A program made the position numbers and the translations under genes. 64,000 nucleotides of DNA from an uncultured Cyclobacteriaceae bacterium (lineage in GTDB: Bacteria; Bacteroidota; Bacteroidia; Cytophagales; Cyclobacteriaceae): positions 1-64,000 of the forward strand of contig CANLOE010000006.1 of assembly GCA_947492745.1 (NCBI GenBank). Reading direction: 5' to 3'. This document shows, in pieces, positions 1 to 64,000 of the stretch. Below the pieces are notes generated by a model. It saw only the letters and a program-made list of their open reading frames with translations, was not told the origin of the DNA and ran no database searches. Positions within the stretch are counted from its first letter, which is position 1, and every line of letters begins with the position of its first letter.

Positions 1-116
1 TTCACTCTGCGTTGACAATCCTCGGGATAGCGCTGCTATTCCTGCGGTTCTCGCCTTGATTGAAACAAAATGACCCGAGGAATCTTATACGACATTTGAA
101 ACCCAAACTTGTATAA
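1..116 (+). repeat. Dispersed repeat family D, copy D1 (cut by window start)
   Basis: Nearly identical to the right part of 1519-1683, starting at TTCACTCTGCGTTGACAATC and ending in CCAAACTTGTATAA. The complete copy shows inverted termini (TTATACAAACTT / AAATTTGTATAA). Non-coding; the left end lies outside the window. Confidence 0.8.
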
Positions 117-411
117 TACATAACTCGGACTTAATAAGTATTCAAATAATACAATTTTGTGCTTGAGTGTCATGTAAAATTTCATATGTTATTTTGTCCT
201 AGCCCAAATCGCTTGTTGATAGATAGCAGCGGTATCACTAAAATTTTTAACGCAGGATAGGATATAGGATAAAAATGAACAGTAAGATATGATACCTTTG
301 AAAAGTAAGTTTATATACCACCTAAAACGGGTTTCCTTCTATTTTCGGTACCACTAAAAGAATCGTATTTACTGTTTTTATTACCTAAACCAAAACAGGA
401 TACTACTTCGA

Positions 412-873
412 CTAGGGTGTAAGGTGTTCGGCTATAATAGATTCTAACGCCGAATTAACAGTTTTTCTGTTCTGTATAGTAAGGAAGTGTAGGTCTAAAT
501 TAGCCTCCTTTCCAGATTTGAATGTTACGTTCAATTGCTCCCTTTTGATTTTCAAAGTTTTTACGGTTTCCCAATCGATGGATACAGATTGTCCAATACT
601 GTTTCTTTTTACCAGCAGTCGATTTTGGTCTAGCTGTAAATATGACTTTCCGAATATTCGAAGAGGATCAAAGTTCAGACCGATCAGAATGGTGATAACA
701 GTAGCTAGAATAAAGATTATATGTAAAAGAACGTTCATGAAATTCTCTTGTTGAAATCCATGATAACTAAAGAAAACAAATGTAATAATACCTACTATCA
801 GTCCCATTTTACGATCACCGCTACTGGTCTGACGACTTAAATTTATAGTTAAGGGCTTATTCTTTTCTACCAT
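412..873 (-). CDS. Small two-helix membrane protein of unknown function
   Basis: A 153-residue protein not recognised as a named family. Two hydrophobic segments (about residues 24-42 and 46-65) are followed by a roughly 85-residue soluble tail with alternating beta-like stretches (LDQNRLLVKRNSIG..., VTFKSGKEANLDLHFL). This arrangement resembles membrane-anchored bacterial PH-like (YcxB/bPH-type) proteins, where the tail faces the cytoplasm; that is an inference from shape only. It stands alone on the minus strand between repeat-rich spacers, with no operon partner visible. The ATG at 873 is the only start that includes the N-terminal polar stretch before helix 1. Confidence 0.6.
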   Translation of the reverse strand: MVEKNKPLTINLSRQTSSGDRKMGLIVGIITFVFFSYHGFQQENFMNVLLHIIFILATVITILIGLNFDPLRIFGKSYLQLDQNRLLVKRNSIGQSVSIDWETVKTLKIKREQLNVTFKSGKEANLDLHFLTIQNRKTVNSALESIIAEHLTP

Positions 874-1518
874 TTAGTTATGAATATCAACAAACGAATA
901 AAAGTAACCATTAAATTTGAATTAATTACATATGTAATTTTTTTTACTTTAAAAGGTTGAATATCTGAGGTTGATAATTGAAATAACGAACTTATAGTCA
1001 AATAATTTCAAGAAATAGTGAACAATATAAATATTTAGAAGTGATAAATATAAATTGATAATCAATAAGTTAGTTCTTATTTTGTTGAAATTAGAGTGAC
1101 GGGTTACTGAATCGTTCCGTATAGTACATTTTTTATGTAAGTAAATGTCGAATTGTGTTTGTTTTTTGTCTTTTAGCTAAGAGTAAAAAATGAGATTTAG
1201 ATCTTCAACTTCTATATATCTACAGGGTAAACCATGTGCTAATGTACACAAAGTATAATGTTCCTAACTTTGTTTCGTAGGTATGAGCGCTGCAAGTGGC
1301 CCTATTGTACTGAATATGGGTCTAGGTAATCAATTACAATTGATGGTATAAAGAGGAAATCCTTTGAAAGTCAAGTTAAGACCCCATCAATGATAGCTAT
1401 ATCGATAGGAACGACCATTAGAGGTCATGATATCAGGTATATTTATTTCGATTGTTCGCCTTTGTTGAAAATTGGGTTTTAGAGAAGGCTTTGAAACATA
1501 TATATTGTTAGGGACTAA
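874..1518. other. Gene-free AT-rich spacer
   Basis: No convincing reading frame on either strand. A 22-codon ATG frame near 1283 has no supporting context. It holds the upstream region of the 412-873 gene; no clear promoter could be picked out. Confidence 0.5.
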
Positions 1519-1683
1519 TTATACAAACTTAGCTTTCAAATATCGCCTATCTTCCTGTTCATTTTGCTTCACTCTGCGTTGACAATCCTCGGGATAGCGC
1601 TGCTACCCCTGCGGTTCTCGCCTTGATTGAAACAAAATGACCCGCGGAATCTTATACGACATTTGAAACCCAAATTTGTATAA
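1519..1683 (+). repeat. Dispersed repeat family D, complete copy D2
   Basis: A 165 bp unit with imperfect terminal inverted repeats (TTATACAAACTT at the left, AAATTTGTATAA at the right). Its interior has the hairpin-forming stretch GGGATAGCGCTGCTACCCC. This is the uninterrupted reference for copy D3 at 28303-28800, which carries two insertions. Related fragments lie at 1-116, 30772-30860 and 46757-46828. Confidence 0.8.
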
Positions 1684-1710
1684 CAGTTTACTTTGAGTAC
1701 ATGCCGGCTT

Positions 1711-1880
1711 AAACCCGGATTGATGGATAGAAATCGTGATGAGCGTATCAATAGCCAAATACCGGCCATTTGGATTCGTTCGGCATAGCACCGCTATGGT
1801 GAATGAAGACCGGTGGGCAAAGCTTCCGGTATGAAGCTATTTATGTGCGGAATAGGTTCTCTATTGATCATTTTGGGTTA
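1711..1880 (+). repeat. Dispersed inverted-repeat family A, copy A1
   Basis: About 170 bp with terminal inverted repeats (AACCC..ATTGAT..ATAGAAA at the left, TCTATTGATCATTTTGGGTT at the right). The centre carries the core GGCATAGCACCGCTATGGTG. Sister copies are at 12928-13094, 27829-27994, 30596-30764 and 51666-51833, plus a variant at 46573-46743. It lies directly beside the terminator of the lipoprotein gene to its right. Confidence 0.85.
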
Positions 1881-1921
1881 AAAAGGACAATCGCCTGCTT
1901 TAGGTGCAGGTGACTGTCCTT
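1881..1921 (-). terminator. Rho-independent terminator of the 1953-3698 gene
   Basis: Read on the minus strand, AAGGACAGTCACCTGC and its near-complement GCAGGCGATTGTCCTT form a long imperfect stem with a short loop, followed by a T tract (CCTTTTT). It begins about 30 nt after the lipoprotein stop codon. Confidence 0.8.
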
Positions 1922-1952
1922 GATGCCTTAGTCAGAATTCGCGATAGGTAAC

Positions 1953-3698
1953 TTATTCTCTCTTATAGACCAACCGGCTCCCTCTCCACGTGTTGCCGCG
2001 TCGAGCAAGTCCAACGAAATCCATATGGATACCCTCAAACTTATGGAGATTTTTGTACTCAAAATTCTTTTTGATTTTAAGTGGGTTGAGCCAGTCCTTA
2101 TAGTTCATCGTCACGGAACCGTCATTTTTGATACCCAATTTGAAAGTGATACTACCGCCCCAGTCATGATCGAGTACATCGACGATTTTTTTTCTACCTA
2201 GCCGTCTACGTTCCAGATTGGTGTATTGGATATAAGTGGCTTTTGGGGTATTGACGATATAGGTCATTTTGGTCGGATCCTTGCCTTTAATCCCTTTCAC
2301 TATTGATTTGGCTGTACTGTAAGCCCCATCCCAGAACCATTTCTTGATCTGGTCGGCTTCGACTTTACTGATGGCCTTGTTGAGGATTTGATTATCCGTG
2401 ATACTAGCGACCAAGTGGCGTGCATCCTGCACGATGATTTCTTCATCAAAAGGAGTATCGGGGTACATATCGGTATGACTTCCTTGATTGATGACCAAAG
2501 GACTGGTATTGTATTTATCGAACACTTTCCCATCGATATAGAACAATTTTTTGCTGGAACCTGAATGAGGATAGGTATATATGGCATTTGTTGCTGCGGG
2601 ATGCACCACCTTGAAAATGGCCTGATTGATGGTCAAGGCTATTTCGTCAGTAGCCTTGGCGGACCACCAGCAGCAGTTCTTGCGCTGATGCTTCACTTTG
2701 ACTCCGATAGAACGGTAAAACAAAAGATTTTCATTCCAGTACTTAGTCTTTACGCGGTGCTTTCTATCAAACTCAGAAAAACACTTTTTACTGGGGCCGA
2801 ATACGCTGATGCCGAAAACACCTCCATTACGTGTGTTGCAGGGTTCCAGACCTTTCATATAGTTCAGCATGGACTGTCGATGGTCGGGGGAGCTTCCTCC
2901 ACCTCCTCCACCGCCGCCACTACCGCCTCCGCCTCCGCCGCTTCCACAGCCACCGATGGGGATGAGTTCATTGTAAAACGGCTCGAAAGTAGTGGAACCG
3001 GCCCGCTGTATGGGAAGATCCCCCGCACAAATATTGGTTATTGCCGGGGCGATGAACCTTTGTACCGTAGGCGTAACATTGACCAGACCGGGCTCAAGTT
3101 CATTTAGGTTTGGTGCGGAGAAATCGCTGATGCCTTTCTTCTTTTTATAGGAGTATAGGTCGGCGCTCTTAGCGAAGGGAACCTTAAAGGCACCTTCATG
3201 GGTATACTGATACAATTGATTGTCGACGATAATCTCTCTATCAAAATTCAGCATAGCGGCAAAATAATCATCGGAAATCAAGTCATCATCTTCTTCCATC
3301 AGAACATCGTTATCACTCGCCAACGGAGTATTATCCACTCGGTAGCTGGTTAGACTACTCAGGATTTTCCTTCTTCGCTCAAGTCTGGCTTTCTTTTTCT
3401 CAATGAAGCCTTCTATTCTGGAAAGGTCATCTTCCTTGTAAAAAGGAAAGAGGGGTTCAAAACCCTGCTCGTACAATGTGTACAGTTCCGATCGGACCAG
3501 CTCTTCTTCTAGGTCTTTCAAGGTTTCGATGGATTGCTTAAAAGCATTCTCATCCTTAAAGTGCAAACGGCCCTCTACCAGTTCCGCCTGGATGTACCGA
3601 AGTTCTTTCGGTTCAAGGTTCACTTCATCACGGTTACAGGACAACACAAAGCCCACCAAAAGGATGGGCAAAATGTTCAACAAATAATTTCTTTTCAT
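1953..3698 (-). CDS. Large lipoprotein with poly-glycine linker, function unknown
   Basis: A 581-residue protein. The N-terminus is a lipoprotein signal peptide with lipobox FVLSC (Cys21), so the mature protein should be anchored at the cell envelope. Residues about 25-130 are charged and helical, probably coiled coil (EELVRSELYTLYEQG; KKKARLERRRK). A flexible linker made almost entirely of Gly and Ser spans about residues 247-272. The C-terminal 300 residues form a separate domain rich in aromatic and basic residues with a CCWW motif; it matches no family I recognise. The gene is single, with its own terminator downstream and a family B repeat upstream. It could be a surface-exposed toxin-like or adhesive protein, but nothing here proves that. 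Confidence 0.75.
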   Translation of the reverse strand: MKRNYLLNILPILLVGFVLSCNRDEVNLEPKELRYIQAELVEGRLHFKDENAFKQSIETLKDLEEELVRSELYTLYEQGFEPLFPFYKEDDLSRIEGFIEKKKARLERRRKILSSLTSYRVDNTPLASDNDVLMEEDDDLISDDYFAAMLNFDREIIVDNQLYQYTHEGAFKVPFAKSADLYSYKKKKGISDFSAPNLNELEPGLVNVTPTVQRFIAPAITNICAGDLPIQRAGSTTFEPFYNELIPIGGCGSGGGGGGSGGGGGGGGSSPDHRQSMLNYMKGLEPCNTRNGGVFGISVFGPSKKCFSEFDRKHRVKTKYWNENLLFYRSIGVKVKHQRKNCCWWSAKATDEIALTINQAIFKVVHPAATNAIYTYPHSGSSKKLFYIDGKVFDKYNTSPLVINQGSHTDMYPDTPFDEEIIVQDARHLVASITDNQILNKAISKVEADQIKKWFWDGAYSTAKSIVKGIKGKDPTKMTYIVNTPKATYIQYTNLERRRLGRKKIVDVLDHDWGGSITFKLGIKNDGSVTMNYKDWLNPLKIKKNFEYKNLHKFEGIHMDFVGLARRGNTWRGSRLVYKRE

Positions 3699-3902
3699 AT
3701 CAGTTTGGTTTAATTATCTGATATATAGTGTTTTAATGGTGTGGGAGTGTGACAGGCTAAAGGTGTGATTTTTTATCCAATGTCAATGATGAACTGAAAC
3801 AAGGTTTAATTTTGGACTCCAATAGTATATATAGGTCATGGTAGGGGCCTATTTTCCTTTAGATACTGATTTGACATTATGTTTGAAATTTGTTGTTTTT
3901 TT

Positions 3903-4072
3903 ATCCCTGATTATGCGTTAGAGCTTATTTATGAGGGTTTAAAAAGCAATAAATCAGGGCGTTTTATCGGGTTCAGCATAGCACCGCTACGGTGAATTCG
4001 AAAAACGCATTCACTTTACTGATCTACAGCTATTTAAGCCCGCAATAGAAGGGCTAATGCATGGTCTGGGTT
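3903..4072 (-). repeat. Dispersed inverted-repeat family B, copy B1
   Basis: About 170 bp in reverse orientation relative to 30425-30594. Termini are ATCCCTGATTATGCGTTAG at one side and CTAATGCATGGTCTGGGTT at the other. The core is CAGCATAGCACCGCTACGG. Confidence 0.8.
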
Positions 4073-4192
4073 TATTTCGGGGGTGAGCATCAATTGACAA
4101 GGATAGCAGCACGGCCAGCCTAGGTGTTGACCTGAGTCATGAATCGAAAAGTGAAATTTTGAGAGTAATGTTGTTCATACGGATTTGAGCAT

Positions 4193-4224
4193 AAAAAATG
4201 CCTTCCCAAAGAGAGGCATTTTTT
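4193..4224 (-). terminator. Terminator hairpin downstream of the GlcG/HbpS-like gene
   Basis: A perfect 11 bp stem, AAAAAATGCCT / AGGCATTTTTT, with a 10 nt loop lies 63 nt after the stop codon at 4287. The A and T tracts on both sides would let it work in either direction. Confidence 0.8.
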
Positions 4225-4286
4225 ATAGCTTGGCAAATCATCCATACTGAAGTTTGAATGGATAATGTTCCTAAAGGATACTCCGC

Positions 4287-4709
4287 TTAGGCTTCTACGG
4301 CTTTGCTCAGAAGTGCATTAGCTCCGGCTACGGCTACCGCATGATCGTCCTCTACGGTACTTCCCGAAACGCCAATGGCACCAATGACTTCGTCATCACT
4401 GTTTTTTATAGGCACACCACCGGGGAAGGAAATCAAACCGCCATTGGAATGCTCTATATTGAACAACGGACCTCCAGGTTGTGATAAGTTACCGATATCG
4501 CCCGTGTTCATATTGAAATAACGCGCGGTTTTCGCCTTTTTCATAGCGATGTCAATAGAGCCGAGCCATGCTCCGTCCATACGTGCAAAAGCGGTCAGAT
4601 TAGTACCTGCATCGACAATCGCGATGTCCATTTTTACGCCGAGTTCTTCGGCTTTGACTTTTGCTGCATGGATGGCTTTTTCAGCTTCTGTAAGTGTGAT
4701 GTTCATCAT
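4287..4709 (-). CDS. GlcG/HbpS-family (DUF336) heme-binding-like protein
   Basis: A 140-residue protein covering the whole GlcG/HbpS fold: the N-terminal helix ([19 protein letters not shown]), then [20 protein letters not shown], and the Gly-rich core [21 protein letters not shown]. In this family HbpS binds heme extracellularly and GlcG accompanies glycolate oxidase. No signal peptide is visible, so this copy is probably cytoplasmic, and no glycolate genes are nearby. It lies 90 nt after the GNAT gene on the same strand and ends at a strong terminator, so it may be the last gene of an aminotransferase-GNAT-HbpS transcript. Confidence 0.85.
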
Positions 4710-4799
4710 TTCTACTATAGGTTTTGGTTTGGAAAAATATATGAGTGTATATCGTTCATTGCAGATCAGATCGAAGATTTGTTATCCGAATCGGTACAT

Positions 4800-5399
4800 T
4801 TAGTTTGTTTTTTTCTGAACTACAGTTTCGCCCTTATCTTTTTGATATGTATTGAATTCCTCACTGAGAATAGCGAATTCCTTACTGTCGGACCAGCCGC
4901 TATCCAAAGGTAAGTGTTTCCGTTTGACTCCTTCCGATACCATACCTACTTTCTCAATGACACGTAGTGAAGCTTGGTTTTCGACGGCACAACTGGCCCC
5001 TATGCGATGGAGTTTCAGCGAGTCGAATCCGAAGGACAGGACTTCCATAACAGCTTCGGTGGCATACCCACCTCCCCAATACCGTGGCAGGATTTTGTAC
5101 CAGAGCATAGCTCCTTTGTATTTAGGGTTGTCTCTATAAAGGGCTATGAGTCCGATAAATGTTTCTTTTTCTTTATCCTGAATGGAGAACGTGAAGTCAC
5201 GTAGCGGTACTTTGTGGTAATCTTTGATGAACTGCTGTATTACATAGCGTGTTTCGTTGATATCCTTTGGAATCCCAAGAGTATTGTACCTATTGGTCTC
5301 CGGTGCTGAATGGAGGGCATGAACATCCTCTAGATCGATCCAATGAACGGGCCGAAGGAACAAACGTTCGGTATGTAGCACAGTCTGTTGTATCATCAT
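4800..5399 (-). CDS. GNAT-family N-acetyltransferase, RimJ/RimL type
   Basis: A 199-residue single-domain acetyltransferase. It starts with TERLFLRPVHWIDLEDVHALH, typical of the RimJ/RimL branch, and has the acetyl-CoA pyrophosphate-binding stretch RYWGGGYATEAV followed by LKLHRIGASCAVENQASLRV. Members acetylate N-termini of ribosomal proteins, small amines or antibiotics; the substrate here is unknown. Its ATG overlaps the stop codon of the aminotransferase gene by 4 nt (ATGA type), indicating translational coupling. Confidence 0.85.
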   Translation of the reverse strand: MMIQQTVLHTERLFLRPVHWIDLEDVHALHSAPETNRYNTLGIPKDINETRYVIQQFIKDYHKVPLRDFTFSIQDKEKETFIGLIALYRDNPKYKGAMLWYKILPRYWGGGYATEAVMEVLSFGFDSLKLHRIGASCAVENQASLRVIEKVGMVSEGVKRKHLPLDSGWSDSKEFAILSEEFNTYQKDKGETVVQKKTN

Positions 5400-6586
5400 G
5401 CTTTATCTATGGCGGCTAATATGATATCGCAGGCCTCCTTCACTTCTTCCGGGCTAATGGTCAGTGGCGGGGCTATACGAAAACTATTGTTGGTGGAAAG
5501 AAACCAAAAGCAAATGACTCCTTGCTCCAGACAATCCGTGACGATACTTGCCACTGTTTCGAAACAGTCGAATTCTATGGCGAACATCAAACCGATACGA
5601 CGGATTTCCACAATTTTTTCATGTTGCAGGTATTTTTCGAAAAGTTGTCCTTTACTTTCTACCCCATCGAGAAAGCCACTTTCGAGTAACACTTCCAAAG
5701 TAGCAAGACTAGCAGCACAACATACCGGATTACCTCCAAATGTAGTGATGTGGCCCAACATGGGTTCAAAAGTCAGTGTATTCATCATGGCCCTATCAGC
5801 GATAAAAGCTCCTATGGGGAGTCCTCCGCCCATGGCTTTTGCAAGGGTAAGTATATCAGGGACCACTCCGAACTGCTCAAAGGCAAACAGTGTACCTGTG
5901 CGTCCGAAGCCCGTCTGTATTTCATCAAAAACCAATAAGGTACCCATGTCCGTACAGCGCCTACGCAGTGCCTGTAGGTATTTTTTATCGGGAATTCGGA
6001 CACCAGCGTCCCCTTGCACGGTTTCAATGATCACACAAGCTGTTTTTTCAGTGATATGGGCCAGGTCTTCTTGGCAATTGAAGTGGATAAAGCGCACATC
6101 GGGCAGCAAGGGCCGAAAAGCTGACTTTTTCACTTCATTGCCCGATACACTGAGTGCACCATGTGTACTGCCATGATAAGATTTATGGCAAGCGATGATT
6201 TCTGTTCTACCTGTATATCTCTTGGCCAGTTTTAGTGCTCCTTCATTGGCCTCCGCACCTGAGTTCACAAAGTAGGTGCAATTGAGCGTGTCGGGAAGTG
6301 CTTCTGCGAGACGCTTTGCCAATAGGTTCGGGGCGGACTGCACATACTCACCGTAGACCATGACGTGCAAATGCCGGTCCAACTGGTCCTTGATAGCAGC
6401 GATTACGTGCGGATGACGATGACCGATATTACTTACGGCTACCCCGGAAATCAAATCCATATACTTTTTTCCATCGGGGCCATAGAGATAGAGACCTTCT
6501 GCTTTTTCGATATCGATAAGGAAGGGCTGACCTGTGGTCTGTGCTATATGCCGTAAGAATACATCATGACTGAACTCCATGCTCAA
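5396..6586 (-). CDS. Class-III (ornithine/acetylornithine-type) aminotransferase
   Basis: A 396-residue PLP enzyme. Visible landmarks are the glycine-rich phosphate-binding region NSGAEANEGALKLAKRYTG, the cofactor aspartate motif LLVFDEIQTGFGRTG, and the Schiff-base lysine Lys250 in LTLAKAMGGGLPIG. Length fits ornithine, acetylornithine or 4-aminobutyrate aminotransferases; sequence reading alone does not separate these. No arginine biosynthesis genes are adjacent, so assigning argD would be unsafe. It is the first gene of a tight pair with the GNAT gene. A specialised amine pathway, with amino transfer followed by N-acetylation, is possible but inferred. Confidence 0.85.
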   Translation of the reverse strand: MSMEFSHDVFLRHIAQTTGQPFLIDIEKAEGLYLYGPDGKKYMDLISGVAVSNIGHRHPHVIAAIKDQLDRHLHVMVYGEYVQSAPNLLAKRLAEALPDTLNCTYFVNSGAEANEGALKLAKRYTGRTEIIACHKSYHGSTHGALSVSGNEVKKSAFRPLLPDVRFIHFNCQEDLAHITEKTACVIIETVQGDAGVRIPDKKYLQALRRRCTDMGTLLVFDEIQTGFGRTGTLFAFEQFGVVPDILTLAKAMGGGLPIGAFIADRAMMNTLTFEPMLGHITTFGGNPVCCAASLATLEVLLESGFLDGVESKGQLFEKYLQHEKIVEIRRIGLMFAIEFDCFETVASIVTDCLEQGVICFWFLSTNNSFRIAPPLTISPEEVKEACDIILAAIDKA

Positions 6587-6817
6587 AACTACATAGATAT
6601 AACCAATTGCTAGGGTTTACTTGAAAAGATTTTACCCACATGTCTTCTAGCTATTACCTCTATGCATCGAAGCGAGCCGCTAATAAGAACGTCGCAAGAG
6701 AATCTTCCGGGAACAGATTGCTTTTCCTGCTCCTGCTAAAACGGTTTGAGTATTACTATTGTCAGGTAATTGTCTATATCGGCGGGCGTTCAAGTCTTTT
6801 GTTTTTTGAGAAAAAAG

Positions 6818-7228
6818 ATGATGGGATTATTGTCTAGATTGGTTATTTTAGACTTTTCGGTATATGATTTCCTAATTTATCGAACATTGGCTTTCATCAT
6901 CAAGACATCGTTATTGAGTAAATTTACCTTTGGCTTTGCCAATGGGATGGCGCTGTACCCTTTTATCCTGGTAAGTCCGGAAGAGGCAGAACGGGCAACA
7001 CTTATCCAGCATGAGAAAATCCATATAAAGCAACAATTGGAGTTGCTCGTCATACCATTTTACTTGATGTATATCCTTGAGTTTTCCATCCGCTTCTATC
7101 AATATGGTAATTGGGATGATGCTTACCGGAACATCAGTTTTGAGAGGGAAGCTTATGCTCAGGAAAATAATGAAGGCTATCTGATGGGGCGGAAGCGCTT
7201 CTCTTGGTCTGCTTATTTTAAGAGTTAA
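6818..7228 (+). CDS. Putative HExxH-motif membrane metallopeptidase (M56-like)
   Basis: About 136 residues from the paired ATGs at 6818/6821. An upstream TTG at 6770 is in frame but gives an implausible N-terminus. The protein has the zinc-ligand motif HEKIH, a hydrophobic helix right after it (LLVIPFYLMYILEFSIRF), and a downstream FEREAYAQEN whose glutamate could be the third zinc ligand, as in gluzincins. The spacing of HExxH and a membrane helix is like the core of BlaR1/M56 peptidases, but the usual long N-terminal membrane domain is absent. Proteolytic activity is inferred from the motif only. Confidence 0.6.
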   Translation: MMGLLSRLVILDFSVYDFLIYRTLAFIIKTSLLSKFTFGFANGMALYPFILVSPEEAERATLIQHEKIHIKQQLELLVIPFYLMYILEFSIRFYQYGNWDDAYRNISFEREAYAQENNEGYLMGRKRFSWSAYFKS

Positions 7229-7327
7229 ATATAACCTCAGGGCCAATTTTACTTTGTATTGTAGGAAAAAAGGCAAAAGGTTCGCTATTTTTAGGTTTTT
7301 TAAAGCTTATAGTCAAAAAAATCATTT

Positions 7328-8038
7328 ATGGGAAGAGCATTCGAATTCCGCAAAGCCAGAAAAATGAAACGCTGGTCGATGATGGCCAAAACTTTCACGC
7401 GTATAGGCAAGGACATAGTCATGGCCGTTAAAGCTAGCGGACCCGACCCTGACTCCAATTCCAGACTGAGGGCAATCATGCAGAATGCCAAGTCGGTCAA
7501 CATGCCCAAGGACAATATAGAACGTGCCATAAAAAGAGCCGTTTCCAAAGATCAGGCTGATTACAAAGAGACTATTTTCGAAGGTTATGCTCCGCATGGT
7601 ATTGCTGTATTGGTAGAAACCGCCACGGACAATAACAATAGGACCGTAGCCAATGTACGTAGCTATTTCAGTAAGTGCGATGGTAGTCTGGGTACCTCCG
7701 GTTCTGTGGAGTTTATGTTCGAGCACAAGTGCCATTTCAATATTGCTTCTAAAGAGGGGCTCGATGTGGAAGAACTGGAGCTGGAACTTATCGACTATGG
7801 TGCGGAAGAAGTATTTGAGGATGACGAGAGCATTATGATCTATGGTACCTTTGAGAACTTTGGTGCGCTTCAAGGTATCCTGGAAGAGAAAGGTTTTGAT
7901 ATCCAATCATCAGGTTTCGAGCGCATCCCTACCGTGACCAAGAAACTCACCGAGGAACAAGAAGCCGATGTGGAGAAACTATTGGAAAAATTAAATGAAG
8001 ACGATGATGTACAAAACGTATATCATAGTATGGAATAA
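7328..8038 (+). CDS. yebC: YebC/PmpR-family DNA-binding transcriptional or translational regulator
   Basis: A 236-residue protein matching the whole YebC family: GRAFEFRKARKMKRWSMM at the N-terminus, the conserved NMPKDNIERAIKRA segment, EGYAPHGIAVLVETATDN and the GSVEFMFEHK stretch. Family members act as cytoplasmic DNA-binding regulators, and recent work on the family points to relief of ribosome stalling. Length is normal and the start is the family's usual MGR. It is transcribed alone and followed by a clear terminator. Confidence 0.95.
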   Translation: MGRAFEFRKARKMKRWSMMAKTFTRIGKDIVMAVKASGPDPDSNSRLRAIMQNAKSVNMPKDNIERAIKRAVSKDQADYKETIFEGYAPHGIAVLVETATDNNNRTVANVRSYFSKCDGSLGTSGSVEFMFEHKCHFNIASKEGLDVEELELELIDYGAEEVFEDDESIMIYGTFENFGALQGILEEKGFDIQSSGFERIPTVTKKLTEEQEADVEKLLEKLNEDDDVQNVYHSME

Positions 8039-8174
8039 GCTTTATACCTACAGTATTTATATCGTATTTCAGACACTGAGGGTTGCTACAACCAAAATTC
8101 GGAAAAATAAAATAAAGATGGATATAGTGTAGGCCGAATCTATTTGATCGGTTCGGTCAAAAATCAGAAGACAA

Positions 8175-8213
8175 AACATGAGGCTACCCGAAAGGAGTAG
8201 CCTCATGTTATTT
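8175..8213 (+). terminator. Rho-independent terminator of yebC
   Basis: A perfect 13 bp stem, AACATGAGGCTAC / GTAGCCTCATGTT, with the 9 nt loop CCGAAAGGA is followed by ATTTAA. It lies about 140 nt after the yebC stop. Confidence 0.85.
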
Positions 8214-8383
8214 AATCCGGATCATGTGTTGGAACTTCGTAGCGAGGGTTTAAATAGCAATACATCAGGGAGTTTTATTGGATTTAGCATAGCACCGCTA
8301 TGGTGAACCCAAAAAAAGTAGTGCAACGACCGGTTTGCATCTATTTAGGTACGCAGTATATTTTCCAGCGCATGATTTGGGTT
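8214..8383 (-). repeat. Dispersed inverted-repeat family B, copy B2
   Basis: Runs from AATCCGGATCATGTGTTGG to GCATGATTTGGGTT with the core TAGCATAGCACCGCTATGG. It abuts the yebC terminator. Confidence 0.75.
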
Positions 8384-8480
8384 AAATCTAGATTATGTAC
8401 TAGCAAGTGAAACTCAAAAATAATCCTACTATACAAGGGTATCTACCTTACTAAGCCTCGAGAGATTATAGCTTTTAGGC

Positions 8481-8699
8481 TTAGAGACTGTTTTAAAATG
8501 TATCTTTTTTCTTTCTTATGTACTTCTTGATTTCGTTGAAATTTCCGCTAGCTAGCGCGACAGGCTATCTTTGTCAATGGCTCACGTGGCAGACCGGCCC
8601 TTCACTAATAATGCCCTCGGGGCATTATTTTAACGCTCGGTCCTATCCAAAATAAGTGATAATAAATTCTAAAATAATAGCTGCTAAAACAGTCTCTTA
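8481..8699 (+). repeat. Dispersed repeat family C, complete copy C1 (MITE-like)
   Basis: About 219 bp with terminal inverted repeats TTAGAGACTGTTTTA and TAAAACAGTCTCTTA. The interior includes GGGCATTATTTTAACGCTCG and GGCTCACGTGGCAGACCGGC. Related, more divergent pieces are at 22440-22690, 27701-28155, 34720-34880 and 63515-63585. Non-coding. Confidence 0.7.
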
Positions 8700-8893
8700 G
8701 TTATTTTTTCTTGTTCCTTTGCTGTATACAGTAATAGGTTTCTAATTTTTCGGAACTTTGGATAATTTGAATTCAGCGTCAACTTGGTCTTGAGTCAGAT
8801 AGTTATCGGTTAAGCAGAAACTTTAAGGCGAGCCAATATTCTTGAATTCGTTGCTAGATTGTCTGTTTTTATATGAATAGTTGTGTTTTCGTA

Positions 8894-10303
8894 TTATTTA
8901 TCTGTCTGTATTATTGATATTAAATGTTTTGAAATTCCCTTTTGGATTCCTTCAATCATTTCATTCATAAAATAGGACTTATATTCGTTTACGATTTCAA
9001 AAAGAATAGTTTTATTTTTCATAATGCCATCTCCATTTGCGTTGGATTCAGAAATTTTCAACTCATAATTGGATTCTTTTAAATCCAATGAACAAGAAAT
9101 CTCATAATCCTTTTTCTTTGTAGCAGATTTTAATGATAACATTTTCTTGGTCCATATTATATTATTGACTTCATCATCTTCTAAATCTTTTTCAAAAATT
9201 TTATATGGTTTTACCTCTATTTCTTTGTGTAAATAATTAGGGGGAATTCCAAAAATTGAATTATCCATTATTGTTGTTTTTCGATATTTGAGATGATCAA
9301 CGTAAATTTCATTAGAAGTTTCGGCAAAAAAATCATTGAATTTATTTAATAATTTATTTAATGAAGACCATAAATCATTATCAATATGATTTATTAGGTT
9401 ATGACTAACTTTAGGAGTTTTGAATATTTTTGTTTTTGTAAGTTTTTCTCTTTTTAAAATTTCTATTTGTTTTTCTATATCTCCTAATTCGTCAATATCT
9501 TCTCCTTTTCCAGCTTTGATATAAAGTTTTAAAGACGCAATTGCTTGTTCTTCTACGTATTCAAGCAGGGAAATTAAATCTCCTGTATCTGCTTTTTGTA
9601 GAGCTGTTAAATAACTCTCTTTGTCTTCTGATTTTATAATTACCATAGGGTAATCATGCTTTAACAAAATATAATTCATTAATAGTCTTGAGACACGACC
9701 ATTTCCATCATCAAATGGGTGGATACAGACAAATTTGTAATGAAATTCTGCTGCTAATTGAACTGGGTGAATTACATTTTTTTTTTCTTGATACCAGTTT
9801 AGTAAATCTCTGATTAAAGCTGGAGTTTCTTCTGGAGAAGCATATTCTTGTATTTCGCCATTTCTTAATTGAACACTATTCGGAGAAGTTTTGTACTGCC
9901 CAATTTCTATTTTCTTTCGAGTAGGGCTTCCGTTCGGAGAAATAGCATCCTTCCAAAATGGTTTTACAAGAATAGTTTTATTTAGCTCTTTGATGAATAA
10001 TTCAGATAATGGTCTTTCGCTATCTTTTGCCATTTCTGAAATTTGAGAAAGAGCAACATCATGAGCTTTCATTTCTTCGATGTCGCTTACTGGAACGTCC
10101 CCTGAACTTTTATTAAAAAAAAGTAAAAGTTGCGTTTGTCCGTAGGTTAAAGTATTTCCTTCAAGATGATTCGAATTATAGTTAAATTCAAGTCTGATTT
10201 TTTTTTGAAGTTTATTCTGATTTTCTTCAGAGAAAGGAATGAGCTGATCAAGTTCAGACTTTAGTTTGCTTATGTTCTGTATATTTTTAGTGTTATAATT
10301 CAT
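8894..10303 (-). CDS. Fic-domain protein (probable AMPylase)
   Basis: A 469-residue protein. The Fic active-site motif HPFDDGNGRVSR is intact with catalytic His195. The N-terminal helix has the inhibitory motif S44-x-x-x-E48-G49-N50, typical of class II Fic proteins, which restrain their own NMP transfer. Residues about 250-469 form a long charged C-terminal region of unknown role. Known members transfer AMP to hydroxyl groups of target proteins in the cytoplasm; the target here is unknown. The gene is visibly richer in A and T than its neighbours and lies between a family C repeat and a dead IS3 transposase, consistent with acquisition by transfer. Confidence 0.85.
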   Translation of the reverse strand: MNYNTKNIQNISKLKSELDQLIPFSEENQNKLQKKIRLEFNYNSNHLEGNTLTYGQTQLLLFFNKSSGDVPVSDIEEMKAHDVALSQISEMAKDSERPLSELFIKELNKTILVKPFWKDAISPNGSPTRKKIEIGQYKTSPNSVQLRNGEIQEYASPEETPALIRDLLNWYQEKKNVIHPVQLAAEFHYKFVCIHPFDDGNGRVSRLLMNYILLKHDYPMVIIKSEDKESYLTALQKADTGDLISLLEYVEEQAIASLKLYIKAGKGEDIDELGDIEKQIEILKREKLTKTKIFKTPKVSHNLINHIDNDLWSSLNKLLNKFNDFFAETSNEIYVDHLKYRKTTIMDNSIFGIPPNYLHKEIEVKPYKIFEKDLEDDEVNNIIWTKKMLSLKSATKKKDYEISCSLDLKESNYELKISESNANGDGIMKNKTILFEIVNEYKSYFMNEMIEGIQKGISKHLISIIQTDK

Positions 10304-10603
10304 TTGGCAAAGAAAAGTTATGATTTCACATGCAATATTATCGGTTTTCTTTTACATTATTCCTGATATTGAAGTTGTTCCTTCAATCTTGTACCATTCC
10401 AGCTTTTCTTCCTCTGTCAATTCTTTATTGGTTTTGTTATCTATACTTCTTGATACATCTGAATTTTGCTCAATTGTTTCAATATTTTTATAAGTGTTTA
10501 GTGGTCTTGAGCAATCAAAAAAAAGTAACATTTAAGTCTAATGATACCCCAAAATTAGGACGGTAAGTTAAGTTCCATAATAATAATAACCAAATTTACT
10601 GTA
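10304..10603. other. Spacer between Fic gene and IS3 remnant
   Basis: AT-rich, with no supported gene. A 78-codon frame at 10330-10566 is low-complexity and hydrophobic without family features. The left end of the decayed IS3-type element probably lies near 10540-10600, but no clear inverted repeat was found. Confidence 0.4.
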
Positions 10604-11612
10604 ATGACACAAAAGAAGTACACCACGAAATTTCAAGACAAGAGTAGCTCTGTAAACTACTCAAGGAACGCTGGACAAACGCTGAGCTGGCTCAAAAATA
10701 CAAGCTCGCGCCACAACAGATCAACCAGTGAAAGCGGGACTTTCTATCCAAGACCAAAGATGTCCTCTCCACAGGTTCCAATAGCAGAAAGAGCGAAAGG
10801 GAAGAGGAGAAGGACCGATTGATGAAAACGAACGGCCCATTGAAAGTAGAGGTTGATTTTTTAAGGAAGGCCTTGCGCTGAAGCCTTTGAAAGAACATCG
10901 ATAGATAATACGCAAGAGTCAATGGGGCATCCCGAAAAAGGGGGCAAGCAGATACACATCTGGCTGACCAGGGACAAGGGCCATAAGGTGGTGAGTCGTA
11001 ACCGTGTGGAGCGTCTGTACTACCGTGTGATGGGGCTGCGTACGACCATGCTGGACAGACACCTCCAAGTGGTAAAAGGGTCACAAGGTGTACCCTTACC
11101 TGCTTCGGGGCCTGACCGTGGAGCGGAAAAACCGGGGCTGGGCCATCGATATCACGTATATCCCGATGAAGAAAGGGGCATGTACCTAGTGGCGGTCACC
11201 GACCTGTACAGCAGGTACATTGTAAACCGGTCGCTGTCCAATACGATGGATGCGGAGTGGTGCAGGGAGATGGTGGAAGGTGCCATCGAAATGCACAAAA
11301 AGCCCGATATGCTCAATACTGATCAAGGGTTACAGTTCACCTCCGAGTTGTTCGCCGGTCATGTGCTCTCGGAGTTTATCATGTCGGGCATGGATGATAA
11401 GGGCTACCGACAATGCCTTCATAGAGCGACTGTGGAGGAACGTCAAGTACAAGAAGGTCTACCTCAACCCACTGGCCACTGGATTAGAACTGTACGAAAT
11501 ACTGTCTGGGTACTTTGACTACCACAACAGTGAACGTAGGCACCAAGGAATAGATGATAGGATACCGGCAGAAATGTACTTGCCGGTATCAACCAAAAAA
11601 GTTACTGCGTGA
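10604..11612 (+). pseudogene. Decayed IS3-family transposase (orfA + orfB)
   Basis: Pieces of both IS3 reading frames are present in different phases. The orfA part shows LLKERWTNAELAQKYKLAPQ followed by QINQ and then a stop where Trp is expected. The orfB part shows IHIWLTRDKGHKVVSRNRVE, then an integrase core (VAVTDLYSRYIV; MLNTDQG), a frameshift, and finally DNAFIERLWRNVKYKKVYLN and YFDYHNSERRHQGID. Several frameshifts and stops exclude a working transposase. IS3 enzymes are DDE integrases that move by copy-out/paste-in. The remnant lies between the Fic gene and an IS630 element, marking this as a recombination-prone site. Confidence 0.85.
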
Positions 11613-11784
11613 AGGTGGGTTATCCACATTGCAACACCGCCAAAAAACCTTTAACCCGGATTATGCATTAGTCCTTCTATTTAGGTATTAAATAGCTGAA
11701 AATCAGTAAAGTGAATGCGTTTTTCGAATTCACTGTAGCGGTGCTACGCTGAATCCGATAAACACCCTGATTTATTGCTTTTTA

Positions 11785-12887
11785 TACCCAAACGTAAATA
11801 AAAAGGGACAAAACTTGATCGATAGGTCGATTTTTTCTAATTTGGAGCTATGGATCTGAACCTTCCCCCATCCAAGACCGAAGAGCTCCGTCGGTTGCGC
11901 CGCAAGACCAGGGATGCCCGTGTGCATTCCCGTGCGACCTGCATCCTGATGCTCTGTGATGGCTTCAGCGTCAAGCAGGTGTGCATGGTCCTTGGCATCG
12001 ACGACAACACGGTCTACCGTCATGGGAAGGCCGCCATGGAGCTCAGCGCGGACGACTTCCTGTCGGTTTCCCATCCGGGCTATTTCGGCAAGCTGGACAG
12101 TGTCCAGCTCGGCAGGCTGTCCCGGGAACTGACCGAACGCCTCTATACGACCTGTGAACAGGTCTGTGCCTGGGTACTGGAGCAGTTCGGGGTCCGCTAC
12201 ACCGCAGAGGGCATGGCCCGTCTGCTGCACCGGTCGGGCTTCGTCTACAAGAAGACCAAGCAGGTGCCCTGCAGGGCCGACCGTGGTGCCCAAGAGGATT
12301 TTCTCGAAGAGCCGGAAGACCTCCTTGAAGAGCCGGATGCGGCAATTTACTATCTGGATGGGGTACACCCCACCCACAATACCCGGTCCCTGCACGGGTG
12401 GATACCCAGGGGCACCGACCATGAACTGCCCACCGCCAGCGGCAGGGACAGGGTCAACATCAACGGGGCCCTCAACGCCATGGACCCCACCGAGGTGATC
12501 GTTGAGATCACCGAGAGGGTCAATTCGGAAAGCACCAGGGCACTCTACCAAAAGATCGTCGAGGCCAATCCCGATAAGAAGACCGTCCATGTGATCTGTG
12601 ACAATGCAAAATATTACCGCAACAAAGAACTGAAAAGGTGGGTGGAGGGCACCAAGACCGTACAGGTCTTCCTACCTCCATACTCCCCGAACCTCAACCT
12701 GATAGAGCGGCTATGGAAGTTCCTCAGGAAAAAGGTCATCGACCCGGTGTTTTATCCCAATAAGGAAAAGTTCCGGCAGGGCATCATCGATTTCTTCGAA
12801 AACATAAATCAGTTCGAAAAGGAACTGACATCACTGCTATCGCTAAAGTTCAGAACAATTCAGTCCCAATTCATTTTTCATTGAGTA
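11785..12887 (+). mobile_element. IS630-family insertion sequence, intact
   Basis: A 1103 bp element with imperfect terminal inverted repeats: TACCCAAACG...AAAAAGGGACAAAA at the left, and the complement of TTGGGACTGAA... ending GAGTA at the right. It is flanked by a TA dinucleotide on each side (11783-11784 and 12888-12889) where uninterrupted family B copies have one TA. Target-site TA duplication is the hallmark of IS630/Tc1-mariner elements. The single transposase gene is full length, so the element may still be active. A 163 bp relative with the same ends is at 28323-28485. Confidence 0.9.
11850..12884 (+). CDS. IS630-family transposase
   Basis: A 344-residue DDE transposase. An N-terminal helix-turn-helix region (about 1-130, including GFSVKQVCMVLGIDDNTVYR) should bind the element ends. 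The catalytic core has candidate acidic residues Asp170 (YYLDGVH), Asp251 (VICDNAKYY) and Glu286 (NLIERLWKFLRKK), with the family motif LPPYSPNLNLIERLW. The frame is uninterrupted and fills the element. It cuts the element out and joins it at TA sites. Its G+C content is visibly higher than that of surrounding genes, which suggests recent arrival. Confidence 0.95.
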   Translation: MDLNLPPSKTEELRRLRRKTRDARVHSRATCILMLCDGFSVKQVCMVLGIDDNTVYRHGKAAMELSADDFLSVSHPGYFGKLDSVQLGRLSRELTERLYTTCEQVCAWVLEQFGVRYTAEGMARLLHRSGFVYKKTKQVPCRADRGAQEDFLEEPEDLLEEPDAAIYYLDGVHPTHNTRSLHGWIPRGTDHELPTASGRDRVNINGALNAMDPTEVIVEITERVNSESTRALYQKIVEANPDKKTVHVICDNAKYYRNKELKRWVEGTKTVQVFLPPYSPNLNLIERLWKFLRKKVIDPVFYPNKEKFRQGIIDFFENINQFEKELTSLLSLKFRTIQSQFIFH

Positions 12888-12927
12888 TAAACCCTCGCTA
12901 CGAAGTTCCAGCGCATGATCTGGGTTT

Positions 12928-13094
12928 AACCCAAAATGATCAATAGAGAACCTATTTCGCGCATAAATAGTTTCCTACCGGAAGCTTTACCCACCTGTCT
13001 TCATTCACCATAGCGGTGCTATGCCGAACGAATTCAAATGGCCAATATTTTGATTTATACGCTCATTACGATTTCTATCGATCAATTTGGGTTT
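12928..13094 (-). repeat. Dispersed inverted-repeat family A, copy A2
   Basis: Reverse-orientation copy running from AACCCAAAATGATCAATAG to CGATCAATTTGGGTT, with the core CACCATAGCGGTGCTATGCC. It directly abuts the right end of family B copy B5 at the junction GGGTTTAACCC. Confidence 0.85.
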
Positions 13095-13199
13095 AAAGAA
13101 TTTAAGGCTTTGAAATAGGAGAAAAACCTTTCGACAGCAGAACTTAAAAATGGAAAAACTGTCCTAACATTGGGATATGCTCAATACCTATATGCAGAC

Positions 13200-16100
13200 T
13201 TACTTTCTAGAGACCCGTTCTATAAAGTCCACGCCGTTTCCTGATATTCTGAGCAGATATATTCCTTGATTCATACCAGACATATCGAATTGGATATCTT
13301 CTTCATTCAGTATCAACAGCTCTTTGGATAGCTCCAGCCCTTTTGGGTCAATTAGCGTTAAGAGGTACGTTCCCACCTTCAGGCCTGAGATATGAATCTT
13401 ATCCCGTGTAGGAGTAGGATATATGCTGATCAAGTACTCGCTATCATATAAGGACGTCGATGTTAGGACCCTTGATGTGGGGGACGCTTCCAATGTCAAG
13501 ATTACCTTATCCAGATTCCATTGCCATAGCGTACTGCTAGAAGCCTCCAGCCGTATCACGTGGGTACCTGCGGTCAGATCCACACTACCGCCGGACAATG
13601 TCTCAAAGGTAAACCAGTCTCCACTATTAGGTACGTCGGTAGTACTGGCCAAAGTATTGTCCAACGACATTTGAATCTGCGCGCCATCATTAGGAGAAGT
13701 GATGATATATTCGATGGAGTAGGTGCTGGCAATGCTCACATTTATGGTATATTCGACCCAGTCTCCGTTGTTCATCCACTCCAAATAACCTGGGCCTGCA
13801 CTGCCACCATTGCCGGGGCCTCCCCAGATAGAGTCATCGAAAGTACCGTCCGTGGTGATGAAGTCTTCTCCCTCAACGATGATGGTGGCCGCACTTCCTT
13901 CAACAGTGATATTGCAAATAGCAGTATAGTTACCGTCATCCGTAGTTACCGTAATGCTGGCGCTTCCAGCGGAGAGGGCTGTCACCGCGCCGGACGAATT
14001 CACAGTAGCGATACTATTGTCGGATGAACTCCAGCTAACGTTTTTATTGCTGGCATTGGAAGGTGACACCGTTTCGCTCAGATTAGAAATCTGACCTATT
14101 TCCAATGCCAGTGTCGACGGAGACACTCTAACCTCGGTAACGGCAACGGGAGGGGTGGTCTGCGCTACGATATTGATAGGGGCCAAGCCGTGAACCTCCA
14201 ATACTTCGCCGGAAGAGGTCTGAGCATTGATGTATATAAAATAGAAATTCCCGCTAGGTAAGTCTGCGCTGGGTATCAGCCCTGCCAATGAAAATGTGGC
14301 GGATGCGGTACCCGATTCTTGCCCGATGGCACTTCCATCTTCTATGATCAGATCATTGACCGGCACCCATGCTGATGTCAGCTCTCTCAGCCAAAATTTC
14401 ACGCCCCCTTGACCGTTCGTTATGGTTTGGCCTGTACCTGCATGGTAGTTGGCGATGACTTCCAGTGTCCCACCAACAGTATAATCCGTGTTCAGGTAGG
14501 TGTTTCTATCGTCTACCTCTAGAGAGGCAGATACGACATCTGCCACACTGACGGTGCTCGAAGCGGTAAAGCCCCCATCGTCTGTGGTTATCGTTATGGT
14601 TGCCGCACCATTGCTTACCGCGGTGACAAGCCCATCACCATCAACGGTAGCTATGGCAGCGTCACTGGAAGTCCAAGAGACCGATTTATTGTCTGCATTG
14701 GAGGGACTTACCGTCCCTATCAATTGCCGTGCAGTACCAATAGATAGGTCGAAGGAAGTAGGAGAGATGCTTACCCCCGTCACATCGACAGGTGGATTAT
14801 TGTCCGGGTTGACCGTTATGACACTTGTGGCAGTGAAATTTCCATCGTTGGTAAGGGCAGTGATAGTAGCTGTACCTTCAGCGATAGCGGTAACCATGCC
14901 ATTGGCATCAACGGTAGCGATGGCATCATCACTTGAGGACCATTCTACGAGTTTGTTACTGGCATTGGCGGGTACAATAGTGCTCGATAGCTGGCCTGTC
15001 GCAGTGATATTCAGGGAAAGAGTGGTAGGGACTACGGATATTCCCGTAACGGGTACGCTGGGATGGCCACCATCGGCCTTTAGTTCAAACCTGTCCATGT
15101 TCCACTGCCAGTCCGCAGTACCCGATGATTCCAACCTGAGGGTATGGATACCGGCCGTGATATCGATGGAGCTGGAGGCCTCTATGGCCTGGAATAAATC
15201 ATAGTCGCCATTATTGGGGACATCGGTGATCAATACTTGAATACCGTCGATAAACAAGGTAATGCCCGCCCCATCATTGGGACTTCCTGCATAGTAAGTG
15301 ACAGTGTACTCGCCCGACTGAGGGAAATTCACTTCATAATCTACCCAATCCCCCGTTTGGTTATAATTAATGGCTTCTACCCCATTTACTTCATACGTCT
15401 GAAAACCTCCATTATCGCCTCCTGTATCCACAAAGTCTTCAGCTTCTACGATCAGTGTAGTGGATATCAGAACAGCAGTACTTCCCATGATGGCATTGTT
15501 TTCTGAAGAGGTAGCGTAAATGGTCACTGTCCCTAAATTAGGGCCAGCGGTCAGGACACCATTTTGATCTACAGTGGCCAGTGCATCGTTACTTGATGAC
15601 CATACCAAGCCCGTTTGGGTAGTCCAGGCCGGTACCAACCCAGCACTGAGCTGTATTGACTGGCCCGGAAAAATCAATGTGCTCGATGGGAGTTCTATGG
15701 CTGTTACGGCTTCTACCACATCTCCTACCTGAGAAGTGATGGTCGTACTTGCCACGAGGTTTCCATCCACCGAAGTGGCCGTGATGCTTGCTGTGCCCGC
15801 ACTGATACCTGTGACCAAGCCGTCGGCGCCTACACTTACAGCAGCAGCATTTGTAGAAGACCAAACTACTTCTTTATTGAAAGTATTCTCCGGTAAGATG
15901 ACCGCCTCTAGCTGAATGTCATCTCCGATCTTGACCTTACGGATTCCTTCGGTGATACTGATGGATTCTGCTCGGATATGACCGATGACCTCTACATCAC
16001 GGGTACAGCGACTGATTTCCGTTGTTCCGTCCAGTAACTTTACTATGTAGGAGTAACCGGTCCCCACAGTAGGTAAATCACTTAGTGTATAGGTAATATT

Positions 16101-18977
16101 CGCGGTAATATCCCCAAAATCGTCGACTTCTGTACTTCCCGTTGCCAACACAGTATTCCCTTGAGCAAACTCCACGATTACGGTGCGGTTTCCCGTGATT
16201 CGAAGCGGTATCTCTACCTCTACAGTTTCAAATGGTCTAACCTGAGGAGGTAGTTGGCTGCATTTGGCGAATTCCTCTCCTTCAATAGTGACAAATACCT
16301 CAATCGATGCGCTATATGCAGTATTTCCAGTAGCGGTATCGATGATTTTTGCGGTTACCGTTGCTGTTGCATTGACGGTCTTACCGATCAATTTGCCCGT
16401 AGCGGTAACTTCTACGATATCGGTATCACTCGAACTCCATTCTATGGACTGTTCCGTAGCATCAGCAGGGGAGACCGTAGCGGTCAAAGGGGTATTTGTA
16501 AACCTTGGGATGGTGATATTGCTGCCTTCCTCTATACTGATGCCGGTTACTGAAATAGCTGTAAAAGGTACAGCACTGATGGTCTTGGTGGCTATGATCG
16601 AACCGTTATCGGTACTGGTGGCCGTAATCGTCGTCGACCCCGAAGAGGCGATTCCCCGAACTACTCCAAACCGGTCTACCGTAGCTACTGTAGGGGCTGA
16701 TGAACTCCATTCAATCCTCTTGTCCGTGGCATTTGCAGGGACAAAGTCAATGCTCAAGGGGAGTTCTTGATCTTGCTCTACTGAGTTTCCCCCATCAATA
16801 GTGATACTGCTCAATGCCGTATTGCCCGAACCTGCCCGGCCCGGTGCTTTGGTCATATCCCAAGTCTGTAGTATAAAAGTGGAATACTCAGAATTATGAC
16901 GGTGATTGGTGACTTCGATGACATTGTTCGTTTGCAGGTATTCGATGGGGACATCCTGTTCCAGAACCCCATACCAACCTACCCCGCTTCTTACTCTTTC
17001 TTTACCTCTCCAATCTTGGTCGTCTCCTTCTGCCGAAAGTTGATGCCCGTTGACCACGATTTCAATATTTCTTGAGGAAAAGGTATTCAGCCCTATTCTC
17101 AATGTCGCTTCTCCGACTGAGGGAACTACCACATTGTTGATCTGGGCGGTGAACTTACTTCTTCCTCTCACGGAAACATGACATTGTTGTGCTCCCAAGA
17201 AGGTCGTCTCATCGGTGAGAGGCTCTCCGTAGAACCGTATTTCTTTCGACTCTTGATCGATAGTGACCGGATTGGCGAATTCATAGTCCAGTATCATGGT
17301 GGCATTCCCGTCGAGCAATACGGAGCCTGGTGCTGTGGCATAGGCTGATTTTTCATTTACGGGTTCATTTTTGGAAGTATCAAAATGTTGATGCGTTACA
17401 TTGACGCTTGTTACAGGATTAGCATAATCATCAAAATAATTCAGATTAATGGTCGTGGGATCGACTTCCAGGTTGTTCAAGATCAGATAGACATGCTTAC
17501 CATCTACGTAGGAATCTACCTGAATATCTTTGTCACTGGCTTTGGTATCTATTCTGGTACCTTTCACATCTTTCCACAGCTCATAGAACAGTATAATATT
17601 GCTCCACTCCCAGTTTTCATGATCATAGCGACTTTTTCCTGGCCTCTCGGTATACTCCCCCACGGGATCCATCATGGTCACACTGTACCTCTCACTCAGA
17701 TTACCGCTTTCATCAAATTCATCTCCCCATTGTGCCTTGACAGGTGCAAAAGGCATTGTTAGTGTTAAATGAGAAGGCCTTTCCAGAAATTGCATCTGCA
17801 TTTGATTGAAAGGCATGAGGTTCCACCAATCTCTAGTCTTTAGTGGACGCTGCCTTGTACCGGGCCCCACAGCTCCAAACTCTGAAATGACAATCTCCTT
17901 CTTGTTCCCAAATTTGTGCATGTCATACCACTCCATCAGGTCTAACATTGCTTCGGTGTGACCCCCGGCCCGGATAGTGCTTTTGGACTCATCTATCTGA
18001 GGCCAATCGTAGATATGGACGCTGTAAAAATCCATATTCTCTCCACAATTATCTATAAAGCCTTGGAACATGCCATCCCACTGCCACCATTTTTGCCCAC
18101 GTTTATCCCAAGTTAAACTGGTGGCAGCTTCTTTAATGATATCATTTCCGTTATCGATGTAGAACTGTGGGTCTTGGCGCAGCACGAAATCAGCCCCGTG
18201 CAGGTCATGCTGCCCCCAGGTCATTCCCCCTACTTTTGGGGCGTGACTGCCCAGTACCTCCTTAAAAATCCGGGCTGTTTCATTATGATACTCCCACAAT
18301 AGCTCTGGACTGGTCACGAACATCTCGAACCATCCGAACATTTCCATGTCAGGTTCATTGATGCATTCCCAGTAGGCCGGTAAGGGTTCTCCTATACCTG
18401 CTCCATTTTTGGAAAAATGATTGTCCAGATAGTGCGCCATCCAATAGGCCGAAGCCTTCACATCCAATGGTTGCCACTCATTGTCCGTATTGGCACTTAC
18501 CCTACCCGGACCTCCTGTATGCCAATCTAGGGTAGGATAATTAGGGTGGGGACTGATACCCATGATCATACTTTTGGATTTGCTCTCGTACTGGCGCCGA
18601 TTACCAAAAGGATCGGCCTCATAGGATTCTTTTAAAAAGTTACCGTAAGATTTCAGATAATTGATATCCGGCCAGTTGGGTCTGTCGGGGTCCTCTGTAA
18701 CCTGACTGTTTTTCCATCCTGCAGAACCGTTATCACGGCCAAAATAGACGTCCAGATCATTGATGAGATAATCCATCATATCCTGATGCCCGTTCCAATC
18801 CCTTTCCGTAAGGGAGCTGTGCAATGTCATATGGCGTTCCCGGCCAAAGTCCGAAACACCTTCTACGGAGTGTTTCATGTTAAGGTTGATGTCTACATTG
18901 ACCTGCGCTATCGTGCCGTATCCAAGCTGGGACAGGAAGATAACTGCAAGCAATATCTTAGGTCTAAATTTCATCAT
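13200..18977 (-). CDS. Secreted modular GH86-type beta-agarase/porphyranase with T9SS sorting domain
   Basis: A 1925-residue secreted enzyme. A signal peptide (about 1-25) precedes a catalytic module (about 26-700) with GH86-like features: acid/base candidate Glu208 in WECINEPD and nucleophile candidate Glu366 in VISEFGAVG, plus DFYSVHIYDWP. GH86 enzymes hydrolyse agarose or porphyran from red algae. The rest is a chain of seven BIG2-like Ig repeats (near 721, 803, 1002, 1092, 1305, 1393 and 1605; each with WSSS and a T-A-T strand). These are interleaved with two CBM6-like modules (about 1172-1298 and 1697-1826, each starting IVEaEDF and ending WQWNxDx) and two unassigned beta modules (about 906-1000 and 1478-1603). 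A type IX secretion C-terminal domain (about 1841-1925) ends the chain. Length is several times that of a bare GH86. Agarase versus porphyranase cannot be decided here. Confidence 0.85.
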   Translation of the reverse strand: MMKFRPKILLAVIFLSQLGYGTIAQVNVDINLNMKHSVEGVSDFGRERHMTLHSSLTERDWNGHQDMMDYLINDLDVYFGRDNGSAGWKNSQVTEDPDRPNWPDINYLKSYGNFLKESYEADPFGNRRQYESKSKSMIMGISPHPNYPTLDWHTGGPGRVSANTDNEWQPLDVKASAYWMAHYLDNHFSKNGAGIGEPLPAYWECINEPDMEMFGWFEMFVTSPELLWEYHNETARIFKEVLGSHAPKVGGMTWGQHDLHGADFVLRQDPQFYIDNGNDIIKEAATSLTWDKRGQKWWQWDGMFQGFIDNCGENMDFYSVHIYDWPQIDESKSTIRAGGHTEAMLDLMEWYDMHKFGNKKEIVISEFGAVGPGTRQRPLKTRDWWNLMPFNQMQMQFLERPSHLTLTMPFAPVKAQWGDEFDESGNLSERYSVTMMDPVGEYTERPGKSRYDHENWEWSNIILFYELWKDVKGTRIDTKASDKDIQVDSYVDGKHVYLILNNLEVDPTTINLNYFDDYANPVTSVNVTHQHFDTSKNEPVNEKSAYATAPGSVLLDGNATMILDYEFANPVTIDQESKEIRFYGEPLTDETTFLGAQQCHVSVRGRSKFTAQINNVVVPSVGEATLRIGLNTFSSRNIEIVVNGHQLSAEGDDQDWRGKERVRSGVGWYGVLEQDVPIEYLQTNNVIEVTNHRHNSEYSTFILQTWDMTKAPGRAGSGNTALSSITIDGGNSVEQDQELPLSIDFVPANATDKRIEWSSSAPTVATVDRFGVVRGIASSGSTTITATSTDNGSIIATKTISAVPFTAISVTGISIEEGSNITIPRFTNTPLTATVSPADATEQSIEWSSSDTDIVEVTATGKLIGKTVNATATVTAKIIDTATGNTAYSASIEVFVTIEGEEFAKCSQLPPQVRPFETVEVEIPLRITGNRTVIVEFAQGNTVLATGSTEVDDFGDITANITYTLSDLPTVGTGYSYIVKLLDGTTEISRCTRDVEVIGHIRAESISITEGIRKVKIGDDIQLEAVILPENTFNKEVVWSSTNAAAVSVGADGLVTGISAGTASITATSVDGNLVASTTITSQVGDVVEAVTAIELPSSTLIFPGQSIQLSAGLVPAWTTQTGLVWSSSNDALATVDQNGVLTAGPNLGTVTIYATSSENNAIMGSTAVLISTTLIVEAEDFVDTGGDNGGFQTYEVNGVEAINYNQTGDWVDYEVNFPQSGEYTVTYYAGSPNDGAGITLFIDGIQVLITDVPNNGDYDLFQAIEASSSIDITAGIHTLRLESSGTADWQWNMDRFELKADGGHPSVPVTGISVVPTTLSLNITATGQLSSTIVPANASNKLVEWSSSDDAIATVDANGMVTAIAEGTATITALTNDGNFTATSVITVNPDNNPPVDVTGVSISPTSFDLSIGTARQLIGTVSPSNADNKSVSWTSSDAAIATVDGDGLVTAVSNGAATITITTDDGGFTASSTVSVADVVSASLEVDDRNTYLNTDYTVGGTLEVIANYHAGTGQTITNGQGGVKFWLRELTSAWVPVNDLIIEDGSAIGQESGTASATFSLAGLIPSADLPSGNFYFIYINAQTSSGEVLEVHGLAPINIVAQTTPPVAVTEVRVSPSTLALEIGQISNLSETVSPSNASNKNVSWSSSDNSIATVNSSGAVTALSAGSASITVTTDDGNYTAICNITVEGSAATIIVEGEDFITTDGTFDDSIWGGPGNGGSAGPGYLEWMNNGDWVEYTINVSIASTYSIEYIITSPNDGAQIQMSLDNTLASTTDVPNSGDWFTFETLSGGSVDLTAGTHVIRLEASSSTLWQWNLDKVILTLEASPTSRVLTSTSLYDSEYLISIYPTPTRDKIHISGLKVGTYLLTLIDPKGLELSKELLILNEEDIQFDMSGMNQGIYLLRISGNGVDFIERVSRK

Positions 18978-19772
18978 TTGTTTGAATTTTTAATTTGAAT
19001 TTTTAAAAGAACTATAATCGGATCTGAACCCGAATTATGCATTAGAACACTGTAATGAAGCTTGTATGGAGACTGATATGAGTACTTTCTTGAATTGACC
19101 GTAGCATCACTGTGACCAACTCAAGAAAGCGTTTTCATTTTATGTCTTGAAGCCACTTAATCTGTACTGGATTTTACTTGCGTATACTATGCGTTGAAGG
19201 AATGCTGCTTGATCAGTGGTAGGGTATTCTTTTTCCGTAACTATTTACAAGAAAAGAATAAAAATGAAATTTCAATAATATTTGAGTTGTTATTTACTGT
19301 CTAATTAATTTATTTTTTATTTAATGGGATTTAAATTTTAATTATCGCAAAAAAAACCGATGGTTTTACCATGCTACTTGCGGATAGGTCGTTGCATCAG
19401 TCTGATTTTTATATTGATGATTTATAGGTATTTATGTAAGTTTTGTCTAGAAAAATGAAGCCTCTTTTAACTTTTTTATAATGAGGTGGTTTGGGCTTTT
19501 TGATTCACAATGAGAAAAAACACTCCATCTTTCCTTTAGGGTAGAATGTAAAACTCGGTCAAGCATACTCCATCATGAAGGCTATCGATCATTTTGGGTT
19601 GAAAATAAGATGCAAAGTGAACCGGACGTAGAGTACGGGTTCAGACCATGGCTGTACTATTAATGGGAGACCTCACTTTCTGATGCTTTTTAGATGTATG
19701 GTGAATACTATTTTCTTCATTGAAAAAGTTGTATACTACAAAAGAATGCTACTTCATCAGAATTCCGTGACT
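18978..19772. other. Spacer between the GH86 and hutH genes, with a degenerate family B repeat
   Basis: The part at about 19027-19200 starts AACCCGAATTATGCATTAG and keeps a worn core (ACCGTAGCATCACTGTGACC), so it is a decayed family B copy. Near 19580 a short family A end, ATCGATCATTTTGGGTT, is present. The remainder is AT-rich with no gene; promoters for the divergent GH86 and hutH genes must lie here but none is clear. Confidence 0.55.
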
Positions 19773-21353
19773 ATGAAAACATATCAATTCGAATACGGTA
19801 TATCACAACTTAGTTTGACCAAGATGATGGAAATCGCTGAAGGAAAACGGCAGGGCATACTGTCGGAAAAAGCTATTACCAAGATTGGACACAGTCAATC
19901 AACGACCGAAAAGATGGCCAAAGGCACCCGCTCTGTTTATGGTATCAATACAGGGTTCGGACCATTGTATACCACAAAAATTGCTGCGGATAAAACGGCC
20001 TTATTACAACATAACCTATTGAAGAGCCATAGTGTGGGTGTTGGGAAACGAGTACCCTCCATCATTGCCAAACTGATGTTGATTGCTAAAGTACACTCCT
20101 TGGCTCAAGGTTATTCCGGGATAAGGGTAGAGACCCTAGAGCGCATTTGCTGGCATATCGATGAGGAGGTGCTTCCCCTAGTTCCTGAGAAAGGGTCTGT
20201 GGGGGCTTCGGGTGACTTGGCACCTTTGGCACACTTGTTTTTGCCCCTTATCGGGTATGGAAAGGTTGATTATCAAGGGCGCGTCCTTCCCTCCATGGAG
20301 GTGCTTCGGCTTTATGGCCTGGAACCTCTGGCCCTAGCACCGAAAGAGGCACTTGCCTTGATCAATGGCACGCAGTTTATACTCTCTTATGGGGTGCTAT
20401 TTGCTTTTCATTTTGGCAGGGCGCTGGATTTGGCCGATGTGATAGGGGCACTTACTTTGGAGGGGATTCAGGGTTCGATTCAACCCTTTTTGCCGGAACT
20501 CCATGAACTAAGGCCTTACTTGGGAAGTCAGCGCGTAGCGGCAAGATTGATGGCCTTGTTAACAGGTTCGGGTATTTCGGGAATGCTAAATGATAAAGAA
20601 CGGGTACAAGATCCTTATTCACTGAGATGCATGCCGGCAGTGCATGGTGCTTCACTCAATGCTTGGTACCACTTGAGGGATATCCTCGAAATAGAGCTCA
20701 ATGCCGTCACGGACAATCCTGTCATCCTGCCCGATGGTCGGTCTATCAGTGGTGGCAATTTTCATGGGCAGCCTCTCGCCATGCCCATTGATTATGCCGC
20801 AGTGGCTACAGCGGAGCTGGGCAGTATATCCGAACGCCGCTCATACCTATTACTGGAAGGGAAATTTGGTTTGCCCAAAATGCTAGTGAGAAATGCAGGA
20901 CTCAATTCGGGGTTTATGCTCCCACAGTATACGGCGGCGGCTTTGGTCAGTGAGAACAAGGGACTGTGCTTTCCAAATAGTGCTGACAGTATTCCTACGG
21001 GAATGGGCCAAGAAGACCATGTGTCCATGGGGGCGATCAGTGCCAGAAAAGCGTATGATATGGTCCGGAATGTAGAGTATATATTGGCCATAGAACTCAT
21101 GTATGCCGTACAGGCCATCGACTTTAGACGGCCCTTAAAATCCAGTCCCATACTAGAAGTGGTGCATACCTATGTCCGAGACCACATTGGCCACGTAGAC
21201 GAAGATCGCATATTCGGTGAGGATGTAGAATTGTTGTACGGTCTGATTACCAAAGACGCGTTGGGAGCTGATATCCGTAATGAGGCCAAAGCGCTCGGGT
21301 TGGACGTTTTTACGATGCTATGGGACAGTAGCTATGATACGGATAGGAACTAA
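19773..21353 (+). CDS. hutH: Histidine ammonia-lyase
   Basis: A 526-residue MIO enzyme that removes ammonia from L-histidine to give urocanate, the first step of histidine breakdown in the cytoplasm. The self-forming cofactor triad is Ala145-Ser146-Gly147 in GSVGASGDLAPLAH. The N-terminal lid region has NTGFGPLYTTKI, and the substrate-selectivity pair is Ser-His in NLLKSHSVGVG, which fits histidine rather than tyrosine or phenylalanine lyases. The start at 19773 (MKTYQFEYG) is chosen because it puts the MIO triad near its usual position; upstream in-frame codons add an unlikely 30 residues. No other hut gene is adjacent. It overlaps the convergent gene by 4 nt. Confidence 0.92.
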   Translation: MKTYQFEYGISQLSLTKMMEIAEGKRQGILSEKAITKIGHSQSTTEKMAKGTRSVYGINTGFGPLYTTKIAADKTALLQHNLLKSHSVGVGKRVPSIIAKLMLIAKVHSLAQGYSGIRVETLERICWHIDEEVLPLVPEKGSVGASGDLAPLAHLFLPLIGYGKVDYQGRVLPSMEVLRLYGLEPLALAPKEALALINGTQFILSYGVLFAFHFGRALDLADVIGALTLEGIQGSIQPFLPELHELRPYLGSQRVAARLMALLTGSGISGMLNDKERVQDPYSLRCMPAVHGASLNAWYHLRDILEIELNAVTDNPVILPDGRSISGGNFHGQPLAMPIDYAAVATAELGSISERRSYLLLEGKFGLPKMLVRNAGLNSGFMLPQYTAAALVSENKGLCFPNSADSIPTGMGQEDHVSMGAISARKAYDMVRNVEYILAIELMYAVQAIDFRRPLKSSPILEVVHTYVRDHIGHVDEDRIFGEDVELLYGLITKDALGADIRNEAKALGLDVFTMLWDSSYDTDRN

Positions 21354-22351
21354 AGGCCTATGGTTCCCATAATCGCAAAATGATCGGACTTTCCTTTACG
21401 GATTACTTTGGCCGAAATAGGCCTGAGCTTTCCTTGCATAAAAATATAGTCCAATGTGGTCAGGGGGTGACCGATAGTCGAACTGTTGGGGAAATTACGG
21501 CCAAATCCTTCTCCCTTGGCAGTATACAGGTCTCCCCACTCTTCCAATATCGTTTTATACAAGGGGTCGATATCCATGGTATTAAAGTCGCCGACAACTA
21601 TTTTGGGAAAAGTAGTCCGGCTTCGGAACCATAGATTTACCTGGGCATATTCCGAGTATCGCTGCTTGAAATTGTTCTTATATAAAGGGTAAAAACACTT
21701 AGGGTTTTCGAGGGCGACGGCAGGAGAACTTAAGTGGACATTGCCTAGAAACAATCCTTTTCCGTCGATATCGAGAAATATATACTGACCCAGTAGTCTG
21801 CCTTTGCTGTTGTAGACATATTCATTGTTCTTAATAGGGTACTTGGAATAGATACCGATACCGTAGGCATTGTTCAGAGGGCGTGTATAGCGATAGGGGT
21901 ATAGTGTACTCAGTTCTCGGGAAAGAAGTTCTTCCCACTGAGGAGTCAGTTCCTGTAAGGCCAGTATATCGGGCATTTGTTTCTTGATGAGTCTGAGCGA
22001 AAGGTCAGGGCGCCTATTTTTAAAAAAAAGATTATAGGTCATAATCTTAACGTTCATAGGTGCTGTATTTGCTGTAGTATCGGGGAGTCGGTAGTGTTGT
22101 GATACGTCCCAGTACCACTCTGCGAAGAGCAACAGTAAGCAAAAGAAGGCAATGCCCTTTCTTGGCATATCTTTAACCATCAAGCTTAGGAAGAACAGGA
22201 AGCCGGCCCATACCCATCTTGTACCCATCAGTACTGTACCCCATAGAAAATGATGCCGGAACAAGAGCATACATAATACCATGATGATGATACACCCAAA
22301 AAGTAAATGACTCACATTGCGCGAAATGGATTTTATCATCACGGTTTTCAT
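21350..22351 (-). CDS. Membrane-anchored endonuclease/exonuclease/phosphatase-family protein
   Basis: A 333-residue protein. Three hydrophobic helices fill about residues 10-90 (VSHLLFGCIIIMVLCMLLF; WVWAGFLFFLSLMV; IAFFCLLLLFAEWYWDVSQ). They precede an EEP-fold domain with the metal and catalytic motifs LALQELTPQWEEL, VVGDFNTMDIDP and KSDHFAIMGTI. EEP enzymes cut phosphodiester or phosphomonoester bonds in nucleic acids, inositol phosphates or sphingolipids; in Bacteroidota this membrane-tethered form is common but its substrate is not established. The last 4 nt overlap the end of hutH on the opposite strand, with no terminator between. Confidence 0.85.
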   Translation of the reverse strand: MKTVMIKSISRNVSHLLFGCIIIMVLCMLLFRHHFLWGTVLMGTRWVWAGFLFFLSLMVKDMPRKGIAFFCLLLLFAEWYWDVSQHYRLPDTTANTAPMNVKIMTYNLFFKNRRPDLSLRLIKKQMPDILALQELTPQWEELLSRELSTLYPYRYTRPLNNAYGIGIYSKYPIKNNEYVYNSKGRLLGQYIFLDIDGKGLFLGNVHLSSPAVALENPKCFYPLYKNNFKQRYSEYAQVNLWFRSRTTFPKIVVGDFNTMDIDPLYKTILEEWGDLYTAKGEGFGRNFPNSSTIGHPLTTLDYIFMQGKLRPISAKVIRKGKSDHFAIMGTIGL

Positions 22352-22439
22352 AGTGCTAGAGGTACGGTTCCATTCTATCTATAGACTTATATACTTAGTT
22401 ATATTGACTTTATTTTGGTCATTTCATTGAATCCGGTAC

Positions 22440-22690
22440 ATCGTTGAACGTAATCCGAATTCCGGTAGTTCATTTGAAAATTTTTCTGTCCGGGCGCAGC
22501 GTTTTCAAAATTTTCTGCATCCCACAGGCTGTTCCGAAGTCTCTCCTGACTTCGTCCTGCTTGATTTTTATCGATAGGACCGAGCGTAAGGAAAGGGCTC
22601 GGGGAACCCTTTCAGCGAAGCGCCCGGTCTGCCGCGCAGGAGTAAGCGCCCGGCCAGCTTGAGGCGAAACAAAAGGGTAGATACAAAGGT
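22440..22690 (-). repeat. Divergent family C-like repeat
   Basis: Contains ATAGGACCGAGCGTAAGGAA and the GC-rich stretch GCGCCCGGTCTGCCGCGC, which line up with AGGACCGAGCGTTAAGAAAA in the complement of 34720-34880. It is more GC-rich than other copies. The rest of 22352-22945 has no gene. Confidence 0.5.
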
Positions 22691-22945
22691 GTCTTCTGCC
22701 ATTTTAGCAATGAAAAGATGTTTTTCGACAAGAATGTATATGGATAGGGTCAAAATGAAGCAGCATGGATAATCCTATAGCCAAGCATATAAGTCCAACG
22801 GATGATATATCGACAAATTGTTGAAATAGTTGGTATATCTATGTATATAAGTCTGTCTATCTATATCTTCTATCAGCTTTTGCTTGGGTGATACCAGTTC
22901 CTGAAAATAGGAATACTCAGGCCCAATTTTTGAGTATATCCTATT

Positions 22946-24418
22946 TTAGGGCTTGCCCGATAGCTCGTAGACATACCAAGCATTGGTTCTTTCTATCCAA
23001 TGGTTAAAATTAAAGAGCAATACCCACTCTGGGAATGAAGCGTATACCAAACGATGCTTTTTCTCAAAGCCTTTGGGCCGATGTTTGTGATTGAACACAA
23101 TCAGTTGATGATGATGCATATCTTCTTGAATATCCTTCAGTGCTGTTATCTTTTGTGTGTCTAGATTTCTTTTTTTGTACCATTCGATATCATAGACCCT
23201 TAGGTAAGGGTTCTGCTGTATGTAATACAGCGTCGTAGGACTGTCGTATTGTCTATAAATGCTGTGATACAAGCCAATCTGATTGTCTGCCGGACGAAAA
23301 GCGATGACCACGAGCAGTATATAATTACTGAACAAAAGTACATTGATGGTGGGTATGACAAAACGCTCGAAAAAGCGTTGCTCAAAATACCGCTCTTTCA
23401 AAACAGCGATGCCCTCCATCATGATAAAAGGCATAAAGACTATTATGGGAAAGAGAAAACGACTTTCTTTGTGGCCAATCGCAAAGTGAACGAATAAAAA
23501 AGGTACGATACTCCAGGTAATGGCATGTCGACTTCTATAGAGGCAGAAGACAAAGGTCGCGGGTATGAAAAGTAGGCTCAAAGGAGCACCTTTTTCCAGT
23601 ACCTTACCGAAGTACCAATACCAGGGGGCTTCCCCAAAGGAAGATACTTTCCCTTGAATCAGGTTTTGGTCGAGATAGTTCCAAGAAGTGATTACCCATT
23701 CCCCATAAAACCAACTGTCCATCAATACACCTGCTATAACAACCAATACTATCCCAGATAGTAGGGCCGTGAGTTCCGAAAACTTTCTGTGATCGATAAT
23801 GAAAAGCCACATGGAGAAACCCAAAACCAAAAAACCCGATTGAAAACGAAATAGGAAGGAAAAGCCCAAAAGGCAACCTATCCCAAAAAAATAAATCAAT
23901 CTATCCTTTCTTATTGAAAAATAGAGGGCATAAGCCAAAGCAAAGCTAATACCCGACCAGTTTTCCGAAGAGAACCTCACTCCATTGTAGACCAAAAACC
24001 AAAGTAAAAAAGAAAATACAAGAAACCACTGCTGAAGCTGACCTTCTTTGAACCTAGGACGATGTACTCGGTATAAAATCCATATTGTCGCCCATGTAAA
24101 GATTGCAGAAAGTAAGCGAAAGAAAAATGCGATAGTAAAGGGATCGCCCTGTCCGGTGAGGGCGAAAATGTTATGAACAATAACCACCATTATCGGCTGT
24201 AGAGTAGGGCGCATCTTACTGTGGTACTCCCATGGCAAATGCTCACTACTGACCGTACCTAGTTTCGAACCTGCAAATTCCAGTATCTGGAAATGTTCGT
24301 CGAAGTGATGATAACCCTGAGAGAAAAAAACAGCAATGAGAAATGCAATGCCGCTAAGGATATGGATTTTTTTCTCTTTTAGTGAAATGGTTTGTTCAGT
24401 GAGAGTTTTTAACTTCAA
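22946..24418 (-). CDS. GT22-like (ALG9/GPI-mannosyltransferase type) membrane glycosyltransferase
   Basis: A 490-residue polytopic protein with about ten hydrophobic segments. The first extracytoplasmic loop carries the acidic motif HFDEHFQ (Asp40-Glu41), followed by PWEYHSKMRPTLQP, and a later loop has GHKESRFLFPI. Both are the diagnostic signatures of the ALG9/PIG-B mannosyltransferase family (GT22), which use a polyprenyl-phosphate sugar donor on the outer face of the membrane. The acceptor in bacteria is unknown; glycolipid or protein glycosylation is possible. The gene is single, on the same strand as the flanking hydrolase but separated by more than 300 nt. Confidence 0.8.
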   Translation of the reverse strand: MKLKTLTEQTISLKEKKIHILSGIAFLIAVFFSQGYHHFDEHFQILEFAGSKLGTVSSEHLPWEYHSKMRPTLQPIMVVIVHNIFALTGQGDPFTIAFFFRLLSAIFTWATIWILYRVHRPRFKEGQLQQWFLVFSFLLWFLVYNGVRFSSENWSGISFALAYALYFSIRKDRLIYFFGIGCLLGFSFLFRFQSGFLVLGFSMWLFIIDHRKFSELTALLSGIVLVVIAGVLMDSWFYGEWVITSWNYLDQNLIQGKVSSFGEAPWYWYFGKVLEKGAPLSLLFIPATFVFCLYRSRHAITWSIVPFLFVHFAIGHKESRFLFPIIVFMPFIMMEGIAVLKERYFEQRFFERFVIPTINVLLFSNYILLVVIAFRPADNQIGLYHSIYRQYDSPTTLYYIQQNPYLRVYDIEWYKKRNLDTQKITALKDIQEDMHHHQLIVFNHKHRPKGFEKKHRLVYASFPEWVLLFNFNHWIERTNAWYVYELSGKP

Positions 24419-24741
24419 CAGTTCTATCGGGTATGAGTACTAGCTTCAAACGATGATGAAATTACCATAAATATCCAATAAAAAAAAACGATAATTTTAT
24501 TTTGGATTTCGCATTACTGATTTTTACTTGTGAAAGTAAAAGATATGAAATTTAAAGTATTGAAAGTTAGATTTTTATAAGTTTTGGGCCTTGCCGCTAT
24601 CAATACTAAAGTAATGGAAACCATCGACTTGAGGACTACTGGAAAACACTTTTTTGCTCTATTCAGGTTCGGCAAAGGGCAGAAGTTTCAGCAAACCGGG
24701 CCGGAGAGTAGAGGATTGGCTCATTGGGCATCCCATTTGCT
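24419..24741. other. Gene-free spacer
   Basis: AT-rich near 24470-24580. No ORF with family features, no member of repeat families A-D and no clear terminator were seen. Confidence 0.4.
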
Positions 24742-26862
24742 CTACCACTTGCTGATTTTGTGTTGAAACATATCATTCTGAGTACGTATCTTTAAGTGAT
24801 ACATCCCCGAACTAAAGGGACTCATGTCGATTTTTTCTTTTGGAGTATATTTCCATGTTCCCAAAGTCTTGCCTTTGGCATCGAAAATAGCTATTTCGGC
24901 TTCTTTTGCATTGAAGTTTTCGACCTCGAAAGTATTGATGACGGGATTTGGAAATACTTTTAGTCCTAGGCCTTCGCCTTTGGGTTCTTCCGGTTCTTCT
25001 CCGGTATCCAGTGGGGCGATACTTTCAGGATTAATGGTAACCACATTGATAGAATATCCGGGAAGGAGAATCGCATCCTTTCCTTTGACTGTTGTCCATG
25101 GTTTTTCTTTCATGGCATACGGCGCTCTTCCCAGAACAGGTTCGGAGAACGATTCCAAGGTATATTCTCCCTTATAAGCTTTCCCGTCAATGATGATTTT
25201 CAATGGACTTTCACTGGGCAATTTGTTAATGGCGAATACTTTGATGAGCTCTCCTTCTTTCACGGCACGTGCGTTGATAGCGGGAAGACCGACTTCCAGT
25301 GCAGCACTTTGACCAACAGCTTCGTACAATATATTGTTTTTAAAAGTGTTGATCATCATTTCGTACATCACACCAAGGCGAGTTTTCACAATAGCTCTTT
25401 TTTCCCAGCTCCACCCAAACAGTGAGGTCGCATGGTATGGATTGGACTGGAAAAAGATATGAATACTGGCTTGATCGACGAGACCCCTATCAGCTCCTTG
25501 TAAAATGGCCATGAAAATATCTGCCGTTCCCAGTGCCTGTATAAAATTCGGGGGCAGTTCATGGGAGAGTATCGCCCACTCGGTCAGTAACAATGGCTTT
25601 TGGCCAAACACAGCTTCGTACTCGTCAAAGTAGTTCAGGATTTTTTTATAGGCACTCAACATTACCTTTCCCGAATAGGCATTGAACATAAATGTTGCAG
25701 GATCGATATACGGGTGTATGACAACACCGTCATAATACTCTTTATTCTCTGCTAGGCGTTTGGCCCAAGGGTCTCCCGCTATATTTTCATGATGTATGTT
25801 TACGGCTGTTTTCAGCCCCGGTACTACCGCTTTCAATGCTTTTGAGACTTCTCGGCTGTGTTTTAGGTATCCGTCCAGATCTTTGACCTGTCCATAGTTC
25901 TGCCCATTGAAATAGTTTTCATTCCCCAGTTCTATCCAAGGAATGTCCAAGCCCACATCTAACCTATTCTTAAGACGTCGTACATTCTTATCCTTGCTAT
26001 CGTGTATCATGTTGAACATGAGTATGGAACTGGCTTTTGTTGTTGTGGTCAGTGCTGCATAGTCGTCAAAGGCAAACTTAAAGTCTCTATTGATGGCTGA
26101 CGAGAACAATCCATAACTTTTGGTCCAACCGTCTTCGTAGAAAGCATCTTTTTCCCAATTGTAAAAATTACCGACAGTCCCAGCGGGAAACCGTATACTG
26201 GGGAGTCCTATGTAGCGATATAGTTCCTGCGCTCTTTCATCTTCATAGCCGAAGGGCGCTGCTACATGATGGGTATTGGCCCCCAAAAGGTCATTATTGA
26301 AAGGGCGGCCCTTTCGGGTATCGATAGCGATGGTACACCCATTGGTGATGGGTGTGGAAAAAGGAAATGTATAGCTGCTTGGTGGTGGTGTAGTGGATAG
26401 GCGTGGATTACGAACCCTGAGTGTACCCTCGGCATTTTGTACCGATAGTTCCAAGGTCACTTCGGGACTTTTATAAGTGTCGAAACGCTTTACTCGAATG
26501 CCCGTGGTGAACCATTTGTCCTGTAGGTCTTCCGTCAGATTGATGGCACCGATACGTCCGTAGATGCTGTATAATTTCAGTTTGGGCCGTGCATAGGCCT
26601 CTTTACCTACTTTGATGTTTTCCAGTTTCACATCGGCGACAAAATAGATGTCCCGAACGGGATCGACTTTTTTGGTCAGCACAGCTTTGACATATTTTTG
26701 TGGGTCCCCTTGTAGGGTCAGTACATCAGCATTTATAATGACTCCTTTATCCAGCTGCCATTTGTTCTTTGAAAAGGAAACATCCGGAAGTTGCGCATAA
26801 GAAATCGTTGATGCTAGGGTGAGTACCCAAAACATGATTGTTTTTAGGGTTCTGTTCAGCAT
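24742..26862 (-). CDS. Secreted clan GH-A glycoside hydrolase with T9SS sorting domain
   Basis: A 706-residue secreted protein: signal peptide (about 1-23), an N-terminal beta domain (about 24-165), and a (beta/alpha)8 catalytic domain (about 170-560). Catalytic candidates are Glu315 in IELGNENYF (acid/base) and Glu428 in LLLTEWAIL (nucleophile), the order expected for clan GH-A retaining enzymes such as GH39 and GH51. A small beta domain follows. The last 70 residues (LKVFPNPVINTFEVENF... ending MFQHKISKW) are a type IX secretion sorting domain. The family number and substrate cannot be fixed by eye. Presence near the GH86 enzyme suggests algal galactan or arabinose-containing glycans, but no SusC/SusD pair is in view. 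Confidence 0.8.
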   Translation of the reverse strand: MLNRTLKTIMFWVLTLASTISYAQLPDVSFSKNKWQLDKGVIINADVLTLQGDPQKYVKAVLTKKVDPVRDIYFVADVKLENIKVGKEAYARPKLKLYSIYGRIGAINLTEDLQDKWFTTGIRVKRFDTYKSPEVTLELSVQNAEGTLRVRNPRLSTTPPPSSYTFPFSTPITNGCTIAIDTRKGRPFNNDLLGANTHHVAAPFGYEDERAQELYRYIGLPSIRFPAGTVGNFYNWEKDAFYEDGWTKSYGLFSSAINRDFKFAFDDYAALTTTTKASSILMFNMIHDSKDKNVRRLKNRLDVGLDIPWIELGNENYFNGQNYGQVKDLDGYLKHSREVSKALKAVVPGLKTAVNIHHENIAGDPWAKRLAENKEYYDGVVIHPYIDPATFMFNAYSGKVMLSAYKKILNYFDEYEAVFGQKPLLLTEWAILSHELPPNFIQALGTADIFMAILQGADRGLVDQASIHIFFQSNPYHATSLFGWSWEKRAIVKTRLGVMYEMMINTFKNNILYEAVGQSAALEVGLPAINARAVKEGELIKVFAINKLPSESPLKIIIDGKAYKGEYTLESFSEPVLGRAPYAMKEKPWTTVKGKDAILLPGYSINVVTINPESIAPLDTGEEPEEPKGEGLGLKVFPNPVINTFEVENFNAKEAEIAIFDAKGKTLGTWKYTPKEKIDMSPFSSGMYHLKIRTQNDMFQHKISKW

Positions 26863-27265
26863 GTTTACAATTAGGATAGCTTATCTGATTTTGATATATA
26901 AGATGCTTGGCATCATTACGTGAAATTAAACCTTTTGCTACTTAGTTGCAAGGTTTTTTTATGTGGCCAAGTGAAAATTTTCATATTTTTTTAGGTTTTA
27001 ATGGATGTATTAAGTTCTGTAAACGTGGTATTTATGAAAAATTATTCCTTAAATCAGATGTTGGTAGTATTAGTTTTGTTGGAAAAGTACAATAAGTGTA
27101 ATTGCTTAAGGAATAATAGGTGTTATCGCCTCATAAACAAGGGGTGACCATTGTAAATGCATTTGTCCCTATGAAGGTGAAGCTCCCCCGAGCATGAGGT
27201 TTCCGTACATTCAAAACCTCATTGGTCTTACCCATTTTATGCTCTAAATCAATGCTGATTCCATC
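26863..27265. other. Spacer with small hairpins
   Basis: No gene. A perfect 9 bp stem, ATGAGGTTT / AAACCTCAT (27194-27222), lies about 45 nt past the end of the next gene on the minus strand and may help end its transcript. A second hairpin (27261-27283, CCATCTCAA / TTGAGATGG) overlaps that gene's stop codon. A GC-poor hairpin followed by seven T residues on the plus strand lies at about 26928-26960, with no plus-strand gene before it. Confidence 0.4.
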
Positions 27266-27679
27266 TCAAGGGTTTTGAGATGGGTTTGAAGCTTCATAAT
27301 GATATTGAAGCTTCCAGTGCTGTAACCAGATACTTTCGGCGTTCGCTTTAGGACCTTGTTCTGTGATGTATCTTTCGATAACCCGCACTGCTTGGAATAC
27401 TGCATTTTCATCCGGGTCCATATGTTCAAGAAGGTGTCGCGAAGCCCATACATTTGTATGATAGGATGACTCCTGTAGCAATTCGGCAAACTTATCGGTA
27501 TGTTGTGGTAATCGAAGTCTCTGAGCGATTTTGGACATCTTTTTGATGGCTTTATTACCGGATTTGATGGACTCCATATCGCTAAGGTCAACTTCAAAAT
27601 AGGTCTGGGCAAATTTCCTATATTCCTCAATGGCAGTAATTACTTCTTTAGGGGAGAGAGTAGGTTGTTTCTGGCTCAT
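27266..27679 (-). CDS. Small helical protein, DUF2019-like
   Basis: About 137 residues from the ATG at 27679 (MSQKQPTLSPKEV). The longer in-frame start at 27775 reads into a mobile-repeat end and is rejected. The protein is mostly helical and looks like HEAT/DUF2019-type proteins (ANKAIKK-like lead, FAELLQESSYHTNVWASRHL, followed by a short helix pair). Function is unknown; proteins of this kind are often immunity or accessory proteins, which is only an analogy. It lies alone beside a nest of mobile repeats. Confidence 0.55.
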   Translation of the reverse strand: MSQKQPTLSPKEVITAIEEYRKFAQTYFEVDLSDMESIKSGNKAIKKMSKIAQRLRLPQHTDKFAELLQESSYHTNVWASRHLLEHMDPDENAVFQAVRVIERYITEQGPKANAESIWLQHWKLQYHYEASNPSQNP

Positions 27680-27700
27680 GGACGCAAAAGTAATCATAAT

Positions 27701-28155
27701 AAGAGACTGTTTTGAACTGCGCCTTTCATTTTCCTGTCTATCTATCGATTTCCAAGGAGCAAAAGGGATGAGCATAGACCATATTCATCTCAAATTTGTA
27801 CTTCCTCCATCATGCTCATTTCTGATGGACCCAAATTGATCGATAGAAATCGTGATGAGCGTATGAATAGCAAAATACCGGCCATTTGGATTCGTTCGGC
27901 ATAGCACCGCTATGGTGAATGAAGACCGGTGGGCAAAGCTTCCGGTAGGAAGCTATTTATGCGCGGAATAGGTTCTCTATTGATCATTTTGGGATGAACC
28001 TCTTTCAGCGCATGATTTGCCTATCCTTAAGGACGTAGGACTGTCGCTTTTGTCGAAAATGTTCTCAGGATACCTTCTTTATGCTCGGTCCTGCCTCATC
28101 CTGCACTAAAACAAGCGATGATACATGCTAAAAGGATTTACCAATAGTCTCTAAG
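27701..28155 (+). repeat. Family C-like copy C2, apparently containing family A copy A3
   Basis: The left end AAGAGACTGTTTTGAA and right end AATAGTCTCTAAG resemble the inverted termini of copy C1. The right half holds GAAAATGTTCTCAGGATACC and ATGCTCGGTCCTGCCTCATC, matching family C. A complete family A unit (27829-27994) lies inside. The two halves are divergent, so the pairing is tentative. Confidence 0.45.
27829..27994 (+). repeat. Dispersed inverted-repeat family A, copy A3
   Basis: Runs from ACCCAAATTGATCGATAG to TATTGATCATTTTGGGA with the core GGCATAGCACCGCTATGGTG. It is close to identical with 30596-30764. Confidence 0.85.
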
Positions 28156-28322
28156 TCAAGTTCTGTTCAAAGAATTCTAGTTTTGTTATGCAGAACATGA
28201 TTTCTGAGAAATCAAATAGATTTTTCCTTTTGCCTAGACTTTCACTGCTACTTATATGGGGCAATGGTATATGTATACCTGTAATCTATCTTTGGTGACG
28301 AATTATACAAACTTAGCTTTTA

Positions 28323-28485
28323 TACCCAAACGCAATTGTTTTGGGACAAACTGAAGATCATTTCGAAAGTACTGTTCCGCCCAGAACGACCCTAACAACC
28401 AATCTACCAATGACTATTTTACCAATACAGTGTTTTCCCCTAATTTGCTGGACTCCGAATTTCCCATTTCACTTTTTCTTGAGTA
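28323..28485 (+). mobile_element. Miniature element (MITE) with IS630 ends
   Basis: A 163 bp element starting TACCCAAACG (identical to the first 10 nt of the IS630 at 11785) with TTTTGGGACAAA soon after. It ends ACTTTTTCTTGAGTA, matching the IS630 right end (CATTTTTCATTGAGTA). It has TA on both sides (28321-28322, 28486-28487) and lies inside family D copy D3. It has no transposase and could be moved in trans by the IS630 enzyme. Confidence 0.85.
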
Positions 28486-28577
28486 TAAAATCGCCTATCT
28501 TCCTGCTCATTTTGCTTCACTTTGCGCTGACAACCCTCAGGATAGCGCTGCTATCCCTGCGGTTCTCGCCTTGATTG

Positions 28578-28744
28578 AACCCGCATGCATTGGAAAATCT
28601 ACTGCGGATCTAAATAGCTGCAAACCGGCCGTTGCACTACGTTTTTTGAAGTCACCATAGCAGTGCTATGCTAAATCCAATAAAACTCCCTGATGTATTG
28701 CTATCTAAACCCTCGCTACGAAGTTCCAACGCATAATCCGGGTT
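28578..28744 (+). repeat. Dispersed inverted-repeat family B, copy B3 (inserted in D3)
   Basis: Starts AACCCGCATGCATTGG, has the core CACCATAGCAGTGCTATGC, and ends CGCATAATCCGGGTT. Flanks TTGATTGAA and GAAACTAAAATGACCC rejoin into the continuous TTGATTGAAACAAAATGACC of D2. This shows that family B units insert as discrete elements, with 1-3 nt of repeated flank. Confidence 0.85.
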
Positions 28745-28816
28745 GAAACTAAAATGACCCGTGGAATCTTATACGACATTAGAAGCCCAAATTTGCATTA
28801 GACAAATCAATACCCA

Positions 28817-29554
28817 ATGATATCAAAAGCCAAGCTCCATCGGAAAATACGAAAAGCACATCGCTATCTAGGCTTGTTTTTAGGCATTCAATTTTTGGCA
28901 TGGACCCTTGGTGGGCTTTATTTCAGTTGGACCGATATCCATTCGGTCAGGGGAGATACTATCCGTAAGGAACCTGTCGCTTTGGACCTGTCAAAGGCCA
29001 TTATTTCTCCAAAAGCAGTACTGGAGCACTGGGGAAAGGAGAACTTAACCGTAGAGCGAATGCAGCTGATAGATATACTGGGAGAACCCTATTTCCAGGT
29101 ATGGGGGAGGTCAGAATCCGATACAGAAGAGATGCACATCCGGCTTGTTCATGCCACCAGTGGTGATTTGAAGTCACCATTGTCAAAAGATGAAGCTGTC
29201 GCTTTGGCCAAGAGCAAGATAAAATATACGGCAGTAGTGGAAGCAGTCGATTACCTGACAGAGACCCATGCGCATCATGAATATAGGAGCAGGGCATTGC
29301 CTGCCTATGCCATCCGTTTTGGTCCTCCGGTGAATACGACCGCATACGTAGCCACGGAACTGGGTACGGTAGAGCGGCTTCGAAACGACCAATGGCGGGT
29401 TTTTGATTTTTTATGGATGTTGCATACTATGGATTATCAAGGGCGCGATGATTTCAATAATTTGTTGCTTCGTCTTTTCTCTATTCTAGGTCTTATCACC
29501 ATAAGCTCAGGGTTTTTGCTGTTTTTTGTCAGTAGGAAAAAGAATGTCAAATGA
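28817..29554 (+). CDS. PepSY-domain membrane protein
   Basis: A 245-residue protein with a transmembrane helix at each end (about 17-38, YLGLFLGIQFLAWTLGGLYF; about 222-240, ILGLITISSGFLLFFV). Between them is a periplasmic region with two PepSY-like segments (SKAIISPKAVLEHWGKENLT; LSKDEAVALAKSKIKYTAVV). Histidines in the helices (KAHRYLG, MLHTMDYQGRD) are of the type that hold heme or act in electron transfer in PepSY-TM reductases. Such proteins often accompany metal-uptake systems and may reduce metal chelates at the membrane. It leads a plus-strand group with the next small Cys protein 53 nt downstream and the MbnP/MbnH genes beyond a repeat block. Confidence 0.8.
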   Translation: MISKAKLHRKIRKAHRYLGLFLGIQFLAWTLGGLYFSWTDIHSVRGDTIRKEPVALDLSKAIISPKAVLEHWGKENLTVERMQLIDILGEPYFQVWGRSESDTEEMHIRLVHATSGDLKSPLSKDEAVALAKSKIKYTAVVEAVDYLTETHAHHEYRSRALPAYAIRFGPPVNTTAYVATELGTVERLRNDQWRVFDFLWMLHTMDYQGRDDFNNLLLRLFSILGLITISSGFLLFFVSRKKNVK

Positions 29555-29607
29555 TATTATCGTGCTTTTATTTGAAAAAAGTGATGATTGTATACTACAT
29601 TTGAACT

Positions 29608-30006
29608 ATGAAGGGTCTAGGTATAACATCTATTTATGTTATTATCTTCAGTATTGTTATCAATATACTGGCCTATCCGCTATTATTTTTGGACTTCAAC
29701 CTCCGTCAAGATTATATCCAAGAGTATCTGTGTATCAATAGGGAAGAGCCTATTACCGTTTGCGGAGGGCACTGTTACTTGGATGCGCAGCTGAAAAAGC
29801 AAAGCAGTGATCAAAAAAAAGAAAATAAGCTGAGCTTGAAGACTACGGTGCTTTTCTTTTACGTAAAAGTTACTCAATTATTGCCTTTCCGTGACGAAGA
29901 CAGCCTTATTGCTATAGGACCATTGTATAAATCCACGTTATACAATGACGCTATTGTCTCCGGAATTTTCCGTCCACCTAGAACGAGCTTTTTCCTCATA
30001 GGATAA
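29608..30006 (+). CDS. Small membrane protein with CxxxC motif, Bacteroidota metal-locus type
   Basis: A 132-residue protein: one N-terminal transmembrane helix (about 8-28), then a cysteine motif made of Cys42 (YLCINREEP) and Cys52/Cys56 (VCGGHCYLDAQL). The pattern C-x9-C-x3-C-Y-L is one I associate with small Bacteroidota proteins next to copper or iron genes; no biochemical role is known to me. It lies 53 nt after the PepSY gene, probably in the same transcript. The cysteines face the periplasm if the helix is a signal anchor, which would suit metal binding or redox work. Confidence 0.65.
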   Translation: MKGLGITSIYVIIFSIVINILAYPLLFLDFNLRQDYIQEYLCINREEPITVCGGHCYLDAQLKKQSSDQKKENKLSLKTTVLFFYVKVTQLLPFRDEDSLIAIGPLYKSTLYNDAIVSGIFRPPRTSFFLIG

Positions 30007-30424
30007 GAAGATCTACCAGGCAAGCCTTATAAGTAACAATAGACAGAACCTGATTCATCTTTAATCCCGTCCAGAGGACTTTATTGTCCATCAGTTATCC
30101 ACACGTTTGATTTTCAATCAATAGATACATCCTTTTTCGAGGATAGAAATTATCTATCCTTGGGATATTCATAGGGGTATTAGAAGTTCGGACACGGTTT
30201 GATGACATATCTTTTGGACGAGCTTCTCATACGATGATGTAAGAGAAGCGGTTATCTTATCCTTATCGATTCCCACAATACACGATAGCATAGCTATCTT
30301 AAGCCTGATCATGCCATAAAGAGTTTATAGCGGTATCTAAGCAGTATTTATTTGACCGTAGCCTTTGCTAGGTTAACTTCAATAGCGTCCGCTGATGTAT
30401 GACCATTTATACAAATTCGGGTTT
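30007..30424. other. Gene-free spacer after the PepSY pair
   Basis: No ORF with family features. Around 30355-30400 a worn stretch (TGACCGTAGCCTTTGCTAG) recalls the repeat core of families A and B. No clear terminator was seen for the PepSY pair. Confidence 0.4.
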
Positions 30425-30594
30425 AACCCAGAGTATGCATTAGTCCTTCTATTTAGTATTAAATAGCTGTAAATCAGTAAATTGGATGCGTTTTACCGGA
30501 TTCACTGTAGCAGTGCTGCGCTGAACCCGATAAAACGCTCTGATGTATTGCTTTTTAAACCCTCATAACTAAGCTCTGATGCATGATACGGGTT
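30425..30594 (+). repeat. Dispersed inverted-repeat family B, copy B4 (uninterrupted reference)
   Basis: From AACCCAGAGTATGCATTAG to CTCTGATGCATGATACGGG, with the core CACTGTAGCAGTGCTGCGC. Its GCTTTTTAAACCC stretch is the empty site for the IS630 insertion at 11785. Confidence 0.85.
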
Positions 30595-30595
30595 T

Positions 30596-30764
30596 AACCC
30601 AAATTGATCGATAGAAATCGTGATGAGCGTATCAATAGCAAAATATCGGCCATTTGTATTCGTTCGGCATAGCACCGCTATGGTGAATGAAGACCGGTGG
30701 GCAAAGCTTCCGGTACGAAGCTATTTATGCGCGGAATAGGTTCTCTATTGATTATTTTGGGTTT
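30596..30764 (+). repeat. Dispersed inverted-repeat family A, copy A4
   Basis: From AACCCAAATTGATCGATAG to CTATTGATTATTTTGGGTT, with the core GGCATAGCACCGCTATGGTG. It touches family B copy B4 at GGGTTTAACCC, the same junction as B5/A2. Confidence 0.88.
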
Positions 30765-30771
30765 AAATGCC

Positions 30772-30860
30772 GTGTATAATTGTGCAAATCGTTTTGCCAG
30801 CGAAGTTGAGGTGAAATGGGCCACAAGAAATACGACCTATAAAATGTAAGTTCGTACTAA
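30772..30860 (-). repeat. Family D fragment (D5)
   Basis: TTGCCAGCGAAGTTGAGGTG and TAAAATGTAAGTTCGTACTA line up, with many changes, with the complement of the left part of family D (TTGTCAACGCAGAGTGAAGC; GAAAGCTAAGTTTGTATAA). It ends about 80 nt before the MbnP gene. Confidence 0.5.
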
Positions 30861-30943
30861 CCCCATCGCAAAGTCCTAAGGCATGATTTGGATCAATTCT
30901 ATTATCAAAAACAGTTACCGAAAAAAATAACCAATAACAGAAC

Positions 30944-31810
30944 ATGAAGTACTTAAACTTATTAATGGTTGCGCTCACCATATCGTTTATCGCTTGTAAT
31001 GAGGAGGAGAACGACGTACCCATAGTAGCTACTGAGACGGGAAGTCTAAAAGTTCAGTTTGACCATCGGGTAGGAAAAGCAGAAATGAAACTATCCGAAG
31101 AAGGTAGTACCACATATGCTTATACAGATGCAAAAGGACAGCAGTTCAATTTGACCAGATTTGGTTATTATGTGAGCAAAATCAAGCTGGAAGGACCCAA
31201 TGGAGAACTGTACGAAGATGAGATGAAAGTAGGGGCCAGTGCAGAAGATGTGAAAGGCTACTATCATGTACTGGAAAGTGATGCTGCTTCACAATTCATT
31301 ACCCTCAAAGGTGTGCCTTCGGGCAAATATAATAAAGTGACCTTTACACTGGGAGTGGACGAAGACGGTATGAAGGATGGAGCAGTAGGAGGAGTGCTGG
31401 ACCCCGCCGAAGGAGCATGGTTCTGGAACTGGAATGCAGGCTATATCGGCTTTATCATGGAAGGGGCTTCGCCCGATTCACCCCAAGAGGAAGTAGATGG
31501 AGGTGGTTTTAAAATATACGCCAACTCATTTGCCATTCACGTAGGCGGATGGAAAGAAGTCGAGCCTTTAGAGGGACAGCCCAAAAAGTTTACCAACAAT
31601 GTAAAAGTACTTACCCTGGACTTTGATGCTGATATCACTGTATCCCCGAAACTGGGCCCCAAGGCCCATATTATAGTGGATGCACTTAAAATACTGGATC
31701 GAGGGGAAGTGGATTTCTCTACCACCTATGCAGTACATTCTCCTGTTTTGGGAAAGCCCATAGCAGAACAGCTGAGTGGAGCATTTATCTTGGATCATAC
31801 GCATCAGTAG
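30944..31810 (+). CDS. mbnP: MbnP-family copper-binding lipoprotein
   Basis: A 288-residue protein with lipoprotein signal (SFIAC, Cys18). The fold signature of MbnP is visible: TGSLKVQFDHRVG, RFGYYVSKIKL, KVTFTLGVDEDG, the Trp-rich segment GAWFWNWNAGYIGFIMEG, then HVGG and a long beta tail ending ILDHTHQ. In characterised MbnP proteins a tryptophan is oxidised to kynurenine by the partner MbnH, which creates a tight copper site; the clustered Trp residues here are candidates. It faces the periplasm or cell surface. Its stop is followed after a single base by the start of the MbnH gene. Confidence 0.88.
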   Translation: MKYLNLLMVALTISFIACNEEENDVPIVATETGSLKVQFDHRVGKAEMKLSEEGSTTYAYTDAKGQQFNLTRFGYYVSKIKLEGPNGELYEDEMKVGASAEDVKGYYHVLESDAASQFITLKGVPSGKYNKVTFTLGVDEDGMKDGAVGGVLDPAEGAWFWNWNAGYIGFIMEGASPDSPQEEVDGGGFKIYANSFAIHVGGWKEVEPLEGQPKKFTNNVKVLTLDFDADITVSPKLGPKAHIIVDALKILDRGEVDFSTTYAVHSPVLGKPIAEQLSGAFILDHTHQ

Positions 31811-31811
31811 T

Positions 31812-32873
31812 ATGCCGTACGGTTTGTCAAGAGCATGTCTGGCCATAGGCCTGGCATGCTCTTTAAGTAGTCTGGTCTTTGCCTGTACTTCAGAAAAAGA
31901 GGCCATCGCTCCCAGTAAGGCGCTTTTCGAATTTGCGAAACCGACCAATTTCCCAGAGCCGATCTATACCTTTGAGAGCAATCCCATCACCGAAGAGGGC
32001 TTTCGGCTAGGCAGGAAGCTCTTCTTCGACCCTATTCTTTCCAGTGATGGTAGTGTATCCTGTAATAACTGCCACATTCAATCGAATGCCTTTGCAGATG
32101 CACAGCAGCATCCGTTCAGCGTAGGGGTCGACAATCGAATAGGGAAGCGTAACGCACCACCACTGATGAACCTGGCCTTTATGAAGGAGTTTTTCTGGGA
32201 TGGAGGTGTTACACATCTTGATTTTGTCCCTATCAATGCCATTGAATCGGACGTAGAGATGAATGAGACTTTGGCTGAGGTCATTAAAAAACTCAATGCA
32301 CACCCCGAGTATCCGATGTTGTTCGAGGAAGTTTTTGGCAGTGAAGAGGTAACCTCACCTTTTATGTTACAAGCACTGTCTCAGTTCATGCTTATGCTGG
32401 TATCAGCAGATACGCGCTATGATCGATTTCAAAGAGGAGTGGGAGAGGAGTTGAGTACAGAGGAAAGTATAGGTTTACAGCTGTTCAAAGAAAAATGCGC
32501 CAACTGCCATCAGGGTGAGCTGTTTTCGGATTTCAGCTATAGAAACAATGGAATCGGCACAACGGATAAAGACCCAGGGCGCTCGGCCATCACTGATACG
32601 GAAAGTGATTTTGGTAAGTTCAGAGTCCCCAGTTTACGTAATGTAGCACTGACGGCACCTTACATGCACAATGCAAAGTTCGCCACTTTGGAAGAGGTGA
32701 TGGACCACTACGATCGCGGGGTGGTCGATTCTCCGACATTGGACCCGATACTGAAGAACGAAGGAATACTCGGTATAAGCATTTCGGAAGATGAGAAGAA
32801 ATCCATTATTGCTTTCTTACGTACTTTGACCGATCATGCCTTTAGATTGGATAGTCGATTTCAGAACCCCTAG
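31812..32873 (+). CDS. mbnH: MbnH-like di-heme cytochrome c peroxidase family lipoprotein
   Basis: About 353 residues from the ATG at 31812, one base after the MbnP stop; an in-frame ATG 36 nt earlier would overlap mbnP. The lipobox LVFAC (Cys25) suggests a membrane-attached periplasmic protein. Two c-type heme motifs are present, CNNCH (Cys84-Cys87-His88) and CANCH (Cys229-Cys232-His233), with the bacterial cytochrome c peroxidase frame LGRKLFFDPILSSDGSVSC, FRVPSLRNVALTAPYMHNA and EEVMDHYDRG. MbnH proteins form a high-valent di-heme state that converts a MbnP tryptophan to kynurenine. Adjacency makes this role likely rather than peroxide removal. Confidence 0.88.
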   Translation: MPYGLSRACLAIGLACSLSSLVFACTSEKEAIAPSKALFEFAKPTNFPEPIYTFESNPITEEGFRLGRKLFFDPILSSDGSVSCNNCHIQSNAFADAQQHPFSVGVDNRIGKRNAPPLMNLAFMKEFFWDGGVTHLDFVPINAIESDVEMNETLAEVIKKLNAHPEYPMLFEEVFGSEEVTSPFMLQALSQFMLMLVSADTRYDRFQRGVGEELSTEESIGLQLFKEKCANCHQGELFSDFSYRNNGIGTTDKDPGRSAITDTESDFGKFRVPSLRNVALTAPYMHNAKFATLEEVMDHYDRGVVDSPTLDPILKNEGILGISISEDEKKSIIAFLRTLTDHAFRLDSRFQNP

Positions 32874-33046
32874 ATTTCGGCGATGTTTTAGGTCTCCGTT
32901 AAAAAACATGATGGCAAGTTGTTGGAATTCAAAACAGTCTCTTGAAAAATGGGGCAAAAACGGAGGCTTTGGCTGGGGATGTAAAGTAAAGTTCCCCACT
33001 GACGAAAACACTTATTAAGTAAAGTAAAAAACTTAAAGTAATGATC

Positions 33047-34000
33047 ATGAAGAAAATCAGTATTATGCTACTCTTGAGTATGCTCGGTACTTTGAATGCT
33101 TACGCCTGCGATGTCTGTGGATGCCGTTTGGGAGGCTATTACTTTGGCCTCGTGCCTAAGCAACAGAGCCATTTTATAGGTTTGCGCTACAGCTATGCCA
33201 AATTCGACGCGAAACTGAACTACAATAGTGATTACCTGGAGGAGGAGTCCTCTCAGGATACCTATAGCCGTGTTGATATTATGGGGAGATACCATATCAA
33301 TGATCAGTGGCAAGTTGATATCAGTCTACCTTATTTGTATAATAATATGCAGGGCTCTCATCAAAATGTGAATTCCAGAGGTGTGGGAGATCCCAGTATC
33401 CTCCTACAATACCAACTTTTCAATACGGGCGATAAGGTTCTCCGGCCTTGGAAGCATGCCCTGCTTTTTGGTGCCGGGGTAAAACTGCCCTTGGGTAATT
33501 TTGAAAAACTCGATAAAGGAGAATTGATCAATAGGAATTTTCAGCTGGGAACGGGAAGTACCGACTTTATTATCACAGGAAATTATACATTGCGAAAGGA
33601 TAAAATAGGATTAACCACCGAAGTGGCTTACAAAATCAATACGGAAAATAAGAACGGCTATAGATTTGGTAATCAGTTTAACAGCAGTGTTCAGCTGTTC
33701 TACTGGTTGGACACTGACATAGTAGCGATACTTCCCTATGCGGGGGCATATCTGGAATACTCCGACTATCATCAAGAGGGAATACTCCGACAGGTAAATA
33801 CTGGCGGTAAAGCGATATTTGGGTCATTGGGTACTCAACTGTTTTATAGGAATTGGACGCTGAATGCGTTGTATCAAAGCCCCTTGTATCAAGAGTTCAA
33901 CGCAGATGATTTTGCAACTATTTCTTCTCGGTCAAGATTTTCTATAGGATTGATAATGAATTTTATGCCTAAAAAGATGATTTTACTTAACGAGAAATGA
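33047..34000 (+). CDS. Outer-membrane beta-barrel-like protein with N-terminal CDVCGC motif
   Basis: About 317 residues. A signal peptide ends AYA (residue 20), so the predicted mature protein begins Cys21-Asp-Val-Cys24-Gly-Cys26, a cluster suited to binding copper or another soft metal. The rest alternates short beta strands with aromatic belts (RYSYAKFDAKLNYNSDY; VDISLPYLYNNM; LFGAGVKLPLGNF) and ends in a Phe-rich strand (FSIGLIMNFMP), like a 10-14 stranded outer-membrane barrel of the transporter type. It follows mbnH by about 170 nt on the same strand. Members of this kind commonly accompany MbnP/MbnH in Bacteroidota, so a role in copper export or sensing at the surface is plausible but unproven. 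Confidence 0.75.
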   Translation: MKKISIMLLLSMLGTLNAYACDVCGCRLGGYYFGLVPKQQSHFIGLRYSYAKFDAKLNYNSDYLEEESSQDTYSRVDIMGRYHINDQWQVDISLPYLYNNMQGSHQNVNSRGVGDPSILLQYQLFNTGDKVLRPWKHALLFGAGVKLPLGNFEKLDKGELINRNFQLGTGSTDFIITGNYTLRKDKIGLTTEVAYKINTENKNGYRFGNQFNSSVQLFYWLDTDIVAILPYAGAYLEYSDYHQEGILRQVNTGGKAIFGSLGTQLFYRNWTLNALYQSPLYQEFNADDFATISSRSRFSIGLIMNFMPKKMILLNEK

Positions 34001-34719
34001 TACAGGCACTGTCTATGCTTTCAGGGTATTGATATGGTGTGTTTTCAAAAAATACAGCTAGGAAATATGCTGAAGGGACTGAGAGACTTCTGCTATTATG
34101 GGGTAATTGTGCCTGGGCCATCATTGCTTATTTTTAAGAAGTTGTGGCCCAGGACTTTATGTACCCTAAACAAATCAGTTTTGCAATCAGTGAAGTATTT
34201 TAGGGGTGATTCTTTGAGATATATAGAGTATAATAGGATTTGCATTACAAACATCATAAAATACCTCTAAGACAAACGTAAATCTATACTATCAGTTGCC
34301 TTTTTGTTTGTGAATTTTGATAAAAAAACGATGAGCGGACAATAATGTGGGTTTAAGTGTCTATTTGGTGGTTTGATTGCTTTTTTTTGTTTGTAAAATT
34401 GTTTGGCTCTTCATTTGCCCAACCATTCATCAAGAGAACAGGTTTTCACTGATTGGGGTGGAAATGGTTATTGACTTATGGGGTTTGAAATTCAAGAATC
34501 AATCGGGGTCTTTTTTGAGAAAATAATCCTCATAAATTCAATGGATTAGTGCTGACCTGATGCGCTATATGTGAAGATTTGGATTTTTGGTACCGGGAAT
34601 TTTGGCTTTTGTACCCTGATGAAGGCTTTTGTAGGGCATTGATTTTCAAAGGGCGTGTGGAATTTGCACGAATAGTATCCATCTCAATCTATTGCCTTCT
34701 TGATCATGTTCATTGTTCT
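34001..34719. other. Gene-free spacer with a GC-rich hairpin
   Basis: A perfect 9 bp stem, CCTGGGCCA (34112-34120) / TGGCCCAGG (34145-34153), with a 24 nt loop lies about 110 nt after the barrel gene. It may end or stabilise that transcript, though no T tract follows. The 78-codon frame around 34034-34270 lacks any recognisable feature. Confidence 0.4.
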
Positions 34720-34880
34720 ACATAATCTTTTGGTGCATTATTTCGATAAAGTTTCCACAGATAGTGCTGCTATCTTCGTCAAAGACGCTCACGCGGCCGG
34801 CCCCTTCACTGGCTAAATCCTCAGGACATTTTCTTAACGCTCGGTCCTGCTTAGAGTAAGCGATTGAAAATCCCCTAAGA
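34720..34880 (+). repeat. Dispersed repeat family C, copy C3
   Basis: TTTCGATAAAGTTTCC, GTCAAAGACGCTCACGCGGC and CTTAACGCTCGGTCCTGC line up with copy C1 (8481-8699). The terminal inverted repeats are worn. Confidence 0.6.
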
Positions 34881-35024
34881 GATGTCGTAGTTGAAACGCC
34901 GGATTCATACTATCTTAATCTGGATGTCAGATATTGCATAAGGCTTTTCAATATCGATTGTATGGATACTGTTCTAAGGTTTGCCCGCACAGTGTGATTC
35001 GTTATGAATTTAAGTAGATGAGGC

Positions 35025-36224
35025 CTATTCTTTAACCACGATAATGGAGTTGGCCTCGGATACAACCTTTCCCTTAGTGAGGTTATGCACGACACCATTT
35101 TTCATATATACCGATATGGATTTCCCTCCCTTGCCACTTCTTGTACCACAGATATACACATCACCATCCTTTACCGCTACGGAGGTAGCTTCTATTCCTA
35201 ACTCGGTCATGACCTCATTTTTGATGTAATTATACTTGAACCGGAAGCCCGTCTCCGTTTTCAAGGTTTCTCGAACGATCATATGAATGTCTCCGCTATC
35301 GACAGCCATAGAGATGACCTGCGCGTCGTTTTTGGAAATACTGATAGCGGTACCATTTTTCCATAGTTTGGCCACCCTATTGCCCGCAGTCCTTTGTGCT
35401 TCCTCGTATCCCGCTACATATATATCACCATTGTTCACTGCTATTGACTTTGCTTCAGCTTCTCTATTTCCATCTGTAAGGTGGGTAGCTTTTCCGTTTT
35501 TCCAATATTTGGCCACGAAATTGCCATTACAAGAGTCCATTGTATTACAGGATTCTTTGAATTCATACCCTGCGATATAGACATCATCACCATCGACTGT
35601 CATCGCGGTAGGTTGGCTAAGGTTTTTACCTTCGGTTATGCGGGTCAGGACTCCATTTTTCCAGTAAAGTATAGCAGGGTTCGATTCGTTATCACTGCTA
35701 AGTTCCATACCCAGAATGTGAACATCCTCACCATTGACGACTATGGATATGGCCTGCGTATCGTTGGTCCCATCGCTGAGCGGTATGGCTTTTCCATTTT
35801 TCCAGTACATGGCCATGATTTCCAATGTTGGCTTTGACCGGTCATATTGCCATCCCACGGTATGTACGTCTTTTCCCGATACAGCGATGGCCTTTACCTC
35901 ACTGTTACTTCGAACGGGGTGCTCCAGTACAACAGCTTTTCCATTCTTCCAATACTTGGGTACAATCATGCTGGGGCCGAAATTGAGTACTTTCTCTTCA
36001 CCTCCTGCAATATAGATAGTGATATCCTCCGCACTTGGAGTAGAGGATAGGCTATCTGTGGCCCTTTTGCCCCTTAGCGGTTTGCTAATGGGTTGAACTA
36101 TATGTTCATTCCGGATTTCCGGGTAGGTGTATTTGACCTCGGCGGGCAATATGGAGTCATTGTAGGCCTCGCTGTTATGGAAGATGGCGAAGGTCATCAC
36201 TGAAAGTAAAAGTAGGGTTTTCAT
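35025..36224 (-). CDS. Secreted propeller-like protein with YWKNGK repeats
   Basis: A 399-residue protein with a signal peptide (about 1-20, ending SEA). From about residue 60 to the end it is built of seven to eight units of about 45 residues. Each has the pattern YWKNGK-x-(I/L)T-(D/E)G, then AxSIAVxxGDVYVAGYE (KYWKNGKATHLTDG; AKLWKNGTAISISKN; VYMKNGVVHNLTKG). This is typical of a beta-propeller whose blades repeat in tandem. No enzyme residues stand out and there is no T9SS tail. Function unknown; similar repeat proteins are often surface or periplasmic binding scaffolds. It is single and not in an operon. Confidence 0.75.
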   Translation of the reverse strand: MKTLLLLSVMTFAIFHNSEAYNDSILPAEVKYTYPEIRNEHIVQPISKPLRGKRATDSLSSTPSAEDITIYIAGGEEKVLNFGPSMIVPKYWKNGKAVVLEHPVRSNSEVKAIAVSGKDVHTVGWQYDRSKPTLEIMAMYWKNGKAIPLSDGTNDTQAISIVVNGEDVHILGMELSSDNESNPAILYWKNGVLTRITEGKNLSQPTAMTVDGDDVYIAGYEFKESCNTMDSCNGNFVAKYWKNGKATHLTDGNREAEAKSIAVNNGDIYVAGYEEAQRTAGNRVAKLWKNGTAISISKNDAQVISMAVDSGDIHMIVRETLKTETGFRFKYNYIKNEVMTELGIEATSVAVKDGDVYICGTRSGKGGKSISVYMKNGVVHNLTKGKVVSEANSIIVVKE

Positions 36225-36521
36225 AATTCTATTTCTAAGGGTGTAATTCTTTGCCTATCATTGGATTGCACTACCGGGAATCCATTGTTGGCGATTTGAT
36301 ACTTAGACGGATGAAAATAAAAACACCCTACCTCCCTACCCGTATGAAGAATTTATTTTCCGCATATGATATTGCCGGTGTTTCCATCGTAGATGGAAAT
36401 TCAGCCCAGCTACCTTAGAACTTTGTAACGGTGGCTCAAATGGTCATAAATCTTGAGTTTTGTTGGGTTCAGAATAGCATCGAAACGGTCAAACCAGAAT
36501 TCAATGCCGTTTAATAAGTAG

Positions 36522-36923
36522 TTGATTTTTGTATTATCACTTATCCTATCACGTGTTTTCCGAATGTTCACTATGATAATAATCAGCTCTGAATCCACTC
36601 GTGAAATTGAAATGAATTCGGTCATAGGCTTTTTGACGGTAGATGGTGCCCCCCTAACATCGAAGAAGATACCTCCCTCTCTTATTATCAATAAAAATGA
36701 AAACCCCCGAAATAAAGAAACGTTGATGCTTCATGAATTAGGACATATACTTGGCTTTGCCCATACTACTACTAAAGCAGGAACAGGAGGTACACGTATC
36801 AAAGGTACACCAGGCGATGATGCAAAATCTATAATGGTTCCAGTGATCAAAGCACATGTGAAACCGAAATTTAGTAGAAGCGATTTAAAAGCCATTGAAA
36901 TAGTATATAGTGGGTGCCGATAG
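36522..36923 (+). pseudogene. Fragment of a matrixin-like zinc metalloprotease
   Basis: About 133 codons from a TTG, preceded immediately by a stop. The C-terminal half is convincing: the zinc-binding motif HELGHILGFAHTT (HExxHxxGxxH) and, 30-odd residues later, SIMVPV, where Met is the Met-turn of metzincins, then FSRSDLKAIEIVYSGC. This layout resembles HEIGH-type bacterial metzincins. No signal peptide or complete N-terminal beta-sheet is present, and no in-frame ATG lies at the expected place, so the gene looks 5'-truncated. The active-site half could still fold, and a start at one of the internal ATGs (36564, 36573) is possible. Confidence 0.6.
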
Positions 36924-37095
36924 GTTACCAAAACTAAAAGATTGTTTGAAACTTAAGACTACTATGGTCTAAGGTTTTTAAAGAGATGGAAAGGGCATTA
37001 TCATGTTATATTATTAAAATCAGTGATATGATATGATAGTGCCGCTTTCTTATATTGCGGATGGTCGAAAGACAGCTAGCTACACTCCGAACTTA

Positions 37096-38466
37096 TCAGG
37101 ATATCATTCGCTTTATCCATGCTAGTTTACTATTGTTATAAGGGGGATATTTTAGGTTGGGTTCGAACCATAAAGGTTTTTCCAAAACACTTTTGTAATG
37201 CGAGAAAGTCCTAAAACCGGCCTCACCATGATAACTGCCTATACCACTACTGCCCACACCACCAAAAGGTAAGTGCTGATTGGCTATATGCATGATGGCA
37301 TCATTGATGGCCCCTCCTCCAAATGATAACTTGTGCAATAGCTCTTTTTTGACTCGCGTATCAGTTCCGAAAATATAGCAGGACAGGGGTTTAGGTCTTT
37401 TCTTGATCTCAGAAATGACCTCATTTATATCGGAATAGGTGATTACCGGCAATAGGGGACCAAAGATCTCCTCTTGCATTATCTCATCATTGAAGTCTAC
37501 ATCGTGCAATAGTGTCGGAGCTATGTATCTACTTGTCTTATCCTTTTGTCCTCCGTAGTAAAGCTTTTTCTCATCGATGAGGTCTTCTAGGCGTTCGTAG
37601 TTCTTTTCGTTGATGATCTGTACATAGTTGCCCTGTTCAAAGGAGTAGTCATTTTTTACGATATGTTTTTTCAAAGATTCCAAAAATGGCTCCACGATAG
37701 TTTCATGTGCCAGTATGTAATCTGGGGCGATACAGGTCTGCCCTGCATTTAGGAACTTGGCCCAGACCAGACGCTGAGCGGACCTGTCTATAGCACTTTT
37801 TTCCGTGATGATGGCAGGACTCTTGCCACCTAGCTCCAAAGTGACGGGGGTAAGATGTTTAGCAGCGGCTTCGTAGACGATTTTTCCCACAGAAGTACTG
37901 CCGGTAAAGAATATTTTGTCAAACTGCTGTGCCAATAAAGCTGTTGTTTCGGGCACACCACCCTCCACCACGAAGAGGTATTCCGATGGGAAGTGTTCAT
38001 TGATAAGTTTAGCCATGACCGCACTCGTCCTACTGGGTATTTCACTTGGTTTCAGAATGACCGTATTACCGGCACCCATAGCTGCTATCAATGGTGCAAG
38101 AGACAGGTTATAGGGATAATTCCATGCCCCTATGATTAAGGTAGCTCCGAGAGGCTCCGGGATAATATAACTCTTGCCGGGCAGGTTGATCAAATTGGTC
38201 TTTACCCGCTTCTGGCGACTCCAACGGGATAGTTTTTTTATGTTCTCATTGATCTCGCTATAGACTATACTCAGTTCGGTGACAAATGTTTCGAATTCGG
38301 ATTTCATAAAGTCCTGTTGGATAGCTTTGAAAAGCTGAGTTTCCATACTCATAAGTGCATTTTTCAATACCTTCAACTGTTTTATTCGGAATGTGATGGG
38401 CTTAGTGCTATCACTGTTGAAATATTTTTTTTGACGACTGACTATTTCTGTATAATTCATAAGCAT
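37096..38466 (-). CDS. Aldehyde dehydrogenase, class 3 / fatty-aldehyde type
   Basis: A 456-residue NAD(P)-dependent enzyme that oxidises aldehydes to acids. Catalytic Cys245 is in AGQTCIAPDYIL and the general base Glu211 in TLELGGKSPAI; the cofactor loop FTGSTSVGK is also present. The length, and the C-terminal LPFGGVGSSGIGSYHGEAGF, place it in the ALDH3 branch (coniferyl- or fatty-aldehyde dehydrogenases) rather than the 490-residue ALDH1 type. The hydrophobic C-terminus is short. The gene is single, with no pathway partner adjacent, so the physiological aldehyde is unknown; detoxification of lipid aldehydes is the usual role. Confidence 0.92.
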   Translation of the reverse strand: MLMNYTEIVSRQKKYFNSDSTKPITFRIKQLKVLKNALMSMETQLFKAIQQDFMKSEFETFVTELSIVYSEINENIKKLSRWSRQKRVKTNLINLPGKSYIIPEPLGATLIIGAWNYPYNLSLAPLIAAMGAGNTVILKPSEIPSRTSAVMAKLINEHFPSEYLFVVEGGVPETTALLAQQFDKIFFTGSTSVGKIVYEAAAKHLTPVTLELGGKSPAIITEKSAIDRSAQRLVWAKFLNAGQTCIAPDYILAHETIVEPFLESLKKHIVKNDYSFEQGNYVQIINEKNYERLEDLIDEKKLYYGGQKDKTSRYIAPTLLHDVDFNDEIMQEEIFGPLLPVITYSDINEVISEIKKRPKPLSCYIFGTDTRVKKELLHKLSFGGGAINDAIMHIANQHLPFGGVGSSGIGSYHGEAGFRTFSHYKSVLEKPLWFEPNLKYPPYNNSKLAWIKRMIS

Positions 38467-39636
38467 GAGAGTTTAAATATGAAAATCAAGGGTGCTATCG
38501 CTGTGATGAATGATTATTTGTGTAAATTTTGCTATTAAATGTCATATAAGACTTTATAGAACACTTTAATCCGATTTGTACAGTATCGAGTCCCATAAAG
38601 CTATTTTTGGCCATTTTCTGCCAGAGTAAAGAGATCTTAGCTTGTTAATAACGGTACACTATTATAATGATTTTATTGCGGAGCAATGCAAAATGTTCTA
38701 GAAGATGTGTGGTATTTTAAAGCAAGTTTTATATTAGTACCATTTTGTTAACAAGTGGCATAACTCGAAACCGCTGTGCCTTCCCGATAAATTATTTTAT
38801 TGTGCTAGACTTTGCTCAGTGGAGCTAATACGATAGAAGGTTATGTATATTATGCGAACAATCGGAATAAGTTGGGTGATTCACGGGTGGAATAAGATTG
38901 TCCATGTTCTTGTCCTTTTTTGCAGATAATCGTTATTGATATGCTGAAAAACCTACATGATTCATACTTGGCTCAAGTGTTTTATAAGAATTATATGCCG
39001 TATTTTTATTCATATTCTTGCTAATTACTTCATATTTTTGAAGCAAATAAAATAATCTAGGATAGACATGGTTAGGTGATGAACCGGATTGATTATTAAG
39101 AACCAGTTATGAAATTATTCTTTTTTGTAGGCTCAAAATAATAAGGTTTGACTATTGGCAATGTGTAATGAAGAGCAATATTTCCATATAACTGAAGATG
39201 ATGAACAGCATTTCGTCTGCAGAAGTGTTTTTATTGACAGGCTATTAAATCAGGTAGAGAGAACTACCAAAAGCTAAGAAGTTATTACAATTACAGAAGA
39301 TTTAATGCTAGAGTTTTCACGAACTTGAATTTCTTATAATTGTTTTATGAAATTTTCTCCATTGAGAAAAAACAGCGAAAAGATGTATTTGTTTCATTAT
39401 AGCTTATGATTAGACCTTGGTGTCGCGGTTGGCTTTTTGGTACAGGGCAGCTTCCATAGGCGAAACTTGGATATCTTTTGATGAATTCTAAATGGTGATG
39501 AAAGCGGTATGAAAAACAAGTTATATTGTTCAGTACCGGGATTGAAGTAAACAGGTTTGGTAGTTTTAGGGAGAGATATGTATAATCGGTTTTATACCTC
39601 GCCTTTAAATAAGGACAATTTAAATGATAATTTATT
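38467..39636. other. Long gene-free, AT-rich spacer
   Basis: About 1.2 kb without a convincing gene on either strand, and without members of repeat families A-D. All reading frames are short and carry no motifs. It contains the upstream regions of both flanking genes. A structured RNA cannot be excluded by eye. Confidence 0.45.
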
Positions 39637-40641
39637 ATGAGAGATGATCTATTTAAGCTAGAGGAGATTTCAAAAGAACGATACGAAGAGATATCGTCCA
39701 CTTTGATTTCTTATCTTGATGATAAGTTCGGACTCAAATATAGAATACCGAGATTCTACCATGAGAAGGCTTATTTTTATAATATGGATATCATCTTATC
39801 CACCACCGTTCTGGATGATAGAGGCTTTGAGGCTTTGAAATCTACTATTGTGAAGGATTTGAATATAACCGATTATTATTCAAATGGGACGTTATTCAGT
39901 GTAGTTTTTATGGATTTCCAGCTTGATTTCCTTCTTCAGGAGGAGGAGAATTTCATCAGTACCTATCACTTTATGTCATTCAATGATCTCGGTAGTTTCA
40001 TAGGAAGGATATGTCGCAAGTTCAATCTTAAATACGGAGGTAGGGGACTGGATTATGTTTATCGCAGAGCGGACGGACACTATAGACGTGATATTCCCTT
40101 GACCAAGGATTTTACAAAGATATTTACGTTTTTGGGGCTTGATATGGAAAAATGGAAAGCGGGATTTACTGATGAAAAGGATATGTTTGCCTGGGTGGTA
40201 AATTGTCCCTATTTTTCGGTAAGCCCTTATGAGAAGCTTATGGGGAACCTCATTAAAAAATCCCTACAACGGAAAATACTACAGGATTTTGTACAATACT
40301 TAGGTCAGAACAATATCAGTAAAGTGTACAAATATGATGATAACAAGGACTTATACTTACCGGCAATAGATCGATTCTTTTCAGAAGCTAGATTATCAGA
40401 AGAAATAGCTAATGAAAGGAGAAAAGAGTCTCATGTAATGGAAGTTAGGAAAAAATATCATGGGCAGTTGGTTATGGATTTGATACCAGGTCTGGAAGGG
40501 CGCTTACTGGGACGGTTCATGCAGGCTTTTCAGAATCAATTTGACGACCATGAAAGCGTCCTGTTCAATGCTGCACCTGAAGAAATCGCTCAGATGATAC
40601 TTAAGTTCAAAGAAAACTATTACAGTGAAAATAGGCATTGA
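39637..40641 (+). CDS. Putative nucleotidyltransferase-fold protein paired with the next gene
   Basis: A 334-residue protein of a family I do not recognise by name. The first 115 residues have two acidic beta strands (FYNMDIILSTTV; VVFMDFQLDFLL) spaced as in the metal-binding centre of nucleotidyltransferases. They are followed by a mixed helical region with GGRGLDYVYRRADGHYRRD and a helical C-terminus. It lacks the classic GSxxxG motif, so the assignment is weak. The stop codon overlaps the ATG of the downstream COG3541-type nucleotidyltransferase by one base, so the two are co-translated. This tight coupling suggests a two-protein enzyme acting on RNA or small nucleotides. Confidence 0.55.
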   Translation: MRDDLFKLEEISKERYEEISSTLISYLDDKFGLKYRIPRFYHEKAYFYNMDIILSTTVLDDRGFEALKSTIVKDLNITDYYSNGTLFSVVFMDFQLDFLLQEEENFISTYHFMSFNDLGSFIGRICRKFNLKYGGRGLDYVYRRADGHYRRDIPLTKDFTKIFTFLGLDMEKWKAGFTDEKDMFAWVVNCPYFSVSPYEKLMGNLIKKSLQRKILQDFVQYLGQNNISKVYKYDDNKDLYLPAIDRFFSEARLSEEIANERRKESHVMEVRKKYHGQLVMDLIPGLEGRLLGRFMQAFQNQFDDHESVLFNAAPEEIAQMILKFKENYYSENRH

Positions 40642-41708
40642 TGGAGTTGAGTATAGACCGTCTGAAAGGGCAGAACCTTATTTTGTTGGAATGCCTTAGC
40701 GGTAGTAAAGCCTACGGTCTGGATACTCCTGACTCCGATACAGATATCAGAGGAGTATTCTACATGCCTAAAAGTATGTTCTATGGTATGGAAGAAGTCA
40801 ATCAGGTCAGTAATGAAAACAATGATATCGTATACTACGAACTCGGCCATTATGTATACCTACTCACTAAAAGTAACCCTAATGCCATAGAGTTGCTTTA
40901 TAGTCCTGAGGACTGTATTCTCTACCAACATCCATTGATGAAGAGGCTGAAAAAAGAACTGTTCCTTTCCAAAAACTGCCAGAAAAGTTTTGGTGATTAT
41001 GCTATGGCACAGATCAAAAAGGCACGTAGCCTCAACAAAAAGGTGTTGAACCCAATGAGAAAGGAAAGGCAGTCCATTTTGGAGTTCTGTTTTGTGGTTC
41101 AGGGATGTGAGACGATACTTTTAAGTGAGTTCCTTGATTGCAGATCCATTGATCAGGGTGCGTGTGGATTGTGTAGAATACAGCATATCAACAATATGTA
41201 CGCGCTATATTATGGTTCAGAGCTAGAGCATAAGGGTATTATGTTCAGCCCCCAATCCAATGAGTTGGTGCTAAGCTCCGTTCCAAAAGGATTAAAACCA
41301 TTGGCACTGATAGGCTTTAGTAAAGAAGCGTATATTTCCTATTGCAAGCGTTATAAGGAATATTGGGCATGGGTCAATAAAAGGAATGAGTTCAGATATA
41401 ATAGCGCTATTGAACATGGGAAAAACTATGATGCCAAAAACATGATGCATACCTTCCGCCTTCTGTCCATGGCAGAGGAAATCGGTAGGGATGGCACGGT
41501 AAGTATCCGTATCCGCAGTAAAGACAGGACCGATCTATTGAAAATCAAGCGTGGTGAATTTGAATATCATGAACTCTTGGTCGAGGCAGAATCAAAAATG
41601 AAGCAGATAGAACGCATCTATCAGGATACGAGCCTTCAGGAATCCCCAAATTATAAAGAAATAGAGCAGGTATTAGTTGAAATCCGAGAGGTGCTCTATG
41701 AACAGTAA
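40641..41708 (+). CDS. COG3541-type predicted nucleotidyltransferase
   Basis: A 355-residue protein. The nucleotidyltransferase signature is complete: LSGSKAYGLDTPDSDTDIRG, with Gly-Ser followed by the paired aspartates (SDTD). The next segment, DIVYYELGHYVYLLTKSNPN, matches the third acidic strand and helix of the family, and a helical C-terminal domain follows (AMAQIKKARSLNKK). Members are common in phages and in scattered bacteria; reactions are unproven. The ATG at 40641 is chosen over the TTG at 40638 because it couples to the previous stop (TGATG). The operon appears to contain only these two genes. Confidence 0.85.
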   Translation: MELSIDRLKGQNLILLECLSGSKAYGLDTPDSDTDIRGVFYMPKSMFYGMEEVNQVSNENNDIVYYELGHYVYLLTKSNPNAIELLYSPEDCILYQHPLMKRLKKELFLSKNCQKSFGDYAMAQIKKARSLNKKVLNPMRKERQSILEFCFVVQGCETILLSEFLDCRSIDQGACGLCRIQHINNMYALYYGSELEHKGIMFSPQSNELVLSSVPKGLKPLALIGFSKEAYISYCKRYKEYWAWVNKRNEFRYNSAIEHGKNYDAKNMMHTFRLLSMAEEIGRDGTVSIRIRSKDRTDLLKIKRGEFEYHELLVEAESKMKQIERIYQDTSLQESPNYKEIEQVLVEIREVLYEQ

Positions 41709-41794
41709 TCTGTTTGAATCAAGGGCAGCTTGCTAAGCTTACATTAAATCCAAATGAAAATAAAGGAGATACAGTTCAAAAAAATCTCTTAAAA

Positions 41795-41930
41795 TGCCAT
41801 AAATCAACAGGTTTTATTGGGTTCAGCGTAGCGGTGCTATGATTCATTCGAGAAGCATATACATTTATGGGTTTGAAGAGGTTTGCTCTGTAATAGAAGG
41901 GGCGCTAATGCATGACCAAGTTTAGGGTTA
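41795..41930 (+). repeat. Degenerate family B repeat (B6)
   Basis: Keeps the core CAGCGTAGCGGTGCTATG and the right-hand GCGCTAATGCATGACC, with worn termini. It lies between the nucleotidyltransferase pair and the msrA end. Confidence 0.6.
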
Positions 41931-42157
41931 GTCGGTTATATTTAGCATGTGCGGCGTTACTTCCAGATAGAATTTTATCGAAGCTATATGGAATAGTGAT
42001 ATACCATATAGCTCCACTGTAGATCTGAAAAAGATTATTGAGACTTTAGAGACTGTTTTTGAAATTATAGTTACTAAATCAGTAAGATATGAATAACTGA
42101 TCTGACAAAAACATACAGCCAATTATTGATTTTTGGAAACAATAAGCACCATGAAAC

Positions 42158-42841
42158 TCAATCATGCAGCTCTTTTTTCAACAGCTTGGGATATTTTGCC
42201 TGAAAGCGTCTTAGTCTAGGTATGGACACGTTTACGATGTAACCCTGATCCGGGTGCAAGCGCTCGAAATCTTGATGATACTCCTCTGCTTTCCAAAATT
42301 TCGTGAAAGGAACGATTTCGGTAGCGATAGGTTTTTCATATTCTTTGGCAATCGATGATTTGAACTCTTTGGCGATTCTTTTCTCATCATCGTTGAGATA
42401 ATATATCATAGAACGGTATTGAGAGCCATAATCAGGATGCTGTCCATTGACCGTGGTAGGATCATGAGATCCATAGAACACTTCTACCAAAGTTTTATAG
42501 TCGACTACTGCGGGATTATAATATACCTCTACGGCTTCCGCATGTCCCGTAGTACCGGTACCGATCTCTTCATAAGTAGGATTGGGTTCCGTCCCTCCTG
42601 AGTAGCCAGAGATGACTTCTTCTACTCCTTCCACACTTTCATAGATAGCCTCGACACACCAAAAACAACCACTGGCAAAGTAAGCTTTTTTTAATTTCTT
42701 GTCTTGTAAAGTATTTTTGGAGGTAATTGAAGCAGAAATAGTGTCTGCTATATCGCTGACATGTATCTGTTCTGCTTTTGGGCTACAAAAAGAGGCCATC
42801 AAACCTATAAAAGTGATAAAAATAGTAGCTGTCATTTTCAT
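42158..42841 (-). CDS. msrA: Peptide-methionine (S)-S-oxide reductase, exported
   Basis: A 227-residue MsrA that reduces methionine-S-sulfoxide in proteins. The active site is GCFWCVEAIYESVEGV with catalytic Cys59 in GCFW. Other family segments are YSGGTEPNPTYEEIGTGTTG, GHAEAVEVYYNP and QYRSMIYYL. An N-terminal hydrophobic segment ending ASFC (Cys19) indicates export, possibly as a lipoprotein, although Phe before the Cys is unusual. A periplasmic or surface MsrA would repair oxidised envelope proteins. Resolving-type cysteines are not seen near the C-terminus. The gene is single. Confidence 0.95.
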   Translation of the reverse strand: MKMTATIFITFIGLMASFCSPKAEQIHVSDIADTISASITSKNTLQDKKLKKAYFASGCFWCVEAIYESVEGVEEVISGYSGGTEPNPTYEEIGTGTTGHAEAVEVYYNPAVVDYKTLVEVFYGSHDPTTVNGQHPDYGSQYRSMIYYLNDDEKRIAKEFKSSIAKEYEKPIATEIVPFTKFWKAEEYHQDFERLHPDQGYIVNVSIPRLRRFQAKYPKLLKKELHD

Positions 42842-43097
42842 GATTGTTTTAACTTACGGGAAAAATTATAGTGAAGATGACATAACAGATCTTCTTCACA
42901 AGTAACCTTGGAAAACACTAATGGTTTATAAAAACTTACGAAGAAGAGAACTTGCCGGATACACTGAGCCGTCGAAACGTATCGATATGTCCGCCTTTTT
43001 ACAATTTTCAGGGATTATATCATTGTAGGACAGTTATTTGTGGAAAACAGGGAATGTCCTGAGCGATAGTGCTAATGAACTCTACCTATATTCATTA

Positions 43098-43266
43098 AAC
43101 CCAGAATGTTCGTTGGAACTTCGTCATGAGGACTTAAATGGCAATACATCAGGGCGTTTTCTTGGGTTCAGCGTAGCACCGCTACGGTGAATTCAAAAAA
43201 CGCATTCATTTACTGATTTGAAGCCAGTTAAGTCCGGAATAGATTTTCTAATGGACATTTTGGGTT
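43098..43266 (-). repeat. Dispersed inverted-repeat family B, copy B7
   Basis: From AACCCAGAATGTTCGTTGG to TTCTAATGGACATTTTGGGTT, with the core CAGCGTAGCACCGCTACGG. Its last bases provide part of the stop codon (TAA at 43265-43267) of the LysE-family gene on the minus strand. Confidence 0.8.
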
Positions 43267-43903
43267 AAACTTCCGAGTAATGCTCATAGACGAAGTAAAA
43301 CAGACGAAAGCTCAAAAGGATGAATATAATGCCCAGTACAAGGTCGATGATATGCAATACTCTGGGTTTGAGTAATTTTGAAATACGGTGTGCCATGTAG
43401 GCTTTGGTCAGGTCCGCGCTAACAACAGTACAGATGAGTCCCGTCATGAACAATAGGAAATTCTGACCCTCATACTCTTTGTCCACAGCTACTGTACCCA
43501 GTACAGTTATCCATAGCATGACCGTAAATGGATTGAATCCATTGATAACAATACCCTTTAGCAAATAAGAAAATATGCTCTTGTTCTTTTCCTCGGGTAA
43601 GTTCCCATTTTCGAGGATGGGACTTTTGTCCCTTCCCTTCAACACATACCGCACACCCATACCCAATACAATGCTACCCGCAATGAAACTGAAGGACACC
43701 TGAAAAGCAGCCTGTTGAAAAAGACGGGACATCCCAAAGAAGATACCGGCAATAAACACCAAGTCACTGATCAGGATACCAAAAGTGAAAGCCGCTGCTT
43801 TTCGAAACCCCTGACGTATGCTCACGCGTATCAGATAAAAAAAGGAAGGTCCTACAATCAGTGTCAATATCAGGCCATACTGGAACCCTTCGAAAATCGG
43901 CAT
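43265..43903 (-). CDS. LysE-family amino-acid exporter
   Basis: A 212-residue membrane protein with six hydrophobic segments. The LysE signature is present at the N-terminus (FQYGLILTLIVGPSFFYLIR; the usual PGP is replaced by VGPS), and the second half has VINGFNPFTVMLWITVLG, the family's conserved NP motif. LysE proteins export amino acids or related metabolites by proton exchange. It lies 18 nt after the GNAT-like gene on the same strand, so it likely shares its transcript. The substrate is unknown. The 3' end runs directly into a family B repeat. Confidence 0.85.
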   Translation of the reverse strand: MPIFEGFQYGLILTLIVGPSFFYLIRVSIRQGFRKAAAFTFGILISDLVFIAGIFFGMSRLFQQAAFQVSFSFIAGSIVLGMGVRYVLKGRDKSPILENGNLPEEKNKSIFSYLLKGIVINGFNPFTVMLWITVLGTVAVDKEYEGQNFLLFMTGLICTVVSADLTKAYMAHRISKLLKPRVLHIIDLVLGIIFILLSFRLFYFVYEHYSEV

Positions 43904-43921
43904 AGATAAGTTCGGTTTAGC

Positions 43922-45085
43922 TTATACTTCTATAGATTGCATGGCCGGCTTTACCCACTTCTCCGAGCAGTAGTGAAGAATCTTCCATACCAGCTGTCTC
44001 AGTCTACCGAGATGGCCGTGAATGACGACGTGGTATTCAAAATAAGGTAATCCGCCGCGTTGTTTTTTGAACTTTGCCGCCCCACTGCTCATGTTCAGAA
44101 TATAGTTATTATCTATAGTCAACTGCATCAGCTGATGATTCATCAGCCGATATAATCCCATAGACTTTGGGGAATTCAGATCATAACCGATAAAAGGAGT
44201 CGTGACAATACGGTTGCGGCATGCCACCGCCTGCACCGCCCTAACCTGTCCATCGTTTTCGTCCATAAGTAGATAATATTCCAAAAGCCCACTCTGAAGG
44301 GCGATGTCCAGAAAAGCTTCCGTATAATGAGGATTAAGAGCCGAATATTTTTTAAGATATAAAGAACGGTACTGCTCTATGGCGGTTTTCCTTTCTTCTT
44401 CCGAAAAAGTGGCCGCTTTCTTCCAAACGAGACCCATCGTTTTTTCACTGAGCTTTTTGTCCATGACGTAGGGGCGCTTCTTCTTGTACTTCCCCGTAGC
44501 CGGGTCCATCATATACAGTTGCCGGCAGACGAGGGCCGTCCCACCCTCTTGCTGGAGTTGTTCCAGAAGCAGAGCGTCGCTGAGAGCATTGACCGACCTG
44601 AAAATGATAGCTTTAGAAGGAAAATGCTCTTTTAATTTTTTAATCAATAAAGGAATACGAAATTCCTTGGTACAAGGGTAAAGGTTCGTGGAAATAAGGT
44701 AATTATTGACAAAGATGACATTTTCCATACCCATAATGGCGCCTAACCATCGGCCGATAGGAAGGATGAACCTGGCTAATCTTTTTTGATTTTTATTGTA
44801 CTTATCATTTTTCAGCACTTCTTCTTGGGTATAATCGAAATACTGAGACAGCATAGAGGCTAAATAAGTGTATTTTTCAGTACTTCTTTTTCCCTCCGTA
44901 TAAGGTAATATATGTTTGCCTATCTGTAGTAAACCCCAAGGGTGGTTCGTATTCTCTATGAAATACCGAGTACCTCTTTTTTGTAATGCTTCAAAGTAAA
45001 TCCTAATTTGTTCTCCATTATAAACAGTATCCCACTGGATAAGGTTAATTTTATCGCTAGGGTAGACATGTATATGTTCGGTCAT
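43922..45085 (-). CDS. Uncharacterised GNAT-fold acyltransferase-like protein
   Basis: A 387-residue protein. The C-terminal half (about 200-360) resembles the GNAT fold used by lipid-linked acyltransferases (LLMDENDGQVRAVQAVACRN; GLYRLMNHQLMQLTIDNNYI; FKKQRGGLPYFEYHVVIHGH). The N-terminal half is basic and helical. No signal peptide or membrane helix was found. It is divergent from, and 153 nt away from, the BtaA-type gene, and upstream of the LysE gene by 18 nt. Acyl-CoA- or acyl-ACP-dependent transfer is inferred from fold only, and the identification is tentative. Confidence 0.55.
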   Translation of the reverse strand: MTEHIHVYPSDKINLIQWDTVYNGEQIRIYFEALQKRGTRYFIENTNHPWGLLQIGKHILPYTEGKRSTEKYTYLASMLSQYFDYTQEEVLKNDKYNKNQKRLARFILPIGRWLGAIMGMENVIFVNNYLISTNLYPCTKEFRIPLLIKKLKEHFPSKAIIFRSVNALSDALLLEQLQQEGGTALVCRQLYMMDPATGKYKKKRPYVMDKKLSEKTMGLVWKKAATFSEEERKTAIEQYRSLYLKKYSALNPHYTEAFLDIALQSGLLEYYLLMDENDGQVRAVQAVACRNRIVTTPFIGYDLNSPKSMGLYRLMNHQLMQLTIDNNYILNMSSGAAKFKKQRGGLPYFEYHVVIHGHLGRLRQLVWKILHYCSEKWVKPAMQSIEV

Positions 45086-45238
45086 TGTTTAAAATTATGC
45101 GAAAAGAGGGAACATAGAAAAAGGAATCCGTACTTTGCGGAAAATAGTAATAATTTGATGACAAACAATTAACCTCGCATAACGCGCGAAGCACTACTTT
45201 TTCGACTTATTTTAAAATTTAGAAGGCGATAGCTTATT

Positions 45239-46399
45239 ATGAAAAGTAAAATCAACGAGCTCAAGGATAAGCTTTTTTCAAATATCCATTCCAATAACCT
45301 AATCTACAATACTTGCTGGGAAGATCCTAGGACAGACCGTAAGATGATGAAACTGGATGCGGACAGTAAAGTGGTCATGATTACCAGTGCCGGTTGTAAT
45401 GCGCTGGATTATGTACTGGATAAACCTAATGAAATCAACTGCATTGATTTGAATTTTCGTCAAAACTCGCTGTTGGAGCTGAAAAAAGCGACTATACTTC
45501 ATGGCGATTTTGAAAAACACTTTGACATGTTCGGCCGGGGTTGTCTCGCTCATGTCGATGAACATTACCGACAGTACCTTAGAGACGTACTTCCTGAATA
45601 TACCTACCCGTTCTGGGATAAAAAGATAAAGTGTTTTGAAACTGCAAAGCGCGGTAGTTTTTATTTTCATGGCACCTCCGGAAACTTTGCCTGGATATTC
45701 AAAAAATACTTTGACACTAAAAAGAAGACCAAAGCACTCATAATGGACCTTTTTGATTGTGCCTCTTTAGAAGAACAAAGAGAAGTCTATGAGAAGTTGG
45801 AACCTAAGCTGCTCAACAAGCTGGTAGTATGGATGATGAACCTTCATATCACGACAACGATGCTGGGCGTGCCGCGCCCACAAAGGGACCTTATTGTCGA
45901 AAAGTATCCAGAAGGCATGTCAGGTTATCTAAGAGATAACCTCAGACATATTTTTACGGAATTGCCCATTCAGGATAACTATTTTTGGCACTTGTACATA
46001 AAAGGGAATTACACGGAGAGGAACTGTCCCGAATACTTGAGAGAAGAGAACTTTGGCCCACTTCAAGGAATGATGGACCGTGTAAAACTCAACACGACTT
46101 CCATAAGTCAATTTCTGAAGGATAATCCAGGAGAGTACACACATTACGTACTATTGGACCATCAGGACTGGCTGGCATTTTACCAACCGGAAGCACTGGA
46201 GGAAGAATGGCGATTGATTTTGGAAAATAGTAAGCCCGGTACAAAAATACTCCTACGGTCCGCTGCACTCGAAGTGGACTTTTTTCCTGAATTTGTAAAG
46301 CAAAGAGTGAAATTTTCTCCTTCGGAGGCAGCCGAGTCTCAACAAAATGATAGAGTAGGGACTTACGGGAGTACCTATTTTGGAGAAGTCCTTACATAG
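45239..46399 (+). CDS. BtaA-like (DUF3419) S-adenosylmethionine:diacylglycerol aminocarboxypropyltransferase
   Basis: A 386-residue protein of the DUF3419/BtaA family. Family features are LIYNTCWEDPRTDRKMMKLD at the N-terminus, the SAM-binding region VVMITSAGCNALDYVLDKPN, and INCIDLNFRQNSLLELKKAT. BtaA transfers the aminocarboxypropyl group of SAM to diacylglycerol, giving diacylglycerylhomoserine, the precursor of betaine lipid DGTS. The methyltransferase BtaB that completes DGTS is not adjacent, so the end product here may be different. It shares a divergent promoter region with the GNAT-like gene. The role in lipids is inferred from family membership. Confidence 0.85.
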   Translation: MKSKINELKDKLFSNIHSNNLIYNTCWEDPRTDRKMMKLDADSKVVMITSAGCNALDYVLDKPNEINCIDLNFRQNSLLELKKATILHGDFEKHFDMFGRGCLAHVDEHYRQYLRDVLPEYTYPFWDKKIKCFETAKRGSFYFHGTSGNFAWIFKKYFDTKKKTKALIMDLFDCASLEEQREVYEKLEPKLLNKLVVWMMNLHITTTMLGVPRPQRDLIVEKYPEGMSGYLRDNLRHIFTELPIQDNYFWHLYIKGNYTERNCPEYLREENFGPLQGMMDRVKLNTTSISQFLKDNPGEYTHYVLLDHQDWLAFYQPEALEEEWRLILENSKPGTKILLRSAALEVDFFPEFVKQRVKFSPSEAAESQQNDRVGTYGSTYFGEVLT

Positions 46400-46572
46400 A
46401 TTTTTCGAATACATCAAAAAGCAAAAGCTTATAAAATCTTTACGATTGTATCCCTGGTAGCCATCGACTAGCGTGTTTTCTCGGATTCAGATCGTGTCAG
46501 TTACGTTGGATTCGAGAAAACGCCTTTGGTCACTGATGACCTAAACGGAGAGTTTGTACAGATTTAGGGTTT

Positions 46573-46743
46573 AACCCAAATTGATCAATAGGATTTCGTG
46601 ATGAGCGTATAAAGTGCAATAAAATCAGCGGTTTAGGTGAGGAGGCTTTTGTATCACTAAGGTGACGAGCCTGCGGAGCGTAAAACCGCTGATCTTGAGG
46701 CCATTTATGCTCGTAATAGGAAGGCTATCGATCAATTTGGGGG
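46573..46743 (+). repeat. Family A variant (A6) with different centre
   Basis: Termini AACCCAAATTGATCAATAGG and GCTATCGATCAATTTGGGG are family A. The interior is replaced by an inverted pair AATCAGCGGTTTA / TAAAACCGCTGAT around GAGGAGGCTTTTGTATC. A worn family B unit appears just before it (about 46470-46572). Confidence 0.65.
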
Positions 46744-46756
46744 TAAGTGTCGAATA

Positions 46757-46828
46757 AGATTTGCCAACGTAGAGTGGGACGAAATGAATAAAAACATAGG
46801 CGAAATTTGAGCGCTATATTTGTACAAA
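46757..46828 (-). repeat. Family D fragment (D4)
   Basis: CCAACGTAGAGTGGGACGAA and CATAGGCGAAATTTGAGCG line up with the complement of the left part of D2 (GTCAACGCAGAGTGAAGC; GATAGGCGATATTTGAAAGC). It ends at TTTGTACAA. Confidence 0.6.
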
Positions 46829-46946
46829 TCAATCTTACGGGTATGTGATCAATGAGAATCGCTTTATGAACTCCGATGAAAGACAAATGCACTAGTGAAC
46901 TAAATGTACGATTCGGGTTAAAAATCAGTTTCTTGGGTAAGAAGTA

Positions 46947-49900
46947 TTAAATCGGTATGGAAACGCTGACCATAGTAAATTCATAATTTCTGGAACTGAT
47001 CTCGATTTTACCTGCTATCTTGTCAATTGCCATTTTGACAAGATACAGCCCCAGACCACTTCCGGAAGATTGATCAGAAGCACGGAAGAACATATTATAT
47101 AATTTGTCACGATGGTCTTCGGGGATACCTATACCATTATCATAAACATTGATATGATAAAAATCCCCTTGGACAAAGGTTTCTATATGGATACAATGCT
47201 CATTGTCTTGATGCTGTTTACGGAAAATAAGAGCGTTTTCCATAAGATTCTCCAATACGATTTTTATGAGATACTCATCTGTGGACAATACAAGGTCAGT
47301 ATCAATAGCAAATAGGTATTTGATGGACTGACCGCTTTCCAGAAACTTTATATTTTCACGAATGCCACTAATGATAGTAGGTAAGTCGATTTCTTCTTTG
47401 AAAACATCCCTGTGGTATATCTCATGTACCTGGGCCAATTTAGCGAGTAATCGTCGCATATCTTTGGAAGCAGATTCGATCAGATCAAAGTACCTTGAAT
47501 TGATCTCAGAGGGAGACTCAAGTTTTGCTAGTGCCGTAAGTCCAATAATGCGGCTAATAGGGCTTTTTAAGTCATGAGAAGCTCGGTAGACGAAAGTATC
47601 CAACTCTTTATTGGTCTTACGGAGCTGCGCCAGGGTGGCCTTGATTTTGGACGTCCTTTTTTCTACTTCAATCTCTAGCACCGCATTCATGCCCTTTAGT
47701 TTTTGATTGATGTCCAATATTTCCTCCTTGGAGTTTTCGAGCGCAATATTCTTGAACTGGATATCATCTCTTTGTTTGACGATTTCTCTGTTCTGTAGGA
47801 TAAGAAGGTTATGTTGCTTTTCGATTTCCTTCTTTTGTGTCATAACCTCATAGGTTCGGTCGGCAACAATAAGTTTTAATTTTCTACGCTGGAGTCGCAT
47901 ACGGTAGGAATAAGTGAGGGCTGCAATCCATATCAGAAACAAAAATAAAAAAGCAAAAACCCCATAAGCCCAATAAGTCCTGTACCAAGGAGGGAATATC
48001 CTAAAGGTATAAGCTGCTATTCTACCCTCTACCTCATATAGATTTTTGGACTTGACCATGAAAGTATACGTCCCAGGAGGGAGGTTACTGTATTCTTTTC
48101 TGGATTCAAAACTCCAAGAAGACCAATTTTCATCATTGTTCTTTAAGTAATAACTGTACATTGTCTTCTCGGGTACCTCATACCAAGCAGCTGCATAATT
48201 GAAAACAATGTCGTTATCATCATAATTAAGTTGAGGCCTATAGTACTTCGGTTGCTTTATGGAATCGGACACAAGACCGGAATCCAAGTCGAGTAGAGGG
48301 TATGAACCATGAAAAATAATGGAATCCTTTAAAGAAACCTTGCGAATCAAAGTATTGAAAGGAATGCGATAATCTTTCTGTACACTCTCATCATAACGAA
48401 ACAAGCCATTGGAACCGGATATCCAGACGATTCCATTGCCTTCAGTGTAGATATTGAGTACTTCCATATCGGGAAGTCTCTTGAAAGGTATATACTCCCT
48501 AACGAAAGTATCGTTTTCTTTGCGAACAAGTTTTTCTAAATGTTCTTTGTTATTGTCGATGACCGATATGAAATAGTTGCCTTCATTATCTTTCGCAATC
48601 CGGTCTATCTTGATTCTAGGGGAGAATAGCCGAGAATCGGGGACGAACTGTGGGGTTTTGCTGGCTTGGTTCAAGCGATAGAACCCTTTGCCCGTTGTAA
48701 AGAGCAAGGTACCACTGTCCTCAATGATATTGATTTCATTGACATCAGGTAGGCCATGCTCCATACCATACTTCTCCAGTTGAGGGGTATCACTAAAAGG
48801 GTCGGTAATTTTGTAGATACCATCGAATTTGATACTGACCCAAAGGTTTCCCATGTTATCCTCCAGTATAGATTGATAGGTTTTGGGACCGGACATGCCT
48901 TCGATGATTTTTTCCTCGAATTTTCCGCTTTTTAATCTGATGATGCTCAGTCCTTTCGTATGACCAACTAAAAAACTATTGTCCGCGGCTCTTAACGGGA
49001 TGATTTTATTGGCTAGTGACTCAATGACAATAGACGCTTGGAGACCAACAACCTTATAAAGCCCCTCTTCTGAACCGACAAGTAGAACTTCTTTGCCTTT
49101 TTCCTGAACCTTATTCAAAGACCATACTTTTCGATGTATGCCTTCGATCTTCCTGAACTTACCTTTTTCTAATACATGAAGTCCTTTGGTATGGCCTATA
49201 TATACTTTGCCCTCATACTTAATGACTTGCCAGATGGAGCCAATCTCTACACTTTCTTTCCAGTGCTGCCATGGGGAAATTAAATCGATTCTGGAAACCC
49301 CTGTATGCATACTGGACCAAAGACCGTCTTGACTGTCCATATATAGGTCACGTATAAACTCACTTTGTAAGTGATTTGATTTGTTGATGATTCTTAAGGT
49401 ATTCAATGCCGAATCAGTCATCGTAATACCGTTTTTGGTCGAACCCAAAAGGTAGCCGCTATTATTGTACTTGATACCGTGGTAATAGTGCGTTTTGCTC
49501 AGTCCTGTCAACTCGTTGTCAATGACCTCTACTGAACCATCTTTTTTATGGTATTTATAAAACCTCCCATCCATAGTACCTATCAAAAGAGCGGCGCTGC
49601 CCAATTGATCCATGAAAAAAATATTTTTGTCCTTGAAATAACCTCCTCCCTTAACGGGTTTTGTAACTCCATCGTTCAAAATGACCAGTCCTACATTGTC
49701 TTGTGTAAGGTAAAGACTGTTATTGATGTTGAAAAAGGAAAGGTGCTTGAACCTGTTTTCACCGGAAGGGGTGACGCTGATTTTATTTTCTTTAAAAGTA
49801 ACAATCGATTTAAAGCTGAAGAAAAATACCTCATCACCTTTTACTAAAATCCTGAAAATAGTAGAGAAGTCTTTACCGAATACTAAGTTACCCTTAAGGG

Positions 49901-50240
49901 ATACAAATTGTAGTTTTCCGGCACTGTCTGCTTTCAAATACCCAAAATCATCTGTAGTACCTAGGAAGAGCCTCCCAGTATAACTTTTCCCCATCGATAC
50001 TGCGGAAGTATTGTTGGGGGCAGGAATCAATGACCAATTTTTGCTGTCGAACTCTAATACACCGTTGTAATTGACTACATACAGTACTCCGCGATTATCC
50101 TGAATAGTACCCCAGTTGGAAATAGAGGCATGATACTCGCTGCGGTCATAGTTCCGTATGAATAAATCCCCTGTTTCCTGAGCGTAAAGAAAAGAAGATA
50201 AGAGAAAGCTGAATAAAAAAAAAATACTGATTTTTACCAT
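46947..50240 (-). CDS. Two-component sensor histidine kinase with beta-propeller and Y_Y_Y sensor domains
   Basis: A 1097-residue membrane kinase: signal peptide (about 1-20), a periplasmic propeller-like region (about 25-640; repeats such as DNRGVLYVVNYNGVLEFDSK and DNMGNLWVSIKFDGIYKI), and a Y_Y_Y domain (about 690-750, LPPGTYTFMVKSKN). A single transmembrane helix follows (about 753-777), then a coiled coil, a HisKA domain with phospho-acceptor His889 in ASHDLKSPISRI, and an HATPase domain (ENLMENALIF, DNGIGIP, GSGLGLYLV). Unlike hybrid regulators of polysaccharide loci it has no receiver or AraC domain, so a separate response regulator is needed; none is in view. The signal is likely an extracellular glycan or metabolite, inferred from architecture. 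Confidence 0.92.
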   Translation of the reverse strand: MVKISIFFLFSFLLSSFLYAQETGDLFIRNYDRSEYHASISNWGTIQDNRGVLYVVNYNGVLEFDSKNWSLIPAPNNTSAVSMGKSYTGRLFLGTTDDFGYLKADSAGKLQFVSLKGNLVFGKDFSTIFRILVKGDEVFFFSFKSIVTFKENKISVTPSGENRFKHLSFFNINNSLYLTQDNVGLVILNDGVTKPVKGGGYFKDKNIFFMDQLGSAALLIGTMDGRFYKYHKKDGSVEVIDNELTGLSKTHYYHGIKYNNSGYLLGSTKNGITMTDSALNTLRIINKSNHLQSEFIRDLYMDSQDGLWSSMHTGVSRIDLISPWQHWKESVEIGSIWQVIKYEGKVYIGHTKGLHVLEKGKFRKIEGIHRKVWSLNKVQEKGKEVLLVGSEEGLYKVVGLQASIVIESLANKIIPLRAADNSFLVGHTKGLSIIRLKSGKFEEKIIEGMSGPKTYQSILEDNMGNLWVSIKFDGIYKITDPFSDTPQLEKYGMEHGLPDVNEINIIEDSGTLLFTTGKGFYRLNQASKTPQFVPDSRLFSPRIKIDRIAKDNEGNYFISVIDNNKEHLEKLVRKENDTFVREYIPFKRLPDMEVLNIYTEGNGIVWISGSNGLFRYDESVQKDYRIPFNTLIRKVSLKDSIIFHGSYPLLDLDSGLVSDSIKQPKYYRPQLNYDDNDIVFNYAAAWYEVPEKTMYSYYLKNNDENWSSWSFESRKEYSNLPPGTYTFMVKSKNLYEVEGRIAAYTFRIFPPWYRTYWAYGVFAFLFLFLIWIAALTYSYRMRLQRRKLKLIVADRTYEVMTQKKEIEKQHNLLILQNREIVKQRDDIQFKNIALENSKEEILDINQKLKGMNAVLEIEVEKRTSKIKATLAQLRKTNKELDTFVYRASHDLKSPISRIIGLTALAKLESPSEINSRYFDLIESASKDMRRLLAKLAQVHEIYHRDVFKEEIDLPTIISGIRENIKFLESGQSIKYLFAIDTDLVLSTDEYLIKIVLENLMENALIFRKQHQDNEHCIHIETFVQGDFYHINVYDNGIGIPEDHRDKLYNMFFRASDQSSGSGLGLYLVKMAIDKIAGKIEISSRNYEFTMVSVSIPI

Positions 50241-50355
50241 TCAGTAATAGATAATCCTAAATTGAGAATGGCAAAAATAAGTATTTTAATACTTTTCATT
50301 ATCAACTACCCTTCGGAATCCGAAGGATAATTATTCAATTGGTGTTAGATGGTGA

Positions 50356-50844
50356 TTAGTGACGCTTTATCTCTTTTAAACGGTCTAAGGGGTATTTTTC
50401 AGGAAAAGTTTCGTACCATTTGATCAAAGTTTCAGAACCTAAATGGTCATAAATGAAATCACATTGATTGTCCAATTGTTCTGCGTAGGTATCTAATGTT
50501 TTTTGAGAGTTCTCCTTCATGGCTTTTTTGAAAGCCTCTTTCTGGTTGGATGGAGTAGGGATGTGGTGTATTATTTTGTTGAATTTTTCAGAACAGTAGC
50601 GGTAATAATGACTGGTGTGTAATATAAAATTATGCCACATCTCATCGATTATCATTAGAGGACTGTCAATGAACAAAGGCTTGCCGTCATTGATTTCACT
50701 TTTCTTAGAAGCAAGCCACAACCATTTTTTAGTTTCCGTAAAAATATCTTCTGCTTCTTGCTTCGAAACTTGATACCTTTCGATAAAACCAGATATAATT
50801 ACATCTTCATTCTCATAGTCTAAAGCCTCAGTTAGAGAACACAT
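50356..50844 (-). CDS. WH-motif protein of unknown function, partner of a small Cys peptide
   Basis: A 162-residue soluble protein. The most conserved-looking core is LMIIDEMWHNFILHTSHYYR followed by YCSEKFNKIIHHIP; Trp-His, two further His and a Cys are arranged as possible metal ligands. The segment is reminiscent of the W-H-x-h motif in GRDP-like domains, but I do not recognise the family with confidence. The N-terminal helix (SKQEAEDIFTETKKWLWLAS) and the C-terminal YDHLGSETLIKWYETFPEKY look family-specific. It lies 92 nt downstream of the 43-residue peptide gene on the same strand, behind a perfect hairpin, and has no promoter of its own that I can see. It could modify, bind or protect against the peptide. 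Confidence 0.65.
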   Translation of the reverse strand: MCSLTEALDYENEDVIISGFIERYQVSKQEAEDIFTETKKWLWLASKKSEINDGKPLFIDSPLMIIDEMWHNFILHTSHYYRYCSEKFNKIIHHIPTPSNQKEAFKKAMKENSQKTLDTYAEQLDNQCDFIYDHLGSETLIKWYETFPEKYPLDRLKEIKRH

Positions 50845-50893
50845 TTTTGCATTATTTTTTGATAAAAACTATTTTTATTACAGGTGATTATTT

Positions 50894-50923
50894 AGAATCA
50901 GTCTGCATAAACAGACTGATTCT
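50894..50923 (-). terminator. Perfect hairpin between peptide gene and WH-motif gene
   Basis: A 12 bp perfect stem, AGAATCAGTCTG / CAGACTGATTCT, with a 6 nt loop. On the minus strand it is followed by AAATAAT rather than a long T run, so it may be a leaky terminator or an RNA-stability hairpin. Such an arrangement would give much peptide and little of the downstream protein. Confidence 0.7.
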
Positions 50924-50936
50924 GAATTTGTTATTG

Positions 50937-51068
50937 TTAAAATGTATTGCAAACAGCAATACAGGCATTGCCATTCTTATTGTTTTTAACTGATTTTTTT
51001 ACAATTTTATCAATTATTTTGCTTTTTGATTGATTTAAAGATTGATTTTCTTGTGCTGAAATTTTCAT
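50937..51068 (-). CDS. 43-residue Cys-containing peptide, candidate secreted or modified peptide precursor
   Basis: A short frame encoding 43 residues. The first two thirds are polar, Asn/Gln/Ser/Lys-rich and amphipathic (MKISAQENQSLNQSKSK, then IIDKIVKKSVKNN); the last twelve residues, NGNACIAVCNTF, differ sharply, with Cys36 and Cys40 four apart. A leader-plus-core division with G33/N34 near the junction is typical of ribosomally made, processed peptides, including RiPPs and bacteriocins. Support comes from a good promoter 39 nt upstream, a hairpin just after the stop, and the co-directional WH-motif gene. No radical SAM, lanthipeptide or transporter gene is adjacent, so the maturation route is unknown. 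It may also simply be a small structural peptide. Confidence 0.6.
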   Translation of the reverse strand: MKISAQENQSLNQSKSKIIDKIVKKSVKNNKNGNACIAVCNTF

Positions 51069-51106
51069 CTAAATAAAATGTTAGTTGTTGTTGAATGAAT
51101 TCGCTG

Positions 51107-51137
51107 CAAATGTACTTCATTATTTTTATTAACAAAA
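51107..51137 (-). promoter_or_regulatory. Bacteroidota-type promoter of the small peptide gene
   Basis: On the minus strand TTTTG, then 18 nt, then TACATTTG match the Bacteroidota consensus (-33 TTTG, -7 TAnnTTTG). Transcription would start about 30 nt before the ATG at 51068. Confidence 0.75.
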
Positions 51138-51665
51138 CTTACATATGTATTAATTATTACTTTAAGGCTATTTTTAATTGGAATGTAATCAAAATGACAT
51201 TTTAGAGAAGGTGACTTATTGAGCATATTGTGAATAATCAGAATAATGTTTTGTTAATTTCTGTAATTGTGATATCCCTGTATTGAGTTTTTTGTTTTTG
51301 CCATTGAAAATATTTATTTCTCCTTTTTGATGGAAATAAATATTTAATCAATTTTTATATTGAAATAATCATAATTAAATTTGCTACTATTTTCAGTCTA
51401 AGTGATGATTTTGACGATGAACGAACATATAATTATGTGAAATGTATTTTTTTTTGATTGATCGTATGCCGGTTCAAGCTGAAATTCGACAGCTACTTTT
51501 TATAAATACCTTTATTTTGTACCACTTCACTGCCTAAAAACTAATTATATATCGTCTTTAAAAAAGTAATAGAGGGAGACGGTATGAGAGCAGAATTAAA
51601 GAGGATATTCAGGAAATTAGGATCAAACGCAAATATATAACAGTGGCTCTGATGGAATTTGCCCT
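51138..51665. other. AT-rich upstream region with a perfect 13 bp hairpin
   Basis: No gene of normal size. AAATATTTATTTC (51308-51320) and GAAATAAATATTT (51333-51345) form a perfect stem with a 12 nt loop, about 200 nt upstream of the peptide promoter. A 16-codon frame (minus, 51304-51254) follows an AGGAG sequence but is too short to support. Confidence 0.5.
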
Positions 51666-51833
51666 AAACCCAAAATGATCAATAGAGAACCTATTCCGCG
51701 CATAAATAGCTTCATATCAGAAGCTTTGCCCACCGGTCTTCATTCACCATAGCGGTGCTATGCCGAACGAATCCAAGTGGCTGATATTTTGCTATTTATA
51801 CGCTCATCACGATTTCTATCGATCAATTTGCCC
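51666..51833 (-). repeat. Dispersed inverted-repeat family A, copy A5
   Basis: From AACCCAAAATGATCAATAG to CTATCGATCAATTTGCCC, with the core CACCATAGCGGTGCTATGCC. High identity to 12928-13094 in the same orientation. Confidence 0.85.
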
Positions 51834-52099
51834 TAAAATTAAAGAGGCTCACGAAAATTTCAGATGCACACAAAGTTTGGGGTTAAACATCACGTAATCA
51901 TTTGTTTTTAATCAAGACTGGACTAGTCAAAATACACTTTGAATCCCTTAGCGAAGACACCAGCTTGTCACATGGGCCTTGAGGCAGTACTATCTGTGGA
52001 GTTTCAAAGCAGGGTAGGGTAACTATAGGTTCGATGAATACCTTTGATATCAATGGATATGATGAATCAAAGTAAGCATCCGAGCAACTACACCTCTTG

Positions 52100-52362
52100 A
52101 TTTTGCTGATATACGGGATAATAGCTCTTCTAATCTGTGTATTCTTTGGCCAGGTATCTTTTGAAGAGGATCAGCGAGCTATTTCCTGGGGTTTGCACCG
52201 TGCATCTTGCAGGTCCCGAAGAAGGAGTACATCATTACCGCGTCCTGTGCCGCTTTGTGGGAGCCGCAGAGCAGGTAGTTCTTCCTGCCAGTGGCCTGAT
52301 GGAGTTCTCTATCAGGTTGTTGTCCGGCACTATCTTCCCGTTCAGGAAGATGCCGTTTAAAA
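52100..52362 (-). pseudogene. IS66-family transposase C-terminal remnant
   Basis: Read on the minus strand with one frameshift: NGKIVPDNNLIENSIRPL, then GRKNYLLCGSHKAAQDAVMM, YSFFGTCKMHGANPRK, then a stop where Trp is expected (TAG for TGG), and LADPLQKIPGQRIHRLEELL. These are the conserved C-terminal motifs of IS66 transposases. The rest of the element is gone. It is more GC-rich than its surroundings and lies 90 nt past the end of the thi operon. Confidence 0.85.
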
Positions 52363-52450
52363 TAGCCCCTAAACCTTACATATATAGTAATACCATTTTC
52401 CTCATTGGTAAAACAGGAAAAATAAAGAGCGAAAAACTGAAAAGTCCTAC

Positions 52451-53560
52451 CTAAGCCAAAGTTCGGTCCCAATCTTTCCATACTGGTTCGTAACCCTGTG
52501 CTTTGATCATAGTGGCAATCTCTTGAGGGCTTCTTTCATCCGATATCTCGAACTGTTCAAGGGACTGAGGGTCCACAGAGTATCCACCCGGATTGGTTTT
52601 TGACCCAGCACTGATAGAAGTGATTCCTAGTTTGATAATATGGTTCCTGAAGTTTTCCGTCTCCCGTGTAGAGATGGAAAGCTCCACCTCCTGATTGAAT
52701 ATTCTATAAGCACAGATCAACTGGACCAATTCCCGATCGGACATCTCCACTTTTGGTTCTAGTCCCCCCGAGAAAGGACGTAACCTCGGAAAGGAAATGG
52801 AGTACTTTGTTTTCCAATACACCTTTTCCAGATAATCGAGATGAAGTGCCGTAAAGAAACTGTCGGTACGCCAGTCTTCCAGCCCGAAAAGCGCACCAAG
52901 TCCTATTTTATGGATACCTGCTCTTCCAAGTCTGTCCGGAGTGGCCAACCGGTAGTCAAAATTGGCCTTCTTACCCTTTGGGTGATGTGTTTTGTACTCG
53001 TCTTTATGATAGGTTTCTTGGTATACCAATACGGTATTTAGCCCAAGCGAAATCAAAGCCTCGTATTCTGTCTGGTCAAGGGGCTGCACCTCTATAGCAA
53101 TATGGGAGAAGTAGGGGCGTAATAGGGCCATGGCCTTTTCAAAGTAAGGTACCCCTACACTGGTATTTGCCTCACCGGTTACCAATAAAATGTGGTCATA
53201 TCCCATCGATTTGATGCTTTCGGCTTCTCTGATGATTTCCTTGTCGGTCAAAGTACGTCGATGTATTTTATTGTCGAGACTGAATCCGCAATAAGTACAG
53301 ATATTCTGACATTCATTGGAAAGGTACATAGGCACATACATCTGTAGGGTCTTACCGAATCTTTCCTGAGTGAGCCGATGGCTCAGCTGAGCCATCGGCT
53401 CAAGATAAGCCATAGCCGAAGGTGATATTAAAGCTTTGAAATCTTCCAGATTACGCTGCGTTTTTGCTAGTGCCGTTTCTACATCGCTGGAAGATTTGTT
53501 ATAGATACTCTCTTTTACTTCATCCCAAGAGTAACTTTCGAAAAGTGTCTTAAAATCCAT
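52451..53560 (-). CDS. thiH: 2-iminoacetate synthase (radical SAM)
   Basis: A 369-residue radical SAM enzyme that cleaves tyrosine to 2-iminoacetate, the glycine-derived part of the thiazole in thiamin synthesis. The iron-sulfur cluster ligands are Cys84, Cys88 and Cys91 in CQNICTYCGFS (CxxxCxxC). ThiH-specific segments follow: MGYDHILLVTGEANTSVGVP, VLVYQETYH, ISFPRLRPFSGG. The use of ThiH, an oxygen-sensitive enzyme, rather than ThiO suggests function at low oxygen. It is the last gene of the operon, with a 150 nt gap after thiG that holds no gene. An IS66 relic follows. Confidence 0.95.
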   Translation of the reverse strand: MDFKTLFESYSWDEVKESIYNKSSSDVETALAKTQRNLEDFKALISPSAMAYLEPMAQLSHRLTQERFGKTLQMYVPMYLSNECQNICTYCGFSLDNKIHRRTLTDKEIIREAESIKSMGYDHILLVTGEANTSVGVPYFEKAMALLRPYFSHIAIEVQPLDQTEYEALISLGLNTVLVYQETYHKDEYKTHHPKGKKANFDYRLATPDRLGRAGIHKIGLGALFGLEDWRTDSFFTALHLDYLEKVYWKTKYSISFPRLRPFSGGLEPKVEMSDRELVQLICAYRIFNQEVELSISTRETENFRNHIIKLGITSISAGSKTNPGGYSVDPQSLEQFEISDERSPQEIATMIKAQGYEPVWKDWDRTLA

Positions 53561-53710
53561 AATTATCGTAGGTCGGGTTAATATGCTACCTTACTTAAAA
53601 GCAATTCAGGTCATGGGTGAAACGTATAGTTATGAAGTCTGTCTTACCCCAAGAGGTCCGATTACTATACATAAAGTAAGTGTTGTGTATAGTATAGTAT
53701 GCATGCCCCA

Positions 53711-54487
53711 TTATTCATTAGTTAAGAATGTGGTCATCGGACTACTGGCGGTAGCATTATCTTTCACTGCTCCCAATCTTGCTTCATAGGCAGTTCTTCC
53801 CGCTTCTACCCCCATTTTGAAGGCCTTGGCCATCATCACGGGCTGTTGAGAGACTGCAATAGCTGTATTGACCAGTACAGCATCAGCGCCTATCTCCATT
53901 GCTTTCGCAGCATCGGACGGACTACCGATACCTGCATCTACAACCACGGGGACTTGACTTTGCTCTATGATTATCTCCAAAAAGTTTAAGGTTTTCAGTC
54001 CTTTATTGCTACCGATAGGAGAGCCCAAGGGCATGACCGCTGCTACGCCAACTTCTTCTAAACGTTTGCATAGTACCGGGTCCGCATGCACATAAGGAAG
54101 CACGACAAAACCTAGTTTGACCAGCTCCTCAGCAGCTGTTAGACTTTCGATGGGGTCGGGCAGTAAATATTTGGGGTCGGGATGGATTTCGAGCTTTAAC
54201 CAATGGGTTTCCAGTGCCTCTCTGGCCAGTTGTGCAGCAAAAACAGCCTCTTTAGCAGTTCGGGCACCGGAAGTATTGGGTAATAGACTGAATTGCGGAT
54301 GATCGAGATGTTGTAAAAGGTCATCATTTTCATTTCTTACATCAACACGCCTCAGTGCCACAGTAACGAGTTCGGAGCCGGAAGCAACAAGTGCCTCCTC
54401 CATGAGGTCTGGAGAGTTGAATTTACCTGTTCCGGTAAATAGCCTTGAGTCAAAGCTTTTGTCTGCTATTTGCAATGGCTTGTTCAT
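53711..54487 (-). CDS. thiG: Thiazole synthase
   Basis: A 258-residue (beta/alpha)8 enzyme joining 1-deoxy-D-xylulose 5-phosphate, 2-iminoacetate and the ThiS thiocarboxylate into the thiazole phosphate. The Schiff-base lysine is Lys98 in [10 protein letters not shown], the expected position. Further family marks are [32 protein letters not shown] and [20 protein letters not shown]. Length is normal. The ATG overlaps the end of thiE by 4 nt, showing coupling. Confidence 0.97.
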
Positions 54488-55134
54488 AAATCGGTATTTT
54501 CTTTAAGGACCAGTTGTTGTACCATTCTATTGAAAGTGGCCACGGTCTCTTTTTGATAAGTATTATTAGTTAGCATACTGGATACAGCGATACCGTGTAT
54601 GCCCGTAGTGAAAAGTGAAATCAGATCTTTCATCTTGATACCGCCTATAGCGATTATAGGTACGGTGATACCCGCAGATGCGCATTGCTTTAAAATGCGT
54701 GTATACCCCTCAATACCAAGTATAGGACTAAGGTCTTTTTTTGTGGAGGTATACCTAAAAGGGCCTAAGCCTATATAGTCTACTTGTTGTTCTGCCAAAT
54801 AGCGCACATCCCCAAAAGTATTGGCAGTGCCTCCTATGATGGCGGCTTTTCCCAAAATACCTCTAGCCTCGATAGGAGGCATGTCCGTTTTGCCCAAGTG
54901 TACACCGGCGCCCACCATTTTTGCTATTTTGACATTGTCATTGATGATCAGCTGAGCTGTATGTCGATGACAGATGTCCATCGATTTTTTGGCTTGCGCC
55001 AAGAGTGTATCATCAGAAACATTTTTCATTCTCAATTGCACCCACTGACACCCGGCCTTACAGGCAGCGGCGATAGCCTCGGAATGTTCAGCGTTCGGGA
55101 CCTCTTGAGATATATATTGTAGTCTTGCTATCAT
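54484..55134 (-). CDS. thiE: Thiamine-phosphate synthase
   Basis: A 216-residue TIM-barrel enzyme that joins the pyrimidine (HMP-PP) and thiazole phosphates to thiamine phosphate. Landmarks are [53 protein letters not shown] (pyrophosphate-binding loop) and [14 protein letters not shown]. All catalytic segments are intact, in contrast to the second ThiE-like protein upstream, so this is taken as the working enzyme. It starts 36 nt after thiD and overlaps thiG by 4 nt. Confidence 0.95.
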
Positions 55135-55170
55135 GTGTATATCATATTTTGCAGCTATCGCTAACCTTTA

Positions 55171-55932
55171 CTAGGAAAAGGAATGAAACCCAAGTGCCCC
55201 TCTATTACTATCCAAAAGTCGGAATGTATATTCCTTTGCATTGCCACAAGCCTCTGGCAATGCCTTTCCAAGAGCAAGTTGAGCGGCTATAGCTGCAGAA
55301 AGTACACAACCTGACCCGTGTTTTGGTGTATCCAGGTTTCTCTTGGCAGTAAACAGCTCCTTCCTGCCATTGACATAAAGTAGGTCTTCGCCTTTTCGTT
55401 TTGGGTCGGGGCAATGACCTCCTTTTAAAAGTACCGCCGTATGTTTGCCGAGTCGTTCTAAAGCTATATCTATATTTTCACTAGGGTATAGATATTGTAA
55501 CTCTGACCAGTTCGGAGTAATGAGGTCAATATGCTCGGCCAATCTTTCCAGAAGCATCACGTTCACTTCTTTATGAAAGGTAAATCCGGCACTTGCCCTG
55601 AGGACAGGGTCCAATACTATAGGAGTTTTCGGTAATTCCCTTTTCAGGTAGGAGACCAGATCATCCAAAAAGGAAAATGACTCAAGAATCCCTATTTTCA
55701 CCGCTTTTATATCAAACTTCTTTAATAGTATTTCGAGTTGTTTCCATATACTTGAAGTATCAATCCAGTCCAAACCTTCAAAATCTTCATCATTTTGGTA
55801 AGTAATGGCTGTACAAACACTTAATCCATAGCATTGCTGTGCTTCAAAGGTTTTAATATCGGCCAAAAGCCCCGCACCTGCACTAGGGTCGTGACCGGCA
55901 ATACTCAATACATAAGGTCTGGGTTCTTGCAT
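55171..55932 (-). CDS. thiD: Hydroxymethylpyrimidine / phosphomethylpyrimidine kinase
   Basis: A 253-residue ribokinase-fold enzyme that phosphorylates HMP and HMP phosphate. It carries the family N-terminus SIAGHDPSAGAGLLADIKTF, the substrate loop VCTAITYQN and the C-terminal anion-hole motif TPKHGSGCVLSAAIAA. The middle region VLDPVLRASAGFTFHKEVNV is also typical. Its start lies inside the end of the ThiE-like gene (28 nt overlap), so the two are coupled. Confidence 0.95.
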   Translation of the reverse strand: MQEPRPYVLSIAGHDPSAGAGLLADIKTFEAQQCYGLSVCTAITYQNDEDFEGLDWIDTSSIWKQLEILLKKFDIKAVKIGILESFSFLDDLVSYLKRELPKTPIVLDPVLRASAGFTFHKEVNVMLLERLAEHIDLITPNWSELQYLYPSENIDIALERLGKHTAVLLKGGHCPDPKRKGEDLLYVNGRKELFTAKRNLDTPKHGSGCVLSAAIAAQLALGKALPEACGNAKEYTFRLLDSNRGALGFHSFS

Positions 55933-56537
55933 ATTTCCCTAATTACTTTAAAACGCTTCACAGCAAGTGCAGGAGTACCCCACAAATGTCCTAAAAGTGC
56001 AGCACCATCAAAACCCCTAGCGCTAAGCATACCGATATTATCAGCAGAAATACCACCAAGACCGATAACATTTGTGGTCAGTCCTACTTTTATGGAATGG
56101 ATATCCCATTGGAAGGAGGGCCGATGACCAACTTTGGAAATACTTTCGAATACAGGCGCTGCCAGCACGTAATCAAAGGCGGCATCGCTCGACACCAAAG
56201 TTTCCATCGTATGTACCGAACGACTGACTCTAAAGCCTTGACTTTTCCAATTTCCTACACTTTCTTCTAAAAGTGGAACGGTTTCAAATGACTGGCATAT
56301 ACTCTCAGTAAGATGTATACCTCCAAGCCTCATTTTCACGGCTAGATCATGATGGCTGTGCAAACAGACCCTGTTTCGGAAGAAATCAGGTATAGCTTGG
56401 AGATACTGACATAGTTTCCTACTGCTCCATTCGGGTTTGCGTACGTGTAGGAACTGGAGCCCATGTACGAATAACGCATGGAGAATATCTAGCTCATCCG
56501 TTACGTCATGGGGAGCGGTAACTACCATAAGCTCCAT
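55905..56537 (-). CDS. ThiE/TenI-like thiamine-phosphate synthase paralog
   Basis: About 210 residues from the ATG at 56537, four bases after the thiC stop. A longer frame to 56615 runs inside thiC and is rejected. The TIM-barrel of the ThiE/TenI family is recognisable: LQFLHVRKPEWSSRKLCQYL, RVCLHSHHDLAVKMRLGGIH, VLAAPVFESISKVGHRPSF and VIGLGGISADNIGMLSARGF. Compared with the neighbouring ThiE, the loop GPFxxTxTK is changed to APVFESISKVG and a Cys/Leu stretch replaces part of the phosphate site. It may be a TenI-type aromatase that completes the thiazole, or a second synthase. TenI is the better guess, inferred from these changes. Confidence 0.75.
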   Translation of the reverse strand: MELMVVTAPHDVTDELDILHALFVHGLQFLHVRKPEWSSRKLCQYLQAIPDFFRNRVCLHSHHDLAVKMRLGGIHLTESICQSFETVPLLEESVGNWKSQGFRVSRSVHTMETLVSSDAAFDYVLAAPVFESISKVGHRPSFQWDIHSIKVGLTTNVIGLGGISADNIGMLSARGFDGAALLGHLWGTPALAVKRFKVIREICKNPDLMY

Positions 56538-56541
56538 GGAG

Positions 56542-58413
<1,872 letters not shown>

Positions 58414-58607
58414 TCAGTGATACGTTGAAGTAATAATGATGATACACCGCATAGTAAAGCAATTGGCTTGATAGAGCCCCAATAGATAAATAAATCTTTG
58501 AGGAACAATACTCACTTTTCATTAAACAATCGTAATAGGCTGATTCCTGCTGTCGAAAAAACAGAAAAAGATTTTTAGACGGACATGCAACCTTATGTTT
58601 TGTGAAA

Positions 58608-58808
58608 TTAGCCTCCTTGTGTGGCTTGAATGATCATAACCTTATCATTTTCCTTAATTGAAAAAGCAGACCATTCACTCTTGGACACAATAGTATCATT
58701 GACAGCGATAGCTATGCCCTTTGGTCTGAACAAATGCAATGACTCTAAGAGGGGCAACAATTTATTATCTTCTGTAAAATAGGACTTATTGTTAATGAAA
58801 ATCTCCAT
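58608..58808 (-). CDS. thiS: Sulfur carrier protein for thiazole synthesis
   Basis: A 66-residue ubiquitin-like protein ending in the required Gly-Gly tail (IIQATQGG). It is adenylated and thiocarboxylated at the terminal Gly, then donates sulfur to ThiG. The start (MEIFINNKSYF) and the central GIAIAVNDTIVSKSEWS match the family. It is the first gene behind the TPP riboswitch. No thiF (the adenylating partner) is found in the operon, so adenylation must be done by a protein encoded elsewhere. Confidence 0.92.
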   Translation of the reverse strand: MEIFINNKSYFTEDNKLLPLLESLHLFRPKGIAIAVNDTIVSKSEWSAFSIKENDKVMIIQATQGG

Positions 58809-58874
58809 AAATGGTATTATAGATACACAGGAGCTTTAAGGCGTGAAATACGTTGTGCAGATGAGAACACTAAA

Positions 58875-58951
58875 CTTTTTCCTTTCGGCAGCATTAACTG
58901 CATCAGGTTCAAAGGGTATAATCTCAGCCTTCAATATAGGCACCCCTAAAG
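58875..58951 (-). promoter_or_regulatory. TPP riboswitch (THI element) controlling the thi operon
   Basis: On the minus strand the conserved string GGGGTGCC...AAGGCTGAGATTATACCC, then TTTGAACCTGATGCAGTTAA and TGCTGCCGAAAGGAA match the TPP aptamer: a CTGAGA motif in the pyrimidine-binding helix and the ACCTGAT motif in the pyrophosphate-sensing helix. The closing helix P1 is CTTT / AAAG. It lies 67 nt before thiS, so thiamine pyrophosphate would turn the operon off. Whether it controls translation or termination is not evident. Confidence 0.95.
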
Positions 58952-58958
58952 CATTATT

Positions 58959-58986
58959 TAAATTTAGCCAAGAACAGTTGAAACAA
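58959..58986 (-). promoter_or_regulatory. Bacteroidota-type promoter of the thi operon
   Basis: On the minus strand TTG, 17 nt and TAAATTTA stand directly before the TPP aptamer. This is close to the consensus -33 TTTG and -7 TAnnTTTG, with the last base changed. The transcript would begin at or just before the riboswitch. Confidence 0.65.
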
Positions 58987-59002
58987 CAAGTCAAATACTG
59001 GA

Positions 59003-59497
59003 TTATTGTTTTTGTTGCGTTCCCGAATAATGGTCATCGAGCTCACCGTCACCATCCCAGTCCAGAGTAGCAGAGAAAATAACTCTGTCGCCATCAATTT
59101 CGGTAAAGTACATTGTACTTACTCCATCTTCTATCATTTCTAGGGAATCACCACCACTTACGGACCATTTCCCTACTTTCTCCATTAACAGAGTATCTGC
59201 TAGAGACCAGTAAGCAGATCGATAAACACCATTATCTTGAAAAGTAGTACGAATAGGCTGTATTTTTAGCGTATTTTCCCAGTCGCCTTCAGCTACAACC
59301 ACTATAGTATCTCCCGTACCCTGATTGAAAGATTTGATATTGACTTCCATGGACAGATTTCTCCACTCACCCAATAATACTGAGCTTAGAGTTTGTTCTT
59401 CACTGATTGATGTATTCTCCGGGTTTTCGTTTTTTTTTGAAGTACATTGAGTGCCGGCAATAATTAAAACCAATAGAACAATAGTGCGGTTTTTCAT
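59003..59497 (-). CDS. Small lipoprotein, unknown function
   Basis: A 164-residue protein with a short hydrophobic signal (IVLLVLIIAGTQC, Cys18; Gln before the Cys is unusual but tolerated). The mature part looks like a lipocalin-type beta fold (LGEWRNLSMEVNIKSFNQG, WENTLKIQPIRTTFQDNGVY, VGKWSVSGGDSLEM), similar in layout to Bacteroidota lipoproteins that start LxGxWxxxS. It ends with an Asp-rich DWDGDGELDDHY that resembles a calcium-binding loop. It lies upstream of the thi promoter on the same strand and is probably a separate unit; a possible promoter (TTG-N17-TAAATTTA) is at about 59535-59562. Confidence 0.7.
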   Translation of the reverse strand: MKNRTIVLLVLIIAGTQCTSKKNENPENTSISEEQTLSSVLLGEWRNLSMEVNIKSFNQGTGDTIVVVAEGDWENTLKIQPIRTTFQDNGVYRSAYWSLADTLLMEKVGKWSVSGGDSLEMIEDGVSTMYFTEIDGDRVIFSATLDWDGDGELDDHYSGTQQKQ

Positions 59498-59877
59498 AAG
59501 TATAGCGGAGAGATTACTATTTTATGACTAAATTTACGTTTTGTAATATTAAACAATATCAAACGGATATTTGCTATTGTTTCAGAATTTATCCTAATGC
59601 GATTTATATATCTTATTCTAGAATTGAAAATCCAACCGTTATACGTAATGCTAAACTGGGGAATACTTCCGGGCTTTATTTACAAGAAAAAGGGGTGGTG
59701 GATTTCTGTATAAAAGTAGGAGATTGGAGAAATACCATATGTTGATACCTGAAATTTTATTTACAATAATGAACGATAAATTTGAAGCTGAAGATAGGGC
59801 AGCTCAAATTTCCCTAATAATCAAAAAGTTGTGTACAAGTATAATTGATTTTCGTAAAAATCGTTTTCATAGTCTGG
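59498..59877. other. Divergent spacer between lipoprotein and ECF sigma genes
   Basis: Contains the possible lipoprotein promoter on the minus strand. A 73-codon plus frame (59524-59745) shows no family traits. Just before the sigma gene, TATAATTG at about 59840 may be a promoter -7 box, but no matching -33 is clear. Confidence 0.4.
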
Positions 59878-60468
59878 ATGCCTAAGGAAAATCGATTATA
59901 CAGTGATAAAGACATGGTTCATATGTTGATCAGCGATGATAAACATGGGCTAGAACTACTTTTTAAACAGTATTATCAAGCATTGTACCGTAGTAGCTAT
60001 TCAATTTTGGTAAGGACCGATTTAGCGGAGGACGTGGTTCAGGACGTCTTTTTTAAATTATGGAAGTTACGGTTCACTTTGAATAGTGACATCGCCATTA
60101 AGCCTTACCTTTACAAAGCCGTTAAGAACAGCGCTATAAATGCTCTTGAAAAAGAGAAAAGAAGAAAAACCACTAATGAACTGCCCGAACATATATCCGT
60201 AGAAAACACAGATGATGATAGTTATGAAAAAGAAGAAGTATTAAAGGATAAAATCGATGGGGCCATATCACAACTTCCTGAAAAATGCAGGCTCGTTTTC
60301 ACATTAAGTAGATATGAGGGCATGTCATATCAGGAGATAGCCGATTATCTTGATGTCTCTGTAAAAACGGTGGAAAACCAGATAGGTACCGCCTTGAAAA
60401 AGCTCCGAACAACTTTAGTGATGTACCTTAAAAGTGGGCTTATTATAATATTATTGATTATTGGTTAA
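59878..60468 (+). CDS. ECF-type RNA polymerase sigma-70 factor
   Basis: About 196 residues from the ATG at 59878 (MPKENRLYS); an upstream in-frame ATG adds eleven hydrophobic residues and is unlikely. Region 2 is LLFKQYYQALYRSSYSIL with DLAEDVVQDVFFKLWK; region 4 is LPEKCRLVFTLSRYEGMSYQ with EIADYLDVSVKTVENQIG. Both are normal for the Bacteroidota ECF group that pairs with FecR. It directs RNA polymerase to a small set of promoters when released by its anti-sigma factor, here the FecR-like gene 97 nt downstream. Confidence 0.92.
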   Translation: MPKENRLYSDKDMVHMLISDDKHGLELLFKQYYQALYRSSYSILVRTDLAEDVVQDVFFKLWKLRFTLNSDIAIKPYLYKAVKNSAINALEKEKRRKTTNELPEHISVENTDDDSYEKEEVLKDKIDGAISQLPEKCRLVFTLSRYEGMSYQEIADYLDVSVKTVENQIGTALKKLRTTLVMYLKSGLIIILLIIG

Positions 60469-60565
60469 ACTTGATCTGATGAGCATTGTACCTTTGTTTT
60501 TTTATATATGGGGATAGGGGAGGCTGAGATTATCATTGTCCTATAGAGTAAAAGGATTAATCGTT

Positions 60566-61777
60566 ATGGAAGACCAGAAGATTTGGGACATAATTGTAAA
60601 GTCGTTAGAGCAGGGAACCTCTATAAAAGAGCGGGAATTGCTAAGCGATTGGGTAGAGGAGAGTTCTGAGCATCGTGATATTTTAAATGAAGTAAGTAGG
60701 GTATGGGAGTTGAGTGGACGTAAGCCTTTAGATTTTTCTGATACCAATGAAGCTTGGTCAAAGTTGGACAATCGTATTTTGGAAGATACCTCTTTAGAAA
60801 AAAACAAAGATAAAAAGAGCCAATTATTTCAACAAAAGAACGTTACAAGGATACCTATCTGGATGAAAGTAGCTGCGGCTTCCTGTTTGTTGTTGATAGT
60901 TGCGTTCTTGTTTTTAATTGATTGGAGTAAAGATGGAGATATCGGCACATCGGATAGCCATATCCTAAGTATGGATAGTGGAAATATCCCTGAAATCGAG
61001 AACCCTTCGGAGACATCAGAAACCTTAGAAACATTAAAAGTTATCACAACTTTGAAATCTGAGAATAAAGCTGCCGACCTATATTACTTACCCGACAGTA
61101 CTAAGGTCTGGCTGGAACAGCAAGCAGAGCTATCATACGATGAGGATTTCAGCAAGGAAAATAGGACAGTGAATCTCAAAGGAGAAGCATTTTTTGAAGT
61201 GAAAAGAGATGCTAACTCCGAATTCATTATTAACACAAACCTGACGGAAACTAAGGTCTTGGGGACTTCATTTAATTTGAAAGGTAGTACCAATGGCAAT
61301 GTAGAGTTGAAAGTAATGACAGGTAAGGTACTCTTCAGTTCGAAAAGAAAAGAAGGTGAAAGATTGATTTTACAAAAAGGAGATAGAGGACTTTATAATT
61401 ATAAGTCTGGAAAACTGGTAAAGAAAGCATACGGTAAATCAGGCCTTGTGGCTTGGAAAAAAAATAACCCTAAACACAGTTATGAAGTAGCACGTCCCGT
61501 GAAAAATTTGATTTTAAGTACTAAATGGGAGAAAAACTTCATTAATCAATCAATCCTGCAAGGCGAAATAACCAACAATGCAACCTTTGCGACGTATAAA
61601 GATATAAAACTGAAATATACAGTTGAAAATTACAAAGGAGTAAAAAAGGAACCACACTATTTTAAAGTTTTCGATAGCGTAGGGCCAAACAAAACGATTG
61701 TTTTCAAATATAAATTACTAGATATATTTACCAAAACAGATAATATCAAAGTAGAAATAGTTGGTGCGAAACGGTAG
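60566..61777 (+). CDS. FecR-like anti-sigma factor with atypical C-terminal domain
   Basis: About 403 residues from the ATG at 60566. Domains: an N-terminal cytoplasmic helix bundle (1-90, KERELLSDWVEESSEHRDIL) that would hold the sigma factor, one transmembrane helix (about 97-119), and a periplasmic FecR domain (about 155-270; LPDSTKVWLEQQAELSYDED, GEAFFEVKRDANSEFIINT, TGKVLFSS). A final domain (about 312-403) is unlike the usual DUF4974/STN-interacting module of FecR proteins. Its pattern (ILQGEITNNATFATYKDIKL; VGPNKTIVFKYKLL) looks like an FxLYD-type beta sandwich. So this regulator may answer to something other than a TonB receptor, and none is encoded next to it. Confidence 0.85.
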   Translation: MEDQKIWDIIVKSLEQGTSIKERELLSDWVEESSEHRDILNEVSRVWELSGRKPLDFSDTNEAWSKLDNRILEDTSLEKNKDKKSQLFQQKNVTRIPIWMKVAAASCLLLIVAFLFLIDWSKDGDIGTSDSHILSMDSGNIPEIENPSETSETLETLKVITTLKSENKAADLYYLPDSTKVWLEQQAELSYDEDFSKENRTVNLKGEAFFEVKRDANSEFIINTNLTETKVLGTSFNLKGSTNGNVELKVMTGKVLFSSKRKEGERLILQKGDRGLYNYKSGKLVKKAYGKSGLVAWKKNNPKHSYEVARPVKNLILSTKWEKNFINQSILQGEITNNATFATYKDIKLKYTVENYKGVKKEPHYFKVFDSVGPNKTIVFKYKLLDIFTKTDNIKVEIVGAKR

Positions 61778-61821
61778 ATAGAGAAACCAATATCTAGAGT
61801 AGTAAACAAAACCAATAACAG

Positions 61822-62271
61822 ATGTTTAATAGGAAAATGGAGAAAAGTACAAAAGAAGAAGCACATGGTTCAAATAATATAATAGGAAAAGGGACAATAA
61901 TCGAGGGGACAATGCAGACATCCGGTAACTTAAGGGTGGAGGGAAAGATAATAGGTGATGTTAGGAGTAAGTCTAAAATTGTTGTTGGTAAATCGGCATA
62001 TATTGATGGAAATATACTATCCGATAACGTAGAAATATCAGGAGAGGTAAAAGGTGTATTAAGGGTTTCAGGAGTATTGACATTGAAAAGTACAGCTATT
62101 GTCCATGGTGATATTCACGCTAAAGAACTGGTTATCGAACCAGGCGCTAAATTCGAAGGCCAATGCAAAATGGATAATAACATAAAGGAATTAGGAGTGA
62201 AATCCTCTTTTTCCAGTAAAGACAAAATGAAGGATACACGCAATGTGATGAATAGGGTAAGCGCTATTTGA
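61822..62271 (+). CDS. Bactofilin-family cytoskeletal protein
   Basis: A 149-residue protein; a start at 61837 (MEKSTKEE) is also possible. Residues about 18-118 are the right-handed beta-helix of bactofilins, built of short repeats (GKGTIIEGTMQTSGNLRVEG; SKIVVGKSAYIDGNILSDNV; ISGEVKGVLRVSGVLTLKST; VHGDIHAKELVIEPGAKFEG). The ends are short and charged, as is typical. Bactofilins polymerise at the inner membrane face without nucleotide and organise envelope growth or appendages. It lies 44 nt after the FecR gene, probably in the same transcript, an unusual pairing. Confidence 0.92.
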   Translation: MFNRKMEKSTKEEAHGSNNIIGKGTIIEGTMQTSGNLRVEGKIIGDVRSKSKIVVGKSAYIDGNILSDNVEISGEVKGVLRVSGVLTLKSTAIVHGDIHAKELVIEPGAKFEGQCKMDNNIKELGVKSSFSSKDKMKDTRNVMNRVSAI

Positions 62272-62304
62272 TTATTCTAGATGATATTTAGGAGTACTAT
62301 TCTG

Positions 62305-62418
62305 CCTCGAATTCTTGCCCGTATAGCGTAGTTATGCTGCGTTTAGTTTGAAAAACACATCCATTTCACTGATTTGATGAAGTTTAAGCCTATGATAGGC
62401 TAATGCATAATTCGGGTT
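62305..62418 (-). repeat. Partial family B repeat (B8)
   Basis: A worn core (CGTATAGCGTAGTTATGCTG) and the end GGCTAATGCATAATTCGGGTT. It stops 26 nt before the HMG-CoA lyase start and so forms part of its leader. Confidence 0.65.
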
Positions 62419-62444
62419 CAACCATAAACTTACAGGATAACTTT

Positions 62445-63290
62445 ATGAAAATTATCGAATGCCCTAGGGATGCCATGCAAGGTATAACCGATTTTATACC
62501 TACTGAAAAGAAAGTTACCTATATCAATCAATTGTTAAAAGTGGGTTTTGATACAATAGACTTCGGCAGCTTCGTATCGCCGAGAGCCATCCCTCAGATG
62601 AGGGATACAGCCGAAGTGCTTGAACAGTTGGAGCTTAACCATACCAAAACGAAATTATTGGCTATTGTTGCAAATAAAAGAGGAGCGAAAGAAGCTTTAC
62701 TTTACCAAGAAATCTCGTATCTTGGTTTTCCACTTTCTTTGTCAGAAACTTTTCAAAAAAGAAATACGAACCAGTCCATTCCAGAAGCATTAAGTATAGT
62801 CAACGAAATCCAAGAGCTTTGTGAAAGCAGTGAAAAAACCTTAATAGTATACCTATCAATGGGGTTTGGTAATCCCTATGGAGATACATATAATGCTGAT
62901 GTCGTGGCAAAATTTATTGATATCCTGAATAGTTTGGGCATAAAAATAATAGCACTGTCGGATACCATTGGTATAGCCGAACCCAAGTCAATAGCTCATT
63001 TGTTTCAACTTCTTCATAGTACCTATACCACAATAGAGTTTGGTGCACATCTACATTCTAACCCTGATACAGCCATGGATAAGGTCTTGGCGGCCTATAG
63101 AGCAGGGTGCCGTCGATTTGACGGTGCTATCAGAGGATATGGAGGATGTCCTATGGCCAAAGATGAACTTATAGGTAATATTCCCACAGAGAGTATCGTT
63201 TCCTGTTTTGCGAAAGAAAGTATTAAATTGGGAATAGACGATAAAGAGCTTTCGAAAAGTATAGAAATGTCAAAAAATATTTTTCAGTGA
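62445..63290 (+). CDS. Hydroxymethylglutaryl-CoA lyase
   Basis: About 281 residues from the ATG at 62445 (MKIIECPRDAMQGI); the in-frame start at 62403 lies in a repeat and is rejected. The enzyme splits HMG-CoA into acetoacetate and acetyl-CoA, the last step of leucine breakdown. Visible marks are ECPRDAMQG at the N-terminus (metal and catalytic Arg region), FDTIDFGSFVSPRAIPQM, and the active-site loop GYGGCPMAKDELIGN with the conserved Cys. HxH metal ligands are in GAHLHSNPDTA. Length is slightly short but complete. No other leucine-degradation gene is adjacent. Confidence 0.92.
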   Translation: MKIIECPRDAMQGITDFIPTEKKVTYINQLLKVGFDTIDFGSFVSPRAIPQMRDTAEVLEQLELNHTKTKLLAIVANKRGAKEALLYQEISYLGFPLSLSETFQKRNTNQSIPEALSIVNEIQELCESSEKTLIVYLSMGFGNPYGDTYNADVVAKFIDILNSLGIKIIALSDTIGIAEPKSIAHLFQLLHSTYTTIEFGAHLHSNPDTAMDKVLAAYRAGCRRFDGAIRGYGGCPMAKDELIGNIPTESIVSCFAKESIKLGIDDKELSKSIEMSKNIFQ

Positions 63291-63589
63291 GTTAAACGAA
63301 AAATATCATTATCCCCGTCTTAATGATTCCACTTAGACTATTGCTATGGTCGTATCCTAACTTTAGTGGTACGGAATAAAAGTGATATCAGATTTTAGAT
63401 AGCCTATAAAATAGTATAAATGATTTTCTTGTATTCAAGAAAGTACAGAACGTTAAAAAATGTTTGGGGGACTATTTAGAAAGATATTATTCGGAAATTT
63501 GTTATATCTTATTTTGAGTAGGACCGAGTGTTAAGAAAATGTCCTTGAGAACATTATTGGCAAAGAGGCCAGCCTGCTGTGAGAGCAAG
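63291..63589. other. Spacer with a family C fragment
   Basis: About 63515-63585 carries AGGACCGAGTGTTAAGAAAA followed by TGTCCTTGAG and GAGGCCAGCC, the complement of family C copy C3. The rest is AT-rich with no gene. Confidence 0.55.
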
Positions 63590-63637
63590 AAAGTATCAAA
63601 CTTAATGTTAATAATTTGGCATTAAGTTTGATACTTT
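63590..63637. repeat. Perfect 18 bp inverted repeat
   Basis: AAAGTATCAAACTTAATG (63590-63607) and CATTAAGTTTGATACTTT (63620-63637) are exact complements separated by 12 nt, ending 25 nt before the next ATG. It could be a terminator for the region before, an operator, or the end of a small mobile repeat. Confidence 0.8.
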
Positions 63638-63662
63638 GAAAAGGTAACTAATTTTTTGAGAT

Positions 63663-64000
63663 ATGAAGCAGGTTTTAATAAAAACTATCTTACTTTTTTT
63701 ATTCTCTGCTGTTGGAATAAAGTCGCAAGCACAATCCCAGACAGCAAAGCAATACGTAATTAATGGCATTCAGTTATTGGAAGAACAAAATTATATGGAA
63801 GCAATAGTTCATTTCAATAAAGCAATTGAGATTGACCCCAATAATGCTCAGGCATATTACATGAGGGGTAATGTGAAAGCGAATTTTGAAGATCAGCACG
63901 GTGCGATGAAAGACTACAACAAGTCTATTCAGATAAATGCTACTGTGGGAGAAGCATTTTTTTCCAGAGGAAATGTGAAGTTTGAATTGCAGGATTATTA
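63663..64000 (+). CDS. Secreted TPR-repeat protein (cut by window end)
   Basis: The first 112 codons are present. A signal peptide (MKQVLIKTILLFLFSAVGIK, ending about SQAQ) is followed by tetratricopeptide repeats of about 34 residues: YVINGIQLLEEQNYMEAIVH, then FNKAIEIDPNNAQAYYMRGN, then MKDYNKSIQINATVGEAFFS. The TPR pattern (W/L-G-Y-A-F-A-P positions) is clear, and the last unit is cut. TPR proteins act as docking scaffolds; an envelope location is likely. The start is the first ATG after the inverted repeat. Confidence 0.85.
   Translation, partial: MKQVLIKTILLFLFSAVGIKSQAQSQTAKQYVINGIQLLEEQNYMEAIVHFNKAIEIDPNNAQAYYMRGNVKANFEDQHGAMKDYNKSIQINATVGEAFFSRGNVKFELQDY

Follow-up and report, generated by a model that had tools for sequence, protein, structure and literature searches.

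The DNA analyzed here, a window of 64,000 nucleotides from an uncultured Cyclobacteriaceae bacterium (contig CANLOE010000006.1), carries a three-gene set that we interpret, with a probability of about 0.6, as a microcin- or RiPP-like system working like a split version of MctA, the main protein of the E. coli microcin Mcc1229. The set comprises a two-cysteine precursor peptide, a 162-aa partner that we call the WH protein after its DEMWHNFILHT motif (relatives with DEMWH are “DEMWH-type”), and a sensor kinase; the precursor would be bound by its partner, its core matured, carried, or protected, and the product exported. The small ORF is a real, conserved, selected gene that is tied to WH. Judged by profile alignment, the WH protein is homologous to the N-terminal domain of MctA, and it occurs in other RiPP-type clusters too. 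Together, these observations point to a little-known bacterial peptide family that has a dedicated handling protein, the latter with a published, functionally tested relative. No description of the Bacteroidota pair was found in titles or abstract openings of the open-licence PMC literature. A preliminary description of this DNA had compared the layout to that of a precursor peptide accompanied by a modification or immunity protein, which fits the evidence below, and had proposed an undescribed system; the latter proposal stands insofar as the pair has no convincing family match and falls where WH proves homologous to the published MctA.

Architecture and conservation of the peptide/WH locus

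The features of the locus are collected in the table. The cysteine ORF, the co-directional WH gene, and the perfect hairpin past the peptide stop codon were all found as the preliminary description had claimed; the kinase gene, which lies 115 nt downstream of WH on the same strand, was absent from it. Both Cys residues of the peptide fall within its final eight residues. The promoter-like boxes (TTTTG at 51137–51133 and TACATTTG at 51114–51107) lie 38 nt upstream of the peptide ATG and presumably represent the Bacteroidota type. The hairpin starts 13 nt beyond the peptide stop and has no T-run behind its stem; the peptide–WH gap folds with a z of −5.9. A signal peptide was recognized by eye in the kinase, and the layout suggests that the peptide, WH, and kinase genes share one transcript. 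Neither WH nor the peptide has a convincing match to a Pfam, NCBIfam, or PHROGs family; one weak PHROGs match for WH (E 0.061) was rejected. Pfam and NCBIfam scans of the neighbors found no exporter and, as had been stated earlier, no known maturase adjoining the window's genes. Further along the window, a gene for a DUF3419 protein (45239–46399, plus strand; 365 bits) adjoins an opposite-strand gene (43922–45085, minus strand) whose GNAT-type match is weak (18.4 bits, cut-off 22).

Table. Coordinates of the three genes and the associated elements in the window
Feature	Position	Strand	Remarks
Promoter-like TTTTG-N18-TACATTTG	51107..51137	−	From sequence and motif scan
Precursor-like peptide gene, 43 aa	50937..51068	−	Leader motif KSKIIDKI; core NACIAVCNTF with two family-invariant Cys
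Perfect 12-bp hairpin, 6-nt loop	50894..50923	−	Between peptide and WH genes
WH gene, 162 aa	50356..50844	−	DEMWHNFILHT; homolog of the MctA N-terminal domain; DEMWH and HHxP invariant in 23-row alignment
Sensor histidine kinase gene, 1097 aa	46947..50240	−	Reg_prop, Y_Y_Y, HisKA, and HATPase_c all above cut-off

Relatives of WH were sought in several genome samples. Among 245 genomes of the window's family, 42 matched at E 0.001 and provided 22 DEMWH-type loci in 21 genomes; GTDB species contigs provided two loci. Of 395 genomes in a phylum sample, 20 matched and added one DEMWH locus, the remaining matches being distant. The family of G560 (199 genomes) gave 10 matching genomes and two further DEMWH loci, and an order sample (271 genomes) gave six at E 1e-12 and three further loci. 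Because few genomes of each sample match WH, the system is patchy in its distribution. Relatives were not found in viral contigs, and a search of phages gave a single weak, partial match (E 6e-3). The Bacteroidota DEMWH-type loci total 30: 17 of type A (the window's type), eight of type B, one of type C, two of type D, one variant of type A (L127), and L128, where the end of WH alone is present at a contig edge.

A short, co-directional Cys peptide ORF lies just upstream of WH in all 28 loci with sufficient upstream sequence, and the tail of such a peptide is still encoded at a 29th (L049), which is broken by the contig end. The homologous peptide upstream of WH orthologs, on which the preliminary description had staked its reading, is thus present with an open frame wherever it could be assessed (28/28 Bacteroidota loci). 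Most type A and B peptides were selected by a rule (28–60 aa, 2–4 Cys in the last 25 residues), which a chance ORF in L052, since discarded, also satisfied; those of G220, L124, L127, and types C and D were identified by eye. The peptide gene on Aureibacter tunicatorum plasmid pAT2 (G010 record) is absent from the PLSDB gene table, which is itself incomplete. In the window's genome, the peptide profile at E 10 gives two matches, the window peptide and a type B copy on contig C38. This second copy (L035; G000:C38:40001-55164) consists of a peptide ending in GGTHCGGGGHCTSSL, WH, a ~308-aa protein, a TonB receptor, a DUF4374 protein, and ABC genes.

The peptides have the organization expected of RiPP precursors, i.e., a conserved leader and a variable Cys core. 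A 22-row alignment of type A and B peptides shows no variation at the initial Met or at two Cys, while cores vary around Cx2-5C, with HCxxCGHC in several type B peptides. Of the 29 peptides, which come from 27 loci, 28 carry the leader motif K-x-x-[LIV]-[IVLM]-x-x-[LI] (L043 is the exception), compared with 48 of 1753 small ORFs in the background set and, on average, 0.86 of 29 shuffled peptides. In 25 of the 29 peptides and 1 of the 1753 background ORFs, the motif precedes two Cys within the last 25 residues. The motif was derived from the very peptides that were scored, making the background comparison descriptive. When an HMM built from the 15 other type A peptides was run on a set of 2639 ORFs, the window peptide came first among those not used in training (E 0.0065, a value that is modest by itself), followed by one type B peptide (E 0.0072) and an unrelated ORF (E 0.031); the remaining five type B peptides scored E 0.13–0.65, mixed with unrelated ORFs. 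The frames of relatives, which the preliminary description had proposed to check for disruption, are open, and pN/pS values of 0.12–0.54 in the four groups tested indicate purifying selection on the peptide, with pS being high and partly saturated. The peptides are polar and K-rich, and by eye have no membrane segment. Two near-identical copies are encoded in L127 and two precursors in L083. A match of a type B peptide to TIGR04165 (17.3 bits, cut-off 60) and matches of the type C peptide to class IIb bacteriocins, below model cut-offs, were too weak and were set aside.

The flanking elements vary more than the genes. Among 22 peptides, two are preceded by the full TTTG-N17-21-TAnnTTTG pattern, against 0.07 expected from shuffles, and eight by the −7 box alone, against 2.4 expected. 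The near-consensus promoter that had been described earlier is therefore present in sequence and plausibly real in the window; as such it is not conserved among relatives, where sequence conservation appears weak. A strong stem (z −3.4 to −7.4) is found in 12 of the 13 type A/B loci with a peptide–WH gap of at least 50 nt, the remaining one, L038, folding weakly (z −2.6); nine loci with gaps of ≤37 nt have no strong stem, including L052, where the gap depends on the choice of ATG. In the hairpins of four type B loci, 93.8% of cells are paired and the covariation score is 0.250, each reached by 24 of 500 shuffles, with a version slid by three columns scoring 0.236; two pairs changed on both sides, a number equalled by 267 of 500 shuffles. 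The hairpin is a likely attenuator or processing element, one that would favor the peptide.

WH itself is well conserved, with 49–57% identity for the 14 closest relatives. Among 46 aligned superfamily members, W70, H71, Y80, and H94 are present in all, D67 in 45, and E37 in 41 of the 43 aligned at that position; by conservation alone, E37, D67, H71, and H94 could possibly form a metal site. AlphaFold models are all-helical with mean pLDDT values of 49.7 (single sequence) and 50.5 (window plus L033 and L034), too poor for a fold search, and a profile search of the PDB with WH gave two matches that are not credible (E 0.13 and 0.43).

Operon contexts and the link to MctA

The gene that follows WH was compared in 23 oriented loci. 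In type A, a sensor kinase directly follows WH in all 16 loci examined. In type B, WH is followed by a ~308-aa uncharacterized protein (7/7 loci, with a 4-nt overlap in four), and a TonB-dependent receptor comes next in 6 of 7. The receptor of L035 resembles MxcH (541.8 bits, below the cut-off of 925), and beyond it lie genes for a DUF4374 lipoprotein (31.7 bits, cut-off 25) and an ABC transporter. We considered the ~308-aa protein as an RRE/PqqD; PF05402 matched neither of the two members scanned and was not found in nine genomes searched. In type C, a Cys-rich peptide with a GG leader is combined with WH and a protein of the Peptidase_S9 family (73.3 bits). The type D loci are grasp-with-spasm clusters, in which precursors of the form KENLISEL...KGGCC are followed by WH and then by maturation enzymes: in L092, TIGR04192 scores 336 bits (cut-off 230) and TIGR04193 scores 320 bits (cut-off 175), with ABC and HlyD-like genes recognized by eye, and L093 has the same arrangement, also by eye. 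Downstream of the L092 cluster is an extra small GG-type Cys peptide ORF (L092:13900-14061, plus strand). In L127/L130, two near-identical peptides and WH are followed by an 819-aa receptor (7TMR-DISM plus SpoIIE-like phosphatase, by eye) in the kinase's place. Among relatives of the window kinase, identity is 21–36% in the sensor part versus 40–52% in the kinase part. Sensor kinases commonly have such divergent sensor parts, and the divergence gives weak support to the idea that this kinase may sense the peptide.

A tblastn search of plasmids with WH matched 28 records, 25 of them from E. coli, with 22 of these 25 matches spanning residues 1–160 (31.3% identity, E 2e-18) and three being partial. 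On p0.1229_3 (NZ_CP028323.1), the match is the 232-aa protein WP_000939065.1 (3094–3792), and the next genes encode an ABC transporter (3831–5423) and a cupin protein (5426–6319). These three genes agree with mctA, mctB, and mctC as given in the accessible part of PMC8853679. The A1 profile aligns to MctA residues 18–173 with 135 bits, and five Cys lie within the last 19 residues of MctA, the C-terminal region noted as Cys-rich (PMC8853679). The tail of MctA gave no match to the peptide HMM, which confines the demonstrated homology to the WH part. According to the same portion of PMC8853679, mctABC form one transcript, Mcc1229 activity was lost on in-frame deletion of any one of the three genes and regained on complementation, uptake needs CirA and TonB, production is up under iron limitation with iron/Fur control, immunity maps to mctD–mctE, and the chemical identity of the microcin is stated to be unknown. 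On an E. coli plasmid, a 26-codon ORF (L137:7724-7804, minus strand) lies upstream of the mctA homolog; it has two Cys close to its end but no leader motif and may be due to chance.

More distant relatives share a D-x-x-WH domain and have a similar association with cysteine. Defining a Cys tail as four or more Cys in the last 45 residues, we found one in 30 of the 35 loci examined, in cis in 18 and in a same-strand neighbor in 12. Among control genes, 4 of 443 have a Cys tail in cis; the control covers cis tails and many of the 35 loci are close kin, making the contrast softer. Of the five exceptions, four have 2–3 Cys in similar-looking tails, and L073 does not. The WH proteins of L024, L026, L027, L028, and L085 are short, have QCGSC a few residues before their C-terminus, and adjoin a 356–403-codon protein ending in SSCSSCSSCGGD-like repeats. 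Plasmids provide further contexts. In a Streptomyces plasmid (L145:2343-4645, plus strand), genes for a Cys-tail protein, a 347-aa protein with no Pfam match (cupin-like by eye), and a WH-domain protein lie in a row that recalls mctA/mctC. In Rhizobium gallicum (L143:3824-4414, plus strand), a WH-domain protein with a terminal Cys tail is encoded among nifW, nifS, and electron-transfer flavoprotein genes. A Rhodococcus WH gene is flanked by genes for a 2OG-Fe(II) oxygenase (58.7 bits) and for an ATP-grasp protein resembling peptide maturases (TIGR04187, 114.8 bits, cut-off 350), and a Vibrio plasmid WH protein has no Cys tail.

A proposed maturation model and its alternatives

In the model that we favor, the peptide would be translated in excess, with the hairpin making it more abundant than WH and the kinase. 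WH would recognize or dock the K-x-x-L-I-x-x-L leader and, once docked, would mature, carry, or protect the two-Cys core; the place of the domain inside the Cys-tailed MctA fits a carrier as well as an enzyme. The product would then exit the cell. Through its periplasmic sensor, the kinase would read either the product or a condition that the product answers as part of the same response. A broader version of this model is tentative, and we regard it as possible rather than probable: D-x-x-WH proteins may form a new, widespread class of maturation factors for Cys peptides and tails that work in cis in MctA and TIGR04222-type proteins and in trans, by way of a short leader motif, in the present family, with one Bacteroidota branch devoted to peptide signaling read by a co-encoded kinase.

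Were the peptide instead an unmodified antibacterial microcin and WH its immunity protein, the layout of a peptide plus a small protein and the microcin connection through MctA would both be accounted for. However, the homologous domain sits in MctA, which is required for activity, while Mcc1229 immunity is assigned to mctD–mctE in the accessible text of PMC8853679; distant WH homologs are fused to or adjoin Cys tails; and WH is well conserved while cores vary, the reverse of what is expected of matched immunity. We consider this explanation quite improbable. The Cx2-5C and HCxxCGHC cores bear on a different possibility, namely that the peptide is an unmodified metal-binding or redox Cys peptide, WH its metal-loading or thiol partner, and the kinase a sensor of metal or redox stress. 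The MxcH-like receptor and DUF4374 protein of L035, the iron/Fur control of Mcc1229 (PMC8853679), and the Cys tails found throughout the superfamily are all compatible with such a role, but the leader-plus-core layout and the grasp-with-spasm and GG-leader contexts favor a processed product, and we regard an unmodified metal or redox peptide as unlikely.

A toxin–antitoxin pair with the peptide as toxin is very improbable. A small peptide does lie beside a small protein, one Bacteroidota case is plasmid-borne, and in PADLOC the peptide matches AbiP2/DRT weakly and partially (12.5 bits, E 0.012); however, this match spans 28 of the profile's 489 positions and lacks credibility, the peptides are polar and K-rich with no membrane segment by eye, and other operon contexts hold transport, peptidase, or RiPP genes. 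We give least weight to the idea that the ORF is a regulatory upstream ORF, i.e., a translation attenuator for WH and the kinase. While a hairpin lies behind the ORF in most long-gap loci, selection acts on the amino acid sequence, with its invariant Cys and leader motif, L127 encodes two near-identical peptide copies and L083 two precursors, and nine loci with short gaps have no strong stem.

The favored reading, a matured or carried peptide, has several implications. A single uncharacterized domain links an unannotated Bacteroidota peptide family, a microcin of unclear class according to the accessible part of PMC10233263, and Cys-tail proteins from the MNIO field, and this link yields a testable prediction on the role of the MctA domain. 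If the domain is a maturase, it represents a new family of RiPP enzymes and a handle for genome mining; if the kinase reads the product, the window encodes a candidate peptide signaling circuit in Bacteroidota.

Relation to known systems

Three groups of known proteins resemble parts of the system. GRDP-like proteins (PF07173) come close to the distant relatives L029 and L030, which score just below the cut-off (20.3 and 22.3 bits; cut-off 22.7), whereas the window's WH protein has no match at the Pfam gathering score. TIGR04222 membrane proteins and other MNIO-linked Cys-tail proteins likewise couple a distant D-x-x-WH domain to Cys/Ser/Gly-rich C-terminal tails, but their tails are in cis or in a large neighbor; L030 matches TIGR04222 (47.5 bits, cut-off 43), a family proposed to be partly MNIO substrates (PMC12452194, accessible part). 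MNIO enzymes (PF05114, MbnB_TglH_ChrH) were absent from 22 of the 26 peptide/WH genomes searched, a set that leaves out G1004 and two MAG contigs, and thus cannot be the general modifying enzyme of these systems; with just four of the 26 genomes having one, we also rejected an MNIO acting in trans. The window's genome has one MNIO-type enzyme (L134; G000, contig C169; PF05114, 336.7 bits), which is unlinked to its WH loci and followed by a short gene that by eye resembles an MNIO partner.

The third group is the grasp-with-spasm graspetide system (TIGR04192/TIGR04193). L092, by HMM, and L093, by eye, have WH between the precursor and the ATP-grasp enzyme, and their precursors carry both the leader motif KENLIxEL and two Cys after GG. 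The window differs in having no ATP-grasp or SPASM genes among the neighbors scanned. We surveyed 28 grasp-with-spasm loci from a 247-genome sample with 1.5 kb flanks; WH lay near one of the 11 loci whose TIGR04192 score was above the cut-off, that of G812, which was the chosen search center, and we rejected WH as a standard part of these clusters.

The closest comparison is with Mcc1229. MctA residues 18–173 are homologous to WH, a Cys-rich segment accompanies the domain in both, and the TonB-dependent uptake and ABC transporter of Mcc1229 recall the type B operons. The two systems differ in that the WH domain and the Cys tail are fused in MctA and encoded by separate genes in the window, and in that mctA is followed by genes for an ABC transporter and a JmjC/cupin protein, whereas a sensor kinase gene follows the window's WH. 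By analogy, given the homology of the WH part and the parallel of a Cys segment, the window may be regarded as “MctA split in two”.
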